From Lactiplantibacillus brownii (lineage in GTDB: Bacteria > Bacillota > Bacilli > Lactobacillales > Lactobacillaceae), in the NCBI RefSeq assembly GCF_031085375.1, contig NZ_JAVCWF010000001.1, forward strand, positions 372,001-436,000: a DNA stretch of 64,000 bases, given 5' to 3'. Both the position numbers and the translations under genes were made by a program. The notes beneath the pieces were generated by a model, which saw only the letters and a list, made by a program, of their open reading frames with translations, was not told the origin of the DNA and ran no database searches. The first letter of the stretch is position 1. Each line of letters starts with the position of its first letter. Positions 1 to 64,000 of this stretch are shown here, piece by piece.

Positions 1-1
1 C

Positions 2-664
2 CCAGATCAACCACTGGCAACCGGTAAAACGACTGCCAAGATTCAGTTTGATGCTAGTGACACGACCAGCCTAAAACCAATGAATCCTAATAATCCTAAT
101 ACGGCGGTGACCGATCCAGTCTTGGGTCAAGGAACAGTTACGAATGTGAAGTCTGGGGCGTCATTTGTTTATGTGACCGAAAACATGACCTTCGGGAAAA
201 CGGCAAATTTAATTGATATGTTTCAGGCACAAAAATACCCAGCAGAAGTGACCTTGAACGAGTCCAAATTGACTAAGGCGGTATCAGATGACTGGAAAAC
301 GAATTTTATCGTTGAGGTTGCGGATGGCCGCGGTGCTAATGCCAATTGGCAATTGCGGGTTTCAGGATCGCCACTCTCAACGGGAAATACGAGCGTCGAT
401 GGGGCAAAAATCGAGTGGCCCAGTGCCGTGATTCATCGTAGTGGTGAGGCGCCCGAACAAGCACTACAGGCGGGAAATGCGACGACCATTCAGTTAGATC
501 AGTCGTCTAATACGATTTTGTCATTTACCGGGAAAGAAGCTGCTGGGGTAACGACTGCACAGTTTGCACCTAAGGATATTATGTTAGACGTTCCAGCTAA
601 TCGTGCACAACCAGGGACATACAGCACGGATCTTAACTGGACTTTGGCCGACACACCCGCGTAA
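2..664 (+). CDS. WxL-domain cell-surface protein, 5' end outside the window
   Basis: The reading frame is open from the left edge, so the start codon and signal peptide are missing. The visible 220 residues form a WxL domain, the C-terminal module that attaches secreted proteins non-covalently to peptidoglycan in Gram-positive bacteria. The first motif is NWQLRVSGSPL and the second, near the C-terminus, is LNWTLADTP. It is followed after 30 bases by a DUF916/DUF3324 protein and then a second WxL protein, the usual order of a csc-type surface cluster. The first visible Met, at base 80, lies inside the domain and is not a likely start. Confidence 0.9.
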   Translation, partial: PDQPLATGKTTAKIQFDASDTTSLKPMNPNNPNTAVTDPVLGQGTVTNVKSGASFVYVTENMTFGKTANLIDMFQAQKYPAEVTLNESKLTKAVSDDWKTNFIVEVADGRGANANWQLRVSGSPLSTGNTSVDGAKIEWPSAVIHRSGEAPEQALQAGNATTIQLDQSSNTILSFTGKEAAGVTTAQFAPKDIMLDVPANRAQPGTYSTDLNWTLADTPA

Positions 665-694
665 AAAGGGTTCACGCAGTAAGGGGTTTAAAGG

Positions 695-1744
695 ATGTTG
701 ATGAAAATACGATTTTGGGGAATCGTCAGGGTCATGTTAGGACTGTTAGTGGGCTTGTCTTTAGCACAAGTGAGTCGCGCGGCAACCACTGGACCCAGTA
801 ATAATATTGGTTTCAGTGTGTCAGCGCAATTACCGAAAAATCAGGTTAATACAGCGCACACTTATTTTGATTTGCAATTATCTTCTGGTCAGAGCCAAAC
901 ATTAAAAGCTGTTATTTATAATGTGACTAATCGTGATATTCAGGTCAAAACGGGCATTCATACGGCCTACACTAATGGCAATGGTGTTATCGAATATGTG
1001 AAACCAACGACGGTTTTTGATCCTTCGTTAAAACTTCAGATTGGTCAATTGACGCGAGTTCAAGGGAAATCAGTGGTGACAGTACCGGCAAATGGGACTA
1101 AAGTCGTCACAGCACAGGTCAAGATTCCGAAAACGGCTTTCCAGGGCACGATGTTAGGCGGTTGGTATTTCGAAAAACTCACTGAGAAAGTCACCAGTGA
1201 GGTCAAAGGGTCAATGAACGTTCGTAACCAGTATTCTTATGTCATTGGGATGAAATATTCGCTTGGCAAGACACCCAAACCAGCACTCAAACTGGGACAA
1301 GTTGAACCCAAAGTGGTTAATGAACACCAAGCCATCGTCGCTGATTTGCGGAATGTTTCAGCGACAATCAATCAAAACTTGAGCTTGACGACAACCATCA
1401 CTAGTAAGGCCACTGGCGACGTGGTGAAAACTGTCAAAAAAGCGTCGGTACAATTAGCCCCGAACACGGTGTATCACTATCCTCTTTTAACGGGAACGTC
1501 GGCGTTAAAATCCGGTCATTATCAGTTGAAAATGATTGTTAAGGGCCAGTCACAGCGCTGGGTGCTTGAAAAAGACTTTACCATTACTGCGTCTGCTGCT
1601 AAAAAGCTGGCTCACCAATCCGTTGAAAATAAGGGGCTCAATTCCATCTGGCTAGTAGTTGCGGGAGCGGTGGGGATGCTGGTGATCGGTGGATTACTGG
1701 CTGGATTGGTCTTCTTTTTAAGGAAACGGCGACGAGATGAGTAA
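695..1744 (+). CDS. DUF916/DUF3324 WxL-interacting membrane protein
   Basis: A 349-residue protein with an N-terminal signal peptide (hydrophobic residues about 10-28, then SRAATT), an extracellular DUF916-like domain (about 35-160), a DUF3324-like domain (about 170-300), one transmembrane helix (about 318-341) and a basic tail KKRRRDE-like (RKRRRDE). Family knowledge: these WxL-interacting proteins sit in the membrane and bind WxL partners and peptidoglycan. AAAGGA lies directly before the ATG at 695; an in-frame ATG at 701 has better spacing and may be the true start. The gene overlaps the next one by 8 bases, suggesting translational coupling. Confidence 0.88.
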   Translation: MLMKIRFWGIVRVMLGLLVGLSLAQVSRAATTGPSNNIGFSVSAQLPKNQVNTAHTYFDLQLSSGQSQTLKAVIYNVTNRDIQVKTGIHTAYTNGNGVIEYVKPTTVFDPSLKLQIGQLTRVQGKSVVTVPANGTKVVTAQVKIPKTAFQGTMLGGWYFEKLTEKVTSEVKGSMNVRNQYSYVIGMKYSLGKTPKPALKLGQVEPKVVNEHQAIVADLRNVSATINQNLSLTTTITSKATGDVVKTVKKASVQLAPNTVYHYPLLTGTSALKSGHYQLKMIVKGQSQRWVLEKDFTITASAAKKLAHQSVENKGLNSIWLVVAGAVGMLVIGGLLAGLVFFLRKRRRDE

Positions 1745-3320
1745 AAAACTAGCAGCGAAGCGCTTATCTAACCCAAAATCGTGGCTTCCCATAAGTAAGT
1801 TTTGGCCACTTTTGCTGACCATCGGTGTTTTATTGACTTTTGTGACAGACAAACCATTGACGGCAGTTGCGCAAACCGGTACTAGTCATTTCGACAACCT
1901 ATCGTTAAGTGACCCTTACTTTGAAAAAACGGCTGCGCAACCGATGCAGAGCCAGTATCAGAATGAGTTACGACGATTTCCTGAATTGACGTCAGTGAGT
2001 GCGAATTATACGAGCAACGATCATCGGGTGACCAGTGACACAACAACGATTGATGTTAAATTTAGTGGCAATGCTTCTATTGATGAAGACATTGCTAGAA
2101 AGAATAATATTCTAAAATTTGAATTAGTGGTCATGTCTGGGAAGCAATCAAGTCTAGATCTGGCTGATTCAATAAAATACTACGGTAATACGCCATACGG
2201 TGGTGGGGAGACGACGACTAGTATTGGTTTTAGCGCTAATTATGATCACTATATCAATGTGGGTCTAAAGAATATCAAATCAAAGCTGCCATTGAAGGTT
2301 GGGTTTCGACTAACGACTCGGCAACATCCGAATGTCTGGACCACCTATAGTTTTGGCACGATTAAGACGCAACCACTCAATACTAAGCCGACAATCGATC
2401 AGTTAACGCCGGCTAGTCAAACGATTGAAGGCCACGGGACACCTGGTAATTATGTCACTAGTAATATCGATCCAGACAATGAACAGCAGATTTCACCAAG
2501 TGGCAAGTATCAGCTGGCGTTGAAGAATCCTTTGGGAGTCTATTTGAGTGATCGAGAGGCAGTCACGGTGACTGAGAGTAATGCTGCGGGCGACGCGGCG
2601 AGTGCTTCTCAGTACAAATTGAATTTGTCACATGCGGCACAAAATCCAGAATTTGATCTTGAAGATTCCGCGGACTTAACGCCGGAGACCTTACCAGAGG
2701 CAATCGCCAAGCAACTTGATTTTAAGGTCGAGAATACAACGGATGTCAAGTTTGAGAGTAGTTACAGCGTCGAAATGCTATCAACTTTGATTGAAGCGTT
2801 AAAGCTTGGTAAAACGATTGAGGTGCCAATCTACGCAACGAAACCAGGCTATATTCAGTCAAATACGATCGTGGTAAAAGTGACTAAAAGCCATGGAACT
2901 GTCATTTTTAATCAGAGCATGGGTGGGCTAGATTTTGGAGAAGTCACGGTGCCGATGCGCCCAACACGCTTTTTCCCCGTAACTAACTTTGAAATTACGG
3001 TCAAGGACCATCGTAGTAAGCCAGTACCATGGCAACTTTCGGCGCAAACGGTTGCCTCAGACACTAAAGATAGCTATGATTTGAGACCGTACCTTCATTT
3101 TCTGGATAAGAATTTGCAGGAACAGTCGCTTGATTCAAGCGTCGTTGTTTATCGAAAAGCCGCGACCGATACGCAGACGCTCACTTCAATTCCCTTTGGA
3201 AATAATGCCGCTGCGGTAGGTCCGAAGATTTGTATTACAGCCGGTCCGGATATGAAGGTTGGCAAATATGCGGCGACGATTCAGTGGACGTTGGCGGACG
3301 TCCCAGTCAATGGAAACTAA
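1737..3320 (+). CDS. Large WxL-domain extracellular protein
   Basis: A 527-residue secreted protein. Residues 20-45 form a signal peptide ending near AVAQT; the middle (50-380) is a beta-rich extracellular region of no recognised family; the last 145 residues are a WxL domain with PWQLSAQ and IQWTLADVP. It starts inside the end of the DUF916 gene (8-base overlap) and is followed by a clear terminator, so it is the last gene of the cluster. By comparison with csc clusters it would be the CscC-like large surface component, possibly a ligand- or polysaccharide-binding protein; the ligand cannot be read from the sequence. Confidence 0.85.
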   Translation: MSKKLAAKRLSNPKSWLPISKFWPLLLTIGVLLTFVTDKPLTAVAQTGTSHFDNLSLSDPYFEKTAAQPMQSQYQNELRRFPELTSVSANYTSNDHRVTSDTTTIDVKFSGNASIDEDIARKNNILKFELVVMSGKQSSLDLADSIKYYGNTPYGGGETTTSIGFSANYDHYINVGLKNIKSKLPLKVGFRLTTRQHPNVWTTYSFGTIKTQPLNTKPTIDQLTPASQTIEGHGTPGNYVTSNIDPDNEQQISPSGKYQLALKNPLGVYLSDREAVTVTESNAAGDAASASQYKLNLSHAAQNPEFDLEDSADLTPETLPEAIAKQLDFKVENTTDVKFESSYSVEMLSTLIEALKLGKTIEVPIYATKPGYIQSNTIVVKVTKSHGTVIFNQSMGGLDFGEVTVPMRPTRFFPVTNFEITVKDHRSKPVPWQLSAQTVASDTKDSYDLRPYLHFLDKNLQEQSLDSSVVVYRKAATDTQTLTSIPFGNNAAAVGPKICITAGPDMKVGKYAATIQWTLADVPVNGN

Positions 3321-3321
3321 C

Positions 3322-3366
3322 TAAAAGGCCTAGTATCGATGAAAGTTAATCGGTACTAGGCTTTTA
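3322..3366. terminator. Bidirectional rho-independent terminator
   Basis: CCTAGTATCGAT pairs with ATCGGTACTAGG around an 8-base loop, flanked by A and T tracts. It separates the csc cluster from the convergent MFS gene and can serve both. Confidence 0.85.
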
Positions 3367-3399
3367 GACCATCTTGCAGTGTCAAAGTAGCTGTTAATA

Positions 3400-4605
3400 T
3401 TATGAATTGCGTTTTTTGGATTTTAAGATTAAATAGTAAGACATGATCACTAGTAATATTGTGATGATTGAAATTTGTACGAGCATATAAACCGTGCCGA
3501 ACTTTTGAGTAATAAAACCAATAATTGGATTTACGATCATGGTTGCCAAACTAATGGAAAAGGAAAGGCCTGAAATAAAAGTGGCTCTAGACTCGTCCTT
3601 AACCCATAGATTTAACATTTCCATAACGATTGGATCTAAAATATCCACTGTAATATATAGCATCCCAATCCCAAGTAAGAAAAGGTAATGATTCGTTTGA
3701 ATTTGAAAAAGGCAGCCAATAACCAGCAGGTTTGAAATCATCAGTATGAGTTTTTTATAACTAAGCTTTGAGAATCGATAAGCCTGTGTTGCTACAATTC
3801 CGCCAATAAAACTGAAAATCATAAAGATAATTCCATTAGCAGCGGATGAAAATCCTAATTTTGACACATAAGCGGGTAGCAATGAAAAAACAGCATTGAC
3901 CATCGCCACAATTAATGTCGTAAAAATAAACATAAAGAAGACGTTTGAAGCATTTAACATCTCTTTAAAAACGGTTAGGATACTCATAAGACTGGGACTA
4001 GAGTCGATTTCTTTATTATCTTGGGAAGGGTTATTGGTGTTTTTAATCGTCAATAGGACGATTAAACCTAAAACCAACATTAGTGATTGCATCAGATAGG
4101 GCAAAAATAGTTGGATGCTATAAAAGTAGCCGCCTAAGAAAGTTGCCAGTCCCGTTGCAATCGCTGTAAATAATTGCATTTTCCCTCTTATTTTGCCATA
4201 CTGCTTTTCTTTGCCCTCATCGCGAATCGCTTCATAAAAAAGGGCATCGTCAGCGCCGCTTAATAGTGCGTTGCCAACACCTTCCGCAATAAATGAAATC
4301 AATAAAAAAATAAAACCGGTAGTCTTTGTTAATAACAAGATTGAAAATAGCATCAATGGGGAAATCGTGAGGATTAATAAACCGGTCATCACGATGCTTT
4401 TCTTTTTGAACAGATCGCCAAGAATACCGCTTGGAATTTCCGCAGCAAACTGAGAAAAAAGAAACAATGATTGCAGAAAAGCAAACTGAACAAGACTAAA
4501 TTTTAAAAATTGCACTAAAAAAATAACATTAACAATTCGTGTAAAGCGAAGTTGTGTGAATATTGAATAAAGGTAGTACTTTAGTACCACATTTTGTTTG
4601 GCCAT
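3400..4605 (-). CDS. MFS transporter
   Basis: A 401-residue membrane protein with about 12 hydrophobic segments and a typical MFS layout: a short charged loop after TM2 (GDLFKKK) and a central cytoplasmic loop rich in polar residues (NTNNPSQDNKE). It resembles drug- or macrolide-type MFS exporters, but the substrate cannot be inferred. ATG at 4605 is chosen because GGGTTG lies at usable spacing upstream; a TTG two codons earlier (4611) is possible. The gene stands alone between terminators and has AT-rich codon use compared with its neighbours, which may point to transfer. Confidence 0.85.
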   Translation of the reverse strand: MAKQNVVLKYYLYSIFTQLRFTRIVNVIFLVQFLKFSLVQFAFLQSLFLFSQFAAEIPSGILGDLFKKKSIVMTGLLILTISPLMLFSILLLTKTTGFIFLLISFIAEGVGNALLSGADDALFYEAIRDEGKEKQYGKIRGKMQLFTAIATGLATFLGGYFYSIQLFLPYLMQSLMLVLGLIVLLTIKNTNNPSQDNKEIDSSPSLMSILTVFKEMLNASNVFFMFIFTTLIVAMVNAVFSLLPAYVSKLGFSSAANGIIFMIFSFIGGIVATQAYRFSKLSYKKLILMISNLLVIGCLFQIQTNHYLFLLGIGMLYITVDILDPIVMEMLNLWVKDESRATFISGLSFSISLATMIVNPIIGFITQKFGTVYMLVQISIITILLVIMSYYLILKSKKRNS

Positions 4606-4805
4606 GGTCAACCCGTTTCTAAATATCTCGTTATTTATGTATTTATGACTAAAAATATAATCAATATTTAATTATATTATCATTTAAGGGGAAAGTGTCA
4701 ACTCATTTTTAATTGTTACTTGGATTGATGAGTGAATTTGCATTAATTTCAAAACCCGTTATTAAAATGGTCGAGCATCGGCCCATTAAAATTGCGTAAG
4801 AATTT

Positions 4806-4820
4806 TTGTTAACGTTTCCA
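4806..4820. promoter_or_regulatory. Candidate cre (CcpA) site upstream of the dipeptidase gene
   Basis: TTGTTAACGTTTCCA matches the cre consensus WTGNAANCGNWNNCW at all but one defined position. It lies about 80 bases before the pepD start in a 290-base AT-rich intergenic region. Catabolite control of this gene is an inference. Confidence 0.4.
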
Positions 4821-4901
4821 TGCAACCTAGCATTTTTACCTAGAGCGTGTAAAATTGAAAGTGGTAAAACGTATTCATAATGATAATAGAGGAGTGTTTT
4901 C

Positions 4902-6314
4902 ATGAACGAACAAGCTTGTACAACCATTTTAGTAGGAAAAAAAGCCAGTGTTGATGGCTCTACAATGATTGCCCGGAACGATGATACTTTTATGCCCATT
5001 ACACCACAAAAGTTTATTGTCCATCCAGCGGTCCACGGTCGTAACGAAACGTTAACTTCTGGTAAGAACGGCTTTACAGCGCCACTACCAGCTGATGGTT
5101 ACCGCTACCAAGGGGTGCCTAACATCGAAGTTGCTGAAAAGGGTGTCTTTGAAGAAAATGGTTTTAATGAAAAAAACGTCGGCATTTCCTCAACTGAAAG
5201 TGTCTACGGTAACGAACATACGCTAACTTTCGATCCATTTATCAAAAATGGGTTGGCTGAGGATTCACTACCAACGATGGTTATTCCATTTATCAATTCC
5301 GCTAAAGAAGGGGTGCAATATTTAGGCCAATTGATTGCTAAATATGGCTCGCCTGAAGGTAACGGAGTCTTGTTCAATGATAAGAATGATGTTTGGTACA
5401 TGGAAATTGTGACTGGTCATCACTGGGTTGCACAACGGATTCCAGACGATGCTTACGCGGTCGCTGCAAACCAAGTGGCTATCCAATGGATCGATTTTGA
5501 TGATTCGGACAACTTCATGTGGTCAGATGGCATTCGCGAATTTGTTGACGAACATCATTTGAATCCTGACAAGGAAGGCTTTAACTTCCGGCATATCTTC
5601 GGGACTGACAATGAAAAAGATCGTCACTACAATACGCCACGTGTTTGGTACGGTCAACATTACTTCAATCCAGAAATCGAACAAGATCCACAATCAAGTG
5701 AATTACCATTCATTTGCCATGCCGCAAAGAAGATTTCAGTTGCGGATGTGGAATATGTTTTAGGCTCACATTACAATGAAACGAAGTACGATCCATTCAC
5801 TGATTCACCAGAAGGTAAAAAATTCCGGCCAATCGCGATGAATCGGACGCAGAATTCACACGTGATGCAAATTCGGAATGATGTTCCAGAAGATCAAAGT
5901 GCCATTATGTGGATGACTTTCGGGATGCCAGCCTTTGCACCATATTTGCCATTCCATGCGAATGTTTCTGAAACTGATGCTAGTTTTGCAAATACGCCAT
6001 TAACGTATGACCGGAAGAGTGCTTACTGGTTATATCGGACGGTCTCAATGATTGTGGAATCGCATTATGCGGACTTTGTGCAAGAAGACATTGATTACTT
6101 GAAGGAATGTCGGATGGCATTAGGCCAATTCGTTGCCGAAACGGATGCTAAAGCGGCCAAATTATCTGGTGAAGAATTAACCAAATTCTTGACGGCTCAA
6201 GATAAGGTAATGGTTGCCGACATGCGTGATAAAGCCGAAGACTTAATTGGTCGTTTGATTACTAAAGGGTTAACTTTATCGAAATTGACTTACAATGTCG
6301 ATATCAATCTTTAA
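4902..6314 (+). CDS. pepD: C69-family dipeptidase (PepD type)
   Basis: A 470-residue intracellular Ntn-hydrolase-type dipeptidase. The N-terminus has the family hallmark Cys followed by TTILVGKKASVDGSTMIARNDD; Cys6 is the expected nucleophile exposed by removal of the short leader. Length fits lactobacillar PepD/PepDA. It would release amino acids from dipeptides made by other peptidases in this auxotrophic group. AGAGGAG about 10 bases before the ATG supports the start. Monocistronic by spacing. L. plantarum-type genomes carry several pepD paralogues, so the exact orthologue is not assigned. Confidence 0.92.
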   Translation: MNEQACTTILVGKKASVDGSTMIARNDDTFMPITPQKFIVHPAVHGRNETLTSGKNGFTAPLPADGYRYQGVPNIEVAEKGVFEENGFNEKNVGISSTESVYGNEHTLTFDPFIKNGLAEDSLPTMVIPFINSAKEGVQYLGQLIAKYGSPEGNGVLFNDKNDVWYMEIVTGHHWVAQRIPDDAYAVAANQVAIQWIDFDDSDNFMWSDGIREFVDEHHLNPDKEGFNFRHIFGTDNEKDRHYNTPRVWYGQHYFNPEIEQDPQSSELPFICHAAKKISVADVEYVLGSHYNETKYDPFTDSPEGKKFRPIAMNRTQNSHVMQIRNDVPEDQSAIMWMTFGMPAFAPYLPFHANVSETDASFANTPLTYDRKSAYWLYRTVSMIVESHYADFVQEDIDYLKECRMALGQFVAETDAKAAKLSGEELTKFLTAQDKVMVADMRDKAEDLIGRLITKGLTLSKLTYNVDINL

Positions 6315-6375
6315 AATTTTCGTTTTGTCGTTAAGTGTGTATAATTAAGGTACTAATCCAAAGGGGTGATCTGAA

Positions 6376-6612
6376 ATGGATGAAAATGTTTTATTTAATC
6401 CGGGTGACGCAATTTCCGAATCCCATGATTATAACGAAGCGCTACGTAGTGCAGATATTTACAACGCGCAACAAGGCCGCAAACGCGGGCTTTTAATTGC
6501 CAAACCGCTTGAAGAAGATCAGGGTTATTCGGTCTTTTATGCGGATGATCTCATTTCGGCGGATGGTCCTAAGCCAGACGCACGCAAGTATCACGTCGAA
6601 AAACGCTTATAA
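6376..6612 (+). CDS. Small conserved hypothetical protein
   Basis: A 78-residue, acidic, soluble protein with no signal peptide or membrane segment and no recognised family. AAGGGGTGA precedes the ATG at good spacing and a TATAAT hexamer at 6340-6345 offers its own promoter, so the frame looks real. It is followed by a strong terminator, so it forms a single-gene unit. Confidence 0.75.
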   Translation: MDENVLFNPGDAISESHDYNEALRSADIYNAQQGRKRGLLIAKPLEEDQGYSVFYADDLISADGPKPDARKYHVEKRL

Positions 6613-6679
6613 ATAGGCGGCGCCAAACGGAGATTCATTCCGGTTGGCGGACGTTTAACGATAAATAGTTAAAGTAACA

Positions 6680-6727
6680 AAAAAATCTCTCTTAACTGGT
6701 TGTGCTAACCAGCTAAGAGAGATTTTT
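6680..6727. terminator. Bidirectional rho-independent terminator
   Basis: AAATCTCTCTTA and CTGGTT pair with AACCAG and TAAGAGAGATTT around a short loop, with A and T tracts on both sides. It ends both the small + strand gene and the convergent gene that stops at 6748. Confidence 0.9.
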
Positions 6728-6747
6728 GGTTACCTTGAAGTCGAGAC

Positions 6748-7914
6748 TTACAGGTTCCCAGTATCTTTCAAACGTTTTTCTAATAAATAAGCATCCATAT
6801 AGCCAAATGAGAGTTCGACCACTGCGTCTAAATCGATCATGGTTCCCACCCGGTTGATCTGATTATCGTCTTCAATGTTGTAGAAGATAAAGTGACCATT
6901 GGTGACGGTGCCTGGATAACCAGTCATGTCGGGCAGCATCGGATTGTCGGTCGTTAAATGCAACAAGTTATTGAAGTTGCCCGCCTGACGCAGGATGGCT
7001 TCAAATAAATCAATCGTTGGATCGAATAACCGTTCATCATTTAACACGGGTTGCACGCTTAATTCAAATTGTTGATTCAGTTCGATGAAGCCGCGCATAG
7101 TTTGTAAATAATCTGATTGAATAGTCACTGATTCAATTAATGATCGCCGGCACAAGGTGTAGCCACCAAATTGTCCGGTCATATCGATCAAATTGATCAC
7201 AACACTGTCGGCATTCAGCGCATTCACAAAACCAACGAAGAACATCTCTGAACCGTCAGCGGAGCGAATCGCAATGAGTTCATGATTCGCTTGAGCATGA
7301 ACTAAGGTGTCATTAGTCGCCTGTGCACCAGTGACCTTGATGGAATCCACGTGGTGATAAGCCGTTTTGACATAGGCACTTTCAAGCAAGAGCTCGTTGC
7401 CACGGAATTCAATGATATTGACGGCGTCATAATTAATGGCGCTAGTTTTTTGTTGTTGATAATTAAATTTATCAAAGGCTTTAAATTCGAATTCTGATTC
7501 CGCCAAGCTTTGGACTTGGCCCTCTAAATAATTGTCACTGATCGTAGTAACTAACAAAATGACTTGCTTTTGCGTTAAAGCACTCGCCAAAATTTGCGAC
7601 AATTCGGCGTGTTCGGCGTTGAAATGGACCGGTGACTGTGGCACGGTACTCAAGTTTTCGTCACCAGCATTTTCGATGCGAAAGGCCATGTTGTCTAAAT
7701 CCTCGCTCATCATTTCCACTTCATCAATGACCCGGTAGCGCATGAAGACGGCGCCGTCTTGGAGCCCGGCATCGTCATAGGTATTCAGGACGACGCCATC
7801 GGGTGCCAGACTATCAATATAGCCGGTGTAAACCACATCGCTGTTGGCTTGATAAAGATTGATGAGATGGGCCTGTTGCTCGGCCAGTTGTAAATCTTCC
7901 ATAATTGAACTCAT
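6748..7914 (-). CDS. Hypothetical protein with four internal Sm-like repeats
   Basis: A 388-residue soluble, acidic protein of no recognised family. Four degenerate copies of one unit can be seen: about 30-75 (YTGYIDSLAPDGVVLNTYDD), 120-170 (LEGQVQSLAESEFEFKAFD), 220-265 (FVGFVNALNADSVVINLIDM) and 330-375 (YPGTVTNGHFIFYNIEDD). Each has a G-x-V turn, a strand ending in V/F-x-L/F, an acidic turn, and a later R/I-rich strand. The pattern resembles a small beta-barrel of the Sm type, but this is only a structural guess. The start at 7914 is chosen because AAGGGGG (inside the longer frame) sits 8 bases before this ATG. Confidence 0.75.
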   Translation of the reverse strand: MSSIMEDLQLAEQQAHLINLYQANSDVVYTGYIDSLAPDGVVLNTYDDAGLQDGAVFMRYRVIDEVEMMSEDLDNMAFRIENAGDENLSTVPQSPVHFNAEHAELSQILASALTQKQVILLVTTISDNYLEGQVQSLAESEFEFKAFDKFNYQQQKTSAINYDAVNIIEFRGNELLLESAYVKTAYHHVDSIKVTGAQATNDTLVHAQANHELIAIRSADGSEMFFVGFVNALNADSVVINLIDMTGQFGGYTLCRRSLIESVTIQSDYLQTMRGFIELNQQFELSVQPVLNDERLFDPTIDLFEAILRQAGNFNNLLHLTTDNPMLPDMTGYPGTVTNGHFIFYNIEDDNQINRVGTMIDLDAVVELSFGYMDAYLLEKRLKDTGNL

Positions 7915-8014
7915 CTGTCTAACCCCCTTCATTGTTATCGTTTAACTATAGCACGTTTTACTAGGGAACCGTTGCTTTTAGTCCGTTTTATGGTGGTTAA
8001 CAAGGTGAGGATAC

Positions 8015-8043
8015 TTGCAATATATCTAAAAGATATATATACT
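8015..8043 (+). promoter_or_regulatory. Promoter of the padR-efflux operon with embedded operator
   Basis: TTGCAA (8015-8020) and TATACT (8038-8043) are separated by exactly 17 bases. The spacer holds the perfect palindrome ATATATCT-AAA-AGATATAT (8020-8038). This layout fits repression by the PadR-type regulator encoded just downstream, as is usual in this family. Confidence 0.7.
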
Positions 8044-8073
8044 AATGAAGCTCTAAAAGTTAGGTGGCAAAAT

Positions 8074-8616
8074 ATGTATGAATTATTTGTTTTAGGTCAG
8101 TTGATGGATCGACCAATGACCGGCTACCAGTTGCGCAAAGCGTTGGTAGGGGTGGTTGGGCAAGAGTTGACGATTAGTTTCGGGGCACTCTATCCCTTGC
8201 TAGATAAACTGGCAGGTGCCGGGGACTTAACGTTAGATTTCAAAACGACCACGAGTAAACGACCCCAGAAAGTCGCAACGCTCACTGCTAGTGGTCGGCA
8301 ACACTTTTGGGCACTAGTGCTCGCGCCCGTTGCGCTGAATAAGCAGACTCAACTGACGTTCCAGATTAAGTTGAATTTTTTACATTTGTTGACACGTGAC
8401 CAGCAACTTAGCGTGTTGACTGATTTTCAAGCGTTTGCGCAAGGTCAACTAACACGATTAGCCACGCAAAAATCGCATTTGCAGCATAACGCCCATATGT
8501 TGGCGGCGGATATTGCGGATGCCTTGTTAGCAACGTCACTCCAAGAACAACGTGCGCAGGTCCAATTTGATTGGATCACTGCGCTAATTCAAGCAAAGAG
8601 GGCAAAAGAATTATGA
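8074..8616 (+). CDS. PadR-family transcriptional regulator
   Basis: A 180-residue protein. The N-terminal winged helix (about 1-85) has the PadR signature: MYELFVLGQLMDRPMTGYQL, then a GALYPLLDKLAGAGDL recognition region and a TLTASGRQHF wing. The C-terminal half is the helical Vir-type extension used for dimerisation and effector sensing. The start at 8074 is set by AGGTGG six bases upstream; the longer frame would run through the promoter. It overlaps the efflux gene by four bases (ATGA), so the two are co-translated. Likely role: autorepressor of the pump operon, relieved by a toxic substrate. Confidence 0.9.
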   Translation: MYELFVLGQLMDRPMTGYQLRKALVGVVGQELTISFGALYPLLDKLAGAGDLTLDFKTTTSKRPQKVATLTASGRQHFWALVLAPVALNKQTQLTFQIKLNFLHLLTRDQQLSVLTDFQAFAQGQLTRLATQKSHLQHNAHMLAADIADALLATSLQEQRAQVQFDWITALIQAKRAKEL

Positions 8617-10049
8617 AAGTAACATCATTTGCGGCTGATCCGCAAATTCAAAAACGGCGTTGGTGGATTTTGATTGCCGTTTGTCTATTTACGTTTATGT
8701 CGACCTTGGATGGCAGTATCGTCAACATTGCCTTGCCCGTGATGAGCAAATCGTTGTCGATTCCCATGAACCAAGCCGAATGGGTCGTTTCAATTTATTT
8801 GATTATTATTTGTGCGCTATTGTTATTATTCGGTAAATTAGGCGATTCACACGGCAAGATTCGGATCTTTAAGATTGGGTCCGTCCTATTCACGATTGGC
8901 TCATTATTGTGCGGATTTAACTCTGGTCTAGGCATGTTACTAGCGGCTCGGAGTATCCAAGCAGTGGGCGCAGCGATGACGATGAGTGCCAATAATGGGA
9001 TTATTACCGAAGTCTTTCCGTTCCAGGAACGTGGTCGCGCGTTAGGGATGATTGGTTCATTCGTGGCCCTCGGTAGTATCGCCGGTCCTGGGATTGGTGG
9101 GCTGATCCTGGCCCATTTGAGCTGGGGGTATATTTTCTGGATGAACGTCCCAGTAGGAATTTTAGCTATTATTTTAGGGCAAGTGATCTTGCCAAAAGAT
9201 ATTACGATGAGTAAGCAGCCGATTGATAAACCAGGCGCCATATTGTTCGCGGTTATGATGGTCAGCTTGTTTGCAGGCGTCTTTATTGGGCAACAAATTG
9301 GCTTCACTAAACCGATTATCTTAGGGGCTTTTGCGATTGCGTTAGTGGCGACCGTCGTCTTTGTACGCGTCGAACTGCATCATGATAATCCTATTTTAGC
9401 GTTACAACTCTTCAAGAATTCACGCTTCTCGATTAGTATTCTCTGTGCCTTTCTGATTTTTGTAGCGAACTTCTTCTTTAATGTGATTTCACCATTTTAT
9501 TTGGAAAATGCCCGCGGATTGGCCGCTAACTACGCTGGCTACGCCTTAATGACCTTCCCAATTGTGCAAGTGATCGTGGCACCAATTGCTGGGGCGATCT
9601 CCGATAAAATTGGCCCAGAATTATTGACGTTCATTGGGTTAGTGTTGATTTCATTAAGTCAGATTGGCTATATGTTTGCGGACCTGACTACCCCGTTATG
9701 GTTCTTCATGTTCTTTATCGGGTTAGTCGGCTTCGGTAACGGGGTCTTCCAAGCGCCGAACAACTCAATCGTGATGAGTTCGGTTGAAGTGAAAGACCTT
9801 GGAGTTGCCGGTGGAATCAATGCCTTAGCACGTGAGCTCGGCATGATCATCGGGATTTCCGTGGCAACGACGGTGCTATACGATGCCATGAGCAAGTCGG
9901 CTGGTTATAAAGTCACGTCATACTTGCCAGCTCATCCTGAAATCTTTATCGACGGGATGCGCGTGGCGTTCATGGTGTCATTGGTCATCTGTTTGGTTGC
10001 AACGGGAATCACTGGCGTTCGGCTATTACGGCGTCGACAACAAGCTTAA
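8613..10049 (+). CDS. MFS multidrug efflux transporter, EmrB/QacA (DHA2) type
   Basis: A 478-residue membrane protein with about 14 hydrophobic segments. N-terminal TLDGSIVNIALPVM and the following LAARSIQAVGAAM are DHA2/QacA hallmarks (motif D1 and motif B with its Arg), and GSFVALGSIAGPGIGGLI is motif C of drug antiporters. It is expected to export cationic or phenolic toxic compounds using the proton gradient. Start at 8613 has AGAGGG upstream and overlaps the stop of the regulator gene. The pair is a classic PadR-regulated resistance operon. Confidence 0.92.
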   Translation: MKVTSFAADPQIQKRRWWILIAVCLFTFMSTLDGSIVNIALPVMSKSLSIPMNQAEWVVSIYLIIICALLLLFGKLGDSHGKIRIFKIGSVLFTIGSLLCGFNSGLGMLLAARSIQAVGAAMTMSANNGIITEVFPFQERGRALGMIGSFVALGSIAGPGIGGLILAHLSWGYIFWMNVPVGILAIILGQVILPKDITMSKQPIDKPGAILFAVMMVSLFAGVFIGQQIGFTKPIILGAFAIALVATVVFVRVELHHDNPILALQLFKNSRFSISILCAFLIFVANFFFNVISPFYLENARGLAANYAGYALMTFPIVQVIVAPIAGAISDKIGPELLTFIGLVLISLSQIGYMFADLTTPLWFFMFFIGLVGFGNGVFQAPNNSIVMSSVEVKDLGVAGGINALARELGMIIGISVATTVLYDAMSKSAGYKVTSYLPAHPEIFIDGMRVAFMVSLVICLVATGITGVRLLRRRQQA

Positions 10050-10072
10050 ACTTAGTTGCCTAATTAGACACA

Positions 10073-10114
10073 AAAGCAGGTCATGGAAAGTCAAAACTTT
10101 CCATGACCTGCTTT
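10073..10114. terminator. Rho-independent terminator between convergent genes
   Basis: AAAGCAGGTCATGGAAAGT pairs perfectly with its complement around a 4-base loop. On the minus strand it runs into TTTT, ending the adhesin transcript; it also suits the efflux operon. The end of this hairpin is repeated at 13818 as part of the tandem duplication. Confidence 0.85.
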
Positions 10115-10164
10115 AGATATCAGACTGTTATCGTAGCCTGTTTAAAGGCAACCTAATCACTCAG

Positions 10165-13100
10165 TTAAAATTCTCGCTTAAATAGCCGCTTCAGACTGGC
10201 GAAGAACCCAACTAAGGCCACTAAGATTAAACCTAACAAAGAAGCATGATTGGATTGCTCATTTGTTTGAGGTAATCCAGATTGCTTCTGTTGAACTGAT
10301 TGAGCCGCAGTTTGATGTGAACCAGTAACATTAGCTGTTTTAGTAAGCTTTACGGATGCTGCCGCACTAGTTGTCGTCTGCTTTGGTAGACGGACAGGTG
10401 TTGCGGTCGTCTTGGATTCAGAAGCAGCTGGCGCAGTTAACTTAGTCATCGTTGCTGACTTAGTTTCGCCAGACCGAGTCATCATCGTTGGTGTCGCTGG
10501 TTGTGCCACTTCACTGGTTGGTGTCGTATTGGTTACGCTAGTTGTTTTAGCTGGCGCCATGCTCATGACACGCTTAGGCGTCGTTGAAGTTGCGGCACTT
10601 GCAGTGCTAGTAGCCGTGCTAGTCGTTGTGCTGGTAGCTGCACTAGTAGCCGTGCTCGTAGCGGTGCTAGTCGTTGCACTTGTCGCCGCACTAGTAGCGG
10701 TACTCGTTGCCATGCTGGTTGTTGCACTAGTAGCGGTACTCGTAGCTGCACTAGTCGTTGCGCTGGTAGCTGCACTAGTCGTTGCGCTGGTAGCTGCACT
10801 AGTTGTGGCACTCGTAGCCGTACTCATCGCACCGCTCGATGCGCCGGATGTGGCAACTGGTGAGTAAGTCACGGTTTCAAATTCGTCTGGTGTTGTTTCA
10901 GCCACCGCAGCTTCTGCTGGAATAGCAGTTGTATTTGGCGTGAAATTGCTAATCATTGGTGGTGTGACCACACCAAAGGCATCCGTATTTGTGGCGACCC
11001 ATGGCCCATAGGTGACATCGCCAGTAACCATGTCACGTACAGCGTTCCGATTAAAGGTAATCGTTTCTACCGTTGGTGTCGCAACAGACTCATCAGCTTT
11101 GTTGACGTAGCTAATTGTACGGGTGACGTCATTTTGAAGGGTCACGCCGGTTGGCAAATCTGCTGTCGTAGGTGTTAAAGTTTCCGTCTTATGTGCTAAT
11201 TCAATTTCGTAAGTCTTAGTTGGTGTTGGATCACCAAACAATGACCCAGTCGTTGGATAATTATCCGCGACTAATTGATAACCTTCCGCTTCATAATTGG
11301 CAATTTGTGTCGCTGGATCATAACTAGTTGTACTCTTATAAGGTTCAGAAAAGCCATTAGCTGTTATGACTCGACCAGTCGTGACATCAAAGTATTGAAT
11401 GGTCCGTGTTAGCGTATTCGTGTTATAAACATAATTAATCTTGCCTGGAGTGGTAGATAACGTCCCACTAGTTGGCACAGTCGTAGGTAATACGGCCGCT
11501 TGTAAAAGCGTATATCCGGCGACTGTTAAAGGCTGACTTTGATAAGCAGCGCCTACATAACCATTAATGGTGGTGCTTGGTGCAATGGCGTTACCGTCCA
11601 TATCAATGTAGTTTACCGTAATCGGAGCAGCTGGCTCTTGAGCAAACGTGAAGGTCAAGGCTTGTGGATCTTGTGTGTACGTCCCAGTTGGTGAACTACT
11701 CTTTTGCGCGTCAAATGAATATCCAGAAATTTTAGTTTGAGGCGTCAGATCATAGGCAGACCCAATCGTGGTCCCTTGGAACAATGCGGTTGGTTGAAGG
11801 GCAGCCCCAGTTTTAGCGTCCACATATTCGACGGCTACTTCGGGATTTGTTAACCAGTAAGCAGGTTGATAAACCATAATATCGTATTCAAAGTCCGTAC
11901 CGTTTGGATAAGTGTGTTCAACGAAGTTGGTATCCAATTGGGCCGCAGTGGTCAAATTGTAGTAACCACTTAAACCATAAGCGAACCAGTTAGCGTTTGG
12001 CACGGTTTGGTAAGGGGTCGGAATTTCAAATTCGCCATTACCCAAGCTTGTCAAGGCAACTTCTGGATGGTGAGTCGTATCATTTGCGGCTTGCGTCGCA
12101 CTACCACTCAAAGTGACGGCATAATGACTCGTCATTGAAGTCCCATCGGGGGCAGTTAATGGTAACGCGGTGAAGATACCGGGTTGGCCGTCGACAAAGA
12201 ATACCGGTTTCGTATCGTAATTGACGCGTTGACCTAATGCAGAAAATAGCACTGGCTTCGTAAAACCACTTAATGATGAGAAGTCGGTTAAGGAGTTATC
12301 TGACAAATTCATGTTTACTAGGTGAGTTGAAGTCTGATCAATGGCAGTTAACCATGGCGCAATTTCTGCTAATTGTGAATTCGTCATCCCATCTGGAATA
12401 CCTTGATAAACACTCATGTTCATCACAGTCGAACCATTTAGTTGAAGCGACACAATTGTCGATGGATCAATTCCTAACAATGGTTGGAGATTCATTGCCG
12501 CCATATCGTCAACATCAATGGTCAAATCGCCAAAACGGTCACCTTCCAATGGTGTTAAATCAAAGGTTGGTGATGTCAAACTAGTATAGAAGTCAATCAA
12601 CGTTGTCTTTGGCAAACATTGTAAGTACTGCATCCCGGCTAATGATGTCGTAATTTGTAGTGGCACGTTCGTCGTCCCGATAGTCAAGGTTGACCCGCTA
12701 TAGTTTCGAATGTCACCTAATGTGATGGGACCATAACTATGCATATCAAATAAGACGTCTGCTTCAACAGCCGGATCAGCAAAGGTAATGACCGTCGAAT
12801 CTGGTAATGCAGCTAAACCGGCTGCTGAATTGCTACTACTCGTTGATGCTTGACTCGCGGTACTAGTTGCTGCACTGGTTGCGGCGCTTGTTGCCGTACT
12901 CGTTGTTACGGTTGTTGTCACGGTGCTAGTCATGGTACTAGTCGCGACGCTGGTTGCTGCACTAGTTGCCATACTCGTTGTCGCACTTGTCGCGGTACTC
13001 GTTGCCGTTGTGCTTGTTGCGGCACTAGAAGCGGCACTTGTTACCGTACTCGTTGTTGCGGCACTGCTGGTTGAACTGGTTGCGGCCGAGGTTGTCGTTG

Positions 13101-13461
13101 TCGTGGCTGAACTGGTCGCAGTCGAAGCAGTTGTCGAAACTGAACTTGTGGCAACCGAAGTTGTTGGTGCTACCGAACCAGCTGAACTAACTGCTGTGCT
13201 AGAACTCGTGGAACCAGCCGATTGAAGGGCAACTGAACCCGTACTTGCTGCCGTACTAGTTGTCACTGAACTTGTTGCTGATTGTGGCGTTATCGTTGCC
13301 GTAGGGGTAGTCGCAGCGGCTACAGGTAAAGTCCATAATACCGCTCCTAAACCAACACTACTCCCAAGTAAAACTAACCGAGTTTCCCAAGTTCGTTTGA
13401 ACTGTTGTCGCTGGTTTTGTTTTGTAATTCTTTGTATTTGTTGTAATTTAGTTAAACGCAT
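10165..13461 (-). CDS. LPQTN-anchored MucBP adhesin (copy 1)
   Basis: A 1098-residue sortase substrate. Signal region 1-50 (RTWETRLVLLGSSVGLGAVL); Ala/Ser/Thr-rich stalk 50-215; an LRR-like region about 230-430 (LDLTPLEGD, LVNMNLSDNSLTDFSSLSG); a beta-rich region to 540; three MucBP-like units at about 550-620 (VEYVDAKTG), 625-695 (VNYIDMDGN) and 705-775 (IQYFDVTTG); a Mub-type unit at about 785-880 (RTISYVNKAD, then TFNRNA and YGPW); a second Ala/Ser/Thr repeat to 975; LPQTN at 1063-1067, a membrane helix and a basic tail. MucBP modules in lactobacilli bind mucus glycans. GGAAAGG lies upstream of the ATG. Its paralogue follows at 13881-17222. Confidence 0.93.
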   Translation of the reverse strand: MRLTKLQQIQRITKQNQRQQFKRTWETRLVLLGSSVGLGAVLWTLPVAAATTPTATITPQSATSSVTTSTAASTGSVALQSAGSTSSSTAVSSAGSVAPTTSVATSSVSTTASTATSSATTTTTSAATSSTSSAATTSTVTSAASSAATSTTATSTATSATTSMATSAATSVATSTMTSTVTTTVTTSTATSAATSAATSTASQASTSSSNSAAGLAALPDSTVITFADPAVEADVLFDMHSYGPITLGDIRNYSGSTLTIGTTNVPLQITTSLAGMQYLQCLPKTTLIDFYTSLTSPTFDLTPLEGDRFGDLTIDVDDMAAMNLQPLLGIDPSTIVSLQLNGSTVMNMSVYQGIPDGMTNSQLAEIAPWLTAIDQTSTHLVNMNLSDNSLTDFSSLSGFTKPVLFSALGQRVNYDTKPVFFVDGQPGIFTALPLTAPDGTSMTSHYAVTLSGSATQAANDTTHHPEVALTSLGNGEFEIPTPYQTVPNANWFAYGLSGYYNLTTAAQLDTNFVEHTYPNGTDFEYDIMVYQPAYWLTNPEVAVEYVDAKTGAALQPTALFQGTTIGSAYDLTPQTKISGYSFDAQKSSSPTGTYTQDPQALTFTFAQEPAAPITVNYIDMDGNAIAPSTTINGYVGAAYQSQPLTVAGYTLLQAAVLPTTVPTSGTLSTTPGKINYVYNTNTLTRTIQYFDVTTGRVITANGFSEPYKSTTSYDPATQIANYEAEGYQLVADNYPTTGSLFGDPTPTKTYEIELAHKTETLTPTTADLPTGVTLQNDVTRTISYVNKADESVATPTVETITFNRNAVRDMVTGDVTYGPWVATNTDAFGVVTPPMISNFTPNTTAIPAEAAVAETTPDEFETVTYSPVATSGASSGAMSTATSATTSAATSATTSAATSATTSAATSTATSATTSMATSTATSAATSATTSTATSTATSAATSTTTSTATSTASAATSTTPKRVMSMAPAKTTSVTNTTPTSEVAQPATPTMMTRSGETKSATMTKLTAPAASESKTTATPVRLPKQTTTSAAASVKLTKTANVTGSHQTAAQSVQQKQSGLPQTNEQSNHASLLGLILVALVGFFASLKRLFKREF

Positions 13462-13880
13462 CGTCTAAGCGACCTTTCCGAAAGACAATGAATTTTTAGC
13501 AATTGTGGTTTTAGGCTTACATGTGATAAGTCCTAACTTGGCTGTATCGACTCATTGCTTTCAAGTCTGGTGTACCATGATTCAGCGGTCACCTCAATTC
13601 TCAAGCTTGTACACGCAATGCTTGAATCGATTTTTTCGCCTTTTTCGTTAGTAAGGTTTATTTTATACTGAGTCTGCAGGCGTTCCATCACTATCTTGTC
13701 TGAAAAATAAGACAGCGGCTGGACTATTTTCAAGTACAACCAACTGGGGCTAATATAAGGAAGCAAAAAAGAGTTGATCACGGTATCGTGATCAACTCTT
13801 ATAGCAGTCAAAGTTTCTATGACCTGCTTTAAATATTAGACTGTTGTCACAGCCTGTTTAAAGGCAACCTAATGACTCAG
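13462..13880. other. Duplicated intergenic leader between the two adhesin genes
   Basis: A 419-base gap holding the upstream region of copy 1 and the 3' flank of copy 2. It matches 17223-17567 for most of its length. A weak 92-codon minus-strand frame (13533-13811) runs across a terminator and is not kept in the sister copy, so no gene is called. Confidence 0.7.
13763..13800 (-). terminator. Rho-independent terminator of adhesin copy 2
   Basis: AAGAGTTGATCACG pairs perfectly with CGTGATCAACTCTT around a GTAT loop; on the minus strand it is followed by TTTTTT. It lies 80 bases after the stop of the 13881-17222 gene. Confidence 0.88.
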
Positions 13881-16800
13881 CTAAAATTCTCGTTTGAATA
13901 GCCGTTTCAGACTAGCGAAGAATCCAACTAAGGCTACTAAGATTAAACCTAACAAAGAAGCGTGATTGGATTGCTCATTTGTTTGAGGTAATCCAGCTTG
14001 TTTCTGTTGAACTGATTTAGCCGCAGTTTGATGCGAACCAGTAACATTAGCGAGCTTTACGGATGCCGCCGCACTAGTTGTCGTCTGCTTTTGTAGACGG
14101 ACTGGTGTTGCCGTCGTCTTGGATTCAGAAACAACTGGCGCAGTTAGCTTAGTCATCGTTGCTGACTTAGTTTCGCCAGACCGATTTATCAGCGTTGGTG
14201 TCGCTGGTTGTGCCACTTCGCTGGTTGGTGTCGTGTTAGTTACGCTAGTTGTTCTAGTTGGCGTCATGCTCATGACACGCTTAGGCGTCGTTGAAGTAGC
14301 CGCACTCCTGGTACTAGTAGCCGTGCTTGTAGCGGCGCTAGTTGTTGCGCTGGTAGCTGCACTAGTTGTTGCGCTGGTAGCTGCACTAGTTGTTGCGCTG
14401 GTAGCTGCACTAGTTGTGGCACTAGTAGCGGTACTCGTGGTCGTGCTAGTCGTCGCACTAGTGGCTGCACTAGTTGTGGCACTGGTAGCTACACTAGTAG
14501 CCGTGCTCATCGCACCGCTTGATGCGCCGGATGTGGCAACTGGTGAATAAGTTACGGTGTCAAATTCGTCCGGTGCTGTTTCAGCCACCGCAGCTTCTGC
14601 TGGAATAGCAGTTGTATTTGGCGTGAAATTGTTAATCATTGGTGGGGTGACTACATCAAAAGCATCCGTATTTGTGGCGACCCATGGCCCATACGTGACA
14701 TCACCAGTAACCATGTCACGTACGGCATTCCGATTAAAGGTAATCGTTTCTACCGTTGGTGCCGCAACAGATTCACCAGCTTTGTTGACGTAACTAATCG
14801 TGCGAGTGACGTCATTTTGAAGGATTACGCCGGTTGGCAAATTTGGTGTCGTAGGTGTTAAGGTTTCTGTCTTATGTGCTAATTCAATTTCATAAGTTTC
14901 AGTTGGCGTTGGATCACCAAACAATGACCCAGTTGTTGGATAATTGTTTGTGACTAATTGATAACCTTCCGCTTCATAATTGGCAATTTGTGTCGCTGGA
15001 TCATAACTAGTTGTGCTCTTATAAGGTTCAGAAAAACTATTAGCCGTTAAGGCGCGACCAGTCGTGACATCAAGATATTGAATGGTCCGCGTTAACGTAT
15101 TTGTGTTATAAACGTAATTGATCTTGCCTGGAGTGGTAGATAACGTCCCGCTAGTTGGCATAGTCGTAGGTAATACAGCCGCCTGTAAAAGCGTGTATCC
15201 GGCGACTGTTAAAGGCTGACTTTGATAAGCAGCGCCCACATAGCCATTAATTGTGGTGCTTGGTGCAATAGTGTTACCGTCCATATCAATGTAGTTTACC
15301 GTAATCGGAGCGGCTGGCTCTTGGGCAAACGCAAAGGTCAAGGCTTGTGGATCTTGCGTGTACGTCCCAGTTGGTGAACTACTCTTTTGCGCGTCAAATG
15401 AATATCCGGCAATTTTGGTTTGAGGCGTCAGATCATAGGCGGACCCAATCGTGGTCCCTTGGAACAATGTTGTTGGTTGAAGGGCAGCACCGGTTTTTGC
15501 GTCCACATACTCGACGGCTATTTCGGGTTTTGTTAACCAGTAAGCAGGTTGATAGACCATGATATCGTATTCAAAATCCGTACCGTTTGGATAAGTGTGT
15601 TCAATGAAGTGGAGATTGATTGGGGTCTTACCATCAAACTCGTAGTAACCGCTCAAACCATAAGCGAACCAGTTAGCATTTGGCACAGTTGGGTAAGGGG
15701 TTGGAATTTCATACTTGCCATTACCCAAATTTGTCAAGTCAACTTCTGGATGGTGGGTCGGATCATTTACCGCTTGAGTCGCACTACCACTTAAAGTAAC
15801 GGCATAGTCACTCGTCAGTGAAGTCCCATCGGGGGCAGTCAATGGTAATCCGGTGAAAGTACCAGGTTGGCCGTCGACAAAGAATACCGGTGTTGCATCA
15901 TAATTGACCCGTTCACCTAATGCAGAAAATATCACTGGCTTTGTAAAACCGCTTAATGGTGAAAAGTCGGTTAAGGAGTCATTTGACAAGTTCATGTTGA
16001 TCAGATGAGGAGAGGTCTTATCGATGGCGGTTAACCATGGCGCAATTTCTGCTAATTGTGAATTCGTCATGCCGTTTGGGATATTTTGATAAACACTCAT
16101 GTCCATCACAGCCGAACCATTTAATTGCAGCGACGTAATTGTTGTTGGATCAATTGCTAATAATGGCTGAAGGTTCATTGCTGCCATATCGTCAACATTA
16201 AGAGTGATTCGGGTATAGCGATCATCTTCCAATGGTGATAAATCAACAGTTGGTGATGTCATATTAAGATTGAGGTCAATCAACGTTGTCTTTGGCAAAC
16301 ATTGTAAGTACTGCATTCCGGCTAATGATGTCGTGACATCTATAGGAACTTCGTACCCTGTTCCAATCAGAAAGGTCGACCCACTATAGTTTCGAATGTC
16401 ACCTAATGTGATAGGGCCAGTAACGTTCAAATGAGATAAGACGTTTGCTTCAATAGCCGGGTCAGCAAAGCTAATGACCGTCGAATCTGGTAGCGCAGCT
16501 AAACCGGCTGCAGAATCGCTACTGTTCGTTGATGCTTGACTTGCTGAACTGGTTGCAGTGCTTGTTGCCGTACTCGTTGTTGCGGTTGATGATGTTGTGC
16601 TCGTTGCAGTGCTTGTTGCCGTACTCGTTGTTGCGGTTGATGATGTTGTGCTCGTTGCGGCACTAGCAACTGTACTTGTCGTTCCAGTTGTAGATGATCC
16701 TGCTGACGCTGCACTGCCATTAGACCCAGTGCTCCCAAAGTTCACATTTCCGGAAGTAACCGTTAATGTTGGAAGAACGAAGGTTATGCCACCACTGCTG

Positions 16801-17222
16801 ACTTGTGAAGTTGTTGCAGTTGAACCCGTTTGACTGGCACTACTGGTTGTTGCGGTTGTCGTGGCTGAACTGGTCGCAGTTGAGGTAGTAGTTGTCGTCG
16901 CTGAACTCGTAGCAACCGAAGTTGTTGGTACTACCGAACCAGCTGAGCTAACTGCTGTGCTAGAACTCGTTGAACTAGCTGATTGAAGGGCAACTGAACC
17001 GGTACTTGCTGCCGCACTAGTTGTCACTGAACTCGTTGCTGATTGTGGCGTTATCGTTGCCGTAGGGATTGTCGCCGCGGCTACAGGCAAAGTCCATAAT
17101 ACCGCTCCCAAACCAACACTACTTCCAAGTAAAACTAACCGAGTTTCCCAAGTTCGTTTGAACTGTTGTCGCTGGTTTTGCTTTGTAATTCTTTGTATCT
17201 GTTGTAATTTAGTTAAACGCAT
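13881..17222 (-). CDS. LPQTN-anchored MucBP adhesin (copy 2)
   Basis: A 1113-residue paralogue of the neighbouring adhesin with the same order: signal region 1-50, Ser/Thr/Ala stalk, LRR-like region, three MucBP-like units, a Mub-type unit, repeat stalk, LPQTN at 1078-1082, membrane helix and KREF end. The MucBP part is almost identical between copies. Differences: an extra non-repetitive insert in the N-terminal stalk (about 140-175, including GGITFVLPTLTVTSGNVNFG), LRR-region substitutions, and a different C-terminal repeat length. Paired copies could give antigenic variation by recombination; that is inference. Confidence 0.93.
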   Translation of the reverse strand: MRLTKLQQIQRITKQNQRQQFKRTWETRLVLLGSSVGLGAVLWTLPVAAATIPTATITPQSATSSVTTSAAASTGSVALQSASSTSSSTAVSSAGSVVPTTSVATSSATTTTTSTATSSATTTATTSSASQTGSTATTSQVSSGGITFVLPTLTVTSGNVNFGSTGSNGSAASAGSSTTGTTSTVASAATSTTSSTATTSTATSTATSTTSSTATTSTATSTATSSASQASTNSSDSAAGLAALPDSTVISFADPAIEANVLSHLNVTGPITLGDIRNYSGSTFLIGTGYEVPIDVTTSLAGMQYLQCLPKTTLIDLNLNMTSPTVDLSPLEDDRYTRITLNVDDMAAMNLQPLLAIDPTTITSLQLNGSAVMDMSVYQNIPNGMTNSQLAEIAPWLTAIDKTSPHLINMNLSNDSLTDFSPLSGFTKPVIFSALGERVNYDATPVFFVDGQPGTFTGLPLTAPDGTSLTSDYAVTLSGSATQAVNDPTHHPEVDLTNLGNGKYEIPTPYPTVPNANWFAYGLSGYYEFDGKTPINLHFIEHTYPNGTDFEYDIMVYQPAYWLTKPEIAVEYVDAKTGAALQPTTLFQGTTIGSAYDLTPQTKIAGYSFDAQKSSSPTGTYTQDPQALTFAFAQEPAAPITVNYIDMDGNTIAPSTTINGYVGAAYQSQPLTVAGYTLLQAAVLPTTMPTSGTLSTTPGKINYVYNTNTLTRTIQYLDVTTGRALTANSFSEPYKSTTSYDPATQIANYEAEGYQLVTNNYPTTGSLFGDPTPTETYEIELAHKTETLTPTTPNLPTGVILQNDVTRTISYVNKAGESVAAPTVETITFNRNAVRDMVTGDVTYGPWVATNTDAFDVVTPPMINNFTPNTTAIPAEAAVAETAPDEFDTVTYSPVATSGASSGAMSTATSVATSATTSAATSATTSTTTSTATSATTSAATSATTSAATSATTSAATSATTSAATSTATSTRSAATSTTPKRVMSMTPTRTTSVTNTTPTSEVAQPATPTLINRSGETKSATMTKLTAPVVSESKTTATPVRLQKQTTTSAAASVKLANVTGSHQTAAKSVQQKQAGLPQTNEQSNHASLLGLILVALVGFFASLKRLFKREF

Positions 17223-17567
17223 CGTCTAAGCGACCTTTCCGAAAGACAATGAGTTTTTAGTAATTGTGGTTTTGGGCTTACATGGGATAAGTCCTAGCTT
17301 GGTTGTGCCGACTCATTGCTTTCGAGTCTGGTATACCATGATCCGATTAGTACCTCAATTTGCAGGCCTGTACATGTGCCGCTTGATTCAATTTTTTTCG
17401 TCTTTATAGTTAGTAAAATTTATTTTTCCTTGGGTTTTCAGGTGTTACATCGCTATCTCGTCCGAAAAAACGAGATAGTGGCTGAACCATTTTTTGCCAC
17501 AAACAACTGGAACTAATATAAGAAAACAAAAAAGCTGACCACGGTATCGTGATCAACTCTTATGTAC
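17223..17567. other. Upstream region of adhesin copy 2
   Basis: A 345-base region matching the leader of copy 1. It holds the hairpin CTATCTCG/CGAGATAG (about 17452-17479), of which 13690-13725 is a decayed counterpart, and a degenerate GTGATCAACTCTT hairpin near 17533-17561 that may end the 17568 gene. No open frame of note. Confidence 0.6.
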
Positions 17568-17834
17568 TTAGCCACGGAAATAACCATAGCTTCCTAAAAT
17601 CACAAGCACGTAACCTGCGGCGATAACGAGCGAAAGTAGCATGCTACTTCCTTGTTGGAAGCCACGGGCCTTGCAAAACCGTAGACATCCACTCGTTAAA
17701 GTTGCTAAGGCAAATCCAATTAGCACAACACTTGCAGTGCGGCCCCATTTGCCTAATAGGGCACAACCGATACTGATAATCGTTAAACCAACGAAAAGTA
17801 ACAATCGTCGTTGACCAGTCAGTTTTTGTTGCAT
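17568..17834 (-). CDS. Small membrane protein of unknown function
   Basis: An 88-residue protein with three hydrophobic segments (about 10-27, 33-50 and 64-85) separated by short basic loops. No family recognised. GGTGGGA lies 8-10 bases before the ATG. It sits just outside the adhesin duplication and has no partner in the second unit. Confidence 0.7.
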   Translation of the reverse strand: MQQKLTGQRRLLLFVGLTIISIGCALLGKWGRTASVVLIGFALATLTSGCLRFCKARGFQQGSSMLLSLVIAAGYVLVILGSYGYFRG

Positions 17835-18005
17835 AAAATCATCCCACCATAATTAGTTGACGCATTAAATATTCTGCTTAGTAAAATTTTACCATTTTGG
17901 AACTAAGCTTGCCAAGGTGTTTTGCGGAACAATTTTGTTTTTAGTAGAAATTTAAGGGATATCACTTAACAAACTGTAGTGGTTCTATTCTAAATAATTG
18001 TGTAA

Positions 18006-18399
18006 TGGCCGTCTCCATGGACCAGCACGTTCACCGTGGAGGCAGACCTGTAGCCAAAGTTCGGTCTACAGGGCGATTTCAAGCCGAAAGTCACGTCTTA
18101 AAAGTCGGCCAGACACTAACCTGGGTAAGCTCGCCCAGCTAAGTGTCTTGACACGGTGAACATACTGGTCCACTCCGACGTCAGATAGTGGCTATTTGTA
18201 AGCTATCTGATGTGATCCAATTAATATTAAGGTTCGTTAATTAGCGCAGGGCGGGCTGGATGATGCTCAGTGGTGAAATTTTCCTTTGCTGGTGAATTTC
18301 CAGCTTAGGAAAAGCCCGGCTTGTGAGCCCGACCTTTGGCTCACAAACGTGGCCACCACGTTCCAGCATCAAGCCAGACCAACCGGAGCGACATATTAT
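18006..18399 (+). ncRNA. Structured intergenic element, copy 1 (long form)
   Basis: This fills most of the 17835-18593 gap, which has no coding frame. Helices readable here: P1 GACCAG/CTGGTC (18020-18025/18165-18170) and GTTCACCGTG/CACGGTGAAC (18029-18038/18152-18161) around a 3x3 internal loop; P2 CCTGTAG/CTACAGG (18047-18053/18066-18072); P3 GCCGA/TCGGC (18083-18087/18105-18109); P4 AGACACT/AGTGTCT with inner CTGGG/CCCAG (18111-18148); and CAGATAG/CTATCTG (18182-18209). P1 closes over P2-P4 like a large cloverleaf. Related copies are at 23088 and 25111, with compensatory changes in P1 and P2. Family not recognised. Only this copy carries the extra module at about 18250-18374. Confidence 0.7.
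18250..18374 (+). ncRNA. Extra multi-hairpin module in element copy 1
   Basis: About 125 bases absent from the other two copies. CTGGATGATGCT (18255-18266) pairs with AGCATCAAGCCAG (18365-18377), allowing a small bulge, and encloses three hairpins: TTTTCCT/AGGAAAA with inner GCTGG/CCAGC (about 18280-18313), TTGTGAGCC/GGCTCACAA (about 18321-18346) and ACGTGG/CCACGT (about 18347-18361). The other copies join directly at TCCAG. Confidence 0.6.
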
Positions 18400-18593
18400 G
18401 CGGATACTTCTAAATACAGACAGCTGTACTGAATGTCACAAAACATCACATGTGATTAGTAAAAGTCACTAAATTAACTTATTAATTATTGGATAATTGC
18501 AAAAAATCTGTAGCGGATTAAAAAATAATAAGATATTTTCATAATTAATGTTATAATTTCTTACATCAAGTGGTCTGGATAGGAGTTGTAATT

Positions 18594-19913
18594 ATGAGTG
18601 CTGCAAATTCAACGTTCTTAGTTTTGTCTAGTATATTGGTATTGTTCATGACACCCGGCCTAGCGTTTTTCTATGGCGGGTTAGTCACCAAGCGGAACGT
18701 TGTGAATACGATGTTATCAGTATTCATGATTTGTGGCTTGGCAATTTTGCTCTGGGTGTTAGTGGGCTACTCACTTTCTTTTTCAGGTGATTTTGGCGGC
18801 GTCGTTGGGGATTTGAAGGCAATCTGGTTGCACGGCGTGGATCTGTCGGCATTAACGCCAACCAAGATTCCGACTGGACTGTATATGATTTTTGAAATGA
18901 TGTTTGCCATCATCACACCAGCACTGTTCGTTGGTGCGGTCGTTGGTCGGATTCGATTTAAGTTCTTGTTATCCTTCATCATTTGCTGGTCCATTTTGAT
19001 CTACTATCCTATGGTTCATATGGTTTGGGATAACGGCTTTTTGGCTCATCTCGGTGTGATTGATTTCGCCGGTGGAACGGTCGTGCATATTAATGCTGGG
19101 ATTACCGCGCTGGTGTTGTCAGCATTCTTAGGACCGCGTTACAACTATAGTAAGGGGAAGCCACAGGAACATTACAACATTTTGTGGGTACTCTTAGGTA
19201 CGGTTATTCTCTGGATTGGCTGGTATGGGTTCAATGCGGGTTCGGCGTTAGCGATGAATGGCATTGCCGTTCAGGCCTTCTTGACAACGACCGTAGCGAC
19301 CGCGACTTCCATGATGACGTGGATGGTCATTGATATGATCACTAAAGGTAAACCAACGTTGGTTGGTGTTTGTACCGGGACGCTCTGTGGCTTAGTTGGG
19401 ATCACACCGGCTTGTGGGTATGTGACGACTAGTGGGGCTTTCTGGATTGGGCTGATTGCCACGATGACAAGCTATGCCTTCATCACATTGCTCAAGCCAC
19501 GCTTAGGCATTGATGATGCTTTGGATGCATTCGGCTGTCACGGAGTTTCTGGAATCATGGGTAGCATTATGACGGGGCTATTTGCCACCAAAGCTGTTAA
19601 CTCAACGATCACGACCAATGGGTTATTTTACGGCGGTGGGTTTAAACTCTTTGGCCTACAATTACTTGCGACAGGCTTCACGATTGCCTTTACGACGGTA
19701 CTTTGTATCGGAATCATCGTAATTTTGAAGCGGGTCGTGAAGATGCGAGTCGATGTCGACGAAGAAAAACTCGGTTTGGACCAAGGGGAGCATGGGGAAG
19801 TTGCGGACTACACCGTGCCAATGAGTTCCGAACTGACCGATATTCAGAATCATAGCAATGAATTTCAAGGTCAACTGGCTAAATTAATGAATAATCATCA
19901 ACGCTTTCGGTGA
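18594..19913 (+). CDS. amtB: Ammonium transporter, Amt/Mep/Rh family
   Basis: A 439-residue membrane protein with 11 expected helices. The two pore histidines are present in GGTVVHINAG and DAFGCHGVSGIMGS. It conducts ammonium/ammonia across the membrane. AGGAG at 18581-18585 sets the start at 18594; a GTG eight codons earlier has no ribosome site. TATAAT at 18552-18557 is a likely -10. A C-terminal cytoplasmic extension of about 50 residues follows the last helix. No glnK (PII) gene lies next to it, unlike the common arrangement, and a terminator follows at once. Confidence 0.95.
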   Translation: MSAANSTFLVLSSILVLFMTPGLAFFYGGLVTKRNVVNTMLSVFMICGLAILLWVLVGYSLSFSGDFGGVVGDLKAIWLHGVDLSALTPTKIPTGLYMIFEMMFAIITPALFVGAVVGRIRFKFLLSFIICWSILIYYPMVHMVWDNGFLAHLGVIDFAGGTVVHINAGITALVLSAFLGPRYNYSKGKPQEHYNILWVLLGTVILWIGWYGFNAGSALAMNGIAVQAFLTTTVATATSMMTWMVIDMITKGKPTLVGVCTGTLCGLVGITPACGYVTTSGAFWIGLIATMTSYAFITLLKPRLGIDDALDAFGCHGVSGIMGSIMTGLFATKAVNSTITTNGLFYGGGFKLFGLQLLATGFTIAFTTVLCIGIIVILKRVVKMRVDVDEEKLGLDQGEHGEVADYTVPMSSELTDIQNHSNEFQGQLAKLMNNHQRFR

Positions 19914-19927
19914 AAGTGGTAAAGTGA

Positions 19928-19961
19928 TGAGTCTGGGGTTTCTGACCAGGCTTATTTTTTT
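19928..19961 (+). terminator. Rho-independent terminator of amtB
   Basis: AGTCTGG pairs with CCAGGCT (one G-U) around a 9-base loop, followed by TATTTTTTT. Confidence 0.75.
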
Positions 19962-20204
19962 ATACTTGAAAATTTTTTATTTTTTTAATTATGATGAAAC
20001 TGCTTGGTCCTTGCTCGTCCTTAGTGGGGCTAGCAGTAAAATATTAATTGTTTTATAAAAGCTGTGATAACGGCATTTTAAGGTGGTTTGTAAGCTTAAC
20101 GAATGAATGATAACGGTAAAGGGTACATGTACAACGATGGTAACTTGGAGGTGTTGAGCAAGGAAGTACTACTTGATAACAATAAATACGAGGAGGAAAT
20201 AATA

Positions 20205-22901
20205 ATGATGCGCAAGTTTTGGCGATATTTGTTACTTGCAATAACTGGTTTAGCGCTGATGGTTCTGAGTCCACCAATTTTAGGGCAGGCGAAGGAAATT
20301 ACGTCAGTCGTTGGACTTGATGTCAATAGTGCGGTCATTAAAGATGCCAATGGCAAGGTTTATTCGAATGATGCGCAGCTTCCAAAGGGCGAATACACGG
20401 TAAACTATGCTTGGAGTATTCCAAACGGTACCGATGTTAGATCTGGCGACACAATGATTTTCCAGTTGCCACAAAATATCAATATTCCAGAGCCGGATGA
20501 TTTCAGTTTAACTTCCAGTAGTGGGAGCGGGACGATTGGCCGAGCTCATATTGATCAAGGTGCTTCTTACGGTGTAATTACTTTAAATCGATATTTACAA
20601 ACCAATACGAAGAATCGGAAAGGCTGGATCAAAGTCAGTGTGGAGAGTAAAGCCACTGAACCAGATGGCCCGATTTCGATGTCAAAAACGGCTAGCTGGG
20701 TTGATCCAACAAAGCCTAATTTGATCAACTGGCAATTAGCGGTTCGTCCAGATGGCAATACGTTGACTAATCCAGTCATTAAAGATACCTTCAGTGGCAA
20801 TCAAAAGTATGTCGCTGGGAGTGTTAAAGCGACGGATGCCGCGGGTCAAAATATTCCGGTAACTGCTTCTGGTAGCTTGCTGAGCAATACGATGACCTTT
20901 AAGTTGTCAGGGTCGTATACGACTGACATTACATTAACTTATCAGACACGTCCTAAGTTAGCAACTGGTGCTGATACATTCAACAACAATGCCACTTATA
21001 CGGACGATGGTGGGCATCAAGCGTCAGCGAATGCGTCCATTGATCGTGAAGGCGAAACGACACCACCGGAAAATCCTGGGACTGATGAACCTGGTCAAAA
21101 GGAACCGATTGCGATGTCTAAGTCCGTTAGCTGGGCTGATCCTGAAGATCAAACAAAGTTAAATTGGTCCGTTGAAATTAATGATAATGGGAATAAGTTA
21201 GTCAATCCACAGATTGTTGATCATTTAAGCAAGAATCAAACTTATGTGGATGGTAGTGCGAAGTTAGTCAATGCTTACGGTGATAAAGTTATGGTCGCAG
21301 TAAGCCAGAGTTCAAATGGTCAATCATTAGTTTTCAGTGCCACTGGGACGTTTACGACTAATCTACATTTGACTTATCAAACGACTACGACTGGCAAAGG
21401 CGCGGAAACGTTTAGTAACGATGCCACTTATAAGGATGATAACGGCAACAACGCTAATGCGACTGCCGAAATCGACCGGACCGTGGTGCCAGAAGAACCA
21501 ACTAAAGAGCCAATTACGATGGCGAAATCAGTTGCTTGGGCTGATCCTAAAGATCAAACAAAGTTGAACTGGAAGTTGGCGATTTCGGCTAATGGTAATA
21601 AATTAGTCAATCCAACGATTGTTGATAAAATGAGTGCTAACCAGACGTTTGTTGATGGGAGTGCTCGGGCTGTCACCGCAACGGGTGCAACCGTTCCAGT
21701 TATCGCGACGGCTAATGGGACTGAAATAACCTTCAAACTTAGTGGGACTTACGAAGATAATTTCGATTTAACGTATCAGACCACTACTGATGAAGCTGAT
21801 ACCGCTGCAACTTATGCTAATGTCGCTGTTTATGAAGATGAAGCTAACAACAATGCGTCAGCCGATGCTTCGATTGACCGCGATGCCACAGAAGTTGAAC
21901 CAGCTAAAGATCCTATTAGTATGACTAAAGAGGCTGCTTGGAGTGATCCAAACGACCGGACTAAGATCAACTGGACATTAGCTATTAAAGCTAATGACAA
22001 TCAGTTAATTAATCCAGTGATTACCGATGAACTCAGTGATAATCAAACGTATGTGAGTGATAGTGCTCAGGCGGTTGATGAAGATGGTCAACGGTTGCCG
22101 TTGAACGTTAGTGTTGCTGGGAATGTGATCACATTTAGTTTAGCTGGTAAGTTTGAAACGAATATGACGATAACCTATCAGACTAAGACCAATAAAGATA
22201 CAGGTGCTGCAACCTTTGACAATGCCGCCCTTTATACGGATGACGATGGCAATAATGCATCTGCCGATAGCTCTATTGATCGGCCAGCAGTTGAAGAACC
22301 TGAAGAACCAGGGACAACTGAACCTGAAGAACCAGGGACAACTGAACCTGAAGAACCAGGGACAACTGAACCTGAAATGCCAGGTACGACTGAACCTGAA
22401 AAGCCAGGGACAACTGAACCTGAAGAACCAGGGACAACTGAACCTGAAATGCCAGGTACGACTGAACCTGAAAAGCCAGGGACAACCGAACCTGAAATGC
22501 CAGGTACGACTGAACCTGGGAAACCAGGAACAACCGAACCTGAAATGCCAGGAACAACTGAACCTGAAAAGCCAGGGACAACTGAACCTGAAATGCCAGG
22601 TACGACAGAGCCGCAACAACCAGGAACTACCATACCAGTAAATCCTGATATGACAGCACCTAGCACGACAATGCCGACAACACCTAATGCACCAGCAACT
22701 GCGACACCAAGTGTGCCAAATACAATTATGCCAAATGGCAATGGCGCAACCAATACGCCAGCACCATATAGTCCAGCTTCTGGTCGTTTGCCACAAACTA
22801 GTGAACATCGGAACTCGGCTGTTGACACGATTCTTGGTTGCTTAGCCTTAGTACTAATTTTGGTGTTAGGTTACTTGGGCTTTCGTCGTCAGACACGATA
22901 A
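20205..22901 (+). CDS. LPQTS-anchored Cna-like adhesin with four repeats
   Basis: An 898-residue sortase substrate. Signal peptide 1-29 (LLLAITGLALMVLSPPILGQA); an N-terminal adhesin-type Ig-like domain (about 30-155); four tandem repeats of about 115-130 residues, each opening with a (S/A)MSKS-x-x-WADP-like strand, then D-x-x-L-x-x-NQ-x-(F/Y)V, and closing with (N/A)ASID; a Pro/Glu/Thr stalk of 14 octapeptides; LPQTS at 862-866, a membrane helix and RRQTR. The layout resembles collagen-binding or aggregation-type adhesins; the ligand is unknown. Start 20205 is chosen because AGGAGG lies eight bases upstream and a signal peptide follows; the longer frame adds a non-signal leader. Confidence 0.9.
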   Translation: MMRKFWRYLLLAITGLALMVLSPPILGQAKEITSVVGLDVNSAVIKDANGKVYSNDAQLPKGEYTVNYAWSIPNGTDVRSGDTMIFQLPQNINIPEPDDFSLTSSSGSGTIGRAHIDQGASYGVITLNRYLQTNTKNRKGWIKVSVESKATEPDGPISMSKTASWVDPTKPNLINWQLAVRPDGNTLTNPVIKDTFSGNQKYVAGSVKATDAAGQNIPVTASGSLLSNTMTFKLSGSYTTDITLTYQTRPKLATGADTFNNNATYTDDGGHQASANASIDREGETTPPENPGTDEPGQKEPIAMSKSVSWADPEDQTKLNWSVEINDNGNKLVNPQIVDHLSKNQTYVDGSAKLVNAYGDKVMVAVSQSSNGQSLVFSATGTFTTNLHLTYQTTTTGKGAETFSNDATYKDDNGNNANATAEIDRTVVPEEPTKEPITMAKSVAWADPKDQTKLNWKLAISANGNKLVNPTIVDKMSANQTFVDGSARAVTATGATVPVIATANGTEITFKLSGTYEDNFDLTYQTTTDEADTAATYANVAVYEDEANNNASADASIDRDATEVEPAKDPISMTKEAAWSDPNDRTKINWTLAIKANDNQLINPVITDELSDNQTYVSDSAQAVDEDGQRLPLNVSVAGNVITFSLAGKFETNMTITYQTKTNKDTGAATFDNAALYTDDDGNNASADSSIDRPAVEEPEEPGTTEPEEPGTTEPEEPGTTEPEMPGTTEPEKPGTTEPEEPGTTEPEMPGTTEPEKPGTTEPEMPGTTEPGKPGTTEPEMPGTTEPEKPGTTEPEMPGTTEPQQPGTTIPVNPDMTAPSTTMPTTPNAPATATPSVPNTIMPNGNGATNTPAPYSPASGRLPQTSEHRNSAVDTILGCLALVLILVLGYLGFRRQTR
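22297..22620 (+). repeat. 24-base coding repeats (Pro/Glu/Thr octapeptides)
   Basis: About 13-14 tandem 24-base units encode E-P-E-x-P-G-T-T with x varying among E, M and K (G-K or Q-Q once). Units alternate GGGACAACT and GGTACGACT spellings, showing a higher-order repeat of two or three units. It forms the cell-wall-spanning stalk of the adhesin and is a likely site of length variation. Confidence 0.9.
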
Positions 22902-22942
22902 TTTAGAAAGGTGGATTGCCTCATCGCAGTCTTAACCCAAAA

Positions 22943-23023
22943 CCAATTAGCTGTTTTAACTAGTTGGCATCAGACCCCATAAGTCTAACCGTCATTAACA
23001 GTTAGATTTATGGGGTTATTTTT
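22943..23023 (+). terminator. Tandem hairpins ending the adhesin transcript
   Basis: A first hairpin, CCAATTAG/CTAGTTGG (22943-22967), is followed by a 16-base-pair hairpin starting ACCCCATAAGTC (22974-23016) and a TATTTTT tail. Confidence 0.85.
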
Positions 23024-23087
23024 GTCGTCATTATTTAAGGAAAGTGACTGGGTGCATCATAGCCATCGTATTTATTAAAATAGGACA

Positions 23088-23361
23088 TTAATTGTCCGTC
23101 TCCGTTGACCAGTTCGTTTACCGTGGGGCAGGCAACCTGCAGCCAAAGTTCGGTCTGTAGGGCGCTTTCAAGCCGCAAATCACGTCTTAAAAGTCCGCCA
23201 GACACTAACCTAGGACAGCTCACCCAGCTAAGGGTCTCGACACGGTGAATGTACTGGTCAATTCCGACGTCAGATAGTGGCTATTTGTAATCTAATTGAT
23301 GTTAAGGTTCGTTAATTAGCGCAGTCCAGCCCAACCGGAGCGGCAAGTTAAGTGGGTACTT
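23088..23361 (+). ncRNA. Structured intergenic element, copy 2
   Basis: Second copy of the 18006 element, between the adhesin terminator and rpiA. P1 is GACCAG/CTGGTC (23107-23112/23254-23259) and GTTTACCGTG/CACGGTGAAT (23116-23125/23241-23250); P2 is CCTGCAG/CTGTAGG (23136-23142/23155-23161). Pairs that differ from the other copies become G-U pairs only when read as + strand RNA, which supports that orientation. P3 and part of P4 are decayed. A 24-base-pair hairpin with a T tail follows at 23423, so a discrete transcript could end there. Confidence 0.65.
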
Positions 23362-23422
23362 ATAAATGTGATAATCACACTACACCGGCAACAGCTTTAA
23401 ATCATAATTTCAATTGATTGAT

Positions 23423-23485
23423 ATTAAATTTAGCCGGTGATTGATTTTTCACTAGAATCAATCACCGGCTAAATTTAATTTTTTA
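23423..23485. terminator. Long terminator hairpin before rpiA
   Basis: A 24-base-pair perfect stem (ATTAAATTTAGCCGGTGA... at 23423-23446 with 23456-23479) has a TTTTTT tail on the + strand, reaching the rpiA stop codon. It can end + strand transcription of the element and the rpiA transcript from the other side. Confidence 0.8.
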
Positions 23486-24154
23486 GAATAGTTGTTCGAC
23501 CTTACCAGTGGTTTCATCACCAAGGAGCGCATTTGTCACTAACCGATCAAAATAAGACGTTTCAACAACGCCAGCGAGTGTGGCAAAATCGTTATTTAGC
23601 GCGGCTAGATGTTCATAACTTGGAAAATGGCAGTCGATTAAAAAGTTGCCATTGTCCGTCAAGGTCATGCCATCACGATTGGTTGCGGTCCGAATTGTGG
23701 GTTGGCCGCCGTGCTCGGAAATGGTGCGCATGACGAGTGCAAGGGCCTTAGGTAAGACTTCTAAAACTAACGGTGTCTTCGTATCAAAGGTCGTTTGAAC
23801 CAGTCGTGAGCTGACTGTTAATAACCAGTATTCATCGGCTAAGGTCGCAATGATCTTTTCGTTAGCGTGAATCCCGCCGCCACTTTTTAGGGCGGAACCG
23901 TGCGTATTCAGTTGATCACAGCCGTCAAACGCGATGTCCACGCGATCACAGTATTGCGGGTCAATGACGGTATATCCTAAAACTGTCGCCAGCTGGCGTG
24001 TTGTTGGCGATGGCGTGACAACTTGAATCTCGTTGACAAGATTGGCCGCTTCTTTGACGAGTTCGGCAACCGTGGAACCGCCGCCGAAACCGACGACCAT
24101 GCCGGGTTTGATTAAAGGTAAAGCTTGTTGAACAATGGTTTGTTTAATGGACAT
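23483..24154 (-). CDS. rpiA: Ribose-5-phosphate isomerase A (divergent RpiA)
   Basis: A 223-residue cytosolic enzyme that would interconvert ribose 5-phosphate and ribulose 5-phosphate in the pentose phosphate route. The family blocks are recognisable but altered: GFGGGST for the usual GLGTGST, FDGCDQLN for DGADE-like, and LKSGGGIHANEKI for the K-GGGGA-x-x-EK-type loop that holds the catalytic Glu. AGGAGGG lies seven bases before the ATG. Genomes of this group often carry a second, more canonical rpiA, so this may be a paralogue with a shifted sugar substrate; that is inference. Confidence 0.85.
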   Translation of the reverse strand: MSIKQTIVQQALPLIKPGMVVGFGGGSTVAELVKEAANLVNEIQVVTPSPTTRQLATVLGYTVIDPQYCDRVDIAFDGCDQLNTHGSALKSGGGIHANEKIIATLADEYWLLTVSSRLVQTTFDTKTPLVLEVLPKALALVMRTISEHGGQPTIRTATNRDGMTLTDNGNFLIDCHFPSYEHLAALNNDFATLAGVVETSYFDRLVTNALLGDETTGKVEQLF

Positions 24155-24191
24155 TTAAGTCCCTCCTGAAAGTTAGATGTTGTGGTCACAA

Positions 24192-24308
24192 AGCTGGTTC
24201 AGCCCTTAGTAATGAAGAGAACTGACCAGTAATTATTTCCATAATAGCACTCGCGATGAGATAGCGCGATTAACTAACGAGGGTGGTACGATAAATCTCG
24301 TTATTTTC
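24192..24308 (+). promoter_or_regulatory. Possible decayed T-box leader
   Basis: GAGGGTGGTACG (24279-24290) matches most of the conserved T-box core AGGGTGGTACCGCG. AACGAG (24276-24281) can pair with CTCGTT (24297-24302), followed by ATTTT. Upstream hairpins CTGGTTCAG/CTGACCAG and CGCG/CGCG are present, but a full Stem I with specifier loop is not seen. The next + strand gene is a secreted protease, an unusual T-box target, so this is probably a remnant. Confidence 0.35.
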
Positions 24309-24407
24309 TGATAAATTGGACTGTTGAATGGCGTCCGGTCGTGAGCTGGTTTTAAAATAAAAGTACATTGATGGCTACCTCAATTGTGGTGAAAAGAGGT
24401 AACGGCA

Positions 24408-24968
24408 ATGAAGAGAGAGCGAATTCGATTAGGTGTGTTAGTGTTGGCAACAACTTTGGTTCTGAATATTGGCGTGGTGGCGGAGGCTTCGTCAGCGACG
24501 CCGTTCGGAGCTAGTCGCTGGCGTGAACCACGTGTCACCTATGTTGTTAGTGGGTCCCGTTATTATCGGAACATTTACGCCACTGCGATTCGCGCTTGGA
24601 ATTCAACGGGTCAATTTAGATTCATTCAGGGTTCCAATGCGCATCATCAGGTGACGCTAACAACCAGTAATTCGACGACCGGCCAGTATCATATGTTGGC
24701 TGGAATCACGTTTACGTATGGTCCTCAAAAAGGATACTATAATCAGGCCAAAGTTTTGCTGCTAACCAGAAATTTAGCAACGTACCATTACACGACTTCC
24801 AACCAGATTCACGTTGCCGAACATGAGCTCGGTCACGTGATGGGGTTGCAACATAGCACTGCGCGGAATAGTGTAATGCTCGCCGACAATCGTTATAACG
24901 GCATTAGTAGGAATGATATCACTGCAGTCAAAAAGCGGTATCATACGCCAGTTGGTAGGCATTCGTAA
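24408..24968 (+). CDS. Small secreted zinc metalloprotease (matrixin-like metzincin)
   Basis: A 186-residue protein with a signal peptide (about 1-28, ending VVAEASS) and a compact metzincin catalytic domain. HELGHVMGLQH at about 140-150 is a complete HExxHxxGxxH zinc site with the catalytic Glu, and SVML after it fits the Met-turn. The N-terminal strand-helix part (VTYVVSGS, then TAIRAWN) resembles M10A/M12 folds. No pro-domain cysteine switch or anchor is visible, so it is likely released. AGAGGT lies about 9 bases upstream. Substrate unknown. Confidence 0.88.
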   Translation: MKRERIRLGVLVLATTLVLNIGVVAEASSATPFGASRWREPRVTYVVSGSRYYRNIYATAIRAWNSTGQFRFIQGSNAHHQVTLTTSNSTTGQYHMLAGITFTYGPQKGYYNQAKVLLLTRNLATYHYTTSNQIHVAEHELGHVMGLQHSTARNSVMLADNRYNGISRNDITAVKKRYHTPVGRHS

Positions 24969-25011
24969 GCTTAGTTTTTCAACTATAGTTGGTGGTTGGC
25001 TATCGATTTGA

Positions 25012-25093
25012 AAAACGTGGTGTAGACCCCACAGGCATGATTTGCAATCGCCACGTTTTGACTGAGCCCAGGCTAAAACCTAGGCTCTTTTTT
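25012..25093 (+). terminator. Hairpin and rho-independent terminator of the protease gene
   Basis: AAAACGTGG/CCACGTTTT (25012-25020/25051-25059) is followed by GAGCCCAGG/CCTAGGCTC (25064-25072/25079-25087, one mismatch) and six Ts. Confidence 0.8.
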
Positions 25094-25110
25094 ATTGCTG
25101 AAATGTGAGG

Positions 25111-25398
25111 TAACAGCCCATCTCCGTTGACCAGCACGTTCGTCGTGGGGGCAGACCTGCAGCCAAAGATCGGTCTGCAGGGCGCTTTTAAGCCGAAGCT
25201 CCCGTCTTAAAAGTCGGCCAGACACTAACCTGGGTGAGCTCGCCCAGCTAAGTGTCTTAACACGACGAACGTACTGGTCAACTCCGACGTCAAATAGTGG
25301 CTAGTTGTAATCTTTACTGATGTGATCTGATTAATATTAAAGATTCGTTAACTAGGGCAGTCCAGACCAACCGGAGCGGCAAGTTAAACAGATACCTT
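25111..25398 (+). ncRNA. Structured intergenic element, copy 3
   Basis: Third copy, in the 24969-25528 gap. P1 is GACCAG/CTGGTC (25129-25134/25274-25279) and GTTCGTCGTG/CACGACGAAC (25138-25147/25261-25270); P2 is CCTGCAG/CTGCAGG (25156-25162/25175-25181); P3 GCCGA/TCGGC and P4 AGACACT/AGTGTCT with CTGGG/CCCAG are intact. Compared with copy 1, two P1 pairs (A-T to G-C and C-G to T-A) and one P2 pair change on both sides, keeping pairing. It ends about 20 bases before the -35 of the multicopper oxidase promoter. Confidence 0.7.
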
Positions 25399-25418
25399 GT
25401 AAATAGCTCCGTTAGTCG

Positions 25419-25447
25419 TTGACACTGTTTTAAAATAATTCTAAACT
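25419..25447 (+). promoter_or_regulatory. Promoter of the multicopper oxidase gene
   Basis: A consensus TTGACA (25419-25424) and TAAACT (25442-25447) with 17 bases between them, about 80 bases before the start codon. Confidence 0.6.
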
Positions 25448-25528
25448 AAAGTTATGTGTTAGTAAGCGCTGACACGGATTAGGGACTCAACGGATAATTG
25501 TTGTTTAGAATTTTAAGGGGATGTCGAA

Positions 25529-27034
25529 ATGGCAAAGAAAGTCTATACCGATTATTTTTTTGATGAACCAGCTTATAATACTCACGATGGGGGCTACATT
25601 CCGTTAGTGACACCGAAAATGCCACCACAACCGTTAGCGATTCCACCGTTATTGAAGCCAGATAAGCAAACGGCGACGGATGACTATTACACGGTGACTG
25701 CGGAAGCTAGCGAAACACAATTTTTACCAGGTAAGAAGACTAAAACCTGGGGCTACAATGCAGGTTTCTTGGGTCAAACCATTGTTTTTCACAATGGTAA
25801 ACATACGCATATCGATTTAAAAAATACTTTACCTGAATTAACGACTTTTCATTGGCATGGCTTGAACGTGCCAGGGCCAATCACTGATGGTGGCTGTCAT
25901 GCGCCGGTCTATCCTGGTAAGACGAACCATATTGATTTTGATGTGGATCAACCAGCTGCGACAATTTGGCTACATGCTCATCCGTGTCCATCTACTGCGA
26001 CCCAAGTTTGGAAAGGCTTAGCAGCGATGGTCCTCATTAAAGATGATGTAGAAGACCAATTACCATTACCGCGCAATTATGGCGTCGATGATATTCCAAT
26101 GGTCTTGCAAGATCGTGAATTCCATGAAGATAACCAGTTTGATTATCGGGCGGACTATGATCCGGATGGCGTGCAAGGGCATACGGCCTTAGTTAATGGG
26201 ACCGTTAATCCTTACTTTGACGTGACCACTCAACGCGTGCGGCTGCGGATTTTAAATGGGTCCAACCGGCGTGAATGGCGCTTACACTTTGATGATGATC
26301 TGGAATTTGCGCAAGTCGGTTCTGACGGCGGGATCATGCCAGCACCCGTTTATTTGACCAAATTAATGGCAACTTGTGCTGAACGTGATGAAATCGTGGT
26401 GGACTTTGGCAATTACCAACCAGGCGATGAAGTCACGTTGATGACGGATGACACGCCATTGTGCCATTTCCGTATCAAGGCCTTTGAACCAGACAACACT
26501 AAGTTACCAGATCGGTTGGTTGATATTCCAGATGAGACGCCGACACCGGGATTACCCGTACGGAAGATCACCATGGATGGCATGGATGAAGAAGTCGCCA
26601 TGGATCATAAGAAATTTGACATGCAACGGATTGATGCGCGCCAAAAAGTTAACGATGTGGCGATTTGGGAAATTACCAATACGAATAGTACGAAAAATGG
26701 GATGGTTCATCCATTCCACGTCCACGGGACACAATTCACGGTATTAGCCCGTAATGATGGTCCGGTTTATCCAAATGAACATGGTTGGAAAGATACGGTC
26801 GGGGTTAATCCTGGTGAAACGGTTCGAATCAAAGTTCGGTTCAAGTTGACCGGGGTCTACATGTACCATTGCCACATTATCGAACATGAAGATGGTGGCA
26901 TGATGGCGCAGATTGAATCCTATGATCCAGCCCATCCAAAGACGTATCATTTAATGGATATGACCACTTTGCGTAATGCGTTTGCAGAAGAACAAGGGGT
27001 CAAGCCGGAAGATGTTTGGATGCCTGGAATGTAA
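25529..27034 (+). CDS. Multicopper oxidase (laccase-like)
   Basis: A 501-residue three-cupredoxin oxidase that would couple one-electron oxidation of phenols, amines or metal ions to reduction of oxygen to water. All four copper-ligand motifs are intact: HWHG (N-terminal cupredoxin), WLHAHP, HPFHVHG, and HCHIIEHEDGGMM with the type 1 Cys, His and axial Met. No signal peptide is visible (starts MAKKVYTDYFF), so it is probably cytoplasmic, as for described L. plantarum-type laccases. AAGGGG precedes the ATG. Monocistronic, with its own promoter and terminator. Confidence 0.93.
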   Translation: MAKKVYTDYFFDEPAYNTHDGGYIPLVTPKMPPQPLAIPPLLKPDKQTATDDYYTVTAEASETQFLPGKKTKTWGYNAGFLGQTIVFHNGKHTHIDLKNTLPELTTFHWHGLNVPGPITDGGCHAPVYPGKTNHIDFDVDQPAATIWLHAHPCPSTATQVWKGLAAMVLIKDDVEDQLPLPRNYGVDDIPMVLQDREFHEDNQFDYRADYDPDGVQGHTALVNGTVNPYFDVTTQRVRLRILNGSNRREWRLHFDDDLEFAQVGSDGGIMPAPVYLTKLMATCAERDEIVVDFGNYQPGDEVTLMTDDTPLCHFRIKAFEPDNTKLPDRLVDIPDETPTPGLPVRKITMDGMDEEVAMDHKKFDMQRIDARQKVNDVAIWEITNTNSTKNGMVHPFHVHGTQFTVLARNDGPVYPNEHGWKDTVGVNPGETVRIKVRFKLTGVYMYHCHIIEHEDGGMMAQIESYDPAHPKTYHLMDMTTLRNAFAEEQGVKPEDVWMPGM

Positions 27035-27144
27035 ATTTCTCCTTGATTTTCAGTAAGCAGTTACGCTAAAATTAAGGAAAATAAATAACACTATCGGAAG
27101 ACATTAAAGTTAGATAAGGTACGCTGCGGCGTATCGGAGGGTTA

Positions 27145-27188
27145 CGGCCAGATAAGATGAAACACTTAATCTTATCTGGCCGCTTTTT
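27145..27188 (+). terminator. Rho-independent terminator after the multicopper oxidase
   Basis: A 14-base-pair stem, CGGCCAGATAAGAT with its complement (27169-27182), followed by CTTTTT. It lies directly before the next MFS gene. Confidence 0.9.
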
Positions 27189-27210
27189 GTCTTCTCAGGG
27201 AGGAATTTTC

Positions 27211-28359
27211 ATGACGAAAACGTCGTATTGGAGCCGTAACTTCATCTTAATTTTAATTGGTAACGCGCTATTGTTTATGGTTTACAACATGCAAGTGCCA
27301 GTTTTGCCATTGTTTGGTAAACAACTCGGATTAAGCCCCGCGCAAATCGGGGTCTTCGTGGGCGCCATTATGTTTGCGGCACTGGTTACCCGGCTATTCG
27401 TGCCGTGGTTTTCAGGCAAATTTAGTAAGAAAGTCTTGCTAGTGGGTGGAATCTTGGGTTACTTGTTAGCGTCAATCGGTTATCCGTTGTTGGGGAGCTT
27501 CGGGTTGTTAGTCTTGTTGCGGCTGTTTAATGGTTTGGGCCATGGCATCACGACGACTTATTTTGCGACTTCGGCCGCGGATGAATTACCGGTGAACAAG
27601 ATTGGTGAGGGCATGGGATACTTCGGGATTGGCACGATGGTAACCGCGTCGTTGGCGCCACTGTTGGCTTTGGCAATTGTGCAGCAGTTTTCTTTCACCG
27701 CGTTTTTCATGACTTGTATCGGTATCTTGTTTTTGGCACTGTTAACCATTCTGGGGACGACCAAGTCGACGGCCCCTGATGCTGCCGCCAAGCCGACTAA
27801 TCGTGCGCCCGTCTTCGATCGCCAATTTATCCCACAATGTAGTTTGGTCTTTATCCTGGGTGTTTTGATGAGTGGCGTGATGACGTTTACGCCGATTTAC
27901 GCACAGGCGCAGCATTTAACAGCGATTTCGTGGTTCTTCTTTGTCGCTGCAATTGCTGGGGTGGTTATTCGGCCAATCGTGGGGCGGTCATTCGATCAAC
28001 GTGGTCCCCGCTTGGTATTATTGATCAGCACGGTGCTTTTGACAGTGGGCATGGTCATGATTGCGCTAATCAGTAGCAATTGGTTATTAGTTGTCGCTGG
28101 TGTTTTTTATGGTGTCGCGGATGGCGCCATTTACCCGACCTTGCAGGCATGGGTCTTTAAAGTGACGACTTTAGAAAATCGTGATACTGCCACAGGCATG
28201 TTTTTGAACTCCTATGATCTTGGCATGGGCTTGGGTGCGGTTATTCTTGGCTGGCTCGTAGAAGGGCTACAGTATCAAGGCATGTTTTTTGTACTGGCAT
28301 TAGTGGGCCTGGTGTATATTGGCTTAGCCTTGCGTTTGAGCAAACGCGTCAGCCTGTAA
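27211..28359 (+). CDS. MFS transporter
   Basis: A 382-residue, 12-helix MFS protein. LFVPWFSGKFSKKVL is the motif A loop after TM2, and LLRLFNGLGHGITTTYFAT resembles motif B/TM4 of efflux-type families. Start 27211 is set by GGGAGG seven bases upstream; the longer frame translates through the preceding terminator. Substrate unknown; YfcJ/arabinose-efflux-type MFS exporters are the nearest general resemblance. Confidence 0.88.
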   Translation: MTKTSYWSRNFILILIGNALLFMVYNMQVPVLPLFGKQLGLSPAQIGVFVGAIMFAALVTRLFVPWFSGKFSKKVLLVGGILGYLLASIGYPLLGSFGLLVLLRLFNGLGHGITTTYFATSAADELPVNKIGEGMGYFGIGTMVTASLAPLLALAIVQQFSFTAFFMTCIGILFLALLTILGTTKSTAPDAAAKPTNRAPVFDRQFIPQCSLVFILGVLMSGVMTFTPIYAQAQHLTAISWFFFVAAIAGVVIRPIVGRSFDQRGPRLVLLISTVLLTVGMVMIALISSNWLLVVAGVFYGVADGAIYPTLQAWVFKVTTLENRDTATGMFLNSYDLGMGLGAVILGWLVEGLQYQGMFFVLALVGLVYIGLALRLSKRVSL

Positions 28360-28453
28360 CGCCGATAAGTAAAAAGTTAGTGAATTCTGTTAACTAAGAT
28401 AAGGTTCTGTTAAACTAAAAGGTGGAAATATGGTTTACAAAGGGGATAGCAAG

Positions 28454-28822
28454 ATGCAAATCGCAGCAACCATCATGGCGTGCTTAGTTGCACTGGAACA
28501 CTTTTTCATCTTATGGTTAGAAATGTTTAATGCGGATAGTGAAATGGCTTCACAGGCGTTCGGGGTTGATCGCAACTTATTGGGTGTCCCAGCGGTCCAA
28601 ACGTTGTTAAAAAATCAAGGCTTGTATAACGGCTTCTTGGCCGTGGGAATCATCTTTAGTTTGTTCGTCGTGCCTGTCGCCGCGAGTGCTGGTGTGACCA
28701 TGTTCTTCTTGGCTTGCATTATTATTGCCGCGATTTTTGGCAGTGTCACGGCCAGCAAATCAATCTTAGTGATTCAAGGCTTACCGGCTTTAATCGCCTT
28801 TATCTTGGCTTATTTAGCCTAA
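28454..28822 (+). CDS. DUF1304 membrane protein
   Basis: A 122-residue, four-helix membrane protein. The N-terminus (VALEHFFILWLEMF) and NQGLYNGFLA are the recognised DUF1304 signatures. Function unknown. AAGGGGAT is at good spacing from the ATG at 28454; an upstream ATG at 28430 also has a GGTGG site, so a product eight residues longer is possible. Confidence 0.85.
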   Translation: MQIAATIMACLVALEHFFILWLEMFNADSEMASQAFGVDRNLLGVPAVQTLLKNQGLYNGFLAVGIIFSLFVVPVAASAGVTMFFLACIIIAAIFGSVTASKSILVIQGLPALIAFILAYLA

Positions 28823-28838
28823 CTTAATCGGACCAACA

Positions 28839-28873
28839 GTCAGCGACCAGTACGACATGGTGCTGGCTTTTTT
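28839..28873 (+). terminator. Rho-independent terminator
   Basis: GTCAGC and ACCA (one bulged G between) pair with TGGT and GCTGGC, followed by six Ts, 17 bases after the DUF1304 gene stop. Confidence 0.75.
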
Positions 28874-28961
28874 GCTGCCTGAAAATGACTGAAAACAGTA
28901 TATTTGCGGCAATGAAAGCGTTACAATTTGATTATATAGCTTGCAGAAGGGGATGGCTCTA

Positions 28962-29585
28962 ATGACATCACGAATAGCGAAGATTATTAGCTGGCTGTTG
29001 ATTGGCGCGCTAGCAATCACCGAGTTAGTGGCGACCGGGTTAATGTGGCGGGGGCATAGCCCATTTGGCGTTGTGATTCATGGCTTATTAGGATTAGCAA
29101 TGATCGTAATCGGTTGGTGGGCGTTACGGTGCATCCATCATCAGCGAATTTTTTCACGCCGACAGCCGTCGTTGAGCCAGAGCTATGTGTTAGTGATCAC
29201 GAATCTAGCCATGTTGGAGATTATTGCTATTCATGATTGTGATCATATGCGTCAGGCCATGGGGTGGGGCTATCGGTTCACACTGGCTTTGTTACTCGTT
29301 AATATTATCGTGTATCTGCCTAACTTGATTTCGATCGTCTTAGCCAGTCAAGGCAGGCTTAGTGGCGTGTTGGCGACCTTAGTCAGTGGGCCGTTGATTG
29401 CGGTGGCATTTTTAAAATTACATTTACTAGGCGCCTGGTTACCCGTCTGGGGGTCATGGAATCAGTCCTTCTTTGCGCTGGGGGTGGATCTGTTAAGTTG
29501 GTGGGTTTTAGCCATTACTGCGATTGCGGGTGTTTTGGTTGGCGTGGTAGCCACTTATATTTTGGGACAACTATCTGTTCATTGA
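28962..29585 (+). CDS. Six-helix membrane protein of unknown function
   Basis: A 207-residue hydrophobic protein with about six membrane segments and short polar loops (MWRGHSPF, HHQRIFSRRQ, HDCDHMRQAMGWG). The His/Asp/Cys-rich loop near residues 86-95 could bind a metal or cofactor, but no family is recognised. AGAAGGGG precedes the ATG at 28962. It is not obviously linked to the LacI regulator that follows. Confidence 0.7.
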   Translation: MTSRIAKIISWLLIGALAITELVATGLMWRGHSPFGVVIHGLLGLAMIVIGWWALRCIHHQRIFSRRQPSLSQSYVLVITNLAMLEIIAIHDCDHMRQAMGWGYRFTLALLLVNIIVYLPNLISIVLASQGRLSGVLATLVSGPLIAVAFLKLHLLGAWLPVWGSWNQSFFALGVDLLSWWVLAITAIAGVLVGVVATYILGQLSVH

Positions 29586-29668
29586 GCGGAGGAGTTTGCC
29601 GATATTAGGCTTTTAAACAAATCGGGAGTAAAGTGTAAACAGTAAACGAAAGTAGGCGGATCTAAAAA

Positions 29669-30694
29669 ATGGTTAGTATTCGAGATATTGCACGGATGGC
29701 GACGGTCTCACCGGCTAGTGTGTCACGCATTTTAAACAATGATCCAACGTTTAGTATCAACGATAATACGCGCCAACGGGTGATTGAAATCGCCAATCGG
29801 ATGCATTATTCCAAGGAAGCTAGTAAAAAAGGGCCGCGCTATAATCATGACAGTATGAGCATTGGCTTGATTTTGCGGCATAATTTGGAGACGGAATTGC
29901 AAGATCCATATTTCCATGAAATTCGGCGTGGGATTGAACAAGAAGCGGCGAAGTGGCGGATGCGGGTGATCAAAGCATTTGGCATGCGTGATGCCGAAAA
30001 AGACTGGGATCAGTTGAGTCAGTTTGGAGCAATCATCATGGTTGGTGAAATGACACAATCAGCAATTGATCAGATTACCGCCCAGAATAAAAATCTCATT
30101 TTGGTGGATAGCTATGCCAAGCATGCTGGCGTAGACGTGATTCGCACGGATTTTTCGGAAAAGACGGCGGATATCTTAACAAAATTGACTGATTTAGGCC
30201 ATCGCCGGATTGCTTTTGTTGGCGGTGAGAGCAGTATTGTGCGGCCAGACGGTAGTGTCGTTCGAGACGAGAATGAAGTGCGGGCGGTGAGCTATCGTAA
30301 CTGGATGAAATTACATGATTTGCCTGCCAATGATAAGATTGGTCACTGGACCGCGGAAGATGGCATGCAGCTGACGGCGCAAATTTTAGCACAGCCGACG
30401 CGGCCAACTGCCATCGTGGTGGGGAGTGATCCCATGGCGATGGGCGTCTACAAAGCTATTAATAACGCCGGGTTACAGATTCCAGCTGATATTTCAGTGG
30501 TCAGCTTCGATGATGTTGAAATGAACCAGTATCTGGTACCAGCGTTGTCCAGTGTACGGATGGAAGCAGAAGAAATGGGTCGTACCGCCGTCAAATTAGC
30601 TCGTGATCGCATGATTGAACCGCACAAAATGGTCTTACACCTCGTTTGTGGCAGTCGACTAATGTTGCGAGAATCTGTAAAAAAAATAAAATAG
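29669..30694 (+). CDS. LacI/GalR-family regulator
   Basis: A 341-residue protein with the LacI helix-turn-helix at the N-terminus (IRDIARMATVSPASVSRILN) and a periplasmic-binding-protein-like effector domain (about 60-341; IAFVGGESS, ADISVVSFDDVE). It lies 218 bases upstream of an alpha-galactosidase gene on the same strand, so it is probably the local repressor, with galactoside as the likely inducer. It has the usual length. A perfect TAAACGTTTA palindrome in the gap is the likely operator. Confidence 0.9.
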   Translation: MVSIRDIARMATVSPASVSRILNNDPTFSINDNTRQRVIEIANRMHYSKEASKKGPRYNHDSMSIGLILRHNLETELQDPYFHEIRRGIEQEAAKWRMRVIKAFGMRDAEKDWDQLSQFGAIIMVGEMTQSAIDQITAQNKNLILVDSYAKHAGVDVIRTDFSEKTADILTKLTDLGHRRIAFVGGESSIVRPDGSVVRDENEVRAVSYRNWMKLHDLPANDKIGHWTAEDGMQLTAQILAQPTRPTAIVVGSDPMAMGVYKAINNAGLQIPADISVVSFDDVEMNQYLVPALSSVRMEAEEMGRTAVKLARDRMIEPHKMVLHLVCGSRLMLRESVKKIK

Positions 30695-30712
30695 ACTTTT
30701 TTATTTTCATTT

Positions 30713-30727
30713 ATGTAAACGTTTATT
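30713..30727. promoter_or_regulatory. Operator/cre-like palindrome before the alpha-galactosidase
   Basis: ATGTAAACGTTTATT contains the perfect palindrome TAAACGTTTA (30716-30725), with the central CG typical of LacI-family sites, and fits cre at all but one defined position. A second inverted repeat, ATTACCA/TGGTAAT, lies at 30845-30864, close to the start codon. Confidence 0.5.
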
Positions 30728-30912
30728 AAAACATCACAATGATTATTGCACTGATTCAAAATTATGATGTCCGCTTTAAGTTACGTGGCAGGTTTAACAT
30801 TTCTTAGTGTTATTAAGCATAGCTAAGCTGAAATAGTCGGTCATATTACCAAGGTTGTGGTAATAATGAAGCATAATCAAACAAATTTGGGCATGGGAAA
30901 GTGGGAGAAGAC

Positions 30913-33147
30913 ATGATTGAGCTGATTGATAACAAAACCTTTCATTTACATAATGACAAAGTTAGCTATGTGCTAACTGTCATGGCGAACGGCCAATTGG
31001 GACATTTGTACTATGGCAAAGCACTAGGAAGTTTAACAGCGACTGAGGTGACCTATTTGTGTGACCAGGTCAGTAGATCAGCCGGAACGGTGAAATATTC
31101 ACCGGAACTCGGCGATTTCAACTTGGCCGACCGTGCTCAGGAATATCCTGTGTATGGGTCCTCTGATTTTCGTCGCGGTGCTTTGGATGTTTACCGGCAA
31201 AATGAGCCGTGGTATTTGGACTTTAGGTATCAAAGCCATACCATCAGCACGACCAAGCCGCGTTCATTAGCTCAACCGGCGACTTATGCGGTGGGGTCTC
31301 AGGAAGCTGAGCAGTTGGCGATTACTTTAGTGGACGCTGTACACCAATTGAAATTAGTGGCCCACTACACTATTTTTAAAGCGCAAGGCGTGATTGTTCG
31401 TAGTAGTACTCTGACCAATTTGGGGTCTGACGCGGTGATGCTTCAAAATATGATGAGTGGTGTGTTGGAACTGCCCGATGATGATTTTGAGATGGTTAAT
31501 CTGGCTGGTGCCTGGCTCAAAGAACGACACGTCACGTTTCACAATTTGGCGCAAGGCACGGTGTCAGTAGAATCTTTGAAAGGAGCGTCCGGGCATCAGC
31601 ACAATCCGTTCGTAGCCCTGATGCGGCAGCGTAACTTAACACATGGGGATGTTTATGCGAGCAATCTAATTTATTCTGGGAATTTCTTAAGCCAAGTTGA
31701 AGTCAATGAGTGGCATAAGACACGTTTAATGACGGGGATCAGTCCAGCTTATTTTGGCTGGCAACTCGCGCCAACAGAGTCATTTGAAACACCGGAAGCA
31801 TTGCTGTATTACAGTCCGAACGGCATCAATGGTTTAATGGTCGAGACGCAAACTGTTGCACAACAACATATCGTAGATAGGCAGTGGCAAAAACGCCCGC
31901 GGCCAATTGTTTTTAATAATTGGGAAGCGACTTATTTTAACTTTGATGAAACGAAATTGTTGACCTTGGCTAAACAAGCTAAGCTACTCGGCATGGAATG
32001 CTTAGTGGTCGATGATGGTTGGTTCGGCCATCGTGATAACGACCGTACGTCACTGGGTGATTGGCGGGTGGATCGCCGCAAGTTTCCGCATGGCATGGCG
32101 TCCTTTTCACAACAAATCCACGAATTAGGGTTACAAATGGGCCTATGGTTTGAGCCAGAAATGGTTTCACCAGATACGCCGTTGTATCGGGATCATCCAG
32201 ATTGGATTGTGCGGCATCCTTATCCGCGGACATCAATTGGTCGCGGGCAGTATGTGCTTGATTTTGCTAACCCAGCCGTGGTCCAGGCAATCTATGCACA
32301 GATTAAGCCTGTGATTATTGCCGCCAAGCTCGACTTTATTAAGTGGGACATGAACCGCAATATTACAGAGGCTTACTCACCTTATTTGGCAGCGAAAGAG
32401 TTACCACAAACGGAATTCTTTCACCGGTATATTCTTGGCGTCTATCAGCTCTATCAACAAGTTTTGACTGATTTTCCGGATTTATTGATTGAAGGTTGTG
32501 CCGGTGGTGGTGGCCGATTCGATCTTGGCATGCTGTTTTACAGTCCCCAAATGTGGCCGAGTGATGACAGTGATGCAGTTGAACGGCTATCAATCCTAAG
32601 CGGGACGGCGTTGGCATATCCGTTATCAGCATTCAGCAATCATGTCTCAGCTGTACCGAATGGTCAAGTGGGGCGACAGACGCCGCTAGCGATGCGACAA
32701 AATGTTAGTAATTTCGGACCACTAGGTTACGAGTTGGATATTACCAAGTTACCAGCAACTGAATTGGCGGTTATCAAAACCGCTATCGCCTATTATAAGC
32801 AACATCGTGATTTACTAGTGAATGGTCAGTTCCAACAGTTGCGGTCACTTGATCCAACTGCCAACACCGTAGCTTGGAGTATTGCTAATCCGGCACAGAC
32901 GGAGCTATTTGTTGGGTTTTATCGGAAGCTAGCCACGCCAAATTCAGGCGTCTTGAACTATCTCAAACTGCCAACGGTTATTGCGGATCAGAATTACTGT
33001 ATTGATGACGGTCCAGTTATCAGTGGTCGTTTATTACAGCAGTTGGGTCTGCGTGAACCCGCACAATTCAACGGTGCTAATTCGGATACGGCTGAATTGC
33101 GAGGCGATTTCCAATCACATGTTTATCATTTAGTTGCAATCGATTGA
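30913..33147 (+). CDS. Alpha-galactosidase, GH36 family
   Basis: A 744-residue intracellular enzyme that would release galactose from melibiose, raffinose and stachyose. It has the N-terminal beta-sandwich, then a TIM barrel with DDGWFGHR, the nucleophile motif KWDMNR (Asp479) and the acid/base region GCAGGGGRFD to WPSDDSDA (Asp551). Length fits lactobacillar MelA-type tetrameric enzymes. ATG 30913 is chosen because GGGAG lies about five bases upstream; GTG at 30901 lacks a site. No transporter gene is next to it. Probably controlled by the adjacent LacI protein. Confidence 0.94.
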   Translation: MIELIDNKTFHLHNDKVSYVLTVMANGQLGHLYYGKALGSLTATEVTYLCDQVSRSAGTVKYSPELGDFNLADRAQEYPVYGSSDFRRGALDVYRQNEPWYLDFRYQSHTISTTKPRSLAQPATYAVGSQEAEQLAITLVDAVHQLKLVAHYTIFKAQGVIVRSSTLTNLGSDAVMLQNMMSGVLELPDDDFEMVNLAGAWLKERHVTFHNLAQGTVSVESLKGASGHQHNPFVALMRQRNLTHGDVYASNLIYSGNFLSQVEVNEWHKTRLMTGISPAYFGWQLAPTESFETPEALLYYSPNGINGLMVETQTVAQQHIVDRQWQKRPRPIVFNNWEATYFNFDETKLLTLAKQAKLLGMECLVVDDGWFGHRDNDRTSLGDWRVDRRKFPHGMASFSQQIHELGLQMGLWFEPEMVSPDTPLYRDHPDWIVRHPYPRTSIGRGQYVLDFANPAVVQAIYAQIKPVIIAAKLDFIKWDMNRNITEAYSPYLAAKELPQTEFFHRYILGVYQLYQQVLTDFPDLLIEGCAGGGGRFDLGMLFYSPQMWPSDDSDAVERLSILSGTALAYPLSAFSNHVSAVPNGQVGRQTPLAMRQNVSNFGPLGYELDITKLPATELAVIKTAIAYYKQHRDLLVNGQFQQLRSLDPTANTVAWSIANPAQTELFVGFYRKLATPNSGVLNYLKLPTVIADQNYCIDDGPVISGRLLQQLGLREPAQFNGANSDTAELRGDFQSHVYHLVAID

Positions 33148-33307
33148 GGGGAAAACGAGCCAATTTAACCCAACTTTTCGAATGATGGGCTAAGCAAGCG
33201 TGTGAAATTGACCGGCGTTAGACTTATCAAAAGTCCCCCCAAAGTGATATTGCCAAAGCATGATACTATAACCTTTTGTGATCCAAACTAAAATAAATTA
33301 TCATACA

Positions 33308-33345
33308 AGCCCCGTAAAGCCAACACGACTTTATGGGGCTTTTTG
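33308..33345 (+). terminator. Rho-independent terminator of the alpha-galactosidase gene
   Basis: AGCCCCGTAAAG pairs with CTTTATGGGGCT (one G-U) around a 9-base loop, followed by TTTTT. The rest of the 33148-33553 gap has no coding frame. Confidence 0.88.
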
Positions 33346-33494
33346 TGTCACAAGACAAGCAACTAGAAAGCTATAAGCACGAAGATGTAACCGATTACAA
33401 AATTTAAGCGAAAACTGTTGCTTATCAAACGATAATCTGATAGATTAATGGTTGAAGTGTTTGTTCGTTAATGTGAACATAAGTAAACGTGCAA

Positions 33495-33506
33495 TGATAC
33501 GTATCA
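33495..33506. promoter_or_regulatory. Perfect palindrome upstream of the csc cluster
   Basis: TGATACGTATCA is a perfect 12-base palindrome 48 bases before the first csc gene, next to a looser TGTTCG...TGAACA repeat (33462-33479). It may bind a regulator of the cluster; none is encoded beside it. Confidence 0.35.
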
Positions 33507-33553
33507 GTTTAGTGATTTTGAGAGTCGTGACGCGGTATTACAAGGAGGGGTTG

Positions 33554-33763
33554 ATGATGCTGGTTGATAGTCAAACTAGCCAATATGAGTTATTAGTCAC
33601 GCCGGCTAAAACGGTTAGTCCGGGAATTTTTGGTGCGCTACCACAAACAGACGAAAGCCAGTGGTGGTTGTTAATAAGCTTATTAGGAATCATCTGTTTA
33701 TTGCTAGTTGCGATTGGTTTGGCTTGGTGGCGGGGTCATCAAGTGGCAAAAAGGGGTCAATAA
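33554..33763 (+). CDS. Small LPQTD-motif protein heading the csc cluster
   Basis: A 69-residue protein with LPQTD at 29-33, a membrane helix (about 36-60) and a basic end (KRGQ), a sortase-type C-terminus like that of CscD. AGGAGGGG lies just upstream of the paired ATGs at 33554/33557. No signal peptide precedes the LPQTD motif, so either it is truncated or it is inserted by its single helix. Its stop overlaps the leader of the first WxL gene. The 3' 94 bases are repeated before each of the next three WxL genes. Confidence 0.75.
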   Translation: MMLVDSQTSQYELLVTPAKTVSPGIFGALPQTDESQWWLLISLLGIICLLLVAIGLAWWRGHQVAKRGQ

Positions 33764-33765
33764 TC

Positions 33766-34344
33766 ATGAAAAAAAGTTTAGGGTTAGCAGCAATTTTAGG
33801 CGTTGCAACATTGTTGGCAGTCCCAGTTGTTGGCCAAGCGGCAGAAGTACAATCCGGGGATACTACTACTGCAAATGTTGGGTTAACGCAAGATCCAGTT
33901 AACGATGCCGTTAAATTAACCCATGCGCCAAATATTGATTTTGGAACACAAAAGATTGGTATTAGTTCATTCATGCTTAATCCAGTGAATATTGATGATG
34001 ATCTTGTTGTAGAAAATCCTGGCTTAGGAGATGGGTGGCGGGTCAACGTGAGTGCAACTCCTTTTGAAGATGGTTCAAAGACGTTGGCTGATGCTAAATT
34101 CATTCTTAAAGCAGGAAATGTTACTCCTGTTGAAGCAAATTCATCAGCAAAACCAAATAGTATGGAAGTAACATTACTTACGTCAGATCAACTGATTTTT
34201 GTAGCCGATAAAAATGCTGGGATTGGTGCTTGGAAGACCACGTATGCTTCTGACCAAGTAAGTTTAAATATCCCCGCTGGTCATGTTGCTGGTCATTATA
34301 CTTCGACACTGACTTGGACACTAGCTAACACACCATCAGAATAA
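33766..34344 (+). CDS. WxL-domain surface protein, tandem copy A
   Basis: A 192-residue secreted protein: signal peptide 1-25 (MKKSLGLAAILGVATLLAV..., ending VGQAAE) and one WxL domain with GWRVNVSATPF and LTWTLANTP. It would bind peptidoglycan and the cluster's DUF916 partner. AAGGGG is nine bases before the ATG, which follows the LPQTD gene stop by two bases. Very close to copy B. Confidence 0.92.
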   Translation: MKKSLGLAAILGVATLLAVPVVGQAAEVQSGDTTTANVGLTQDPVNDAVKLTHAPNIDFGTQKIGISSFMLNPVNIDDDLVVENPGLGDGWRVNVSATPFEDGSKTLADAKFILKAGNVTPVEANSSAKPNSMEVTLLTSDQLIFVADKNAGIGAWKTTYASDQVSLNIPAGHVAGHYTSTLTWTLANTPSE

Positions 34345-34376
34345 CTAGGGTCACAGATAATTAGGTGGTGTTCAAG

Positions 34377-34424
34377 TTGAGACGAAGTAAGTATTGGGTG
34401 TTACCGGCAATCAAATGGTTATAA
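34377..34424 (+). pseudogene. Relic 1 of the 5' end of the 36705 WxL gene
   Basis: TTG-led 15-codon stub (LRRSKYWVLPAIKWL) preceded by AGGTGG, matching the start of the 36705 gene (LRRSKYWILLAVTGG) before it diverges and stops. It marks one end of the duplicated unit. Confidence 0.75.
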
Positions 34425-34564
34425 ATAGTACTTCTTGATGAACTTTTTTAAACAAATGACGTTGTTTAAGTAATGAGCCTATTAGGAATCATCTGTTTAT
34501 TGCTAGTTGCGATTGGTTTGGCTTGGTGGCGGGGTCATCAAGTGGCGAAAAGGGGTCAATAATC

Positions 34565-35158
34565 ATGAAAAAAAGTTTAGGGTTAGCAGCAATTTTAGGC
34601 GTTGCCACATTGTTGGCAGTCCCAGTGGTTGGCCAAGCGGCAGAAGTGCAATCCGGGGATACCACTACAGCAAATGTTACTTTAACTCAAGATCCAGATA
34701 ACAAGGTTGTTAAATTAACCCATGCGCCAAATATTGATTTTGGAGCACAACCCATTGGTACTAGTTCATTAACGCTCCATTCACAGACTATTGATGATGA
34801 TCTTGTTGTAGAAAATCCTGGCTTGGGAGCCGGGTGGACGGTCAACGTGAGTGCAACTCCTTTTACAGATGGTTCAAAGACGTTGGCTGATACTAAATTC
34901 AATCTTGCAGCAGGGAGTGTTACTCCTGTTGAATCAAATTCATCAGCAAAACCAAATAGTATGGAAGTAACATTACTTACGTCAGAGCAACCGATTTTCG
35001 TAGCCGATAGAAATGCTGGGATTGGTGCTTGGAAGACCACATATGCTTCTGACCAAGCAAGTTTAAATATTCCCGCTGGTAATGTTGCTGGTAGTTATAC
35101 TTCGACACTGACTTGGTCACTAACTAACGCACCAGAAGCCCCAGATGATTATGATTAG
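34565..35158 (+). CDS. WxL-domain surface protein, tandem copy B
   Basis: A 197-residue paralogue of copy A with the same signal peptide, first motif GWTVNVSATPF and second motif LTWSLTNAP. Most differences from A lie in the first third of the mature protein and in a C-terminal acidic extension (EAPDDYD). The high identity shows a recent duplication. Confidence 0.92.
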   Translation: MKKSLGLAAILGVATLLAVPVVGQAAEVQSGDTTTANVTLTQDPDNKVVKLTHAPNIDFGAQPIGTSSLTLHSQTIDDDLVVENPGLGAGWTVNVSATPFTDGSKTLADTKFNLAAGSVTPVESNSSAKPNSMEVTLLTSEQPIFVADRNAGIGAWKTTYASDQASLNIPAGNVAGSYTSTLTWSLTNAPEAPDDYD

Positions 35159-35170
35159 GTGGTGTTCAAG

Positions 35171-35218
35171 TTGAAACAAAGTAAGTACTGGATGTTACCG
35201 GCAATCAAATGGTTATAA
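35171..35218 (+). pseudogene. Relic 2 of the 5' end of the 36705 WxL gene
   Basis: A 15-codon stub (LKQSKYWMLPAIKWL) in the same position after copy B, with the same stop as relic 1, preceded by AGGTGG. Confidence 0.75.
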
Positions 35219-35359
35219 AGAGTACTTCTTGATGAATCTTTTTTAAACAAATGACGTGGTTTAAGTAATGAGCTTATTAGGAATCATCTGTTTATTGCTA
35301 GTTGCGATTGGTTTGGCTTGGTGGCGGGGTCATCAAGCGACGAAAAGGGGTCAATAATC

Positions 35360-35941
35360 ATGAAAAAAAGTTTGGGCTTAGCAGCAGTATTTGGTGTCGC
35401 CGTGTTGTTGGCATTACCTGTGACGGGACAGGCAGCGGCGATTGATAATAATAGTGGTATGACCACAGCCGAAGTTGGGTTAACTCAAGATCCAAATGGT
35501 CAGATCATGTTGACACAAGCGCCTAGTTTTAATTTTGGTTCCGGAGTACTTACTGCGGAAGAGATGACGCTTACTCCAGTGACTACTGATGAGCTTACTG
35601 TGGCAAATCCTAGTTTGAACACTGGTTGGCGTGTTGAGGTATCTGCGACACCATTTGTGGATGACGACACAAGTTTTACGTTAAATTCAACTGATTTTAC
35701 TATTAATGGCATTGTAAGCCCTGAAGATACTAAAAATCCTTCAGTTTATCCGACTAACTTTTCAGTGGATGTAAATCCGAAGCCACAGGTAGTTCTTCAA
35801 GCTGAAAAAAATACAGGATTGGGTATTTGGCATGATTCATATTCAGAGGGTAATGCCACTTTGACAGTTCCAGGTGGTAACCAGCCTGGTAGTTATTCTT
35901 CGACAATGACTTGGACATTGTCTAGTTTACCGGAAGAATAA
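35360..35941 (+). CDS. WxL-domain surface protein, tandem copy C
   Basis: A 193-residue WxL protein with signal peptide 1-26 and motifs GWRVEVSATPF and MTWTLSSLP. It shares its leader and signal peptide with A and B, but the mature domain is clearly diverged and is closest to copy D (both start IDNNS). Confidence 0.92.
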   Translation: MKKSLGLAAVFGVAVLLALPVTGQAAAIDNNSGMTTAEVGLTQDPNGQIMLTQAPSFNFGSGVLTAEEMTLTPVTTDELTVANPSLNTGWRVEVSATPFVDDDTSFTLNSTDFTINGIVSPEDTKNPSVYPTNFSVDVNPKPQVVLQAEKNTGLGIWHDSYSEGNATLTVPGGNQPGSYSSTMTWTLSSLPEE

Positions 35942-35973
35942 CGAGCGTTACGGATATGTAGTTGGTGTTCAGG

Positions 35974-36015
35974 TTGAAACGGTGTAAATCCTGGATGTTG
36001 CCACAATCAATATGA
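35974..36015 (+). pseudogene. Relic 3 of the 5' end of the 36705 WxL gene
   Basis: A 13-codon stub (LKRCKSWMLPQSI) after copy C, more decayed than relics 1 and 2 and followed directly by the shortened leader repeat. Confidence 0.65.
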
Positions 36016-36087
36016 ATTGTCTTATTATCGCTAGTTGTGTTTGGCTTGGTGGCGGGGTCATCAAGTGGCGAAAAGGGGTCAACAATC

Positions 36088-36672
36088 ATGAAAAAAAGTT
36101 TAGGGTTAACGGCAGTATTTGGTGTCGTGATGTTGTTAGCGGTACCTGTGACGGGACAAGCAGAGACAATTGATAATAATAGTAATACGACTAAAGCTGT
36201 CGTCGGACTAACTCAAGATCCAGATAGTAAGGTTGAATTGACTAATGCGCCTAGTTTCGATTTTGGTTCAACAGTACTTACTGCGAAAGGTTTTACGCCT
36301 GAAGCAACTATCAAGGATGATATTGTTGTGGCGAATCCTGGTTTTGCCACTGGTTGGAGAGTTGACGTGTCGATGGGACCATTTATAACATCGGACGGCT
36401 CAGATACAATAAAAAATTCTTTATTTTCTATTGATATGGGCACTGTAACTCGTGAGGAGTCTAGTAATAATTCAGCGCCACCAGCTAGTTTTTCAGTGGA
36501 CCCAAATGAGAATCCAAAGCCAATTTTTCAAGCTGTAGAAAATGAAGGGCTGGGTGTTTGGCATACTTCATACTCAGCTAAAGATATCCGTCTAGAAATT
36601 CCGGCGGGTAATGTTTCTGGTGATTATTCTGCAACAATGACTTGGACATTAGCTGAATTTCCAGCAGAATAA
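36088..36672 (+). CDS. WxL-domain surface protein, tandem copy D
   Basis: A 194-residue WxL protein with signal peptide 1-26 (ending GQAET) and motifs GWRVDVSMGPF and MTWTLAEFP. AAGGGG is upstream. It is the last of the array and is followed after about 20 bases by the intact gene whose start is copied as relics behind A-C. Confidence 0.92.
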   Translation: MKKSLGLTAVFGVVMLLAVPVTGQAETIDNNSNTTKAVVGLTQDPDSKVELTNAPSFDFGSTVLTAKGFTPEATIKDDIVVANPGFATGWRVDVSMGPFITSDGSDTIKNSLFSIDMGTVTREESSNNSAPPASFSVDPNENPKPIFQAVENEGLGVWHTSYSAKDIRLEIPAGNVSGDYSATMTWTLAEFPAE

Positions 36673-36704
36673 CTAGCGTCACAGATAATTAGGTGGTGTT
36701 CAAG

Positions 36705-37349
36705 TTGAGACGAAGTAAGTACTGGATCTTACTGGCAGTCACTGGTGGCTTGTTCGTTGGTTGGTTTGTATCACCCAATCCGGTGCAAGCTTTGACAACG
36801 CAAGCGACGGTTCAACTGACCCGTAAAAGTGAGTCATCCGTGGTTAATCCGATTGTCAAGCCGCCAACGACGGCAACGTCGACTGGTTCGAAAGACAGTT
36901 TAACAATTGATGTTGTCAGTGATTTACAATTTCAAACCCAGGCGACCACGCAAGCCAGTACCTTATTACCGACCGTATCAGCGGTTATGGTACAAGTGTC
37001 TGATCGACGCGCACAACCATCTGGGTGGCAGTTGACGGTGCGGCCTTCTGGATTGTCTCAGGGAAGTAAAGTATTGCAAAGTCAATTACAGTGGCCGATT
37101 GATGGTGATTTACGGACGACCAATGGTAATGTGAGTCGGCCACCACGTCAGGTCAGTCCGGGAAAGTTGATCAATCGACAAGCCAATCCATTATTGGTTG
37201 CTAAAACTGGTCAAGGGTTGGAATCTTGGGCATTGGTCATGCCAACTAAAACTGCACCGGTTAGTTTACGACTGCCAGCACAAAATTTGACGGCTGGCAG
37301 GTATCGAGGAACCTTAGTTTGGCAATTGGTTAGTGCCCCAATTGACTGA
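36705..37349 (+). CDS. WxL-like surface protein with N-terminal signal
   Basis: A 214-residue protein with signal peptide about 1-30 (ending NPVQALT), a Ser/Thr-rich linker, and a WxL-type domain with GWQLTVRPS and LVWQLVSAP. TTG at 36705 is chosen because AGGTGG is eight bases upstream; GTG at 36693 or 36696 overlaps that site. It lies between the WxL array and the DUF916 gene. A hairpin (37356-37375) without a T tail follows it. Confidence 0.8.
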   Translation: MRRSKYWILLAVTGGLFVGWFVSPNPVQALTTQATVQLTRKSESSVVNPIVKPPTTATSTGSKDSLTIDVVSDLQFQTQATTQASTLLPTVSAVMVQVSDRRAQPSGWQLTVRPSGLSQGSKVLQSQLQWPIDGDLRTTNGNVSRPPRQVSPGKLINRQANPLLVAKTGQGLESWALVMPTKTAPVSLRLPAQNLTAGRYRGTLVWQLVSAPID

Positions 37350-37355
37350 ATCAAA

Positions 37356-37375
37356 TACGGGGGAATGCCTCCGTA
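37356..37375 (+). other. Intercistronic hairpin
   Basis: TACGGGGG pairs with CCTCCGTA (one G-U) around AATG, with no T tail. It may stabilise the upstream message or set the ratio of WxL to DUF916 product. Confidence 0.45.
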
Positions 37376-37405
37376 ATACATAATTTAGTAAGAGAGGGTG
37401 GGAAC

Positions 37406-38416
37406 GTGAAACGTTGGTTAATTGGAATTTTAGCAGGAGTTAGTTTAATTATAGGTGGCGTCACTGCACAGGCCGAAAGTAATCATTTTAGTGCTCAGGC
37501 GGTTTTACCGGACAATCAGGTCGATAAAGACGTGAGTTACTTTGACTTATTGGTGAAACCTGCCCAGACACAATCGGTGACTGTTCGGATTAACAATGGT
37601 GATACGAAGGCGCATGAGTACGACGTCCATACTTATTTAGCGGCGACTTCGGATGATGGCCACGTGATTTATAATGATACTGGGAAGCATCCAGATCAGT
37701 CTTTACAATACAATTTAGTGCGAGCCACGACCCCAGTGAAAACTCTGACGGTTGCGGCAAATAAGTCGGTATTAGTTAATTTAAAAATAAAGGTTCCCGC
37801 TAAAAAGTTTCCAGGGGTCGCTTTGGGTGCGATCGCGGTGGTTCAACATGTTACCACTGATAAGCATAAAAAAGTAGTAAGTGTTCAAAATCAATTTGGC
37901 TATACAATAGGGTTACAACTTCGTGAAACGGCAAAGTTAACGGTCAAACCAAAGTTGAATTTATTAGCCGCGGGGGCAAAACAAGTTGATTATCGCAACT
38001 ACATTACGGCCAAGCTGCAGAACTCGCGGGCAGTGATGGTCCATGACCTAAAAGTAACCGGTTACGTGACTAAAGTTGGTCAATCTAAGCAATTATTGAA
38101 AACAACCAAAAGTAAATTAGCCATGGCGCCAAATAGTCATTTTAATTATAACTTGGGTGATGGGACGAAACAGTTGGCGGCCGGTAACTATGTGATGCAT
38201 ATTAAGGCTAATTCGGAAAAAGGTAAATACCATTGGACGTTGAGCAGACCATTTACCATTACTAGAAAAACAGCCAATAAGCTGAATCAGACATCCGCGT
38301 ATAAACCAGAAAAGACAACTAATTGGACACTTGTTGCCATTTTAGCTGGGGTCATCATTATTTTGATTGGTTTATTGATCTGGGTTCTGATGAAGAATCG
38401 TCGGCGTAATTCTTAA
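37406..38416 (+). CDS. DUF916/DUF3324 WxL-interacting membrane protein
   Basis: A 336-residue protein ending the second csc cluster. Signal peptide 1-25 (ending VTAQAES), DUF916-like domain (about 27-150), DUF3324-like domain (about 160-290), membrane helix (about 307-330) and basic KNRRRNS end. GTG start at 37406 with AGAGGG upstream. It is a paralogue of the 695-1744 protein and would be the membrane partner for WxL proteins A-D and the 36705 product. Confidence 0.9.
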   Translation: MKRWLIGILAGVSLIIGGVTAQAESNHFSAQAVLPDNQVDKDVSYFDLLVKPAQTQSVTVRINNGDTKAHEYDVHTYLAATSDDGHVIYNDTGKHPDQSLQYNLVRATTPVKTLTVAANKSVLVNLKIKVPAKKFPGVALGAIAVVQHVTTDKHKKVVSVQNQFGYTIGLQLRETAKLTVKPKLNLLAAGAKQVDYRNYITAKLQNSRAVMVHDLKVTGYVTKVGQSKQLLKTTKSKLAMAPNSHFNYNLGDGTKQLAAGNYVMHIKANSEKGKYHWTLSRPFTITRKTANKLNQTSAYKPEKTTNWTLVAILAGVIIILIGLLIWVLMKNRRRNS

Positions 38417-38434
38417 TTGTCGTGAGTAAAATAT

Positions 38435-38481
38435 AAAGCACCAACAGCGCCGTTTTTACGGGAAGCTGCTGGTGCTTTTTT
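38435..38481. terminator. Terminator between convergent genes
   Basis: AGCACCAACAGC pairs with GCTGCTGGTGCT (one mismatch) around a 14-base loop and runs into TTTTTT; it overlaps the stop of the minus-strand gene at 38480. Confidence 0.8.
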
Positions 38482-39400
38482 ATTCGCTTTCAGTCGCATA
38501 GCGCCTCCGATTAGCCACTTGCTTGTAAACAAAGACGATGCCCAGAAAGAAGCTGGCTGCCAGCAACGCCGCAATCGGCAGGTGACGAAACATGTTGGCA
38601 GGTAAGACGAGAGCGAGCAGCGGAAAGGCGTACGCTGCGGGCAACTTCAGTCGTAAAACAGTCAATAAAATAAAGACTAACGGTAAACTAATTAACGTCG
38701 TTAGGAGCCATGAGGCGAAGAGTAGGTGGACCAGCACGCCAATCGTTGCCGCACCACTCAAGGCGACAATGTGTTTGAGAGCCATCTTGCCGCCGTAAGC
38801 TGGTTGTTGTAAAGTTTCAAAAAAGACAACTAGTACTGGTGGAATGGCGGCCATTTGGGGATTACCACTCAACCAAACGAGGCCAGTCCACAACGACCCA
38901 GCTGCTAGAAAGAGGGCCATGTGCCGATAGTTGAGGGGTTTACCGGCTGGAATACCGCGATGCAGACCGCGTAACCAGACGCCAGCCATCAAAATCAAGG
39001 TGAAGGCGAAGATCGCCACAATAAAGGACCAGTGGGTGGCATTGACGATAATTGGCAGTAAGCCGGTTGCAAAAGATGGCGCTAACGTCGAACGTAATCC
39101 GCGCAGTAAAACGAGGATGAGCAAGAGTGTTAGGACCACTTTTGTCGGATAGTTGAGCGGTAATAGGTTGATGACAAAGCCAATGACGGCCGTGCCAGAG
39201 GGCGCCAAGAAAATTTTAATAGGTTGACGAACCCAGTCCTGTTTATGATAGATCCACATGCCGGTCGTTAAAGCCGCAATTTCGGGTAAAATAATTTCGT
39301 AATCGTGTAACCAAGTGGCCACGCCAACCATCGTTAAGACGAGTGCAAAGCCAACTAAGTAGTCGCGCAATTCAGTTTTCTTCAAAGACATATAAAACAA
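38480..39400 (-). CDS. Polytopic membrane protein of unknown function
   Basis: A 306-residue protein with about nine or ten hydrophobic segments in two halves joined by WLRGLHRGIPAGKPLNYRHM. The second half (IPPVLVVFFETLQQPAYGGKMALKHIVALSGAATIGVLV) is like HPP/FUSC-type membrane proteins, but the match is weak. AGGAGG is four bases before TTG 39400 and 13 before ATG 39391 (start LKKTELRD), so the start is uncertain. Confidence 0.7.
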   Translation of the reverse strand: MFYMSLKKTELRDYLVGFALVLTMVGVATWLHDYEIILPEIAALTTGMWIYHKQDWVRQPIKIFLAPSGTAVIGFVINLLPLNYPTKVVLTLLLILVLLRGLRSTLAPSFATGLLPIIVNATHWSFIVAIFAFTLILMAGVWLRGLHRGIPAGKPLNYRHMALFLAAGSLWTGLVWLSGNPQMAAIPPVLVVFFETLQQPAYGGKMALKHIVALSGAATIGVLVHLLFASWLLTTLISLPLVFILLTVLRLKLPAAYAFPLLALVLPANMFRHLPIAALLAASFFLGIVFVYKQVANRRRYATESE

Positions 39401-39562
39401 GTTTCCTCCTGTATGGCATTTGATATAAAAAAGTTATTTATTTAGCAACAATGTTTTCGATTATATCACAAGCTAAATTTAAATTCAGGTCATATGTAAT
39501 GATAACTATCAAGATTATAAATCAATCTGATAACAAAAATAGCTATGAAATAATTCCATAAA

Positions 39563-39600
39563 TAAATAAAGCTCGTTGCCAATTGTTTTTGACAACGAGT
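39563..39600 (-). terminator. Rho-independent terminator of the PEBP gene
   Basis: On the minus strand CTCGTTG pairs with CAACGAG, followed by TTTATTTATTT. Confidence 0.7.
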
Positions 39601-39607
39601 TTAAAAG

Positions 39608-40117
39608 TCACTTTTTACCCACGACCACAGTTTGGGCGGTGGCGAGGATGTGACCGGCACTGGCTTTGTAAAAGTTGTTTAACCAGTAGCCAGCCGATAG
39701 TGGTAATTGCGTATCTAAAGCGTAAAGTTTAAAGGTATAATCATGATCTTGATCTGGTGGATATGGCCCCACGTAATGTTGCGTCACTTTCAGATCTGTT
39801 TCGCCGGTATAACCGCCAGCAGTCGAGTTGTTTCCTTGAATCATTGGAATGACACCGGTTTGACTGGCATTGGCTGGAATGGCCGTCGTGTCAGCCGGTA
39901 AATTTGCGGCAATCCAATGAATCCAAGTAAAGCCACCGACCGGAATCGCATCGTCATCGTAAAAAACGAAGGCTAAGGATTGGGTGCCAGTGGGAACATC
40001 GGCAATTTGCACTGGAAATGAAATGATTGGGTGTCCCTTGTATTGTTGGTCTGCGGTGGCTTGCTTGGAATATTGTGCTGCGAGCGCACCGTTTTCAGTT
40101 GGAATGGAAACTTTCAT
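39608..40117 (-). CDS. YbhB/YbcL-family (PEBP-like) protein
   Basis: A 169-residue cytosolic protein of the phosphatidylethanolamine-binding/Raf kinase inhibitor-like family. Conserved pocket motifs are visible: DDDAIPVGGFTWIHWIAANLP and YVGPYPPDQDHDYTFKLYALD. The bacterial role is unclear. AGAGGAGGG lies seven bases before the ATG. It follows the DUF2075 gene on the same strand by about 30 bases, so the two may be co-transcribed. Confidence 0.9.
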   Translation of the reverse strand: MKVSIPTENGALAAQYSKQATADQQYKGHPIISFPVQIADVPTGTQSLAFVFYDDDAIPVGGFTWIHWIAANLPADTTAIPANASQTGVIPMIQGNNSTAGGYTGETDLKVTQHYVGPYPPDQDHDYTFKLYALDTQLPLSAGYWLNNFYKASAGHILATAQTVVVGKK

Positions 40118-40147
40118 AAAAATCCCTCCTCTTACAATTATGGTTAA

Positions 40148-41344
40148 TTATAACGCTAATAACCGTTGACGTAGTGCGGGGTCGACCGCATATAAATAAA
40201 GCCCATAGCGGCCACGCTTCATGAGGACGTTGATCGAATTGAAGATAAGTTGTGACTTCAACGGGTCCAACTGACCGAGATCATCGCGTTTTTTGAAAGC
40301 TTCCTGATCTTCGTAACGCTCAGGGTGAACGACGATGGTGTCGGTGGCGGCATCATAACCAACGGATGGCCCAAGAATGACGCCGGCATAGTTCAGATCA
40401 AAGCCTTGAATGGTGTAGATTGATCCCACTTCATCCAAGGTCTCTGGTCGCAGTGCCCAAGGATCATCCGTCAAATTCACTTTATCCCACGGTAATTTAA
40501 GTTGACCAGCCGTCACGTACCAAGTGCCATGATTGACCACGTACGGGAAATCAGCGGTGGCAATCATGCGCGACAGCTGGACTTGCTGATCACGTTGGCG
40601 GATAAGATCATACATGGGTTGACCATCGGCAAAAATTCGAAAGTCGAATTTGGGGTCATGTGGTTTGGGCAACAGTCGGCCTTGGGTAAACTGATCGATC
40701 CAATTGACGACCTGAGCATTCCCCGTGACGCGAAATTGTTCATCTAAGTTAAACGTTTGATGCGGGTATTGGGCTAAAAATGGCTGTAAGTCACTCGCTT
40801 GCCAGTAGCTTTTCAGTTTTAACACTTGATGGGTATCAAAGACTAACACCACGACACGACTATGCTTGATAATCTCGGCCAGTTGATTATGACCCGTGAA
40901 TTTATTATAGCGATCCGGCTGGGTCAGGAGTAAGTGCGCCTCATCAATAAAGACGACGTCAGCTGGTTCGGTCGTTTTAGCCAGCCGATTGATAAGTGGT
41001 GTGGGCTTTTGAAAGTCTTTTTTGCGCAAGTCTGGTTCGTCACCGGCCAGTCGCTTATAAATCTTTAGCATTTCGTTATGGTTAACAACGAGATAGTTAT
41101 GGGTTCCTTGCAAGTCGTTGGGTGTTTGACTCCGACTCAACGCTTGCAGTCGACTGAAGGCCGCCGCTAAAACGGCACTTTTACCAGTGCCGGCATCGCC
41201 GTGAATGACAAAAAGCCCCGTTTTCGGCTGGGTGCGGTGCTCGCGAATAAAGGTTAGTAAAGTTTGTTCCAATTGTTGTTGTGCAGGTGACAAAGCAGCT
41301 TGATCTGCTAGTTTGAAGGTCGCCGCACTGAGTTCAGTTGTCAT
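40148..41344 (-). CDS. DUF2075 P-loop ATPase (Schlafen-like helicase type)
   Basis: A 398-residue protein with Walker A GDAGTGKS (about 48-55), Walker B VVFIDEAH (about 129-136), and later helicase-like blocks (LDEQFRVTGN; VGSIYTIQGFDLNYAGV; KRGRYGLYLYA). These fit DUF2075, a superfamily 1-related group found alone or in defence and DNA-repair settings. Here no defence gene is nearby; the PEBP gene is the only close neighbour. AGGAGG precedes the ATG. Substrate unknown. Confidence 0.88.
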   Translation of the reverse strand: MTTELSAATFKLADQAALSPAQQQLEQTLLTFIREHRTQPKTGLFVIHGDAGTGKSAVLAAAFSRLQALSRSQTPNDLQGTHNYLVVNHNEMLKIYKRLAGDEPDLRKKDFQKPTPLINRLAKTTEPADVVFIDEAHLLLTQPDRYNKFTGHNQLAEIIKHSRVVVLVFDTHQVLKLKSYWQASDLQPFLAQYPHQTFNLDEQFRVTGNAQVVNWIDQFTQGRLLPKPHDPKFDFRIFADGQPMYDLIRQRDQQVQLSRMIATADFPYVVNHGTWYVTAGQLKLPWDKVNLTDDPWALRPETLDEVGSIYTIQGFDLNYAGVILGPSVGYDAATDTIVVHPERYEDQEAFKKRDDLGQLDPLKSQLIFNSINVLMKRGRYGLYLYAVDPALRQRLLAL

Positions 41345-41453
41345 AAAAAGCCTCCTGAGCGCATTATAACGTAACTTGAAAGCTAATTGAAATGATAATA
41401 GTTACAGCTGGTGGTAAACTAGAGTTAATTCATGGATTGCGGGAGAGATTATT

Positions 41454-41918
41454 ATGAAACTTGATTTTTCAGTGGCGGTGCACAGTTTATTATATTTGGA
41501 TGCGCATCGGCCTAATAAGGTATCCAGCCGGGAACTGGCGCTATCGTTACATTTAAACCCCGTGATGATTCGTAATATTTTATCGGTTTTACATAAGCAA
41601 GGGTATTTGATTGGGACCGTCGGCAAGAATGGCGGTTACCAACTTGAAAAAGACTTAGCTGAAATGAACCTAGGCGATCTGTACGATCTGACGATTCCGC
41701 CAACGATTAGCTACGCGCGCTTCATTACCGGTCATTCAGAGACGGATGATGAAGCGGAGCAGTCCCCAATTGCCGCCAATATTAGTGAGACGTTAACGGA
41801 TTTATTTACCGTCGCCGATCGTCAATATCGGGCGTACTACCATCAATTTACGATGGCTGATTTGCAACAGGATATTCAACATCATGGCTACTTTTTGAAC
41901 AAAGAACGTGGTTTATAA
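41454..41918 (+). CDS. Rrf2-family transcriptional regulator
   Basis: A 154-residue protein with the Rrf2 winged helix (about 1-80; VSSRELALSLHLNPVMIRNILSVL, then TVGKNGGYQLEKD). The family's iron-sulfur cysteines are absent, so it is more like the YwnA/NsrR-lacking-Cys subgroup that may sense redox or small molecules directly. GGGAGAG lies upstream. It stands divergent to the DUF2075 gene across 109 bases. Confidence 0.9.
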   Translation: MKLDFSVAVHSLLYLDAHRPNKVSSRELALSLHLNPVMIRNILSVLHKQGYLIGTVGKNGGYQLEKDLAEMNLGDLYDLTIPPTISYARFITGHSETDDEAEQSPIAANISETLTDLFTVADRQYRAYYHQFTMADLQQDIQHHGYFLNKERGL

Positions 41919-41928
41919 TCTTAAGAAA

Positions 41929-41997
41929 AACGACTAACTTGTTTTCAAATTAAGGTGACGACAGTTAAGAACCTTAATTTCAAACCGGTTGGTCGTT
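41929..41997 (+). terminator. Long imperfect hairpin after the Rrf2 gene
   Basis: AACGACTAAC pairs with GTTGGTCGTT and an inner ATTAAGGT pairs with ACCTTAAT. The T tail is only three bases, so function as a terminator is uncertain. Confidence 0.5.
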
Positions 41998-42073
41998 TAC
42001 TATTGTCAGCGTCCACAGCTGATGTTATCTTTTGTGACGTAGGATGTTGCAATAAGTTAAAGGGGGACTGGCA

Positions 42074-42394
42074 ATGAAACCACGTTTAGTATTAATCCAT
42101 GAGGCGGGCCGTTATCGTGAGTTGTCAGAACAGCGTTATTGGTTAGAATCGACTGATTTTTGGGGTGTTGATGGCCGTGGTGACACAATTAATGAAGCTA
42201 TCGGCAATTTCTTGACGAATCTAATCCAGTATTGTCATGATTATTATCAACGTGATCTTTGGCAGCTGGATAATCGGCTGATGCAACTGGATCACGTCGA
42301 TGCGGTCTTAGCCTATGCAACTGCTGGTAAATCACCGGCGCCATTATTTTCATTTAAACTAGCGGCAACCGCGCGCGACTTGGCTTCAGCGTAA
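42074..42394 (+). CDS. HicB-like small protein
   Basis: A 106-residue protein. Residues about 22-56 (YWLESTDFWGVDGRGDTINEAIGNF) resemble the HicB antitoxin fold (strand, G-x-x-x-x-G-D-T, then helix with EA). No hicA toxin gene lies next to it, and no DNA-binding tail is seen, so it is an orphan. AAGGGGG is upstream. Role unknown. Confidence 0.7.
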   Translation: MKPRLVLIHEAGRYRELSEQRYWLESTDFWGVDGRGDTINEAIGNFLTNLIQYCHDYYQRDLWQLDNRLMQLDHVDAVLAYATAGKSPAPLFSFKLAATARDLASA

Positions 42395-42492
42395 TGTTGA
42401 GAAAATCTTAATCAAGGCTTCACATTTCCACAACAATCCTGCGCTACACTTAGCGCTATAATAATAGTTGTAAATTATTGGAGGGTTGTTTG

Positions 42493-43029
42493 ATGGATTT
42501 AAAGCAAGTTTATCAATTAATGGATAAGTTTGAACAGAGTAATTTAACCAATTTTGAATATCGTGATCAAGACTTTGAAATTCAAATGGGTAAAAAAGGT
42601 CATGGCAAACCAGTTGTGACGACTCAGCCAACACCTATGCCGAATGTTCCCGCAGCCAGTGCGGCACCAGTCGCGCCAACGCCCGAACCAGTGAGTACCC
42701 CGGCTGTTTCGGCAGCGGCGCCAACACCGGTTAGCACACCAGCTCTAGCACCAACCGAAGTAACCATTGATCCAGCGGACTGCATTACGGCGCCCGTGGT
42801 TGGGATCTTCTATCAGGCCCATTCATCAGAAGAAGCACCATACGTCAGCGTTGGTGATCAAGTGAGCGTGGGTCAACAAGTTGGGCTGATCCAAGCGATG
42901 CAAATGATGCGGCCGGTAGTTGCGAAGCAAGCTGGGCAAGTTAAAGCCTTACTCGTCAAGAATGGTGATGAAGTTAATTTTGGGCAACCATTGATTCAAT
43001 TAGTTCCTGATGAGCCCAGTGAGATCTAA
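42493..43029 (+). CDS. BCCP-like (AccB-type) protein lacking the biotinyl lysine
   Basis: A 178-residue protein with the AccB layout: N-terminal helical segment (1-35), Ala/Pro-rich linker (about 45-95) and C-terminal biotinyl-type domain (about 98-174; APVVGIFYQA, VSVGDQVSVGQQVGLI). The biotinylation motif normally reads EAMKM; here it is QAMQM, with Gln at residue 137 in place of the modified Lys. The domain should fold but cannot carry biotin. GGAGGG lies seven bases before the ATG at 42493. It stands alone, not with other fatty-acid genes. It may be a regulatory or decoy partner of acetyl-CoA carboxylase; that is inference. Confidence 0.88.
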   Translation: MDLKQVYQLMDKFEQSNLTNFEYRDQDFEIQMGKKGHGKPVVTTQPTPMPNVPAASAAPVAPTPEPVSTPAVSAAAPTPVSTPALAPTEVTIDPADCITAPVVGIFYQAHSSEEAPYVSVGDQVSVGQQVGLIQAMQMMRPVVAKQAGQVKALLVKNGDEVNFGQPLIQLVPDEPSEI

Positions 43030-43068
43030 AACAAGTTTAAGCAATAGCGTTTGGAACAAGAGTCAAAA

Positions 43069-43099
43069 AGAGACTTGCAGGATAACTGCAAGTCTTTTC
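43069..43099 (+). terminator. Rho-independent terminator of the BCCP-like gene
   Basis: AGACTTGCAG pairs with CTGCAAGTCT around GATAA, followed by TTTCT. Confidence 0.85.
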
Positions 43100-43223
43100 T
43101 AATATTAGCGTCGAAATGTGCGTGAAAAGACAGTTTATGCCGCTGATTCCACGTTGATGCTCGTAAACTAACCGCCTTTGGGCTCGTTCTCGTTTTTAAT
43201 CACTGAAATTAAGTCATTTAGGT

Positions 43224-44270
43224 TTATTGCCTTTTAGGAGCAGTGACGATTCCTAAATCAATCATCGACTGCGCCGTTGCGATAATGGCTGTGGCAGCGG
43301 AGCGGGGGTGCCAATCTAATTCGGTAACGGCTTTATGGTTACTGGTTTCGGCATAAGTCCCCACTAGTCCCGCTACCATTTTTAAGTAGGGCTTAGTCAT
43401 CGCGGCTACCTTAACGGCAATGTTAGGTAATTCTTTGGTTGGCAACTGATTGGCAAACGCGGGAAAGTGGGCGCGTAAAATAGCTGCGACGTCCAACATA
43501 GATAAAGTCTCTCCCGTGGTTGCTAAGAAACGTTCACCTTTGGCTTGTGGTTGAGTCATTGCTAAGAGGTGCAAACTAGCTACGTCGCGGACATCAACGT
43601 AACCCGAGTCAACTTTGGGAACGGATTTGATTTTTCCGGTCAGCAAGTCTTCGATTTGAATGTTAGAGTGGGAATAATCGTTGGCTAAAACGGGTCCCAT
43701 CACACCAACGGGATTAACGCTGGCTAACTCTAACCCACGGCCGTCTTTTTGGATGAATTCCCATGCCGCTTGTTCCGACAGTGTTTTGGATTTTTGATAC
43801 GGATGAATATTTTTGGCTGATAGGTCAGACCAATCCGCTTCTGTGTATGGTGTGGTTCGATTGGGGTGACCTGCAAAGATGGCACCGTAAGCAGAGGTTA
43901 AGACGACCCGTTTAACGTTCGCGTTGCGGGCCGCTTTTAAGACCCGTAAAACACCATCAACAGCTGGACGAATCATCTCGTCTTCATTTTTGAAGTTCAG
44001 CGTGGGCGTCGGTGAAGCGACTTGCATCACGTAGGTGGCACCTTGCATAACCTGATCCCAATTCTGATTGGAGGTGAGGTCGGCGGAAACGACTTCTAAG
44101 TCGGTGAAATCAGAAACCCCGCCGGTTGTTAACATTTGGTGGATTAAAGCCACTTTCTTTAGTGAACGGACAGTGGTGCGGACCGCGTAACCTTGTTGTA
44201 GCAATTGTAAAATGATATGGACCGCAATAAAACCACTACCACCAGTAACGACAACTAATTGTTTTTTCAT
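43224..44270 (-). CDS. NAD(P)-dependent extended SDR reductase (dihydroflavonol reductase-like)
   Basis: A 348-residue Rossmann-fold enzyme. N-terminal VVTGGSGFIAVHI is the nucleotide-binding loop (TGGxGFIA), the Arg-rich VRTTVRSLKK suggests NADP preference, and YQKSK is the catalytic Tyr-x-x-x-Lys. It resembles aldehyde/ketone reductases of the GRE2/DFR type. GGAGG is nine bases before the ATG. A divergent TetR gene shares its 116-base promoter region, with a palindromic operator, so it is probably repressed by that protein and induced by a reactive carbonyl or similar compound. Confidence 0.9.
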   Translation of the reverse strand: MKKQLVVVTGGSGFIAVHIILQLLQQGYAVRTTVRSLKKVALIHQMLTTGGVSDFTDLEVVSADLTSNQNWDQVMQGATYVMQVASPTPTLNFKNEDEMIRPAVDGVLRVLKAARNANVKRVVLTSAYGAIFAGHPNRTTPYTEADWSDLSAKNIHPYQKSKTLSEQAAWEFIQKDGRGLELASVNPVGVMGPVLANDYSHSNIQIEDLLTGKIKSVPKVDSGYVDVRDVASLHLLAMTQPQAKGERFLATTGETLSMLDVAAILRAHFPAFANQLPTKELPNIAVKVAAMTKPYLKMVAGLVGTYAETSNHKAVTELDWHPRSAATAIIATAQSMIDLGIVTAPKRQ

Positions 44271-44291
44271 AAATTAAGCCTCCAAATTTTT

Positions 44292-44307
44292 CGTTACACT
44301 TGTAACG
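44292..44307. promoter_or_regulatory. Likely TetR operator in the divergent promoter region
   Basis: CGTTACA-CT-TGTAACG is a perfect 7+7 palindrome with a 2-base centre, 21 bases from the reductase start and 79 from the TetR start. Confidence 0.65.
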
Positions 44308-44386
44308 TCTGTGGAAACATCCTACAATGAAATTAATCGGCAAACAAGTCAATTGCGGGCATCTGTGACAAATGGGAGGAATTGTA

Positions 44387-44974
44387 ATGGCAGCGACAAA
44401 TCACGCACAGTCAATCAAGCAGGATTCAAGAGATTATTTAACGACGGCACTGTTACAACTATTGGAAACAAAAGATTTAAATGTGATTACCGTCACACAA
44501 GTTGTAAAGCGTGCCGGGGTCAGTCGGATGGCGTTTTATCGGAACTTTGAAACCCTCGACGACGTGTTAGTAGGATACTTTCGACCGGCGATTGCGAGTC
44601 GGTTTAACGACGTCTTGACTGGAGTCGCACACGACGATAAGCTGACGGCAATGGATCAGTTCTTTGTAAACTTTGCGGCGACAATGCGTTTGGCAGTGGA
44701 CCGAGGTTTTGAACACATTATCCGTCAGATTTTTAACGAAAATATGGTAGCGTTTTACCGTCAAAATATGCATTGGCAGGGGATTAGTCAGACACAGCAA
44801 CGTTACTGGACTCAATTTATGAGCGCCGGAGTGTATGCAATTTGGCGGGAGTGGTTATTGGGTGGCCAGCAGGAAACGTTGAACGAAGTGCACGACTTAA
44901 TTGCTACTTTTCAGCATGCGACCATGGCGGCGTTGATGACAGTATCAAAAGAGCGCAAATATGGAGATGGCTAA
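44387..44974 (+). CDS. TetR-family regulator
   Basis: A 195-residue protein with a TetR helix-turn-helix at about 15-60 (LLQLLETKDLNVITVTQVVKRAGVSRMAFYRNFETLDDVL) and a helical ligand-binding domain with Trp- and Phe-rich segments. Start 44387 is chosen because GGGAGG, which overlaps the first codons of the longer frame, is seven bases upstream. It is divergent from the reductase gene and followed by two terminators. Confidence 0.9.
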   Translation: MAATNHAQSIKQDSRDYLTTALLQLLETKDLNVITVTQVVKRAGVSRMAFYRNFETLDDVLVGYFRPAIASRFNDVLTGVAHDDKLTAMDQFFVNFAATMRLAVDRGFEHIIRQIFNENMVAFYRQNMHWQGISQTQQRYWTQFMSAGVYAIWREWLLGGQQETLNEVHDLIATFQHATMAALMTVSKERKYGDG

Positions 44975-45010
44975 CAAGGAATCGTCATCTCTGTGTGTAC
45001 ATAAGTTTAC

Positions 45011-45098
45011 AAAAGGGTAGTTCTGGGAAATCGGCTGATTTCTCAGAACTACCCTTTTTGAGGCGAGTCAGGGGTTTGCCTCAGACTCGCCTATTTTT
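45011..45098 (+). terminator. Two tandem rho-independent terminators
   Basis: AAAAGGGTAGTTCTG with its complement (45011-45059) and TTTTT, then AGGCGAGTC/GACTCGCCT (45061-45092) with ATTTTT. Double termination isolates the giant adhesin gene downstream. Confidence 0.88.
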
Positions 45099-45658
45099 GA
45101 ATAAAGTGTGAAGCTTGTGACGAAAATATGAAGAACGTTTTATTTAGAAATAATTTTATTTGAAATAAACTGTTGTGAACAGCTTATCAACAAATCAACT
45201 TTAACCAATACCAGTTGCTTATAAACTGATTCAGTCAGTTATGAAACAAAATGAAATAATTTAGTGAAGTGGTGGTTAACATGAGTTAATCAACATGGCC
45301 TGTTGGTGATCAAAATATTGTTGAAACATTGAATTAAAGGGATTAGCAATCATGGAAATAGCCAACAATGTTCGTTTCATTAAACCTGTTAATCAGTCTT
45401 ATTAGCATATTATTTATATATAATATTCAAAAATAAATTGCACGATTATTAATACAACGGCCTAAATATGCTCAGTTGGATTATCAAATAATTGATGTAT
45501 TATGAGGTTTGCGAAAATGATTAACAATGTTAACTTGGAACGTCAGTCACCATAAAATACCGTTAACAATTTGACGATAACCGGTAACAATTGGCAATCT
45601 ACTTCGTTAGTAATCTAAATAATCAATGTTTTTTGAAATCTAGAAAGAAGGCATCATC
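45099..45658. other. Long AT-rich leader region of the giant surface protein gene
   Basis: A 560-base region without a credible gene. It holds short inverted repeats (CTGTTGTGAACAG at 45170-45182; repeated GTTAAC-type motifs at about 45280, 45520-45545 and 45572) and TATATATAATAT near 45415. No clear -35/-10 pair stands out. A 17-codon frame with AAAGGGA before it lies at 45352-45405. Confidence 0.5.
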
Positions 45659-48600
45659 GTGAAGTTTTTACAGAATAAGGCGTTTAAGGGTGACCCTAAA
45701 CTGCGCTACAAAATGTTTAAGGTTGGTCGGACTTGGGTCTTTATGACTATGGCATCCTTTGCCTTGACCGGAAGCATGCTTGTCTCACATGCGGATACTG
45801 CAGCACAAGCCGATACCACCAGTACGGTGACCGCTTCCAGCAGCTCCAGTAGTTCAGATAGCAGTTCTGCCAGTACCGAAGCAACAGACTATGCCGCCGC
45901 AGCAACCTTAGCTGCCAGCACTGCTAGCAGCTCTGAAGCCAGCAGTTCAGCGACTAGCAGTTCAAACGCAAGTAGCTCGGCGTCAAGTACTGCGACTGAT
46001 ACTAGTTCTGAAGCCAGCAGTTCAGCTTCAAGTACTGCGACTGATACTAGCTCTGAAGCCAGCAGTTCAGCTTCGAGCACTGCGACCGATAGTAGTTCGG
46101 CTGCAAGTAGTACAGCATCAAGCACTGCGACCAATACCAGCTCTGAAGCCAGCACCAGCAGTTCAGCATCGAGCACTGCGACTAATAGTAGCTCAGCTAC
46201 AAGTAGTACAGCCTCAAGTACTGCAAGTCAGAGTAGTGAAGCTAGCAGTACTGCAACGAACCGTGAAACTGGGCCTAGCAGTTTAGCGGACCTGACTTCA
46301 ACAGCCGCTGCCACGACTAACGCTACGATCACGGCAGTTCAGGCTTATGAAGCCTCAACCGATTCTAATAATACGGATAGTACAGCCGCTAATGCTGCCG
46401 CTTCATCCGCAACTTTGGCCTCATCATACGCCTCAGAAGCCAGTTCGTATGCTAACTTAGTGAACACTTTAGAGACACAAAATGCGTTAAGTGCGGCTTC
46501 AAGTGCCTATCAAGCCGCGTTAAATAGTGCTGCACTAGCTAATCATTATAATAGTTTAGCGAATATGTATTTGAATGCGAACGAAGATGGTGTTGGTTCA
46601 GTAGCCGGCAATGCGATTGATTATGCCGCTGCTTCAACTGCGGCTGCTTCAGCGGCAGCTGCGGCGAGTTCGTATGCCGTAATTGCCTCATCGGCAACAG
46701 ATACGGCCAAAACTGCCGCAACTTCTGGCATGGTTAGCTTAGCAAGTAGTACTTATGCCGCTGCCAGTTCAGCCGCAACGGCCGCAACTAGTGCCGCCAA
46801 TGCCGCGACTGAAGCTGCCAACAGTGCTTATCTTGCTATGCAGTATGACAAGAATAATGCAACGGTTTCTTCAGCCTACGCGGTTGCGAGTGGGGCAGCT
46901 GTGACGGCATCGACTGCGGCATCAGCTGCAGTAGCTGCCGCAACCGTTGCTTCGTCGGCTTACTTAGCAGCCGTTGATGCTGCCACGGCTAATGATTACA
47001 CGGCCGGTAGTACGGCTTATTCAGTAGCAACCGATCAAATGAATACTGCCATTAGCAATAATTCTGCAGTGGCCGCTGCCAATGAAACGGCTCAGTCGTC
47101 AGCGACTTATGCTAATTCGACGGCAATTTCTGATGCAGCTTCTTCGGCGGCAAATGATACGACCAGTGCTAGTTCATCAGTGACTGATGCGACAACTGCT
47201 GCGAGTGATGCGGCGACTTACACCGGTACCCAAGCGTCACCTAAAGAAGCTAATTCATTAGCTCGGGTAGCGGCATCAGCTGCGGCCGAGGCAGCAAGTT
47301 ATGCTGCAACAGCACAAACTAACGCCACGTTGGCTAAAGAATTTAGTAATGATGTTTCAGGCGAACAATCAACTAATTCGGGGGCCTCATCGACCTTAAC
47401 AACTAGTACTGAAACCGTTACGGTGGGTGGTAATGCTAAAGTTGTTGGATCAGTTGAAGCAGTTAACGGTTCTGGCGCTTTGGCAATCCAGTACAAGATC
47501 AGTACCGCAACTTATGTTTGGTACGTTTCAACGGATGGTAAGACTTGGACCCAAATTGATAGCGATGGGACAGCTTATTTATCTTATGCGATGAGCGAAG
47601 CTGGAACTTATTATTTCCAAGCGACCGTTTCTGGTAAAAAGACTTATTTATTGAGCTCACAAAATTATACGGCTTCATCAGATGTGATCACGATTGTCGT
47701 GACTGATCCGAATGGGTCTTACGATGAACAAGCTAGCAGTTCAGCCAGTTTAGCAAATAGCTATGCCTCAGGAGCGAGTTCTAATGCCGATTTGGCTAGC
47801 AGCGCGATTTCAGCGGCAAGTTCTAGTGCGAATTTAAGTGGATCATTAGCGAGTTATTACGCTAGTCAAGCCAATTCAGCTTATAACAATGCCAGCTCGT
47901 ATGCCCAATTAGCTTCGGGTGCAGCAAGTGCTGCGCAAGTGTCCTCTGACCAAGTTGCTGGTTATGAAACAACGGGTGACTATGTTACGGCCAGTTCCTA
48001 CGCTACTGCGGCGGCCAGCTATGCGGCTGCGGCGAGTTCATATGCCGCATTAGGTAGCACGGCTACGTCAGCAGCATTAAGTGCCATCACTGAATCATTG
48101 AATCAAGCTGTTGATGAAGATGGTGGGACTGAAGCGGGAGATTACTTGGCTTCAAGCTATGCGAATGCCGCTTCTTCTGCGGCGGCCGCGGCTCAAAAAC
48201 AAGCATCGCTGGCTTCTTCACATGCCAATGATGCAGCTAACGCTTATACTTCAGGCGCTAATTTTAATGCGGGGACCGATGACTATTCAACGGCCGCTAG
48301 TTCAGCTGCTTATGCCGCAAGTTCGTATGCTGCGTACGCCGCGAATGCCTCAAGTTTAGCCAACTCTTATGCGGCTAACGGCGATTACGCTAATGCTGCG
48401 CGACAACAAAGCTATGCTTCATTGGGCTTGTCCTTAGCAACGGAACAATTGACCGCCGCGACCAGTGCAGCCGCAGCGTTGACCGCAACCATTGTTAATA
48501 CGGAAACGACTTACTATAATTCAGTCGCTCAAGATGCACTGAATGCCGCTTCCGATGCTTCTTCTGCGGCCGCCATCGCGAGCTCAACGGCAAATTCAAT

Positions 48601-51600
48601 TGCTTCAGCGACAACTAGCAACACAGCGTTAGGATCATCTTATGTTTCAGCAACCCAGAATCACGCGACCGATGCTGCAAGTGCGGCGGCGGAAGCGAAT
48701 GCGTCAGCCTCAATGGCGACAAGTTACATGACTTTAGCTTCAAGTGCAGTTGCAGCGGGTAATTTTGCGGATGCCAGTTCGTATGTCAACCTGGCTAGCA
48801 CGGCGACCGATGATGCGACTTCTTATGCAGCAGCTGCCAATTCAGCAGCAAGTGCTGGGACTGACGCCGCGACCAGTGCAGTGGCTTATTCAAATGACTT
48901 ATCTAATCCAAAATATAGTGAAGCCGGCGATGCTAGCAGTATTTGGGGCATTGTTGTTTCCGGTGGCTTTACCACTCAGCCAGCTGCAGTGACGTCAACG
49001 AAGTCTGGTAACACTATTACTTTATCAGTCGCTTCAGCAACTGGGTTAGGCGCAATCAATACTGGGAGCAAGACGTCTTGGTATGTACAAGTTAATGGTA
49101 CTTGGATGTCAGTGGCTGATGCGGTTACGGCGGGTTATTTAACGAGTCAATCCGCTACTGGTAGTAATAAAGCTGCCTCAAATAACAGTACTTTGACGGC
49201 AACCATTGCCAGTGATTTTACTGGGACGATGATTTTCCAAGCCTACACGCAGTATGGCAATCTTGGCGCCTATCTATTTTATAACTGGGGTAGTAATTTA
49301 GCCGAAGTCGATGTGTACGACAGTGATATTCCAGCGACCGATATTTCCGTCAATGGGAATGACTATATTGTCTTACCAACTGATGGCTCAGGCGATTCAG
49401 ATGTTACCGGTCAATATACGGCAACGACGAACCCTGATAACGCGACGGGTGAAATAACTTGGTCAAGTAGTAATACCAATGTTGCGACCGTTGATGGTAC
49501 TGGGTTAGTCACGGCGGTTGGTAATGGGACGACCACGATTACGGTAACGATTACGAATGCGGATGGTTCCACTTACTCATCATCGAAAACTATTACAGTG
49601 GGTAATGGCTTAAGCGACAAAGAAGTTTCAACTGGTGATGATTTAACTTGGGTTCCAGAAGGCAACACCACTAGTTCTGATTCTGATGCAACGTATCAAT
49701 GGTATTATTCTGCGACTGCCGATGGGACTGGAACAGCCCTTGATGGTCAAACTAACTCATACTTGGATCTTAAAAATATTACTTTGGGTCAATCAGGCTA
49801 TTACTATTTAGTTGTGACGGAAAGTGTCACCACCGATGGGACAACCAGCACGCAAACAATTACGCTTGGCCGTGCTTATTTAACCGTTGATGCCACCCAA
49901 ACCTCAGCTGCTAGTTCAGCCGCTAGTGAAGCTGCGGATCACGCCAGTGCTGCTGACTCGTATGGTGAAATTGCTAGTTCTTATGCGGATGTGGCAAGTC
50001 AATATACCAATCAAAGCTCTAGCTCAGCATCGTATGCTGCCGAAGCAGCGACTGCCGCCAGTGAAGCTGCCGACGCTGCTAGCGAAGCAAATTCAGCTGA
50101 GGCTGCTGCAAGTACTGCGGCGGCGAATGCGGATTCAGCTGAAGCAGCCAATGATAATTCAGCCGCTTCGAGCCATGCTCAAGCTGCTAAAGAAGCTGCC
50201 TCAGCTGCCTCGTCAGCTAAAAAGAAAGCATCAAGTGCTGCTGATAAGGCAGGATATTATGCCGCTTTAGCTGCGGGTGATCAGTCTGATACCGATACAG
50301 ACGCTGATTCAGATACTGATTCAGATACTGATACCGATACCGATACCGATACCGATACCGATACCGATACCGATACCGATACCGATACCGATACCGATAC
50401 CGATACTGATACCGATACCGATACTGATACCGACACTGATACCGATACTGATACGGATACTGATACTGATACCGACACGGACTCAGATACCGATACCGAT
50501 ACCGATACTGACACTGACACTGACACGGATACCGATTCAGATACTGACACCGATACGGATACCGATACCGATACCGATACGGATACCGATACCGATACGG
50601 ATACCGATACGGATACCGATACCGATACGGATACAGATACAGATACAGATACAGATACAGATACAGATACAGATACAGATACAGATACAGATACAGATAC
50701 AGATACAGATACAGATTCAGATACTGACACGGACACCGACACGGATACAGATACAGATACTGACACGGATACCGATACGGATACTGATACGGATACTGAC
50801 TCAGATACAGATACTGACACGGATACAGATACAGATACTGACACGGATACAGATACAGATACCGACACGGATACGGATACGGATTCAGACACAGATACCG
50901 ACACGGATACTGACACGGATACGGATACGGACACGGATACGGACACTGATACCGATACCGACACGGATACGGATACCGACACTGATACCGATTCAGACAC
51001 GGATACGGATACTGATTCAGATACTGACACGGATACGGATACCGACACGGATACGGATACAGATACCGACACGGATACCGATACCGATACCGATACCGAT
51101 ACGGACACGGACACGGATACCGATACCGATACGGATACCGACACCGACACGGATACGGATACAGACACGGATACGGATACAGACACGGATACGGATACCG
51201 ATACGGACACGGATACGGATACGGATACCGATACGGACACCGATACTGATACCGATACGGACACGGACACGGATACCGATACAGACACGGACTCAGATAC
51301 CGATACGGATACTGATACGGACACAGATACGGATACGGATACGGATACTGATACTGATACGGATACTGACACGGATACCGATACTGACACGGATACCGAT
51401 ACTGACACGGACACAGATACGGATACGGATACCGACACGGATACTGATACCGATACGGATACTGATACTGATACCGATACCGATACGGATACTGACACTG
51501 ACTCAGATACGGATACCGACACAGATACCGATTCAGACACGGATACTGATACTGATACCGATTCAGACACGGATACCGATACGGATACCGACACGGATAC

Positions 51601-53575
51601 TGACACTGATACCGATTCAGATACTGATACGGATACCGATTCAGACACAGATACGGATACTGACACTGACACTGACTCAGATACGGATACTGACACGGAC
51701 ACAGATACGGATACTGACACTGACACTGACTCAGATACGGATACTGACACCGATACCGATACCGATACAGATACCGACACGGACACGGATACTGATACCG
51801 ATTCAGACACTGATACGGATACAGACACGGATACAGATACCGATTCAGATACGGATACGGACTCAGATACCGATACCGACACTGATACCGATACTGACAC
51901 CGATACGGATACCGATACTGACACGGATACTGATACGGACACAGATACGGACACGGATACCGATACTGATACGGACACCGATACTGACACAGATACGGAC
52001 ACCGACACTGATACTGATACCGATTCAGATACTGACACGGATACTGACACGGATACTGACACAGATACTGATACTGATACCGATTCAGATACTGACACGG
52101 ACACTGATACCGATACTGACACGGATACCGATACCGATACGGATACCGACACAGATACTGACTCAGATACCGACACAGATACGGATTCAGATACCGACAC
52201 AGATACTGATACCGATTCAGACACGGATACTGATACGGATACCGACACGGATACTGACACGGATACTGATACTGACACGGATACTGATACGGATACCGAC
52301 ACGGATACTGATACTGACACGGATACCGATACTGACACCGACACGGATACCGATACTGATACGGATACCGACACGGATACTGATACTGACACGGATACTG
52401 ATACTGACACGGATACTGATACGGATACGGATACCGACACGGATACTGATACCGATTCAGACACGGATACAGATACTGACACTGATACGGATACCGACAC
52501 GGATACCGATACCGATACTGATACGGATACGGATACCGATACGGACTCAGATACGGACACAGATACCGACACCGATACGGATACGGATACCGATACGGAT
52601 ACCGATTCAGATACGGACACGGATACCGACACGGATACCGATACGGACTCAGATACGGACACGGATACGGATACGGATACAGATACTGACACGGATACTG
52701 ACACGGATACCGATTCAGATACTGACACGGATACCGATACCGACACGGACTCAGATACCGATACGGACACAGATACTGATACGGATACGGACACGGACTC
52801 AGATACGGATACTGACACGGATACTGATACTGACTCAGATACTGATACGGATACTGATACGGATACTGACACGGATACTGATACGGACACAGATACGGAC
52901 ACCGATACAGACACAGATACCGATACAGACACAGATACGGATACCGATTCAGATACCGACACTGATACCGATACCGACACCGATACTGACTCAGATACCG
53001 ATTCAGATACCGATACCGATTCAGATACAGATACCGACACTGATACCGATTCAGATACGGACACTGATACCGATACTGATACTGATACCGATACGGACAC
53101 AGATACTGATACCGATACGGACACAGATACAGACACGGATACTGACTCAGATACCGATACGGATACTGACTCGGACACAGACACCAATACCGACACGGAC
53201 TCTGATTCCGATGGAGATACGATCAATACTGGTGACTCGGACAATGGGTCAAATGGTAATGGCGGTTCTAACAGTGGTTCTGGTTCAGAATCTGCTGGTG
53301 ACGCAATCAATTCAGGCAATCAAAGCAATGGGGCCAATAGTAGTACCAATAATGGTACGGCTACAACCACTGCGGTGTCCGCTGATGATACGACGACTGC
53401 GGCTGATCAGTTAACCAGCAATAGCAAGAGTCAACTTGGAGCGACGAACAACTTGCCACAAACTAATGAGGCTAGTGCTAATCCAGCGACAGTTGCTGGT
53501 GCAGTCTTGCTAGGACTTAGCAGTTTAGCAGCTTTGCTTGGTCGAGCTTTCAAGAAAGAAGATCAACCAAAATAG
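45659..53575 (+). CDS. Giant LPQTN-anchored Asp-Thr/Asp-Ser repeat protein
   Basis: A 2638-residue surface protein. The N-terminus has a KxYKxGKxW-type signal (YKMFKVGRTW, then a hydrophobic core ending SHADT). Residues about 55-205 are Ser/Thr/Ala-rich; about 210-1500 are Ala/Ser/Tyr-rich repeats (SSYA, AASSA) interrupted by beta domains near 580-680, 1110-1220, 1230-1320 (BIG2-like: TWSSSNTNVATVDGTGLVTAVGNG in two blocks) and 1325-1405 (Ig-like). Residues 1544-2518 are almost pure D-T with scattered D-S. LPQTN is at 2599-2603, with a helix and KKEDQPK end. GTG start; AGAAGG is seven bases upstream. Likely glycosylated by the following operon and used in adhesion or biofilm; this is inference. 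Confidence 0.93.
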   Translation: MKFLQNKAFKGDPKLRYKMFKVGRTWVFMTMASFALTGSMLVSHADTAAQADTTSTVTASSSSSSSDSSSASTEATDYAAAATLAASTASSSEASSSATSSSNASSSASSTATDTSSEASSSASSTATDTSSEASSSASSTATDSSSAASSTASSTATNTSSEASTSSSASSTATNSSSATSSTASSTASQSSEASSTATNRETGPSSLADLTSTAAATTNATITAVQAYEASTDSNNTDSTAANAAASSATLASSYASEASSYANLVNTLETQNALSAASSAYQAALNSAALANHYNSLANMYLNANEDGVGSVAGNAIDYAAASTAAASAAAAASSYAVIASSATDTAKTAATSGMVSLASSTYAAASSAATAATSAANAATEAANSAYLAMQYDKNNATVSSAYAVASGAAVTASTAASAAVAAATVASSAYLAAVDAATANDYTAGSTAYSVATDQMNTAISNNSAVAAANETAQSSATYANSTAISDAASSAANDTTSASSSVTDATTAASDAATYTGTQASPKEANSLARVAASAAAEAASYAATAQTNATLAKEFSNDVSGEQSTNSGASSTLTTSTETVTVGGNAKVVGSVEAVNGSGALAIQYKISTATYVWYVSTDGKTWTQIDSDGTAYLSYAMSEAGTYYFQATVSGKKTYLLSSQNYTASSDVITIVVTDPNGSYDEQASSSASLANSYASGASSNADLASSAISAASSSANLSGSLASYYASQANSAYNNASSYAQLASGAASAAQVSSDQVAGYETTGDYVTASSYATAAASYAAAASSYAALGSTATSAALSAITESLNQAVDEDGGTEAGDYLASSYANAASSAAAAAQKQASLASSHANDAANAYTSGANFNAGTDDYSTAASSAAYAASSYAAYAANASSLANSYAANGDYANAARQQSYASLGLSLATEQLTAATSAAAALTATIVNTETTYYNSVAQDALNAASDASSAAAIASSTANSIASATTSNTALGSSYVSATQNHATDAASAAAEANASASMATSYMTLASSAVAAGNFADASSYVNLASTATDDATSYAAAANSAASAGTDAATSAVAYSNDLSNPKYSEAGDASSIWGIVVSGGFTTQPAAVTSTKSGNTITLSVASATGLGAINTGSKTSWYVQVNGTWMSVADAVTAGYLTSQSATGSNKAASNNSTLTATIASDFTGTMIFQAYTQYGNLGAYLFYNWGSNLAEVDVYDSDIPATDISVNGNDYIVLPTDGSGDSDVTGQYTATTNPDNATGEITWSSSNTNVATVDGTGLVTAVGNGTTTITVTITNADGSTYSSSKTITVGNGLSDKEVSTGDDLTWVPEGNTTSSDSDATYQWYYSATADGTGTALDGQTNSYLDLKNITLGQSGYYYLVVTESVTTDGTTSTQTITLGRAYLTVDATQTSAASSAASEAADHASAADSYGEIASSYADVASQYTNQSSSSASYAAEAATAASEAADAASEANSAEAAASTAAANADSAEAANDNSAASSHAQAAKEAASAASSAKKKASSAADKAGYYAALAAGDQSDTDTDADSDTDSDTDTDTDTDTDTDTDTDTDTDTDTDTDTDTDTDTDTDTDTDTDTDTDTDTDTDSDTDTDTDTDTDTDTDTDSDTDTDTDTDTDTDTDTDTDTDTDTDTDTDTDTDTDTDTDTDTDTDTDTDTDTDTDTDTDSDTDTDTDTDTDTDTDTDTDTDTDTDTDSDTDTDTDTDTDTDTDTDTDTDTDTDTDSDTDTDTDTDTDTDTDTDTDTDTDTDTDTDTDTDTDSDTDTDTDSDTDTDTDTDTDTDTDTDTDTDTDTDTDTDTDTDTDTDTDTDTDTDTDTDTDTDTDTDTDTDTDTDTDTDTDTDTDTDTDTDTDTDTDTDTDSDTDTDTDTDTDTDTDTDTDTDTDTDTDTDTDTDTDTDTDTDTDTDTDTDTDTDTDTDTDTDTDTDTDTDSDTDTDTDTDSDTDTDTDTDSDTDTDTDTDTDTDTDTDSDTDTDTDSDTDTDTDTDTDSDTDTDTDTDTDTDTDTDSDTDTDTDTDTDTDTDTDTDTDTDSDTDTDTDTDTDTDSDTDTDSDTDTDTDTDTDTDTDTDTDTDTDTDTDTDTDTDTDTDTDTDTDTDTDTDTDTDSDTDTDTDTDTDTDTDTDTDSDTDTDTDTDTDTDTDTDTDTDTDTDSDTDTDTDSDTDTDTDTDSDTDTDTDTDTDTDTDTDTDTDTDTDTDTDTDTDTDTDTDTDTDTDTDTDTDTDTDTDTDTDTDTDTDTDTDTDTDTDTDSDTDTDTDTDTDTDTDTDTDTDTDTDTDTDSDTDTDTDTDTDTDTDTDTDSDTDTDTDTDTDTDSDTDTDTDTDTDTDTDTDTDTDSDTDTDTDTDTDSDTDTDTDTDTDTDTDSDTDTDTDTDTDSDTDTDTDTDTDTDTDTDTDTDTDTDTDTDTDTDTDTDSDTDTDTDTDTDTDSDTDSDTDTDSDTDTDTDTDSDTDTDTDTDTDTDTDTDTDTDTDTDTDTDTDSDTDTDTDSDTDTNTDTDSDSDGDTINTGDSDNGSNGNGGSNSGSGSESAGDAINSGNQSNGANSSTNNGTATTTAVSADDTTTAADQLTSNSKSQLGATNNLPQTNEASANPATVAGAVLLGLSSLAALLGRAFKKEDQPK
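50288..53212 (+). repeat. 2.9-kb hexanucleotide-type repeat coding (Asp-Thr/Ser)n
   Basis: About 487 tandem GAY-ACN units. Two stretches are perfect hexamer runs: GATACC at about 50325-50402 and GATACA at about 50630-50710; elsewhere synonymous codons are shuffled. Ser units are spelled TCA almost throughout, except at the extreme 3' end (TCG, TCT, TCC). The unit has no stop in several frames, which creates long spurious frames on both strands. Confidence 0.95.
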
Positions 53576-53712
53576 ATCAATTTATTGCCGAGATAGTGCT
53601 GAAACAGTTCTAGTTAAACTATCTTCAAAATAAAATCTCAAAACATTAATAATTTTATAGATGTTTTGACACATAAGTTAATCGTTTAGGTGGTAAATTG
53701 TAGTTAGCCGTC

Positions 53713-53735
53713 AGAGCGGGGGATGCCCCGTTCTG
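53713..53735 (+). other. Hairpin in the leader of the glycosylation operon
   Basis: AGAGCGGGG pairs with CCCCGTTCT (one G-U) around GATG, with no T tail. Weak hairpins AGATAGT/ACTATCT (53591-53625) and AAAACAT/ATGTTTT (53640-53668) lie between it and the giant gene and may partly end that transcript. Confidence 0.45.
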
Positions 53736-53770
53736 GCATACATACGGGATAAACCAAAAAAGGGAAAGGT

Positions 53771-55414
53771 GTGAATGTTCAGTTGCAACGAATGGCAATT
53801 AATCAATTGAAACAATCAGTCAGAAAGCTAGGGGATTTAGACGATCCGAGTACGCAAACGGTCACCTTGGTTTTATCGGTATCTGATCGGCGTCAACGTG
53901 CGAAAGTCGACTTTATTCGCCAGCCAACCTTTAGCGCGGCTTGGCAAATAGTAGCAGCAACCTTGGCGAAAACAGCTCAAAATGCCTGGGTTCGTATTGA
54001 AGTCGTGCAGGCTATCCAGAAATTATCACGCCCGCAGTTTGAAGCACGGTTAGCCAAAGTGGCGCGAATGAATTATTGGCGAGATGGGATTAGTTTTGAT
54101 GCTGATTTTAGGACGGCTTTACTGGAAATGGAGATTAATGGGCAAGCCATGTTCCGACCGAGCAAGAGTCATCGAATTGGTCGGAACTCGGCTAAAGCTT
54201 GGGTCGACTATGACCGGGTGGTGCCGTATTTAAAACGACGAGACGGTGAGTTAGCGGTGGACGTAACTAAAATGGCATCGATTTGGACTTTTACAACGGC
54301 TGGAATTTTCACAACTGGTGGTCAGATTTGGCCGTTAGCGACTACGGAGACTTGTGCTAAGGGAATTCGCGTTTTAGCCGATCCGGAGGCTGAAATCAAA
54401 CAAACTATTGATGACGGCGAGCGTTTTTTGATCAATCAGTTGAAACCAACCGGTGAATTCATTTATGGCTATTTTCCAAGTCGTCAACGGGTGTTAACTG
54501 GCTACAACTGTGTCCGTCATTTTTCTTCATTATATGCGTTACTAGAGGCTATTGAATTTACGGATCGAACAGCAGACTACGCCAAAATCAAACAAGCGAT
54601 TCAGTGGGGCTTAGAAAATGCCACGATCGTTGTTGATGACGCCATTTTTATCAATGATAATGGTGAATTAAAGCTCGGTGGTCAGGCGTTACTAATGTTG
54701 ACACTGAGCAAATATCAGGCGGTGACTGGTGATGACACGTTCAAAGCGGTGCTAATGCAAGCCTTTCGTGGTGTGCCCCATTTTATTGGGACGGACGGTA
54801 AATTGGTCCATGTTTTGAATCCAGATTTAACTTTGAAGGCCGCTTACCGGATTATTTATTATGAAGGTGAAGTGGTCTTCGGCCTGGCAAGATTATATGA
54901 ATTAACGAAGGATGATGACGTTTTAGCACTCGTTAAACAAATCTTGGACTTCATGGTTGCCAATGATTACGGCCGCTACCATGATCACTGGATCTCATAT
55001 GCAATTAATGAGGCTTTACAGGTCTTTCCGGATAATCGTCAATATATGGCGCTGGGGTTAAAAAATGTTTTTATCCACCTGAAATTTATCGAAGAACGGG
55101 AAACGACCTATCCGACTTTACTAGAATTGTTGGATGCGGCCGTAAAAATGACGGATATGGTCAAAGCTAGCGGAAACGATGACTTGTTAGCGCCGTATAA
55201 TTTGCGGCGGTTGCGACAAGCGCTGAAGTATCGTGCGGAATACGAAGTGACGACTGGGAGCTTCTTACCGGAAATTGCGATGTATCTCTATGCGCCATCG
55301 AAATTTATTGGGGGCTTTTATGCGCGACACGATAGTTTTAGAACTCGGATTGATGATTGTGAACACTTCCTATCCGGGCTAATTAATTATTATAATTATA
55401 CTTATCGGCGTTGA
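53771..55414 (+). CDS. Protein with alpha/alpha-toroid domain in the glycosylation operon
   Basis: A 547-residue soluble protein. The first 150 residues form an alpha/beta region of no known family; the rest has repeated helix pairs (GERFLINQLKPTGEFIYGY; NCVRHFSSLYALLEAI; GGQALLMLTLSKYQ; EGEVVFGLARLYEL; WISYAINEALQVF; CEHFLSGLINYY) like six-hairpin glycosidase or cyclase toroids. No signal peptide, so it acts in the cytoplasm, perhaps trimming or binding glycans on the surface protein. GTG start with AGGG upstream; ATG 53792 is an alternative. It is followed by two glycosyltransferase genes 27 and 11 bases apart. Confidence 0.75.
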   Translation: MNVQLQRMAINQLKQSVRKLGDLDDPSTQTVTLVLSVSDRRQRAKVDFIRQPTFSAAWQIVAATLAKTAQNAWVRIEVVQAIQKLSRPQFEARLAKVARMNYWRDGISFDADFRTALLEMEINGQAMFRPSKSHRIGRNSAKAWVDYDRVVPYLKRRDGELAVDVTKMASIWTFTTAGIFTTGGQIWPLATTETCAKGIRVLADPEAEIKQTIDDGERFLINQLKPTGEFIYGYFPSRQRVLTGYNCVRHFSSLYALLEAIEFTDRTADYAKIKQAIQWGLENATIVVDDAIFINDNGELKLGGQALLMLTLSKYQAVTGDDTFKAVLMQAFRGVPHFIGTDGKLVHVLNPDLTLKAAYRIIYYEGEVVFGLARLYELTKDDDVLALVKQILDFMVANDYGRYHDHWISYAINEALQVFPDNRQYMALGLKNVFIHLKFIEERETTYPTLLELLDAAVKMTDMVKASGNDDLLAPYNLRRLRQALKYRAEYEVTTGSFLPEIAMYLYAPSKFIGGFYARHDSFRTRIDDCEHFLSGLINYYNYTYRR

Positions 55415-55441
55415 TTAAGTGCAGTCAGAGAGGAATTTATC

Positions 55442-56947
55442 ATGATTTATTTTATTAATGAATATATTCTACCTAAAAATTCAAGTGTTGAGCATCGCGC
55501 AATTAAACGGGTGAAGTTATTTAATCACTATCACACGCCCGCTCAGATTGTGACTAAGGTCTACGATCGACTACAGCATCACACCCAAACGAGTTTTGAT
55601 TTAACAGATGATCAACTCTTGAATATGTTTGATTATTTTCAAGAAGCAACAACTGTCCCGACTAAAGTCATGCATACGGAAGATCTGAATTTGCCACCAG
55701 AATATGCGGTCGAAGTCGGTTCGAACTTTAGCCGTGTCTTTGATGGGGATAATCTTGTTGAAAACGTCGGTTTTATTCCTGGCACGATTGGACGAGTCTT
55801 TTATCAGGAATTCCTAGATAACCAAGGTAACCGAGCCGCAACCGATCTTTGGGATTGGCGTGGCTTTAGGTCAGCAACGCAATATTTTGGTCAAGATGGC
55901 AATCTAACGATGGAACGCTATTACACGCCCACGGGTAAAATTGTGCTCGAACAATATTTTGTACCGGATACGGCGGGCAAGCCGTTAGCGTCGCGCGTGA
56001 TTTTAAAAGACTATGCCGACAAAGCCGAACTTTTCTTCCAAAATCCGACTAAATTATTTAACTTTTTTATTGCGGAGTTAAGTCGCTGTGATCCTGATCA
56101 GACGACCTTTATTAGTGATCGTCCGGGAACCGGTGTTGAACCACTATTGGCCTTAAATGATGATTCCCAAAAATTCGTCATGGTGCCGGTTTACCATGCC
56201 AAAGATATTAATGATCCGCTCCATGCGCCGTTAGATGGCTTTTTACAGCCAGCATTTGATAATAGTCCACATTTTACGGGCTTTATCACGGATACGGCCA
56301 GTCAGCAGCGACACTTACAACAACGATTCAGTTCAATTGCAGTGACGACGATGCCAACCGTTGCGACGACCGCTTTGAAGCAATCCCATCTAGTCCCAAT
56401 TACCGAGCGGCAGCGACAATTACTTTATGTTGGCCGATTAGCGCCCGATCGACAATTGGATCAATTGATTCGAGTGGTTGCCTTAGTACGTGATCAAATT
56501 CCGGACATCCAGTGTGATTTATATGGTTTCGGTGACCCCGATTATGTTAAGACACTAAACGAACTGATTACTTCATTGAAATTGACTAATCAGGTTCATT
56601 TGAAAGGTTATGATCCTCATTTGGCAGCGCACTATGATGATTATGAATTGCTTTTAAATACGGAACTTGTGAATGGTGGGCCGTTAGCGATGACAGAAGC
56701 GATGGCCCATGGGATTCCAGTCATTAGTTATCGCTTTAACTATGGTCCTCGCGATTTCATTAATGATGGGGTCGACGGTTTTATCGTGGCGGCCGGCGAT
56801 CAATTGGCGATGAGCCAACGGATTTTAGCGTTGTTACAGCATCAAGATCAGCTGGCAACTTTTAGTGAAGCCGCCTTTAAACAAATTCATGAAAATCAGA
56901 CCCATTTGAAAGTCTGGCATCGTTGGCAACGACTATTGGGACGCTAG
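55442..56947 (+). CDS. GT4-fold glycosyltransferase-like protein with degenerate active site
   Basis: A 501-residue cytoplasmic protein of the TagE/Gtf type (N-terminal MIYFINEYILPKNSSVEHRA region, then a GT-B fold). The C-terminal nucleotide-sugar half has GRLAPDRQ, where the usual catalytic Lys of R-x-x-x-x-K is Arg, and VNGGPLAMTEAMAHG, where the first Glu of the E-x7-E motif is Asn. Both changes suggest a non-catalytic partner, as GtfB is to GtfA in Gtf-type O-glycosylation complexes. AGAGAGGAA lies upstream. Its paralogue follows 11 bases later. Confidence 0.82.
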   Translation: MIYFINEYILPKNSSVEHRAIKRVKLFNHYHTPAQIVTKVYDRLQHHTQTSFDLTDDQLLNMFDYFQEATTVPTKVMHTEDLNLPPEYAVEVGSNFSRVFDGDNLVENVGFIPGTIGRVFYQEFLDNQGNRAATDLWDWRGFRSATQYFGQDGNLTMERYYTPTGKIVLEQYFVPDTAGKPLASRVILKDYADKAELFFQNPTKLFNFFIAELSRCDPDQTTFISDRPGTGVEPLLALNDDSQKFVMVPVYHAKDINDPLHAPLDGFLQPAFDNSPHFTGFITDTASQQRHLQQRFSSIAVTTMPTVATTALKQSHLVPITERQRQLLYVGRLAPDRQLDQLIRVVALVRDQIPDIQCDLYGFGDPDYVKTLNELITSLKLTNQVHLKGYDPHLAAHYDDYELLLNTELVNGGPLAMTEAMAHGIPVISYRFNYGPRDFINDGVDGFIVAAGDQLAMSQRILALLQHQDQLATFSEAAFKQIHENQTHLKVWHRWQRLLGR

Positions 56948-56958
56948 GGGGCAAGTAA

Positions 56959-58485
56959 ATGTATTATTTTTTAAATGATAACTTACAGTATTCAAAGTCT
57001 GGAATTGAGCAGGCAGAAATTAACCGATTACGGTTATTTAAGCAGCATCAACGTTCAGCAGCTATTGTCACACGAATTTTTTCAATGGAGCTTCATGCGG
57101 TCATGCACCAAGCGGCTTTAGACGATCAAGATGTCATCAACTTATTCGATTTCTTTTGTGGCAGTCAAACGGTTCCCACTAAACCGTTAATGCTTGCTGA
57201 TTTTCAAGTGCCGGCCGATGCTATTAAAACGCGGAAGGATCGCCAAGTTCAAGTTGTTCAACAAGGCAAATTATTAATGGTGATTTATTTGCGCGGCCAA
57301 AGTGATGAAATTAGTAATGTTCAATATTTCGATGTGACTGGTAAAACGCTCAAAATGACTTGGTGGGATACCCGTGGCATGAAATGTTTGGAGCAGTTTT
57401 TCGATTGGACGGGTAAGATTGCTCAAGAAGCCTATTTTGGACCAGATGGCCAGATTCATCTCGAAAAACTGCACCTGTTGACTCATGCCGGTAAAGAACG
57501 GCTGACTTGGCGCGTCTTGAATTATCGTGGGAGCAGCTGGACCTTCAGTGGGCTGAACGGCCTAACTCGTTTCTTTTACGATGAATTGAATGCTAATGTC
57601 GATGACAATGTCTTTATTTGTGATCGAACGGTTGAGTGTGCCTGGGGCTTGTTCAATATGACCACGCCAGCGCACAAAGTTTTGCATTTGCACAATAACC
57701 ACGTGGGGGATGCTGGCGATGTACGCTATGCGACCTTGAATAATAATTATGCCAACGCGCTCAATAATTGGGACCAATGGGATGCCGTGATCTCGGCCAC
57801 GCCACAACAGTCTGAAGATGTCGCAGCGCGTTTTGGTAAGTCAATCCCATGTTTCACGATTCCAGTTGGCTATGTCACGGCGGCAACACTAGCCACGCCA
57901 CACGTGCTATTTAACCAACGTCAATCTCATTTGATCGTTCAAGTGGCCCGGCTCGCGCCAGAAAAACAGCAGAATCATTCAATTGAAGCCTTTCAACAAG
58001 TGATTCGCCAATTTCCAGATGCTAAACTCGAATTATGGGGTTATGCCAACGGGGATACTGAGAAGGCGCTACGGCAGCAAGTTAAAGCCGCTCATTTGGA
58101 AGATTCAGTCTTGTTTAAGGGATATACGACAGACGTCAACGCGGTCTACAATCGCGCTCAAATTGGGCTGTTACCTAGTCGTGCAGAAGGCTTTTCATTG
58201 ATGTTATTGGAAGCACAAGCGCACGGCCTACCCATGGTTGCCAACGATGTTAAATATGGGCCAAGTGACATTATTCAAGACGGTGTTAGTGGTATTTTGA
58301 CGACAGATGGCAATATTCAGCAATTGGCGGATGCGATGTTGGAATTATTGAGTCATCAAGATAAATTGGCTGAATTCAGTGCTCAGGCCTATGAGAATGC
58401 GACCCGTTATTCGGAGGATGCTGTTTATCAGCAGTGGCAGGATTTACTGACGTATTTTGAGCATGAGCCGGTGACAGCCAAATAA
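56959..58485 (+). CDS. GT4-family glycosyltransferase, probable catalytic partner
   Basis: A 508-residue paralogue of the preceding protein with an intact active site: ARLAPEKQ (Arg and Lys of the donor-phosphate site) and SRAEGFSLMLLEAQAHG (complete E-x7-E). The N-terminal half keeps the family's MYYFLNDNLQYSKSGIEQAE start and central HNNHVGDAG-type acceptor region. Families of this kind are annotated as poly(glycerol phosphate) glucosyltransferases (TagE) or as protein O-glycosyltransferases. The giant Ser/Thr-rich protein upstream favours the second role here; this is inference. Confidence 0.85.
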   Translation: MYYFLNDNLQYSKSGIEQAEINRLRLFKQHQRSAAIVTRIFSMELHAVMHQAALDDQDVINLFDFFCGSQTVPTKPLMLADFQVPADAIKTRKDRQVQVVQQGKLLMVIYLRGQSDEISNVQYFDVTGKTLKMTWWDTRGMKCLEQFFDWTGKIAQEAYFGPDGQIHLEKLHLLTHAGKERLTWRVLNYRGSSWTFSGLNGLTRFFYDELNANVDDNVFICDRTVECAWGLFNMTTPAHKVLHLHNNHVGDAGDVRYATLNNNYANALNNWDQWDAVISATPQQSEDVAARFGKSIPCFTIPVGYVTAATLATPHVLFNQRQSHLIVQVARLAPEKQQNHSIEAFQQVIRQFPDAKLELWGYANGDTEKALRQQVKAAHLEDSVLFKGYTTDVNAVYNRAQIGLLPSRAEGFSLMLLEAQAHGLPMVANDVKYGPSDIIQDGVSGILTTDGNIQQLADAMLELLSHQDKLAEFSAQAYENATRYSEDAVYQQWQDLLTYFEHEPVTAK

Positions 58486-58513
58486 TTATTGCTGATAGAA
58501 AGTGAGGCAGAAC

Positions 58514-58711
58514 ATGCTGATTGTTGCGACCATTTATGCGAGTTTGAAATTGGCAATGCGGTTGGTTATTTATACCGTGTTGGGTGGTTTAGTCATCATT
58601 GTCCGGCATCATAATCGTAAGAAGTCACGTCGCGAGATGGACAAAGATACTGAAAAATTTGTTGCTAAGACCAAAAAGGATTCCCGCGGAAAATATCCTT
58701 GGGAGCCATAA
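58514..58711 (+). CDS. Small membrane protein at the end of the glycosylation operon
   Basis: A 65-residue protein with one or two membrane segments (about 2-33) and a very basic, polar C-terminus (HHNRKKSRREMDKDTEKF). GTGAGG is about seven bases before the ATG at 58514. It starts 28 bases after the glycosyltransferase stop and precedes the operon terminator, so it is co-transcribed. Possible membrane tether for the enzymes; not recognised. Confidence 0.72.
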   Translation: MLIVATIYASLKLAMRLVIYTVLGGLVIIVRHHNRKKSRREMDKDTEKFVAKTKKDSRGKYPWEP

Positions 58712-58722
58712 AAAAATATAAG

Positions 58723-58770
58723 AAGCGGTCACTTGATAACGTCTCTGGTTATCAGGTGACCGCTTTATAG
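58723..58770 (+). terminator. Terminator of the glycosylation operon
   Basis: AAGCGGTCACTTGATAAC pairs with GTTATCAGGTGACCGCTT (one G-U) around a 7-base loop, followed by TATAG; an A tract upstream makes it effective on the other strand too. Confidence 0.85.
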
Positions 58771-58885
58771 TTGGGCTGTTTTAAAAAAAACTTTTTTCAA
58801 AAAAATGGAATCCATAGCTAAATGCGTACTTAATATTATCGTGGGTAAAACTCATGAAGCACTATTTAGATAGGAGAGTCTGAGA

Positions 58886-59431
58886 TTGAAAAGGTTTAGT
58901 TTAGGGTTATTGTTTCTCATGGTAAGTGCTGTGGCGCTTGCTGGTTGTAGCGTCGACGAACAAACTAGCGAATCAGCAGAGTCATCAAGCGAGCAAGTGT
59001 CAACTTCGTCAGAGTCTTCGGATGCAGAGTCAGATAAGGTTGAAGCCGACGTCACAGAAAGCTCCAGTGACGTCAGTTCAGACAGCGAAAGTGAATCCAC
59101 TGAGTCGTCGGATTCAACAATGGCTTCAACGAGTAACGCTGAAGTTTCAGGCACTAATGAACAGTCCAAGTCGGATACGGCACCAACGACTGCGACCAGT
59201 GCATCAACAGTTCATCCAGCACAGACAACTGGACAAAGTAGTCAAGCTGTTCCTAATAATAAAGTTTCAACGGCTGGTGACACACGAGTTTGGGGCGATC
59301 AACATACTATGCGATACTATACGCCAGCACAAAATTATCGCGGCTTTCGACCACGGCATGCTGTGCCATTCGATAGTGAAAGCGCAGCCCAAGCGGCAGG
59401 TTATCAAAAATCAACTCGTCGGGCACGATAG
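58886..59431 (+). CDS. Ser/Glu-rich lipoprotein
   Basis: A 181-residue lipoprotein: signal peptide with the lipobox LAGC (Cys about residue 21), then a low-complexity Ser/Glu/Asp/Thr linker (about 22-125), and a short C-terminal domain (VWGDQHTMRYYTPAQNYRGF, then SESAAQAAGY). SAAQAAGYQKS-like ends appear in small excalibur- or nuclease-related surface proteins, but no active site is seen. TTG start with TAGGAGAG upstream. Single gene between terminators. Confidence 0.83.
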   Translation: MKRFSLGLLFLMVSAVALAGCSVDEQTSESAESSSEQVSTSSESSDAESDKVEADVTESSSDVSSDSESESTESSDSTMASTSNAEVSGTNEQSKSDTAPTTATSASTVHPAQTTGQSSQAVPNNKVSTAGDTRVWGDQHTMRYYTPAQNYRGFRPRHAVPFDSESAAQAAGYQKSTRRAR

Positions 59432-59433
59432 AT

Positions 59434-59497
59434 CAGTTAAAATAAACGGACCTATGATTGAATCTTGAGATCAATCATAGGTCCGTTTATTTTAACT
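59434..59497. terminator. Long bidirectional terminator
   Basis: A 27-base-pair near-perfect inverted repeat (AGTTAAAATAAACGGACC... with its complement ending at 59497) lies between the convergent lipoprotein and fusion genes; its arm overlaps the stop codon of the fusion gene. Confidence 0.9.
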
Positions 59498-62400
59498 CAG
59501 AACGAAAGCTTAACTGCATTCAAACCAGCTAATTTAGTTGTGGCATACTGTCTGCCGAAAACGTTGGCGGCTTCTTTGAAATCTTCATCATTGACGAAAT
59601 CTGGTTGCCAAAATGTTTCGCGGTTGTTCGCATAAAATGGGCACAGGTACAACTCGCCTTTTGCTAAATTAAGTCGAACCGTTGCGCCATAAGCTAAACA
59701 ACCCCGTTTGACAAATTCACCATTATTGTTAAAGACCCCATTGCCGATACTGTAAACAACTGGCGCATGCCCGATAAATTTAAGTGGTTGTAAGATGTGA
59801 GGACCGTGCCCAATAATTAAGTCAGCCCCAGCGTTGACTAGCCTTTCAGCGGTCGCCTGTTGGGCTGGTAGGATGCTTTCGTGAAAGTCGTTACCCCAAT
59901 GGGCACTGACAATTATTTTAGCCTGCGGATGTTGCCGTCTGTAGGCTCGCACATCTTCCCAAACTAAGGTGTCCAGACAGTTCACACCTGCACTGGTCGT
60001 TTTTGCGTAGAAATCAAATAAATTATAGGCCGGATTGCGGTACCAGTAGCCATTGAATAGCGCCGTCTTTTGACCATCATACTCAAATTCAATCAAGCGG
60101 CGACTGTCTGCTTGATCAATCCCAGCACCAATCGTTGAAATGTCAGCTTGATGGAAGGCAGTCACGGTATTGATTAAAGCTGTCGCACCAGCATCTTTGG
60201 CATGATTGTTTCCTAGCATAGCCAAGTTAAAATGTCGCTTCTTTAATTCTTGAATGGTGGGTTCAACTTTTGCATCTAACACGAACGGTTTGATGCCGGT
60301 TAAGGCACTAGGGCCTTCTGAAAAAACGGCTTCAAAGTTGAAAATGTTATAGGCAGATTCAGTGAAGAATGGTCCGAGCTTTTCAAAGGAATAGCCATAA
60401 CCGTACTTTTGTAGCGCATCGTCAATTTGCCGCCGTTGCCGTGCTCGGGTGTACATCTCGCCAAAGTAAGTATCGCTGAGCAAGTTAACAACGGGTTGTT
60501 CCAACTTAATTGTCTTCAATGGCGCAGTTGCAGTGGTTGCGGCTAGACCACCGTCAATTAGTGTTTCAATTTTAGCGTCAATATAGCTGATGTGAGGCGC
60601 ATTAATAAAAGCAATGAAATGTCTGCCAGTCTGGTTATTAAAGAAAATCAAACCGTTAGTTTCTGATGGCCCAAAGAAAATGGAACCATAAACTTTGCCA
60701 GTCTTTAAAAGTTGTGAGCGCTTTTGGTAACTTTTAAGGCTATTCATTGGTTGTGCCCGCTGAAGACTTAGGAGACTCAAGAATTCATTGGGGAGTTTGA
60801 TATAAGCTGAGCCGATCTTTTCCAAATCACTTAAATAGGTCCGTTGCGCGAAACGAGTCGGACGACCCGTAATATTCACTAGTGCTTGATCGGATAGGCC
60901 AAGTTGCTGGGCTTTTTTTCGTAGTCCAAGCGCTGCAGCACGATTACCACCAAAGAGATGTTCTGCTAAGTTAATGATGACGTCAGGTGCTGGGGCGACA
61001 ATGGCCAAGCTCAGTAAGGTCAACAGGGTTTGTGATTCGCCAATAGTTAAGCCAATTTTATTGACACTACGATCTTTAGCTAAGTCTTGCGTGATCTTAA
61101 CTAAATCGGTCAGGTTGATTTTCCGATAAGTCAGTCGTTCTAAGCATTCTAAAACAACTAGTAAACGGCCGACGCCATTGAGAGTGTAGGCAGTCTTGCT
61201 AGGAGCAATTTCTGAAATTGCGACTTCATCGTCATGATTGGCAAAATAATCAGCGTGGCTGACAAGTCGACGACCAATACGACGAATATTGGAATTACGA
61301 CTAGAACCTTTAATGAAAACCACCGTATCAGCCGTTAAATGCGTTATTAATGATTTGATTAAGGCATCCATGTTCGTAAATTGGCCGGCAAACAAGTGCG
61401 GTGCAAATTCAGTCGCGACTTGATCAATTTCTGGTCCAAAGGTATAGACTTGATCAAATTGACTCTGATTGAATTTCGTTACTAATTGTCCGTAAACTTG
61501 AGACGCTTGCTTTTCCAAATTAATAATTCGGCCGGCGATGAAGATTTTTTTAGTACCAGGAGCAACTGGATAATTTTGGGCGTAGTCCATAAAGTTAGTC
61601 ATGGATAGTAATTCGGCATTATGGGTATCATCGACAATCGTTAGCTCGTGCTGATTGACGCGTACTTTTTGAGAGACTTTTTTCGCCATAGCCTGACAAA
61701 TTGCACTGAAAGCAGTCAAAGTAGTGTCATCTAGGGCACCAACAAGTAAGTGATAGGTGGCTAAAGCACCAATGATGTTGCTAATCAGGCCTTCATCAAA
61801 ACCAGCGACCGCTAGTTTTGCCACAATGCGATTTTGGTAAGTTACGGTTAAAAGGCTGTTTGAATCAATTTTCCCGACGAAATCACACTGGTCTGTTAAG
61901 CCATAGGTCACGAGGTCAGTCGTGTAACGCTGAGCATCGGTTAAGACTTCATCAATATTAGCGATTTCACCATTGATTAGAAAAGGTCGACCTGGTTTTA
62001 AGCCGTAAGCAAGCCGTGTTTTAAAATCGGCCATTTGGTGTTCGTCGTAACCTTTTTGACCCACCCCAACTTGCGTTAAAATGGCAAAATCAAGTTTTAT
62101 ATCCTCAACAACACCGACATGTTGTTTGCCATACCACAGGGACGCCACGGCAATTTCCAAAACGTTGTATTCAGCGCCACTATTGTTTAAAATAGAAACT
62201 TTTGAAGACGTGCGTGAATTATGATTTGCAGGCGTTTCACGAGTGGTTGTTTTCATTGATAACAGTGCAGAGACTAATTCTTTCATGGTACTTTTGCCAA
62301 CAGTTCCAGTAATGCCGATGTTTTTACTGATGGCACGTTGATTGACGATTTTGAATAGCTTGACCATTGCTGCATAAGGATCTTCAACCTGTAATTGCGG

Positions 62401-62700
62401 GACATCCGCAGCAACCGGATGTTGCACGATGGCCATCTTTAATAAGTTTTGAAACTGACTGACCTTGGCATGAGAATCTGGAAAGGTGGTCGCGTAAACA
62501 CCTGTATTTTTCGTGCCGCGTTGCCAAGTGGGCAAGTCCATCGCAAACCATAAGTTAGCTTTTTCTTTATGTAATAATTCGCCTGAATAGATGGCATAGT
62601 GTTCAATTAGGTCGTGATCATCGGTTGGTTCAACTACCCAGTGACCATCTAAAATTTCGGCAATTTCGTGGATGCTTAGAAGGTTAGCTTGGTTCGTCAT
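59497..62700 (-). CDS. Mur ligase / DD-peptidase-like / CapA three-domain fusion
   Basis: A 1067-residue protein. Residues 1-480 are a Mur-ligase-type ATP-dependent amide ligase with P-loop GITGTVGKST (about 129-138), a DDTHNAELLSM loop, and a C-terminal ligase domain. Residues about 490-725 are like S11 D-Ala-D-Ala carboxypeptidases (LGLSDQALVNITGRP, and KTG in KTGKVYG), but the SxN region reads APAPDV, so this part looks inactive. Residues about 730-1067 are a PGA_cap/CapA metallophosphoesterase domain (NFEAVF, NNHAKDAG, SAHWGNDFH, GHGPHILQP). Mur ligase plus CapA recalls poly-gamma-glutamate synthesis (CapB/PgsB with CapA/PgsA). No signal peptide or helix is seen. Start 62700 has AAGGAGAC upstream. 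Confidence 0.85.
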   Translation of the reverse strand: MTNQANLLSIHEIAEILDGHWVVEPTDDHDLIEHYAIYSGELLHKEKANLWFAMDLPTWQRGTKNTGVYATTFPDSHAKVSQFQNLLKMAIVQHPVAADVPQLQVEDPYAAMVKLFKIVNQRAISKNIGITGTVGKSTMKELVSALLSMKTTTRETPANHNSRTSSKVSILNNSGAEYNVLEIAVASLWYGKQHVGVVEDIKLDFAILTQVGVGQKGYDEHQMADFKTRLAYGLKPGRPFLINGEIANIDEVLTDAQRYTTDLVTYGLTDQCDFVGKIDSNSLLTVTYQNRIVAKLAVAGFDEGLISNIIGALATYHLLVGALDDTTLTAFSAICQAMAKKVSQKVRVNQHELTIVDDTHNAELLSMTNFMDYAQNYPVAPGTKKIFIAGRIINLEKQASQVYGQLVTKFNQSQFDQVYTFGPEIDQVATEFAPHLFAGQFTNMDALIKSLITHLTADTVVFIKGSSRNSNIRRIGRRLVSHADYFANHDDEVAISEIAPSKTAYTLNGVGRLLVVLECLERLTYRKINLTDLVKITQDLAKDRSVNKIGLTIGESQTLLTLLSLAIVAPAPDVIINLAEHLFGGNRAAALGLRKKAQQLGLSDQALVNITGRPTRFAQRTYLSDLEKIGSAYIKLPNEFLSLLSLQRAQPMNSLKSYQKRSQLLKTGKVYGSIFFGPSETNGLIFFNNQTGRHFIAFINAPHISYIDAKIETLIDGGLAATTATAPLKTIKLEQPVVNLLSDTYFGEMYTRARQRRQIDDALQKYGYGYSFEKLGPFFTESAYNIFNFEAVFSEGPSALTGIKPFVLDAKVEPTIQELKKRHFNLAMLGNNHAKDAGATALINTVTAFHQADISTIGAGIDQADSRRLIEFEYDGQKTALFNGYWYRNPAYNLFDFYAKTTSAGVNCLDTLVWEDVRAYRRQHPQAKIIVSAHWGNDFHESILPAQQATAERLVNAGADLIIGHGPHILQPLKFIGHAPVVYSIGNGVFNNNGEFVKRGCLAYGATVRLNLAKGELYLCPFYANNRETFWQPDFVNDEDFKEAANVFGRQYATTKLAGLNAVKLSF

Positions 62701-62868
62701 TGTATGAGTCTCCTTGGTTAAGTTTAAGTGGTGCCCTATGTTCATCAAGGCAGCCTGAATAAAAATATTTTTATATGCCCTTACTATAGCGGTAATTGTT
62801 TCAGTTTGAAACTGATTGCATTCGTTAATTATTAGTAACGTTAATTTGTTAGAAACCCTTTTATTGGA

Positions 62869-62926
62869 TATAAAAAAATCTTCCTGAAGTAACCAAGCAT
62901 TGATGCCGCTTGGTTTCCTGAGGAAG
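62869..62926 (-). terminator. Terminator of the nucleoside hydrolase gene
   Basis: On the minus strand TCTTCCT and AACCAAGC pair with GCTTGGTT and AGGAAGA, followed by TTTTTTT. The remaining gap to 62701 holds the upstream region of the fusion gene; nothing else was seen. Confidence 0.85.
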
Positions 62927-63006
62927 AGTATGACTAAATTTACAAGCTTAATTGAGAGATACTTCATTAGAACAGCAACAAATAGCCTTGGAATTGTGCA
63001 ATAGAA

Positions 63007-63918
63007 TTATCCGATAGCTGCGACAGTATCCAAGAACCAGCTATTAAAGGCACGTGCATCAATATCCACGCAAACCGTCGCATTAGTCTGACCGTTGTGA
63101 TAAGCGCCACGCGTATCGCCAACGGTTTCGCCATTTGCTGGGCCTTCGGTTTGAACATCGATCCACATTTTTTGTGTGGTGAAAGCCTCTGGGTGGAGCA
63201 AGTAGAATAGCGTATTGACGTCATGCATAGGGAGGCCAGTTTGATCGCCATCACCGTAATGATTGAACAAGGCATGCAACATCGTCCCGGTACGACCAAG
63301 TGTCGGTAATTTTTGCATCGTTTCAGGTGTCAACAAGGCTTTCAGAGTCACATCTAAGCCAACCATCGTAATTGGCACGCCAGATTGATACATGATTTCG
63401 GCAGCATGTGGGTCAGTAAAGACGTTGAATTCGGCCGCGCTGGTCATGTTGCCGCGACCAAGTGTGCCACCCATGGCGATGATTTCTTTGATATGAGTTT
63501 TAACTTCTGGATAAGTTTTAAAAAGTAGTGCAATATTCGTGTAAGCACCCGTTGGGACGAGCGTGATTGGTTCGGCCGCTTGCATGATGTGATCACGCAA
63601 GGCTTCCACGGCGGTCATCGGTAGCGGTTTTGCCAGATCCGTTGGGAAATCGTAACCGGGCATCCCGGAAACCCCGTGGACGCGCACAGCATCTTCGAAT
63701 GGTTTGATCAATGGCTGTGGTGCACCGCCTGCGACTGGCACCTTACTATTGAAGAAACGTGTTAATTTTAAGGCATTTAAAGTCGTTTTATCGACGGTCA
63801 CGTTACCGGCCACCGTAGTGATTAAATCGAGATCGAAATCGGGATAGTTGATGGCAATCGTAATTGCGGCCGCATCGTCGATTCCAGGATCGGTATCCAT
63901 AATAAGCTTAGTTGGCAT
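63007..63918 (-). CDS. Inosine-uridine-preferring nucleoside hydrolase
   Basis: A 303-residue cytosolic enzyme that splits ribonucleosides into base and ribose for salvage. MDTDPGIDDA at the N-terminus is the calcium-binding signature, with VPVAGGAPQPL, HGVSGMPGYDFP, PTGAYTNIALL and EFNVFTDPHAAE as further family blocks and HDVNTLFYLL at the C-terminal ligand site. Start 63918 is set by GGAGGG about six bases upstream. The exact substrate class (pyrimidine or purine) is not resolved. Confidence 0.93.
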   Translation of the reverse strand: MPTKLIMDTDPGIDDAAAITIAINYPDFDLDLITTVAGNVTVDKTTLNALKLTRFFNSKVPVAGGAPQPLIKPFEDAVRVHGVSGMPGYDFPTDLAKPLPMTAVEALRDHIMQAAEPITLVPTGAYTNIALLFKTYPEVKTHIKEIIAMGGTLGRGNMTSAAEFNVFTDPHAAEIMYQSGVPITMVGLDVTLKALLTPETMQKLPTLGRTGTMLHALFNHYGDGDQTGLPMHDVNTLFYLLHPEAFTTQKMWIDVQTEGPANGETVGDTRGAYHNGQTNATVCVDIDARAFNSWFLDTVAAIG

Positions 63919-64000
63919 TGGAATCCCTCCAAATAACAAGTTTAGTGTATCGTGGTGATTGCTTCTATTTTAGCATATTACAGGTGTTGAATCCGATTGC

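Follow-up and report, generated by a model that had tools for sequence, protein, structure and literature searches.

A multi-copy intergenic element of Lactiplantibacillus brownii built from inverted, covarying hairpin modules: a candidate shape-coded DNA site

The window analysed here, a stretch of 64,000 nucleotides of the Lactiplantibacillus brownii chromosome in which no tRNA or tmRNA was found, carries three related copies of a structured element (Table 1). All three copies put forward in the original prediction were found in the sequence together with the pairings quoted for them, namely GTTCACCGTG with CACGGTGAAC in P1 of copy 1, GTTCGTCGTG with CACGACGAAC in P1 of copy 3, and CCTGTAG/CTACAGG versus CCTGCAG/CTGCAGG in P2 of the window copies. 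Copy 1 comprises a module, D1, and about 120 extra bases which form a second module, D2, a relative of D1 in inverted orientation; copies 2 and 3 lack D2, and by inspection the deletion is bounded by CAG repeats. The boundaries first drawn for copy 2 were displaced: this copy runs from approximately 23052 to 23385, between outer repeats, with a right end that rests on a seven-mismatch match to the outer-repeat consensus, and positions 23386-23480 are its flank, with what by inspection is a separate terminator-like hairpin. No outer repeat of copies 1 and 3 was recognisable at the seven-mismatch threshold. The uniform + orientation predicted for the element holds within the window, but both orientations are found genome-wide.

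Table 1. Positions of the element copies and their parts within the window.
Feature	Position	Strand	Remarks
Copy 1 D1	18010..18182	+	P1 strands 18020-18038 and 18152-18170, closing P2, P3 and P4
Copy 1 AT-rich inter-module linker	18183..18249	+	
Copy 1 D2	18250..18378	-	D1-related, inverted
Copy 1 conserved right tail CCAGACCAACCGGAGCGACAT	18375..18396	+	Overlaps the end of D2
Copy 2 left outer inverted repeat GTGCATCATAGCCATCGTATTTAT	23052..23075	+	
Copy 2 D1	23097..23272	+	P1 strands 23107-23125 and 23241-23259
Copy 2 right tail	23324..23347	+	D2 deletion immediately before, between CAG repeats by inspection
Copy 2 right outer inverted repeat	23362..23385	-	Consensus with 7 mismatches
Copy 3 approximate interval	25095..25418	+	Absent in L132 (G009), L134 (G013) and four more distant relatives
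Copy 3 D1	25119..25291	+	P1 strands 25129-25147 and 25261-25279
Copy 3 right tail	25359..25383	+	D2 deleted

A full copy consists of an inverted pair of the related multi-hairpin modules D1 and D2 inside degenerate outer inverted repeats. The L. brownii chromosome holds at least 63 D1 copies, and a D2 30-mer recovered 92 sites at up to three mismatches, 68 of them exact (reversed control, 0); a 24-mer search of the genome gave 53 matches versus none for its reversed control, and the counts of one candidate search, in which 40 of 121 candidates were scored, are lower bounds. Across 120 listed loci, 80 of them by name and themselves a lower bound, at least 85 distinct close module pairs lie less than 700 nt apart, 75 in the +- arrangement, none in -+ and 10 in the same sense, and of the 178 distinct modules not at the end of a locus, 58 stand alone. 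The copies are mostly intergenic, several of them directly after terminator-like hairpins by inspection. Gene context was taken for 59 copies from simple ORF calling, by which 13 of them overlap short ORFs (80-122 codons); it was tandem-same in 14, tandem-opposite in 21, convergent in 16 and divergent in 8, all four arrangements thus being occupied with no clear orientation preference relative to genes. Orientation relative to replication was likewise unbiased (42 of 92 D2 sites co-oriented, with the terminus taken at 1.5-1.8 Mb), and the D2 motif does not occur within a 439-kb region lying approximately opposite the origin. Among the 33 of the 59 copies that have a short D2, flanks are unrelated between copies (pairwise identity 0.16-0.17, versus 0.87 for D1 and 0.91 for D2) and the inter-module linker reaches an identity of 0.55 versus 0.91 for D2. 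Even neutral decay of dead copies was ruled out by this unequal divergence, and because constraint differs so strongly along the copy the copies are not simply evenly decaying dead insertions. By inspection, individual copies decay through hairpin deletion.

In each module, of about 130-170 bases, a long stem interrupted by an asymmetric loop (TGGAAC/TGA) closes over a hairpin that has a bulged T and a fixed motif in its loop; there is also a further long stem with a fixed A.A mismatch and, in D1, an extra hairpin. The mismatches, the bulged T, the asymmetric loop and the unpaired motifs are kept across genera. Covariation was assessed in two alignments, A1, of 56 sequences (46 of the 59 own copies and 10 from five other species), and A2, of 49 hand-picked sequences (6 own, 32 from the genus and 11 from other genera). 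Both sides change in 28 of 36 pairs in A2, with 312 double-change versus 9 one-sided cells, and double changes occur in 28 of 52 pairs in A1, which covers D1, versus 8.9 ± 1.9 in shuffles. With the exception of further pair types in A2 (131 of 500), observed covariation was reached by 0 of 500 shuffles on every measure, and a slid-partner control gave far lower scores in both alignments. The fold of the module is strongly supported, and these alignments, with the family survey given below, bear out the structured, covarying, multi-copy intergenic element originally described; the 3x3 internal loop drawn in its P1 is not general, its three positions being paired in 38, 35 and 48 of 56 sequences, respectively. 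The ratio of double to single changes appears as if one event altered both arms, as it would if template-switch (quasipalindrome) correction during replication kept the stems perfect, in which case the covariation would be mutational and the copies would form an old, inert MITE family. Decay by hairpin deletion and the failure to find an autonomous partner in the own genome are in keeping with this account; it is nonetheless distinctly unlikely, as such correction would erase the mismatches, the bulged T and the asymmetric loop, all of which persist across genera, and the 5' half of D2 is near-invariant in the own genome, where 68 of 92 30-mers are identical.

The mutation pattern of the stems looks more like that of a DNA fold than that of an RNA fold. 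Among 1758 cells of A2 there are 14 G-U and 45 A-C, whereas RNase P of the same genus (sequences from 20 of 21 genomes) has 334 G-U and 4 A-C among 2137 cells, the A-C count being kept low because its structure was predicted from its own alignment. Wobble pairs, counted on either strand, account for 3.4% of the A2 cells and 4.6% of the A1 cells, the G-U share in RNase P being 15.6%, and a tRNA control of only six sequences gave 12 G-U, 0 A-C and 113 WC. For copy 2 it had been claimed that the single changes give G-U pairs only as + strand RNA; the two G-T wobbles in P1 were confirmed on that strand, but no general rule follows them, the 59 D1 copies containing 77 G-U cells, 36 of which fall in a single column, and 91 A-C cells. 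In the non-majority cells of the 46 own D1 copies, A-C outnumbers G-U by 69 to 24, and, as a point against a DNA fold, T.G is the majority pair in one D1 column (27 of 56); counted by columns, the gap is small for D1 (28 G-U versus 33 A-C) and larger for A2 (7 versus 19). In PMC2864571, the strand of the L17 downstream element was chosen via G-U pairs, and STAXI was considered a possible single-stranded DNA.

The earlier reading of the element as probably a large noncoding RNA is not supported by these data: wobble pairing is scarce, A-C is at least as frequent as G-U on the proposed strand, in contrast to RNase P, a clear gene-orientation preference is absent and, because the modules are inverted, no single transcript could contain the two in one sense. 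An RNA account would have a large structured ncRNA, or a divergent or convergent RNA pair, spread as a repeat with its fold selected in the transcript. It would explain the deep covariation and the invariant unpaired motifs across genera; the favoured strand, if any, would be opposite to the counted one (A-C over G-U, 45:14 in A2 and 69:24 in own D1), and a need for the RNA fold on both strands would likewise exclude wobbles. Set against it, besides the wobble frequencies, the small column difference in D1 and the gene context, is the Rfam comparison. At the gathering score the element in the window matches no curated family, the 13 matches obtained over 17850-25530 at E up to 10 are all far under gathering scores and mostly to microRNA families, and the scan of six relatives returned only a lysine riboswitch, elsewhere, in agreement with the original statement that no named family was recognised. 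An RNA account of the fold is considered unlikely. A mobile repeat whose palindromes are needed at the DNA level, named at the outset as the finding that would speak against RNA, fits better, and no previously described repeat matching the element was found.

The copy-3 site was compared in 8 aligned relatives of 20, and six of these, most clearly G009 and G013, are without an element in the interval that separates the intrinsic terminator at 25063-25094 from the TTGACA promoter, at 25419, of the gene that follows. G001 and G003 carry different, D2-type versions, so that modules may have been replaced in place, and no target duplication was readable at this site in the eight alignments. The orthologous site has its own terminator even without the element. 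Some REP sequences are claimed to act as transcription terminators or mRNA stabilisers, and the present copies, mostly intergenic and in several cases placed directly after terminator-like hairpins by inspection, could similarly be bidirectional 3'-end elements; this is very improbable, however, since the copy-3 site terminates already without the element, divergent genes flank 8 of the 59 copies and the modules, by inspection, have no closing T run.

A recognisable outer repeat, with at most seven mismatches, was seen in 26 of the 59 copies, 48 being without at least one end and 33 without both. TA flanks are by no means general: TA borders the repeat at 7 of the 18 left and 6 of the 19 right ends, and at both ends in 3 of 11, as counted with a fixed 24-base consensus allowing seven mismatches, a procedure that may misplace the ends of some copies. 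Six outer-repeat (TIR) matches outside the first D1 set, considered as candidates for an autonomous partner, proved to be internally deleted copies. The own genome yielded no IS630-type DDE_3 gene; Y1_Tnp had 0 matches there (G000) and in the module-rich genomes G003 and G009, and is present in 13 of 21 genus genomes, including the module-rich G017. No transposase was recognised when translations of the ORFs in or over six wider +- pairs were read by eye, and a protein reading the element was not found by any of these three routes. In the wider family, a D2 covariance model detected related modules in at least 92 of 301 sampled Lactobacillaceae genomes and at least 14 of 40 genera, with 11 candidates scored per genome and with some of these genomes having contributed sequences to the model, whereas a DNA search with a single D1 copy matched only 18 of the 301. 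Neither plasmid and phage collections (blastn) nor viral contigs (one exact D2 pattern) gave a match. No published description was found among the open-access papers covered, subscription journals lying mostly outside this scope; in the part of PMC2267715 considered here, the genome list includes Lactobacillus johnsonii and the word 'plantarum' is absent.

On balance, the element is probably a chromosomal repeat that is dispersed, folds as DNA, is recognised by its shape and acts like an outsized REP/BIME or MITE. Its modules would fold as DNA in the cell, either as a single strand or as an extruded cruciform, and would be recognised through those loops and mismatches that are conserved, the sequence of the stems being free to drift. 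Candidates for the putative recogniser are a recombinase or transposase acting in trans and a DNA-binding protein of the host, which would have spread the copies or would keep them, and past or present mobility is presumed; the outer inverted repeats of some L. brownii copies, often beside TA, would be MITE-like. More tentatively, the element may represent a Lactobacillaceae shape-coded DNA site, with about 100 copies here, which a putative structure-specific protein moves or uses to organise the chromosome. If true, this would define a widespread class of DNA sites with shape-borne information in food and gut bacteria, and the reading of folded DNA by the cell at many chromosomal sites would become testable in a family that has genetically tractable species. 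Covariation alone is no proof of RNA, and covariation-based RNA pipelines could call the element a large ncRNA; the count of G-U versus A-C helps to tell folded DNA from RNA.

GOLLD, ROOL and HEARO are large ornate bacterial ncRNAs, with which the element shares a large multi-hairpin structure in bacteria, but it is rarely wobble-paired and has no Rfam match. The REP/BIME sequences of enterobacteria are palindromic units of about 30 bases that are read as folded single strands by Y1 RAYT (TnpA-REP) transposases. Like these, the present element forms inverted pairs of palindromic units in many intergenic, chromosomal copies (75 of 85 close pairs +- and none -+; 92 D2 sites), but its units are of 130-170 bases with several hairpins, and no Y1 (RAYT) gene was found in the repeat-bearing genomes G000, G003 and G009. 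A further comparison is with MITEs that have TA target duplication, such as the RUP and Correia elements, and with bcr1 of Bacillus cereus. The likeness here lies in the dispersal of non-coding copies, a part of which have terminal inverted repeats and TA flanks, and in the empty orthologous site of six of eight relatives, the other two of which carry a different element; the differences are that most copies have outer repeats that are degenerate or cannot be recognised, that it is the internal pair of modules which is conserved, and that neither an IS630/Tc1-type DDE_3 gene nor a related autonomous element with the same ends was found in the own genome. In integron attC sites the sequence of the stem is variable, but its fold and the unpaired bases are retained. 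The same combination of variable stem letters with a constant fold and constant unpaired bases marks the modules described here, which differ from attC, classed among structured DNA elements in the part of PMC8632094 considered here, in being larger and arranged in inverted pairs.

A full copy of the element comprises, in order, a degenerate outer inverted repeat (GTGCATCGTAGC.ATCATATTTAT), a multi-hairpin module (D1), an AT-rich linker, a second module (D2), a tail (CCAGACCAACCGGAGCGGCAAG) and an inverted copy of the outer repeat. Read in reverse, D2 resembles D1, with a common hairpin loop (GCC-AAAG-nn-CGGTC) and a common stem plan, and the profiles cross-match weakly, D1 with D2-type loci including L125 and L089 (E about 1e-8) and D2 with 4 of 59 D1 copies (E 0.002-0.009). 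These likenesses show that D1 and D2 are related and together form an inverted pair. D2 could be extracted from 45 of the 59 copies, as 33 short (128-130 bases), 10 long and 2 truncated forms, the long ones carrying an extra sub-domain of ~122 bases inside the stem of hairpin P4.

Features of the window (positions 372001-436000 of a 3.0-Mb contig with dnaA at its start) and of the own genome (G000)
Feature	Coordinates	Remarks
Copy 1	~18010-18396 (window)	D1 and D2 both present
Copy 2	~23052-23385 (window)	D2 lost, its tail kept
Copy 3	~25095-25418 (window)	D2 lost, its tail kept
932-codon ORF	20103-22901 (window)	Probably a surface protein
Tandem repeat in this ORF	22293-22640 (window)	EPGTTEPE-type, by reading
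Long inverted repeat	23400-23490 (window)	Just after copy 2, outside the element; convergent ORFs on either side; resembles a bidirectional terminator
GAGGGTGGTACG	24278-24304 (window)	Upstream of a metalloprotease-like ORF; resembles a T-box antiterminator remnant; no Rfam match at gathering score
Long D2 of L005	G000:C1:2057788	One of the 10 long copies
Gap between D2 sites	G000:C1:1472271-1911072	439 kb, roughly opposite dnaA

The three copies named in the original prediction exist, their quoted pairings agree letter by letter with the sequence, and the observation is extended by the second module and by many more copies. Searching the own genome with copy 2, and scoring 40 of 121 first-look candidates, brought up at least 63 matching pieces, of which 40 were D1, and a 24-base motif was found at 53 sites versus none in the reversed control. 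Profile searching of selected stretches of this genome detected 59 D1 copies above 100 bits, further stretches added four, and a 30-base D2 motif occurred at 92 sites (68 exact; control 0). Both chromosome strands carry copies. The 59 copies are mostly intergenic, and every gene arrangement is represented (tandem same sense 14, tandem opposite 21, convergent 16, divergent 8), as judged from a simple ORF call, by which 13 of the 59 overlap a short ORF. The 92 D2 sites leave a gap at 1.47-1.91 Mb, of a size seen under uniform placement in a fraction of 5e-5 of 20,000 trials; one degraded copy lies inside it, at 1.761 Mb. This gap may not be a general feature of other species, since the relative G015, its origin position not located, has high-scoring matches at 1.47 and 1.76 Mb of 3.24 Mb.

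A full copy used as Blast query matched 14 of 21 genomes of the genus, own genome included, and a D2 covariance model (R1) matched 92 of 301 genomes of Lactobacillaceae, spread over 14 of 40 genera, per-genome counts being minima because no more than 11 matches per genome were scored and this number was often reached. Hosts of an exact 30-base pattern, among the matches listed, include Lactiplantibacillus songbeiensis, dongliensis, nangangensis, daoliensis and pingfangensis, Lacticaseibacillus chiayiensis, jixianensis and zeae, Companilactobacillus musae, Lapidilactobacillus bayanensis, Levilactobacillus namurensis and Schleiferilactobacillus shenzhenensis. At least 120 loci with this pattern among those matches held 256 modules, 255 of them distinct; neighbours less than 700 nt apart formed 85 pairs, all distinct (75 inverted in one direction, none in the opposite one and 10 same-sense), and 58 of the 178 distinct modules not at a locus end were solitary. 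Plasmids and phages gave no match by blastn, nor viral contigs by exact pattern. Divergent modules, inverted or tandem, with a similar P2 loop and different stems occur in genus g16 (L116, L119, L124, L127). Judged by a reading of the flanks, modules also appear to lie in the gyrB-gyrA region of three related species (L114 and L123 on the gyrA side, L115 on the gyrB side), which suggests an old shared insertion.

The genes that flank copy 3 are syntenic in relatives, and no element lies between them in six of the eight aligned: clearly in G009 and G013, where a terminator is followed by a promoter, and across more diverged intergenic DNA in G018, G019, G011 and G020. A different D2-type element occupies the site in G001 and G003. 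Among 33 copies, divergence is uneven, pairwise identity being 0.16-0.17 in flanks, 0.37-0.39 in outer repeats, 0.55 in the linker, 0.80 in the tail, 0.87 in D1 and 0.91 in D2. The copies are probably mosaics, as the closest pair shares 0.98 identity in linker and D2 versus 0.89 in D1.

The covariation originally claimed is upheld: changes on both sides affect 28 of 52 D1 pairs (56 sequences, 46 own and 10 from other species) and 28 of 36 pairs in 49 D2-type modules from many species, against 8.9 +/- 1.9 and 18.2 +/- 1.5 in shuffles, which ignore relatedness, and slid-partner controls concur (4-9 pairs for D1). The D2-type modules have 312 double-change cells, where shuffles give 85, and just 9 one-sided ones. 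Template-switch correction could contribute to double changes, but leaves unexplained the kept mismatches; unpaired parts are near-invariant across genera (asymmetric loop TGGAAC/TGA, bulged T, A.A mismatch).

An RNA-level fold tolerates G-U on one strand, and G-U pairs in copy 2 had been taken to indicate the strand of what was probably a large noncoding RNA. The strand argument does not carry over to the 59 own D1 copies, with 77 G-U (36 in one column) versus 91 A-C and 2981 Watson-Crick cells; ten D1 modules of other species gave 8 G-U and 6 A-C, the 49 D2-type modules 14, 45 and 1625 Watson-Crick, and one module per genome (n=20) 7 and 14. RNase P sequences of 20 genomes from this genus, handled in the same way apart from a structure predicted on their own alignment, gave 334 G-U, 4 A-C and 1791 Watson-Crick. 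Non-majority pairs (G-U:A-C) were 58:4 in RNase P versus 14:45 in D2-type modules (Fisher p 3.6e-16, rows related). The noncoding RNA reading is not supported. The residual A-C excess would equal G-U on the opposite strand, yet concerns only ~2.6% of cells, and T.G in 27 of 56 rows of one D1 column speaks against a DNA fold. From these counts, selection of the fold in DNA, or a need for it on both strands, is more likely than its selection in a single RNA strand.

The element is best explained as a folded-DNA repeat dispersed in Lactobacillaceae, for which a recognising protein, the missing piece, would be required. No DDE_3 gene or Y1 transposase was found in the own genome, nor a larger partner element in the stretches examined there and in relatives. 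IS630/Tc1-type MITEs have TA-flanked ends, and TA beside the outer repeats here (7 of 18 left ends, 6 of 19 right ends, both ends in 3 of 11) is reminiscent of them. Although the tests run do not establish membership of either class, the element is analogous in build and spread to BIMEs and MITEs.
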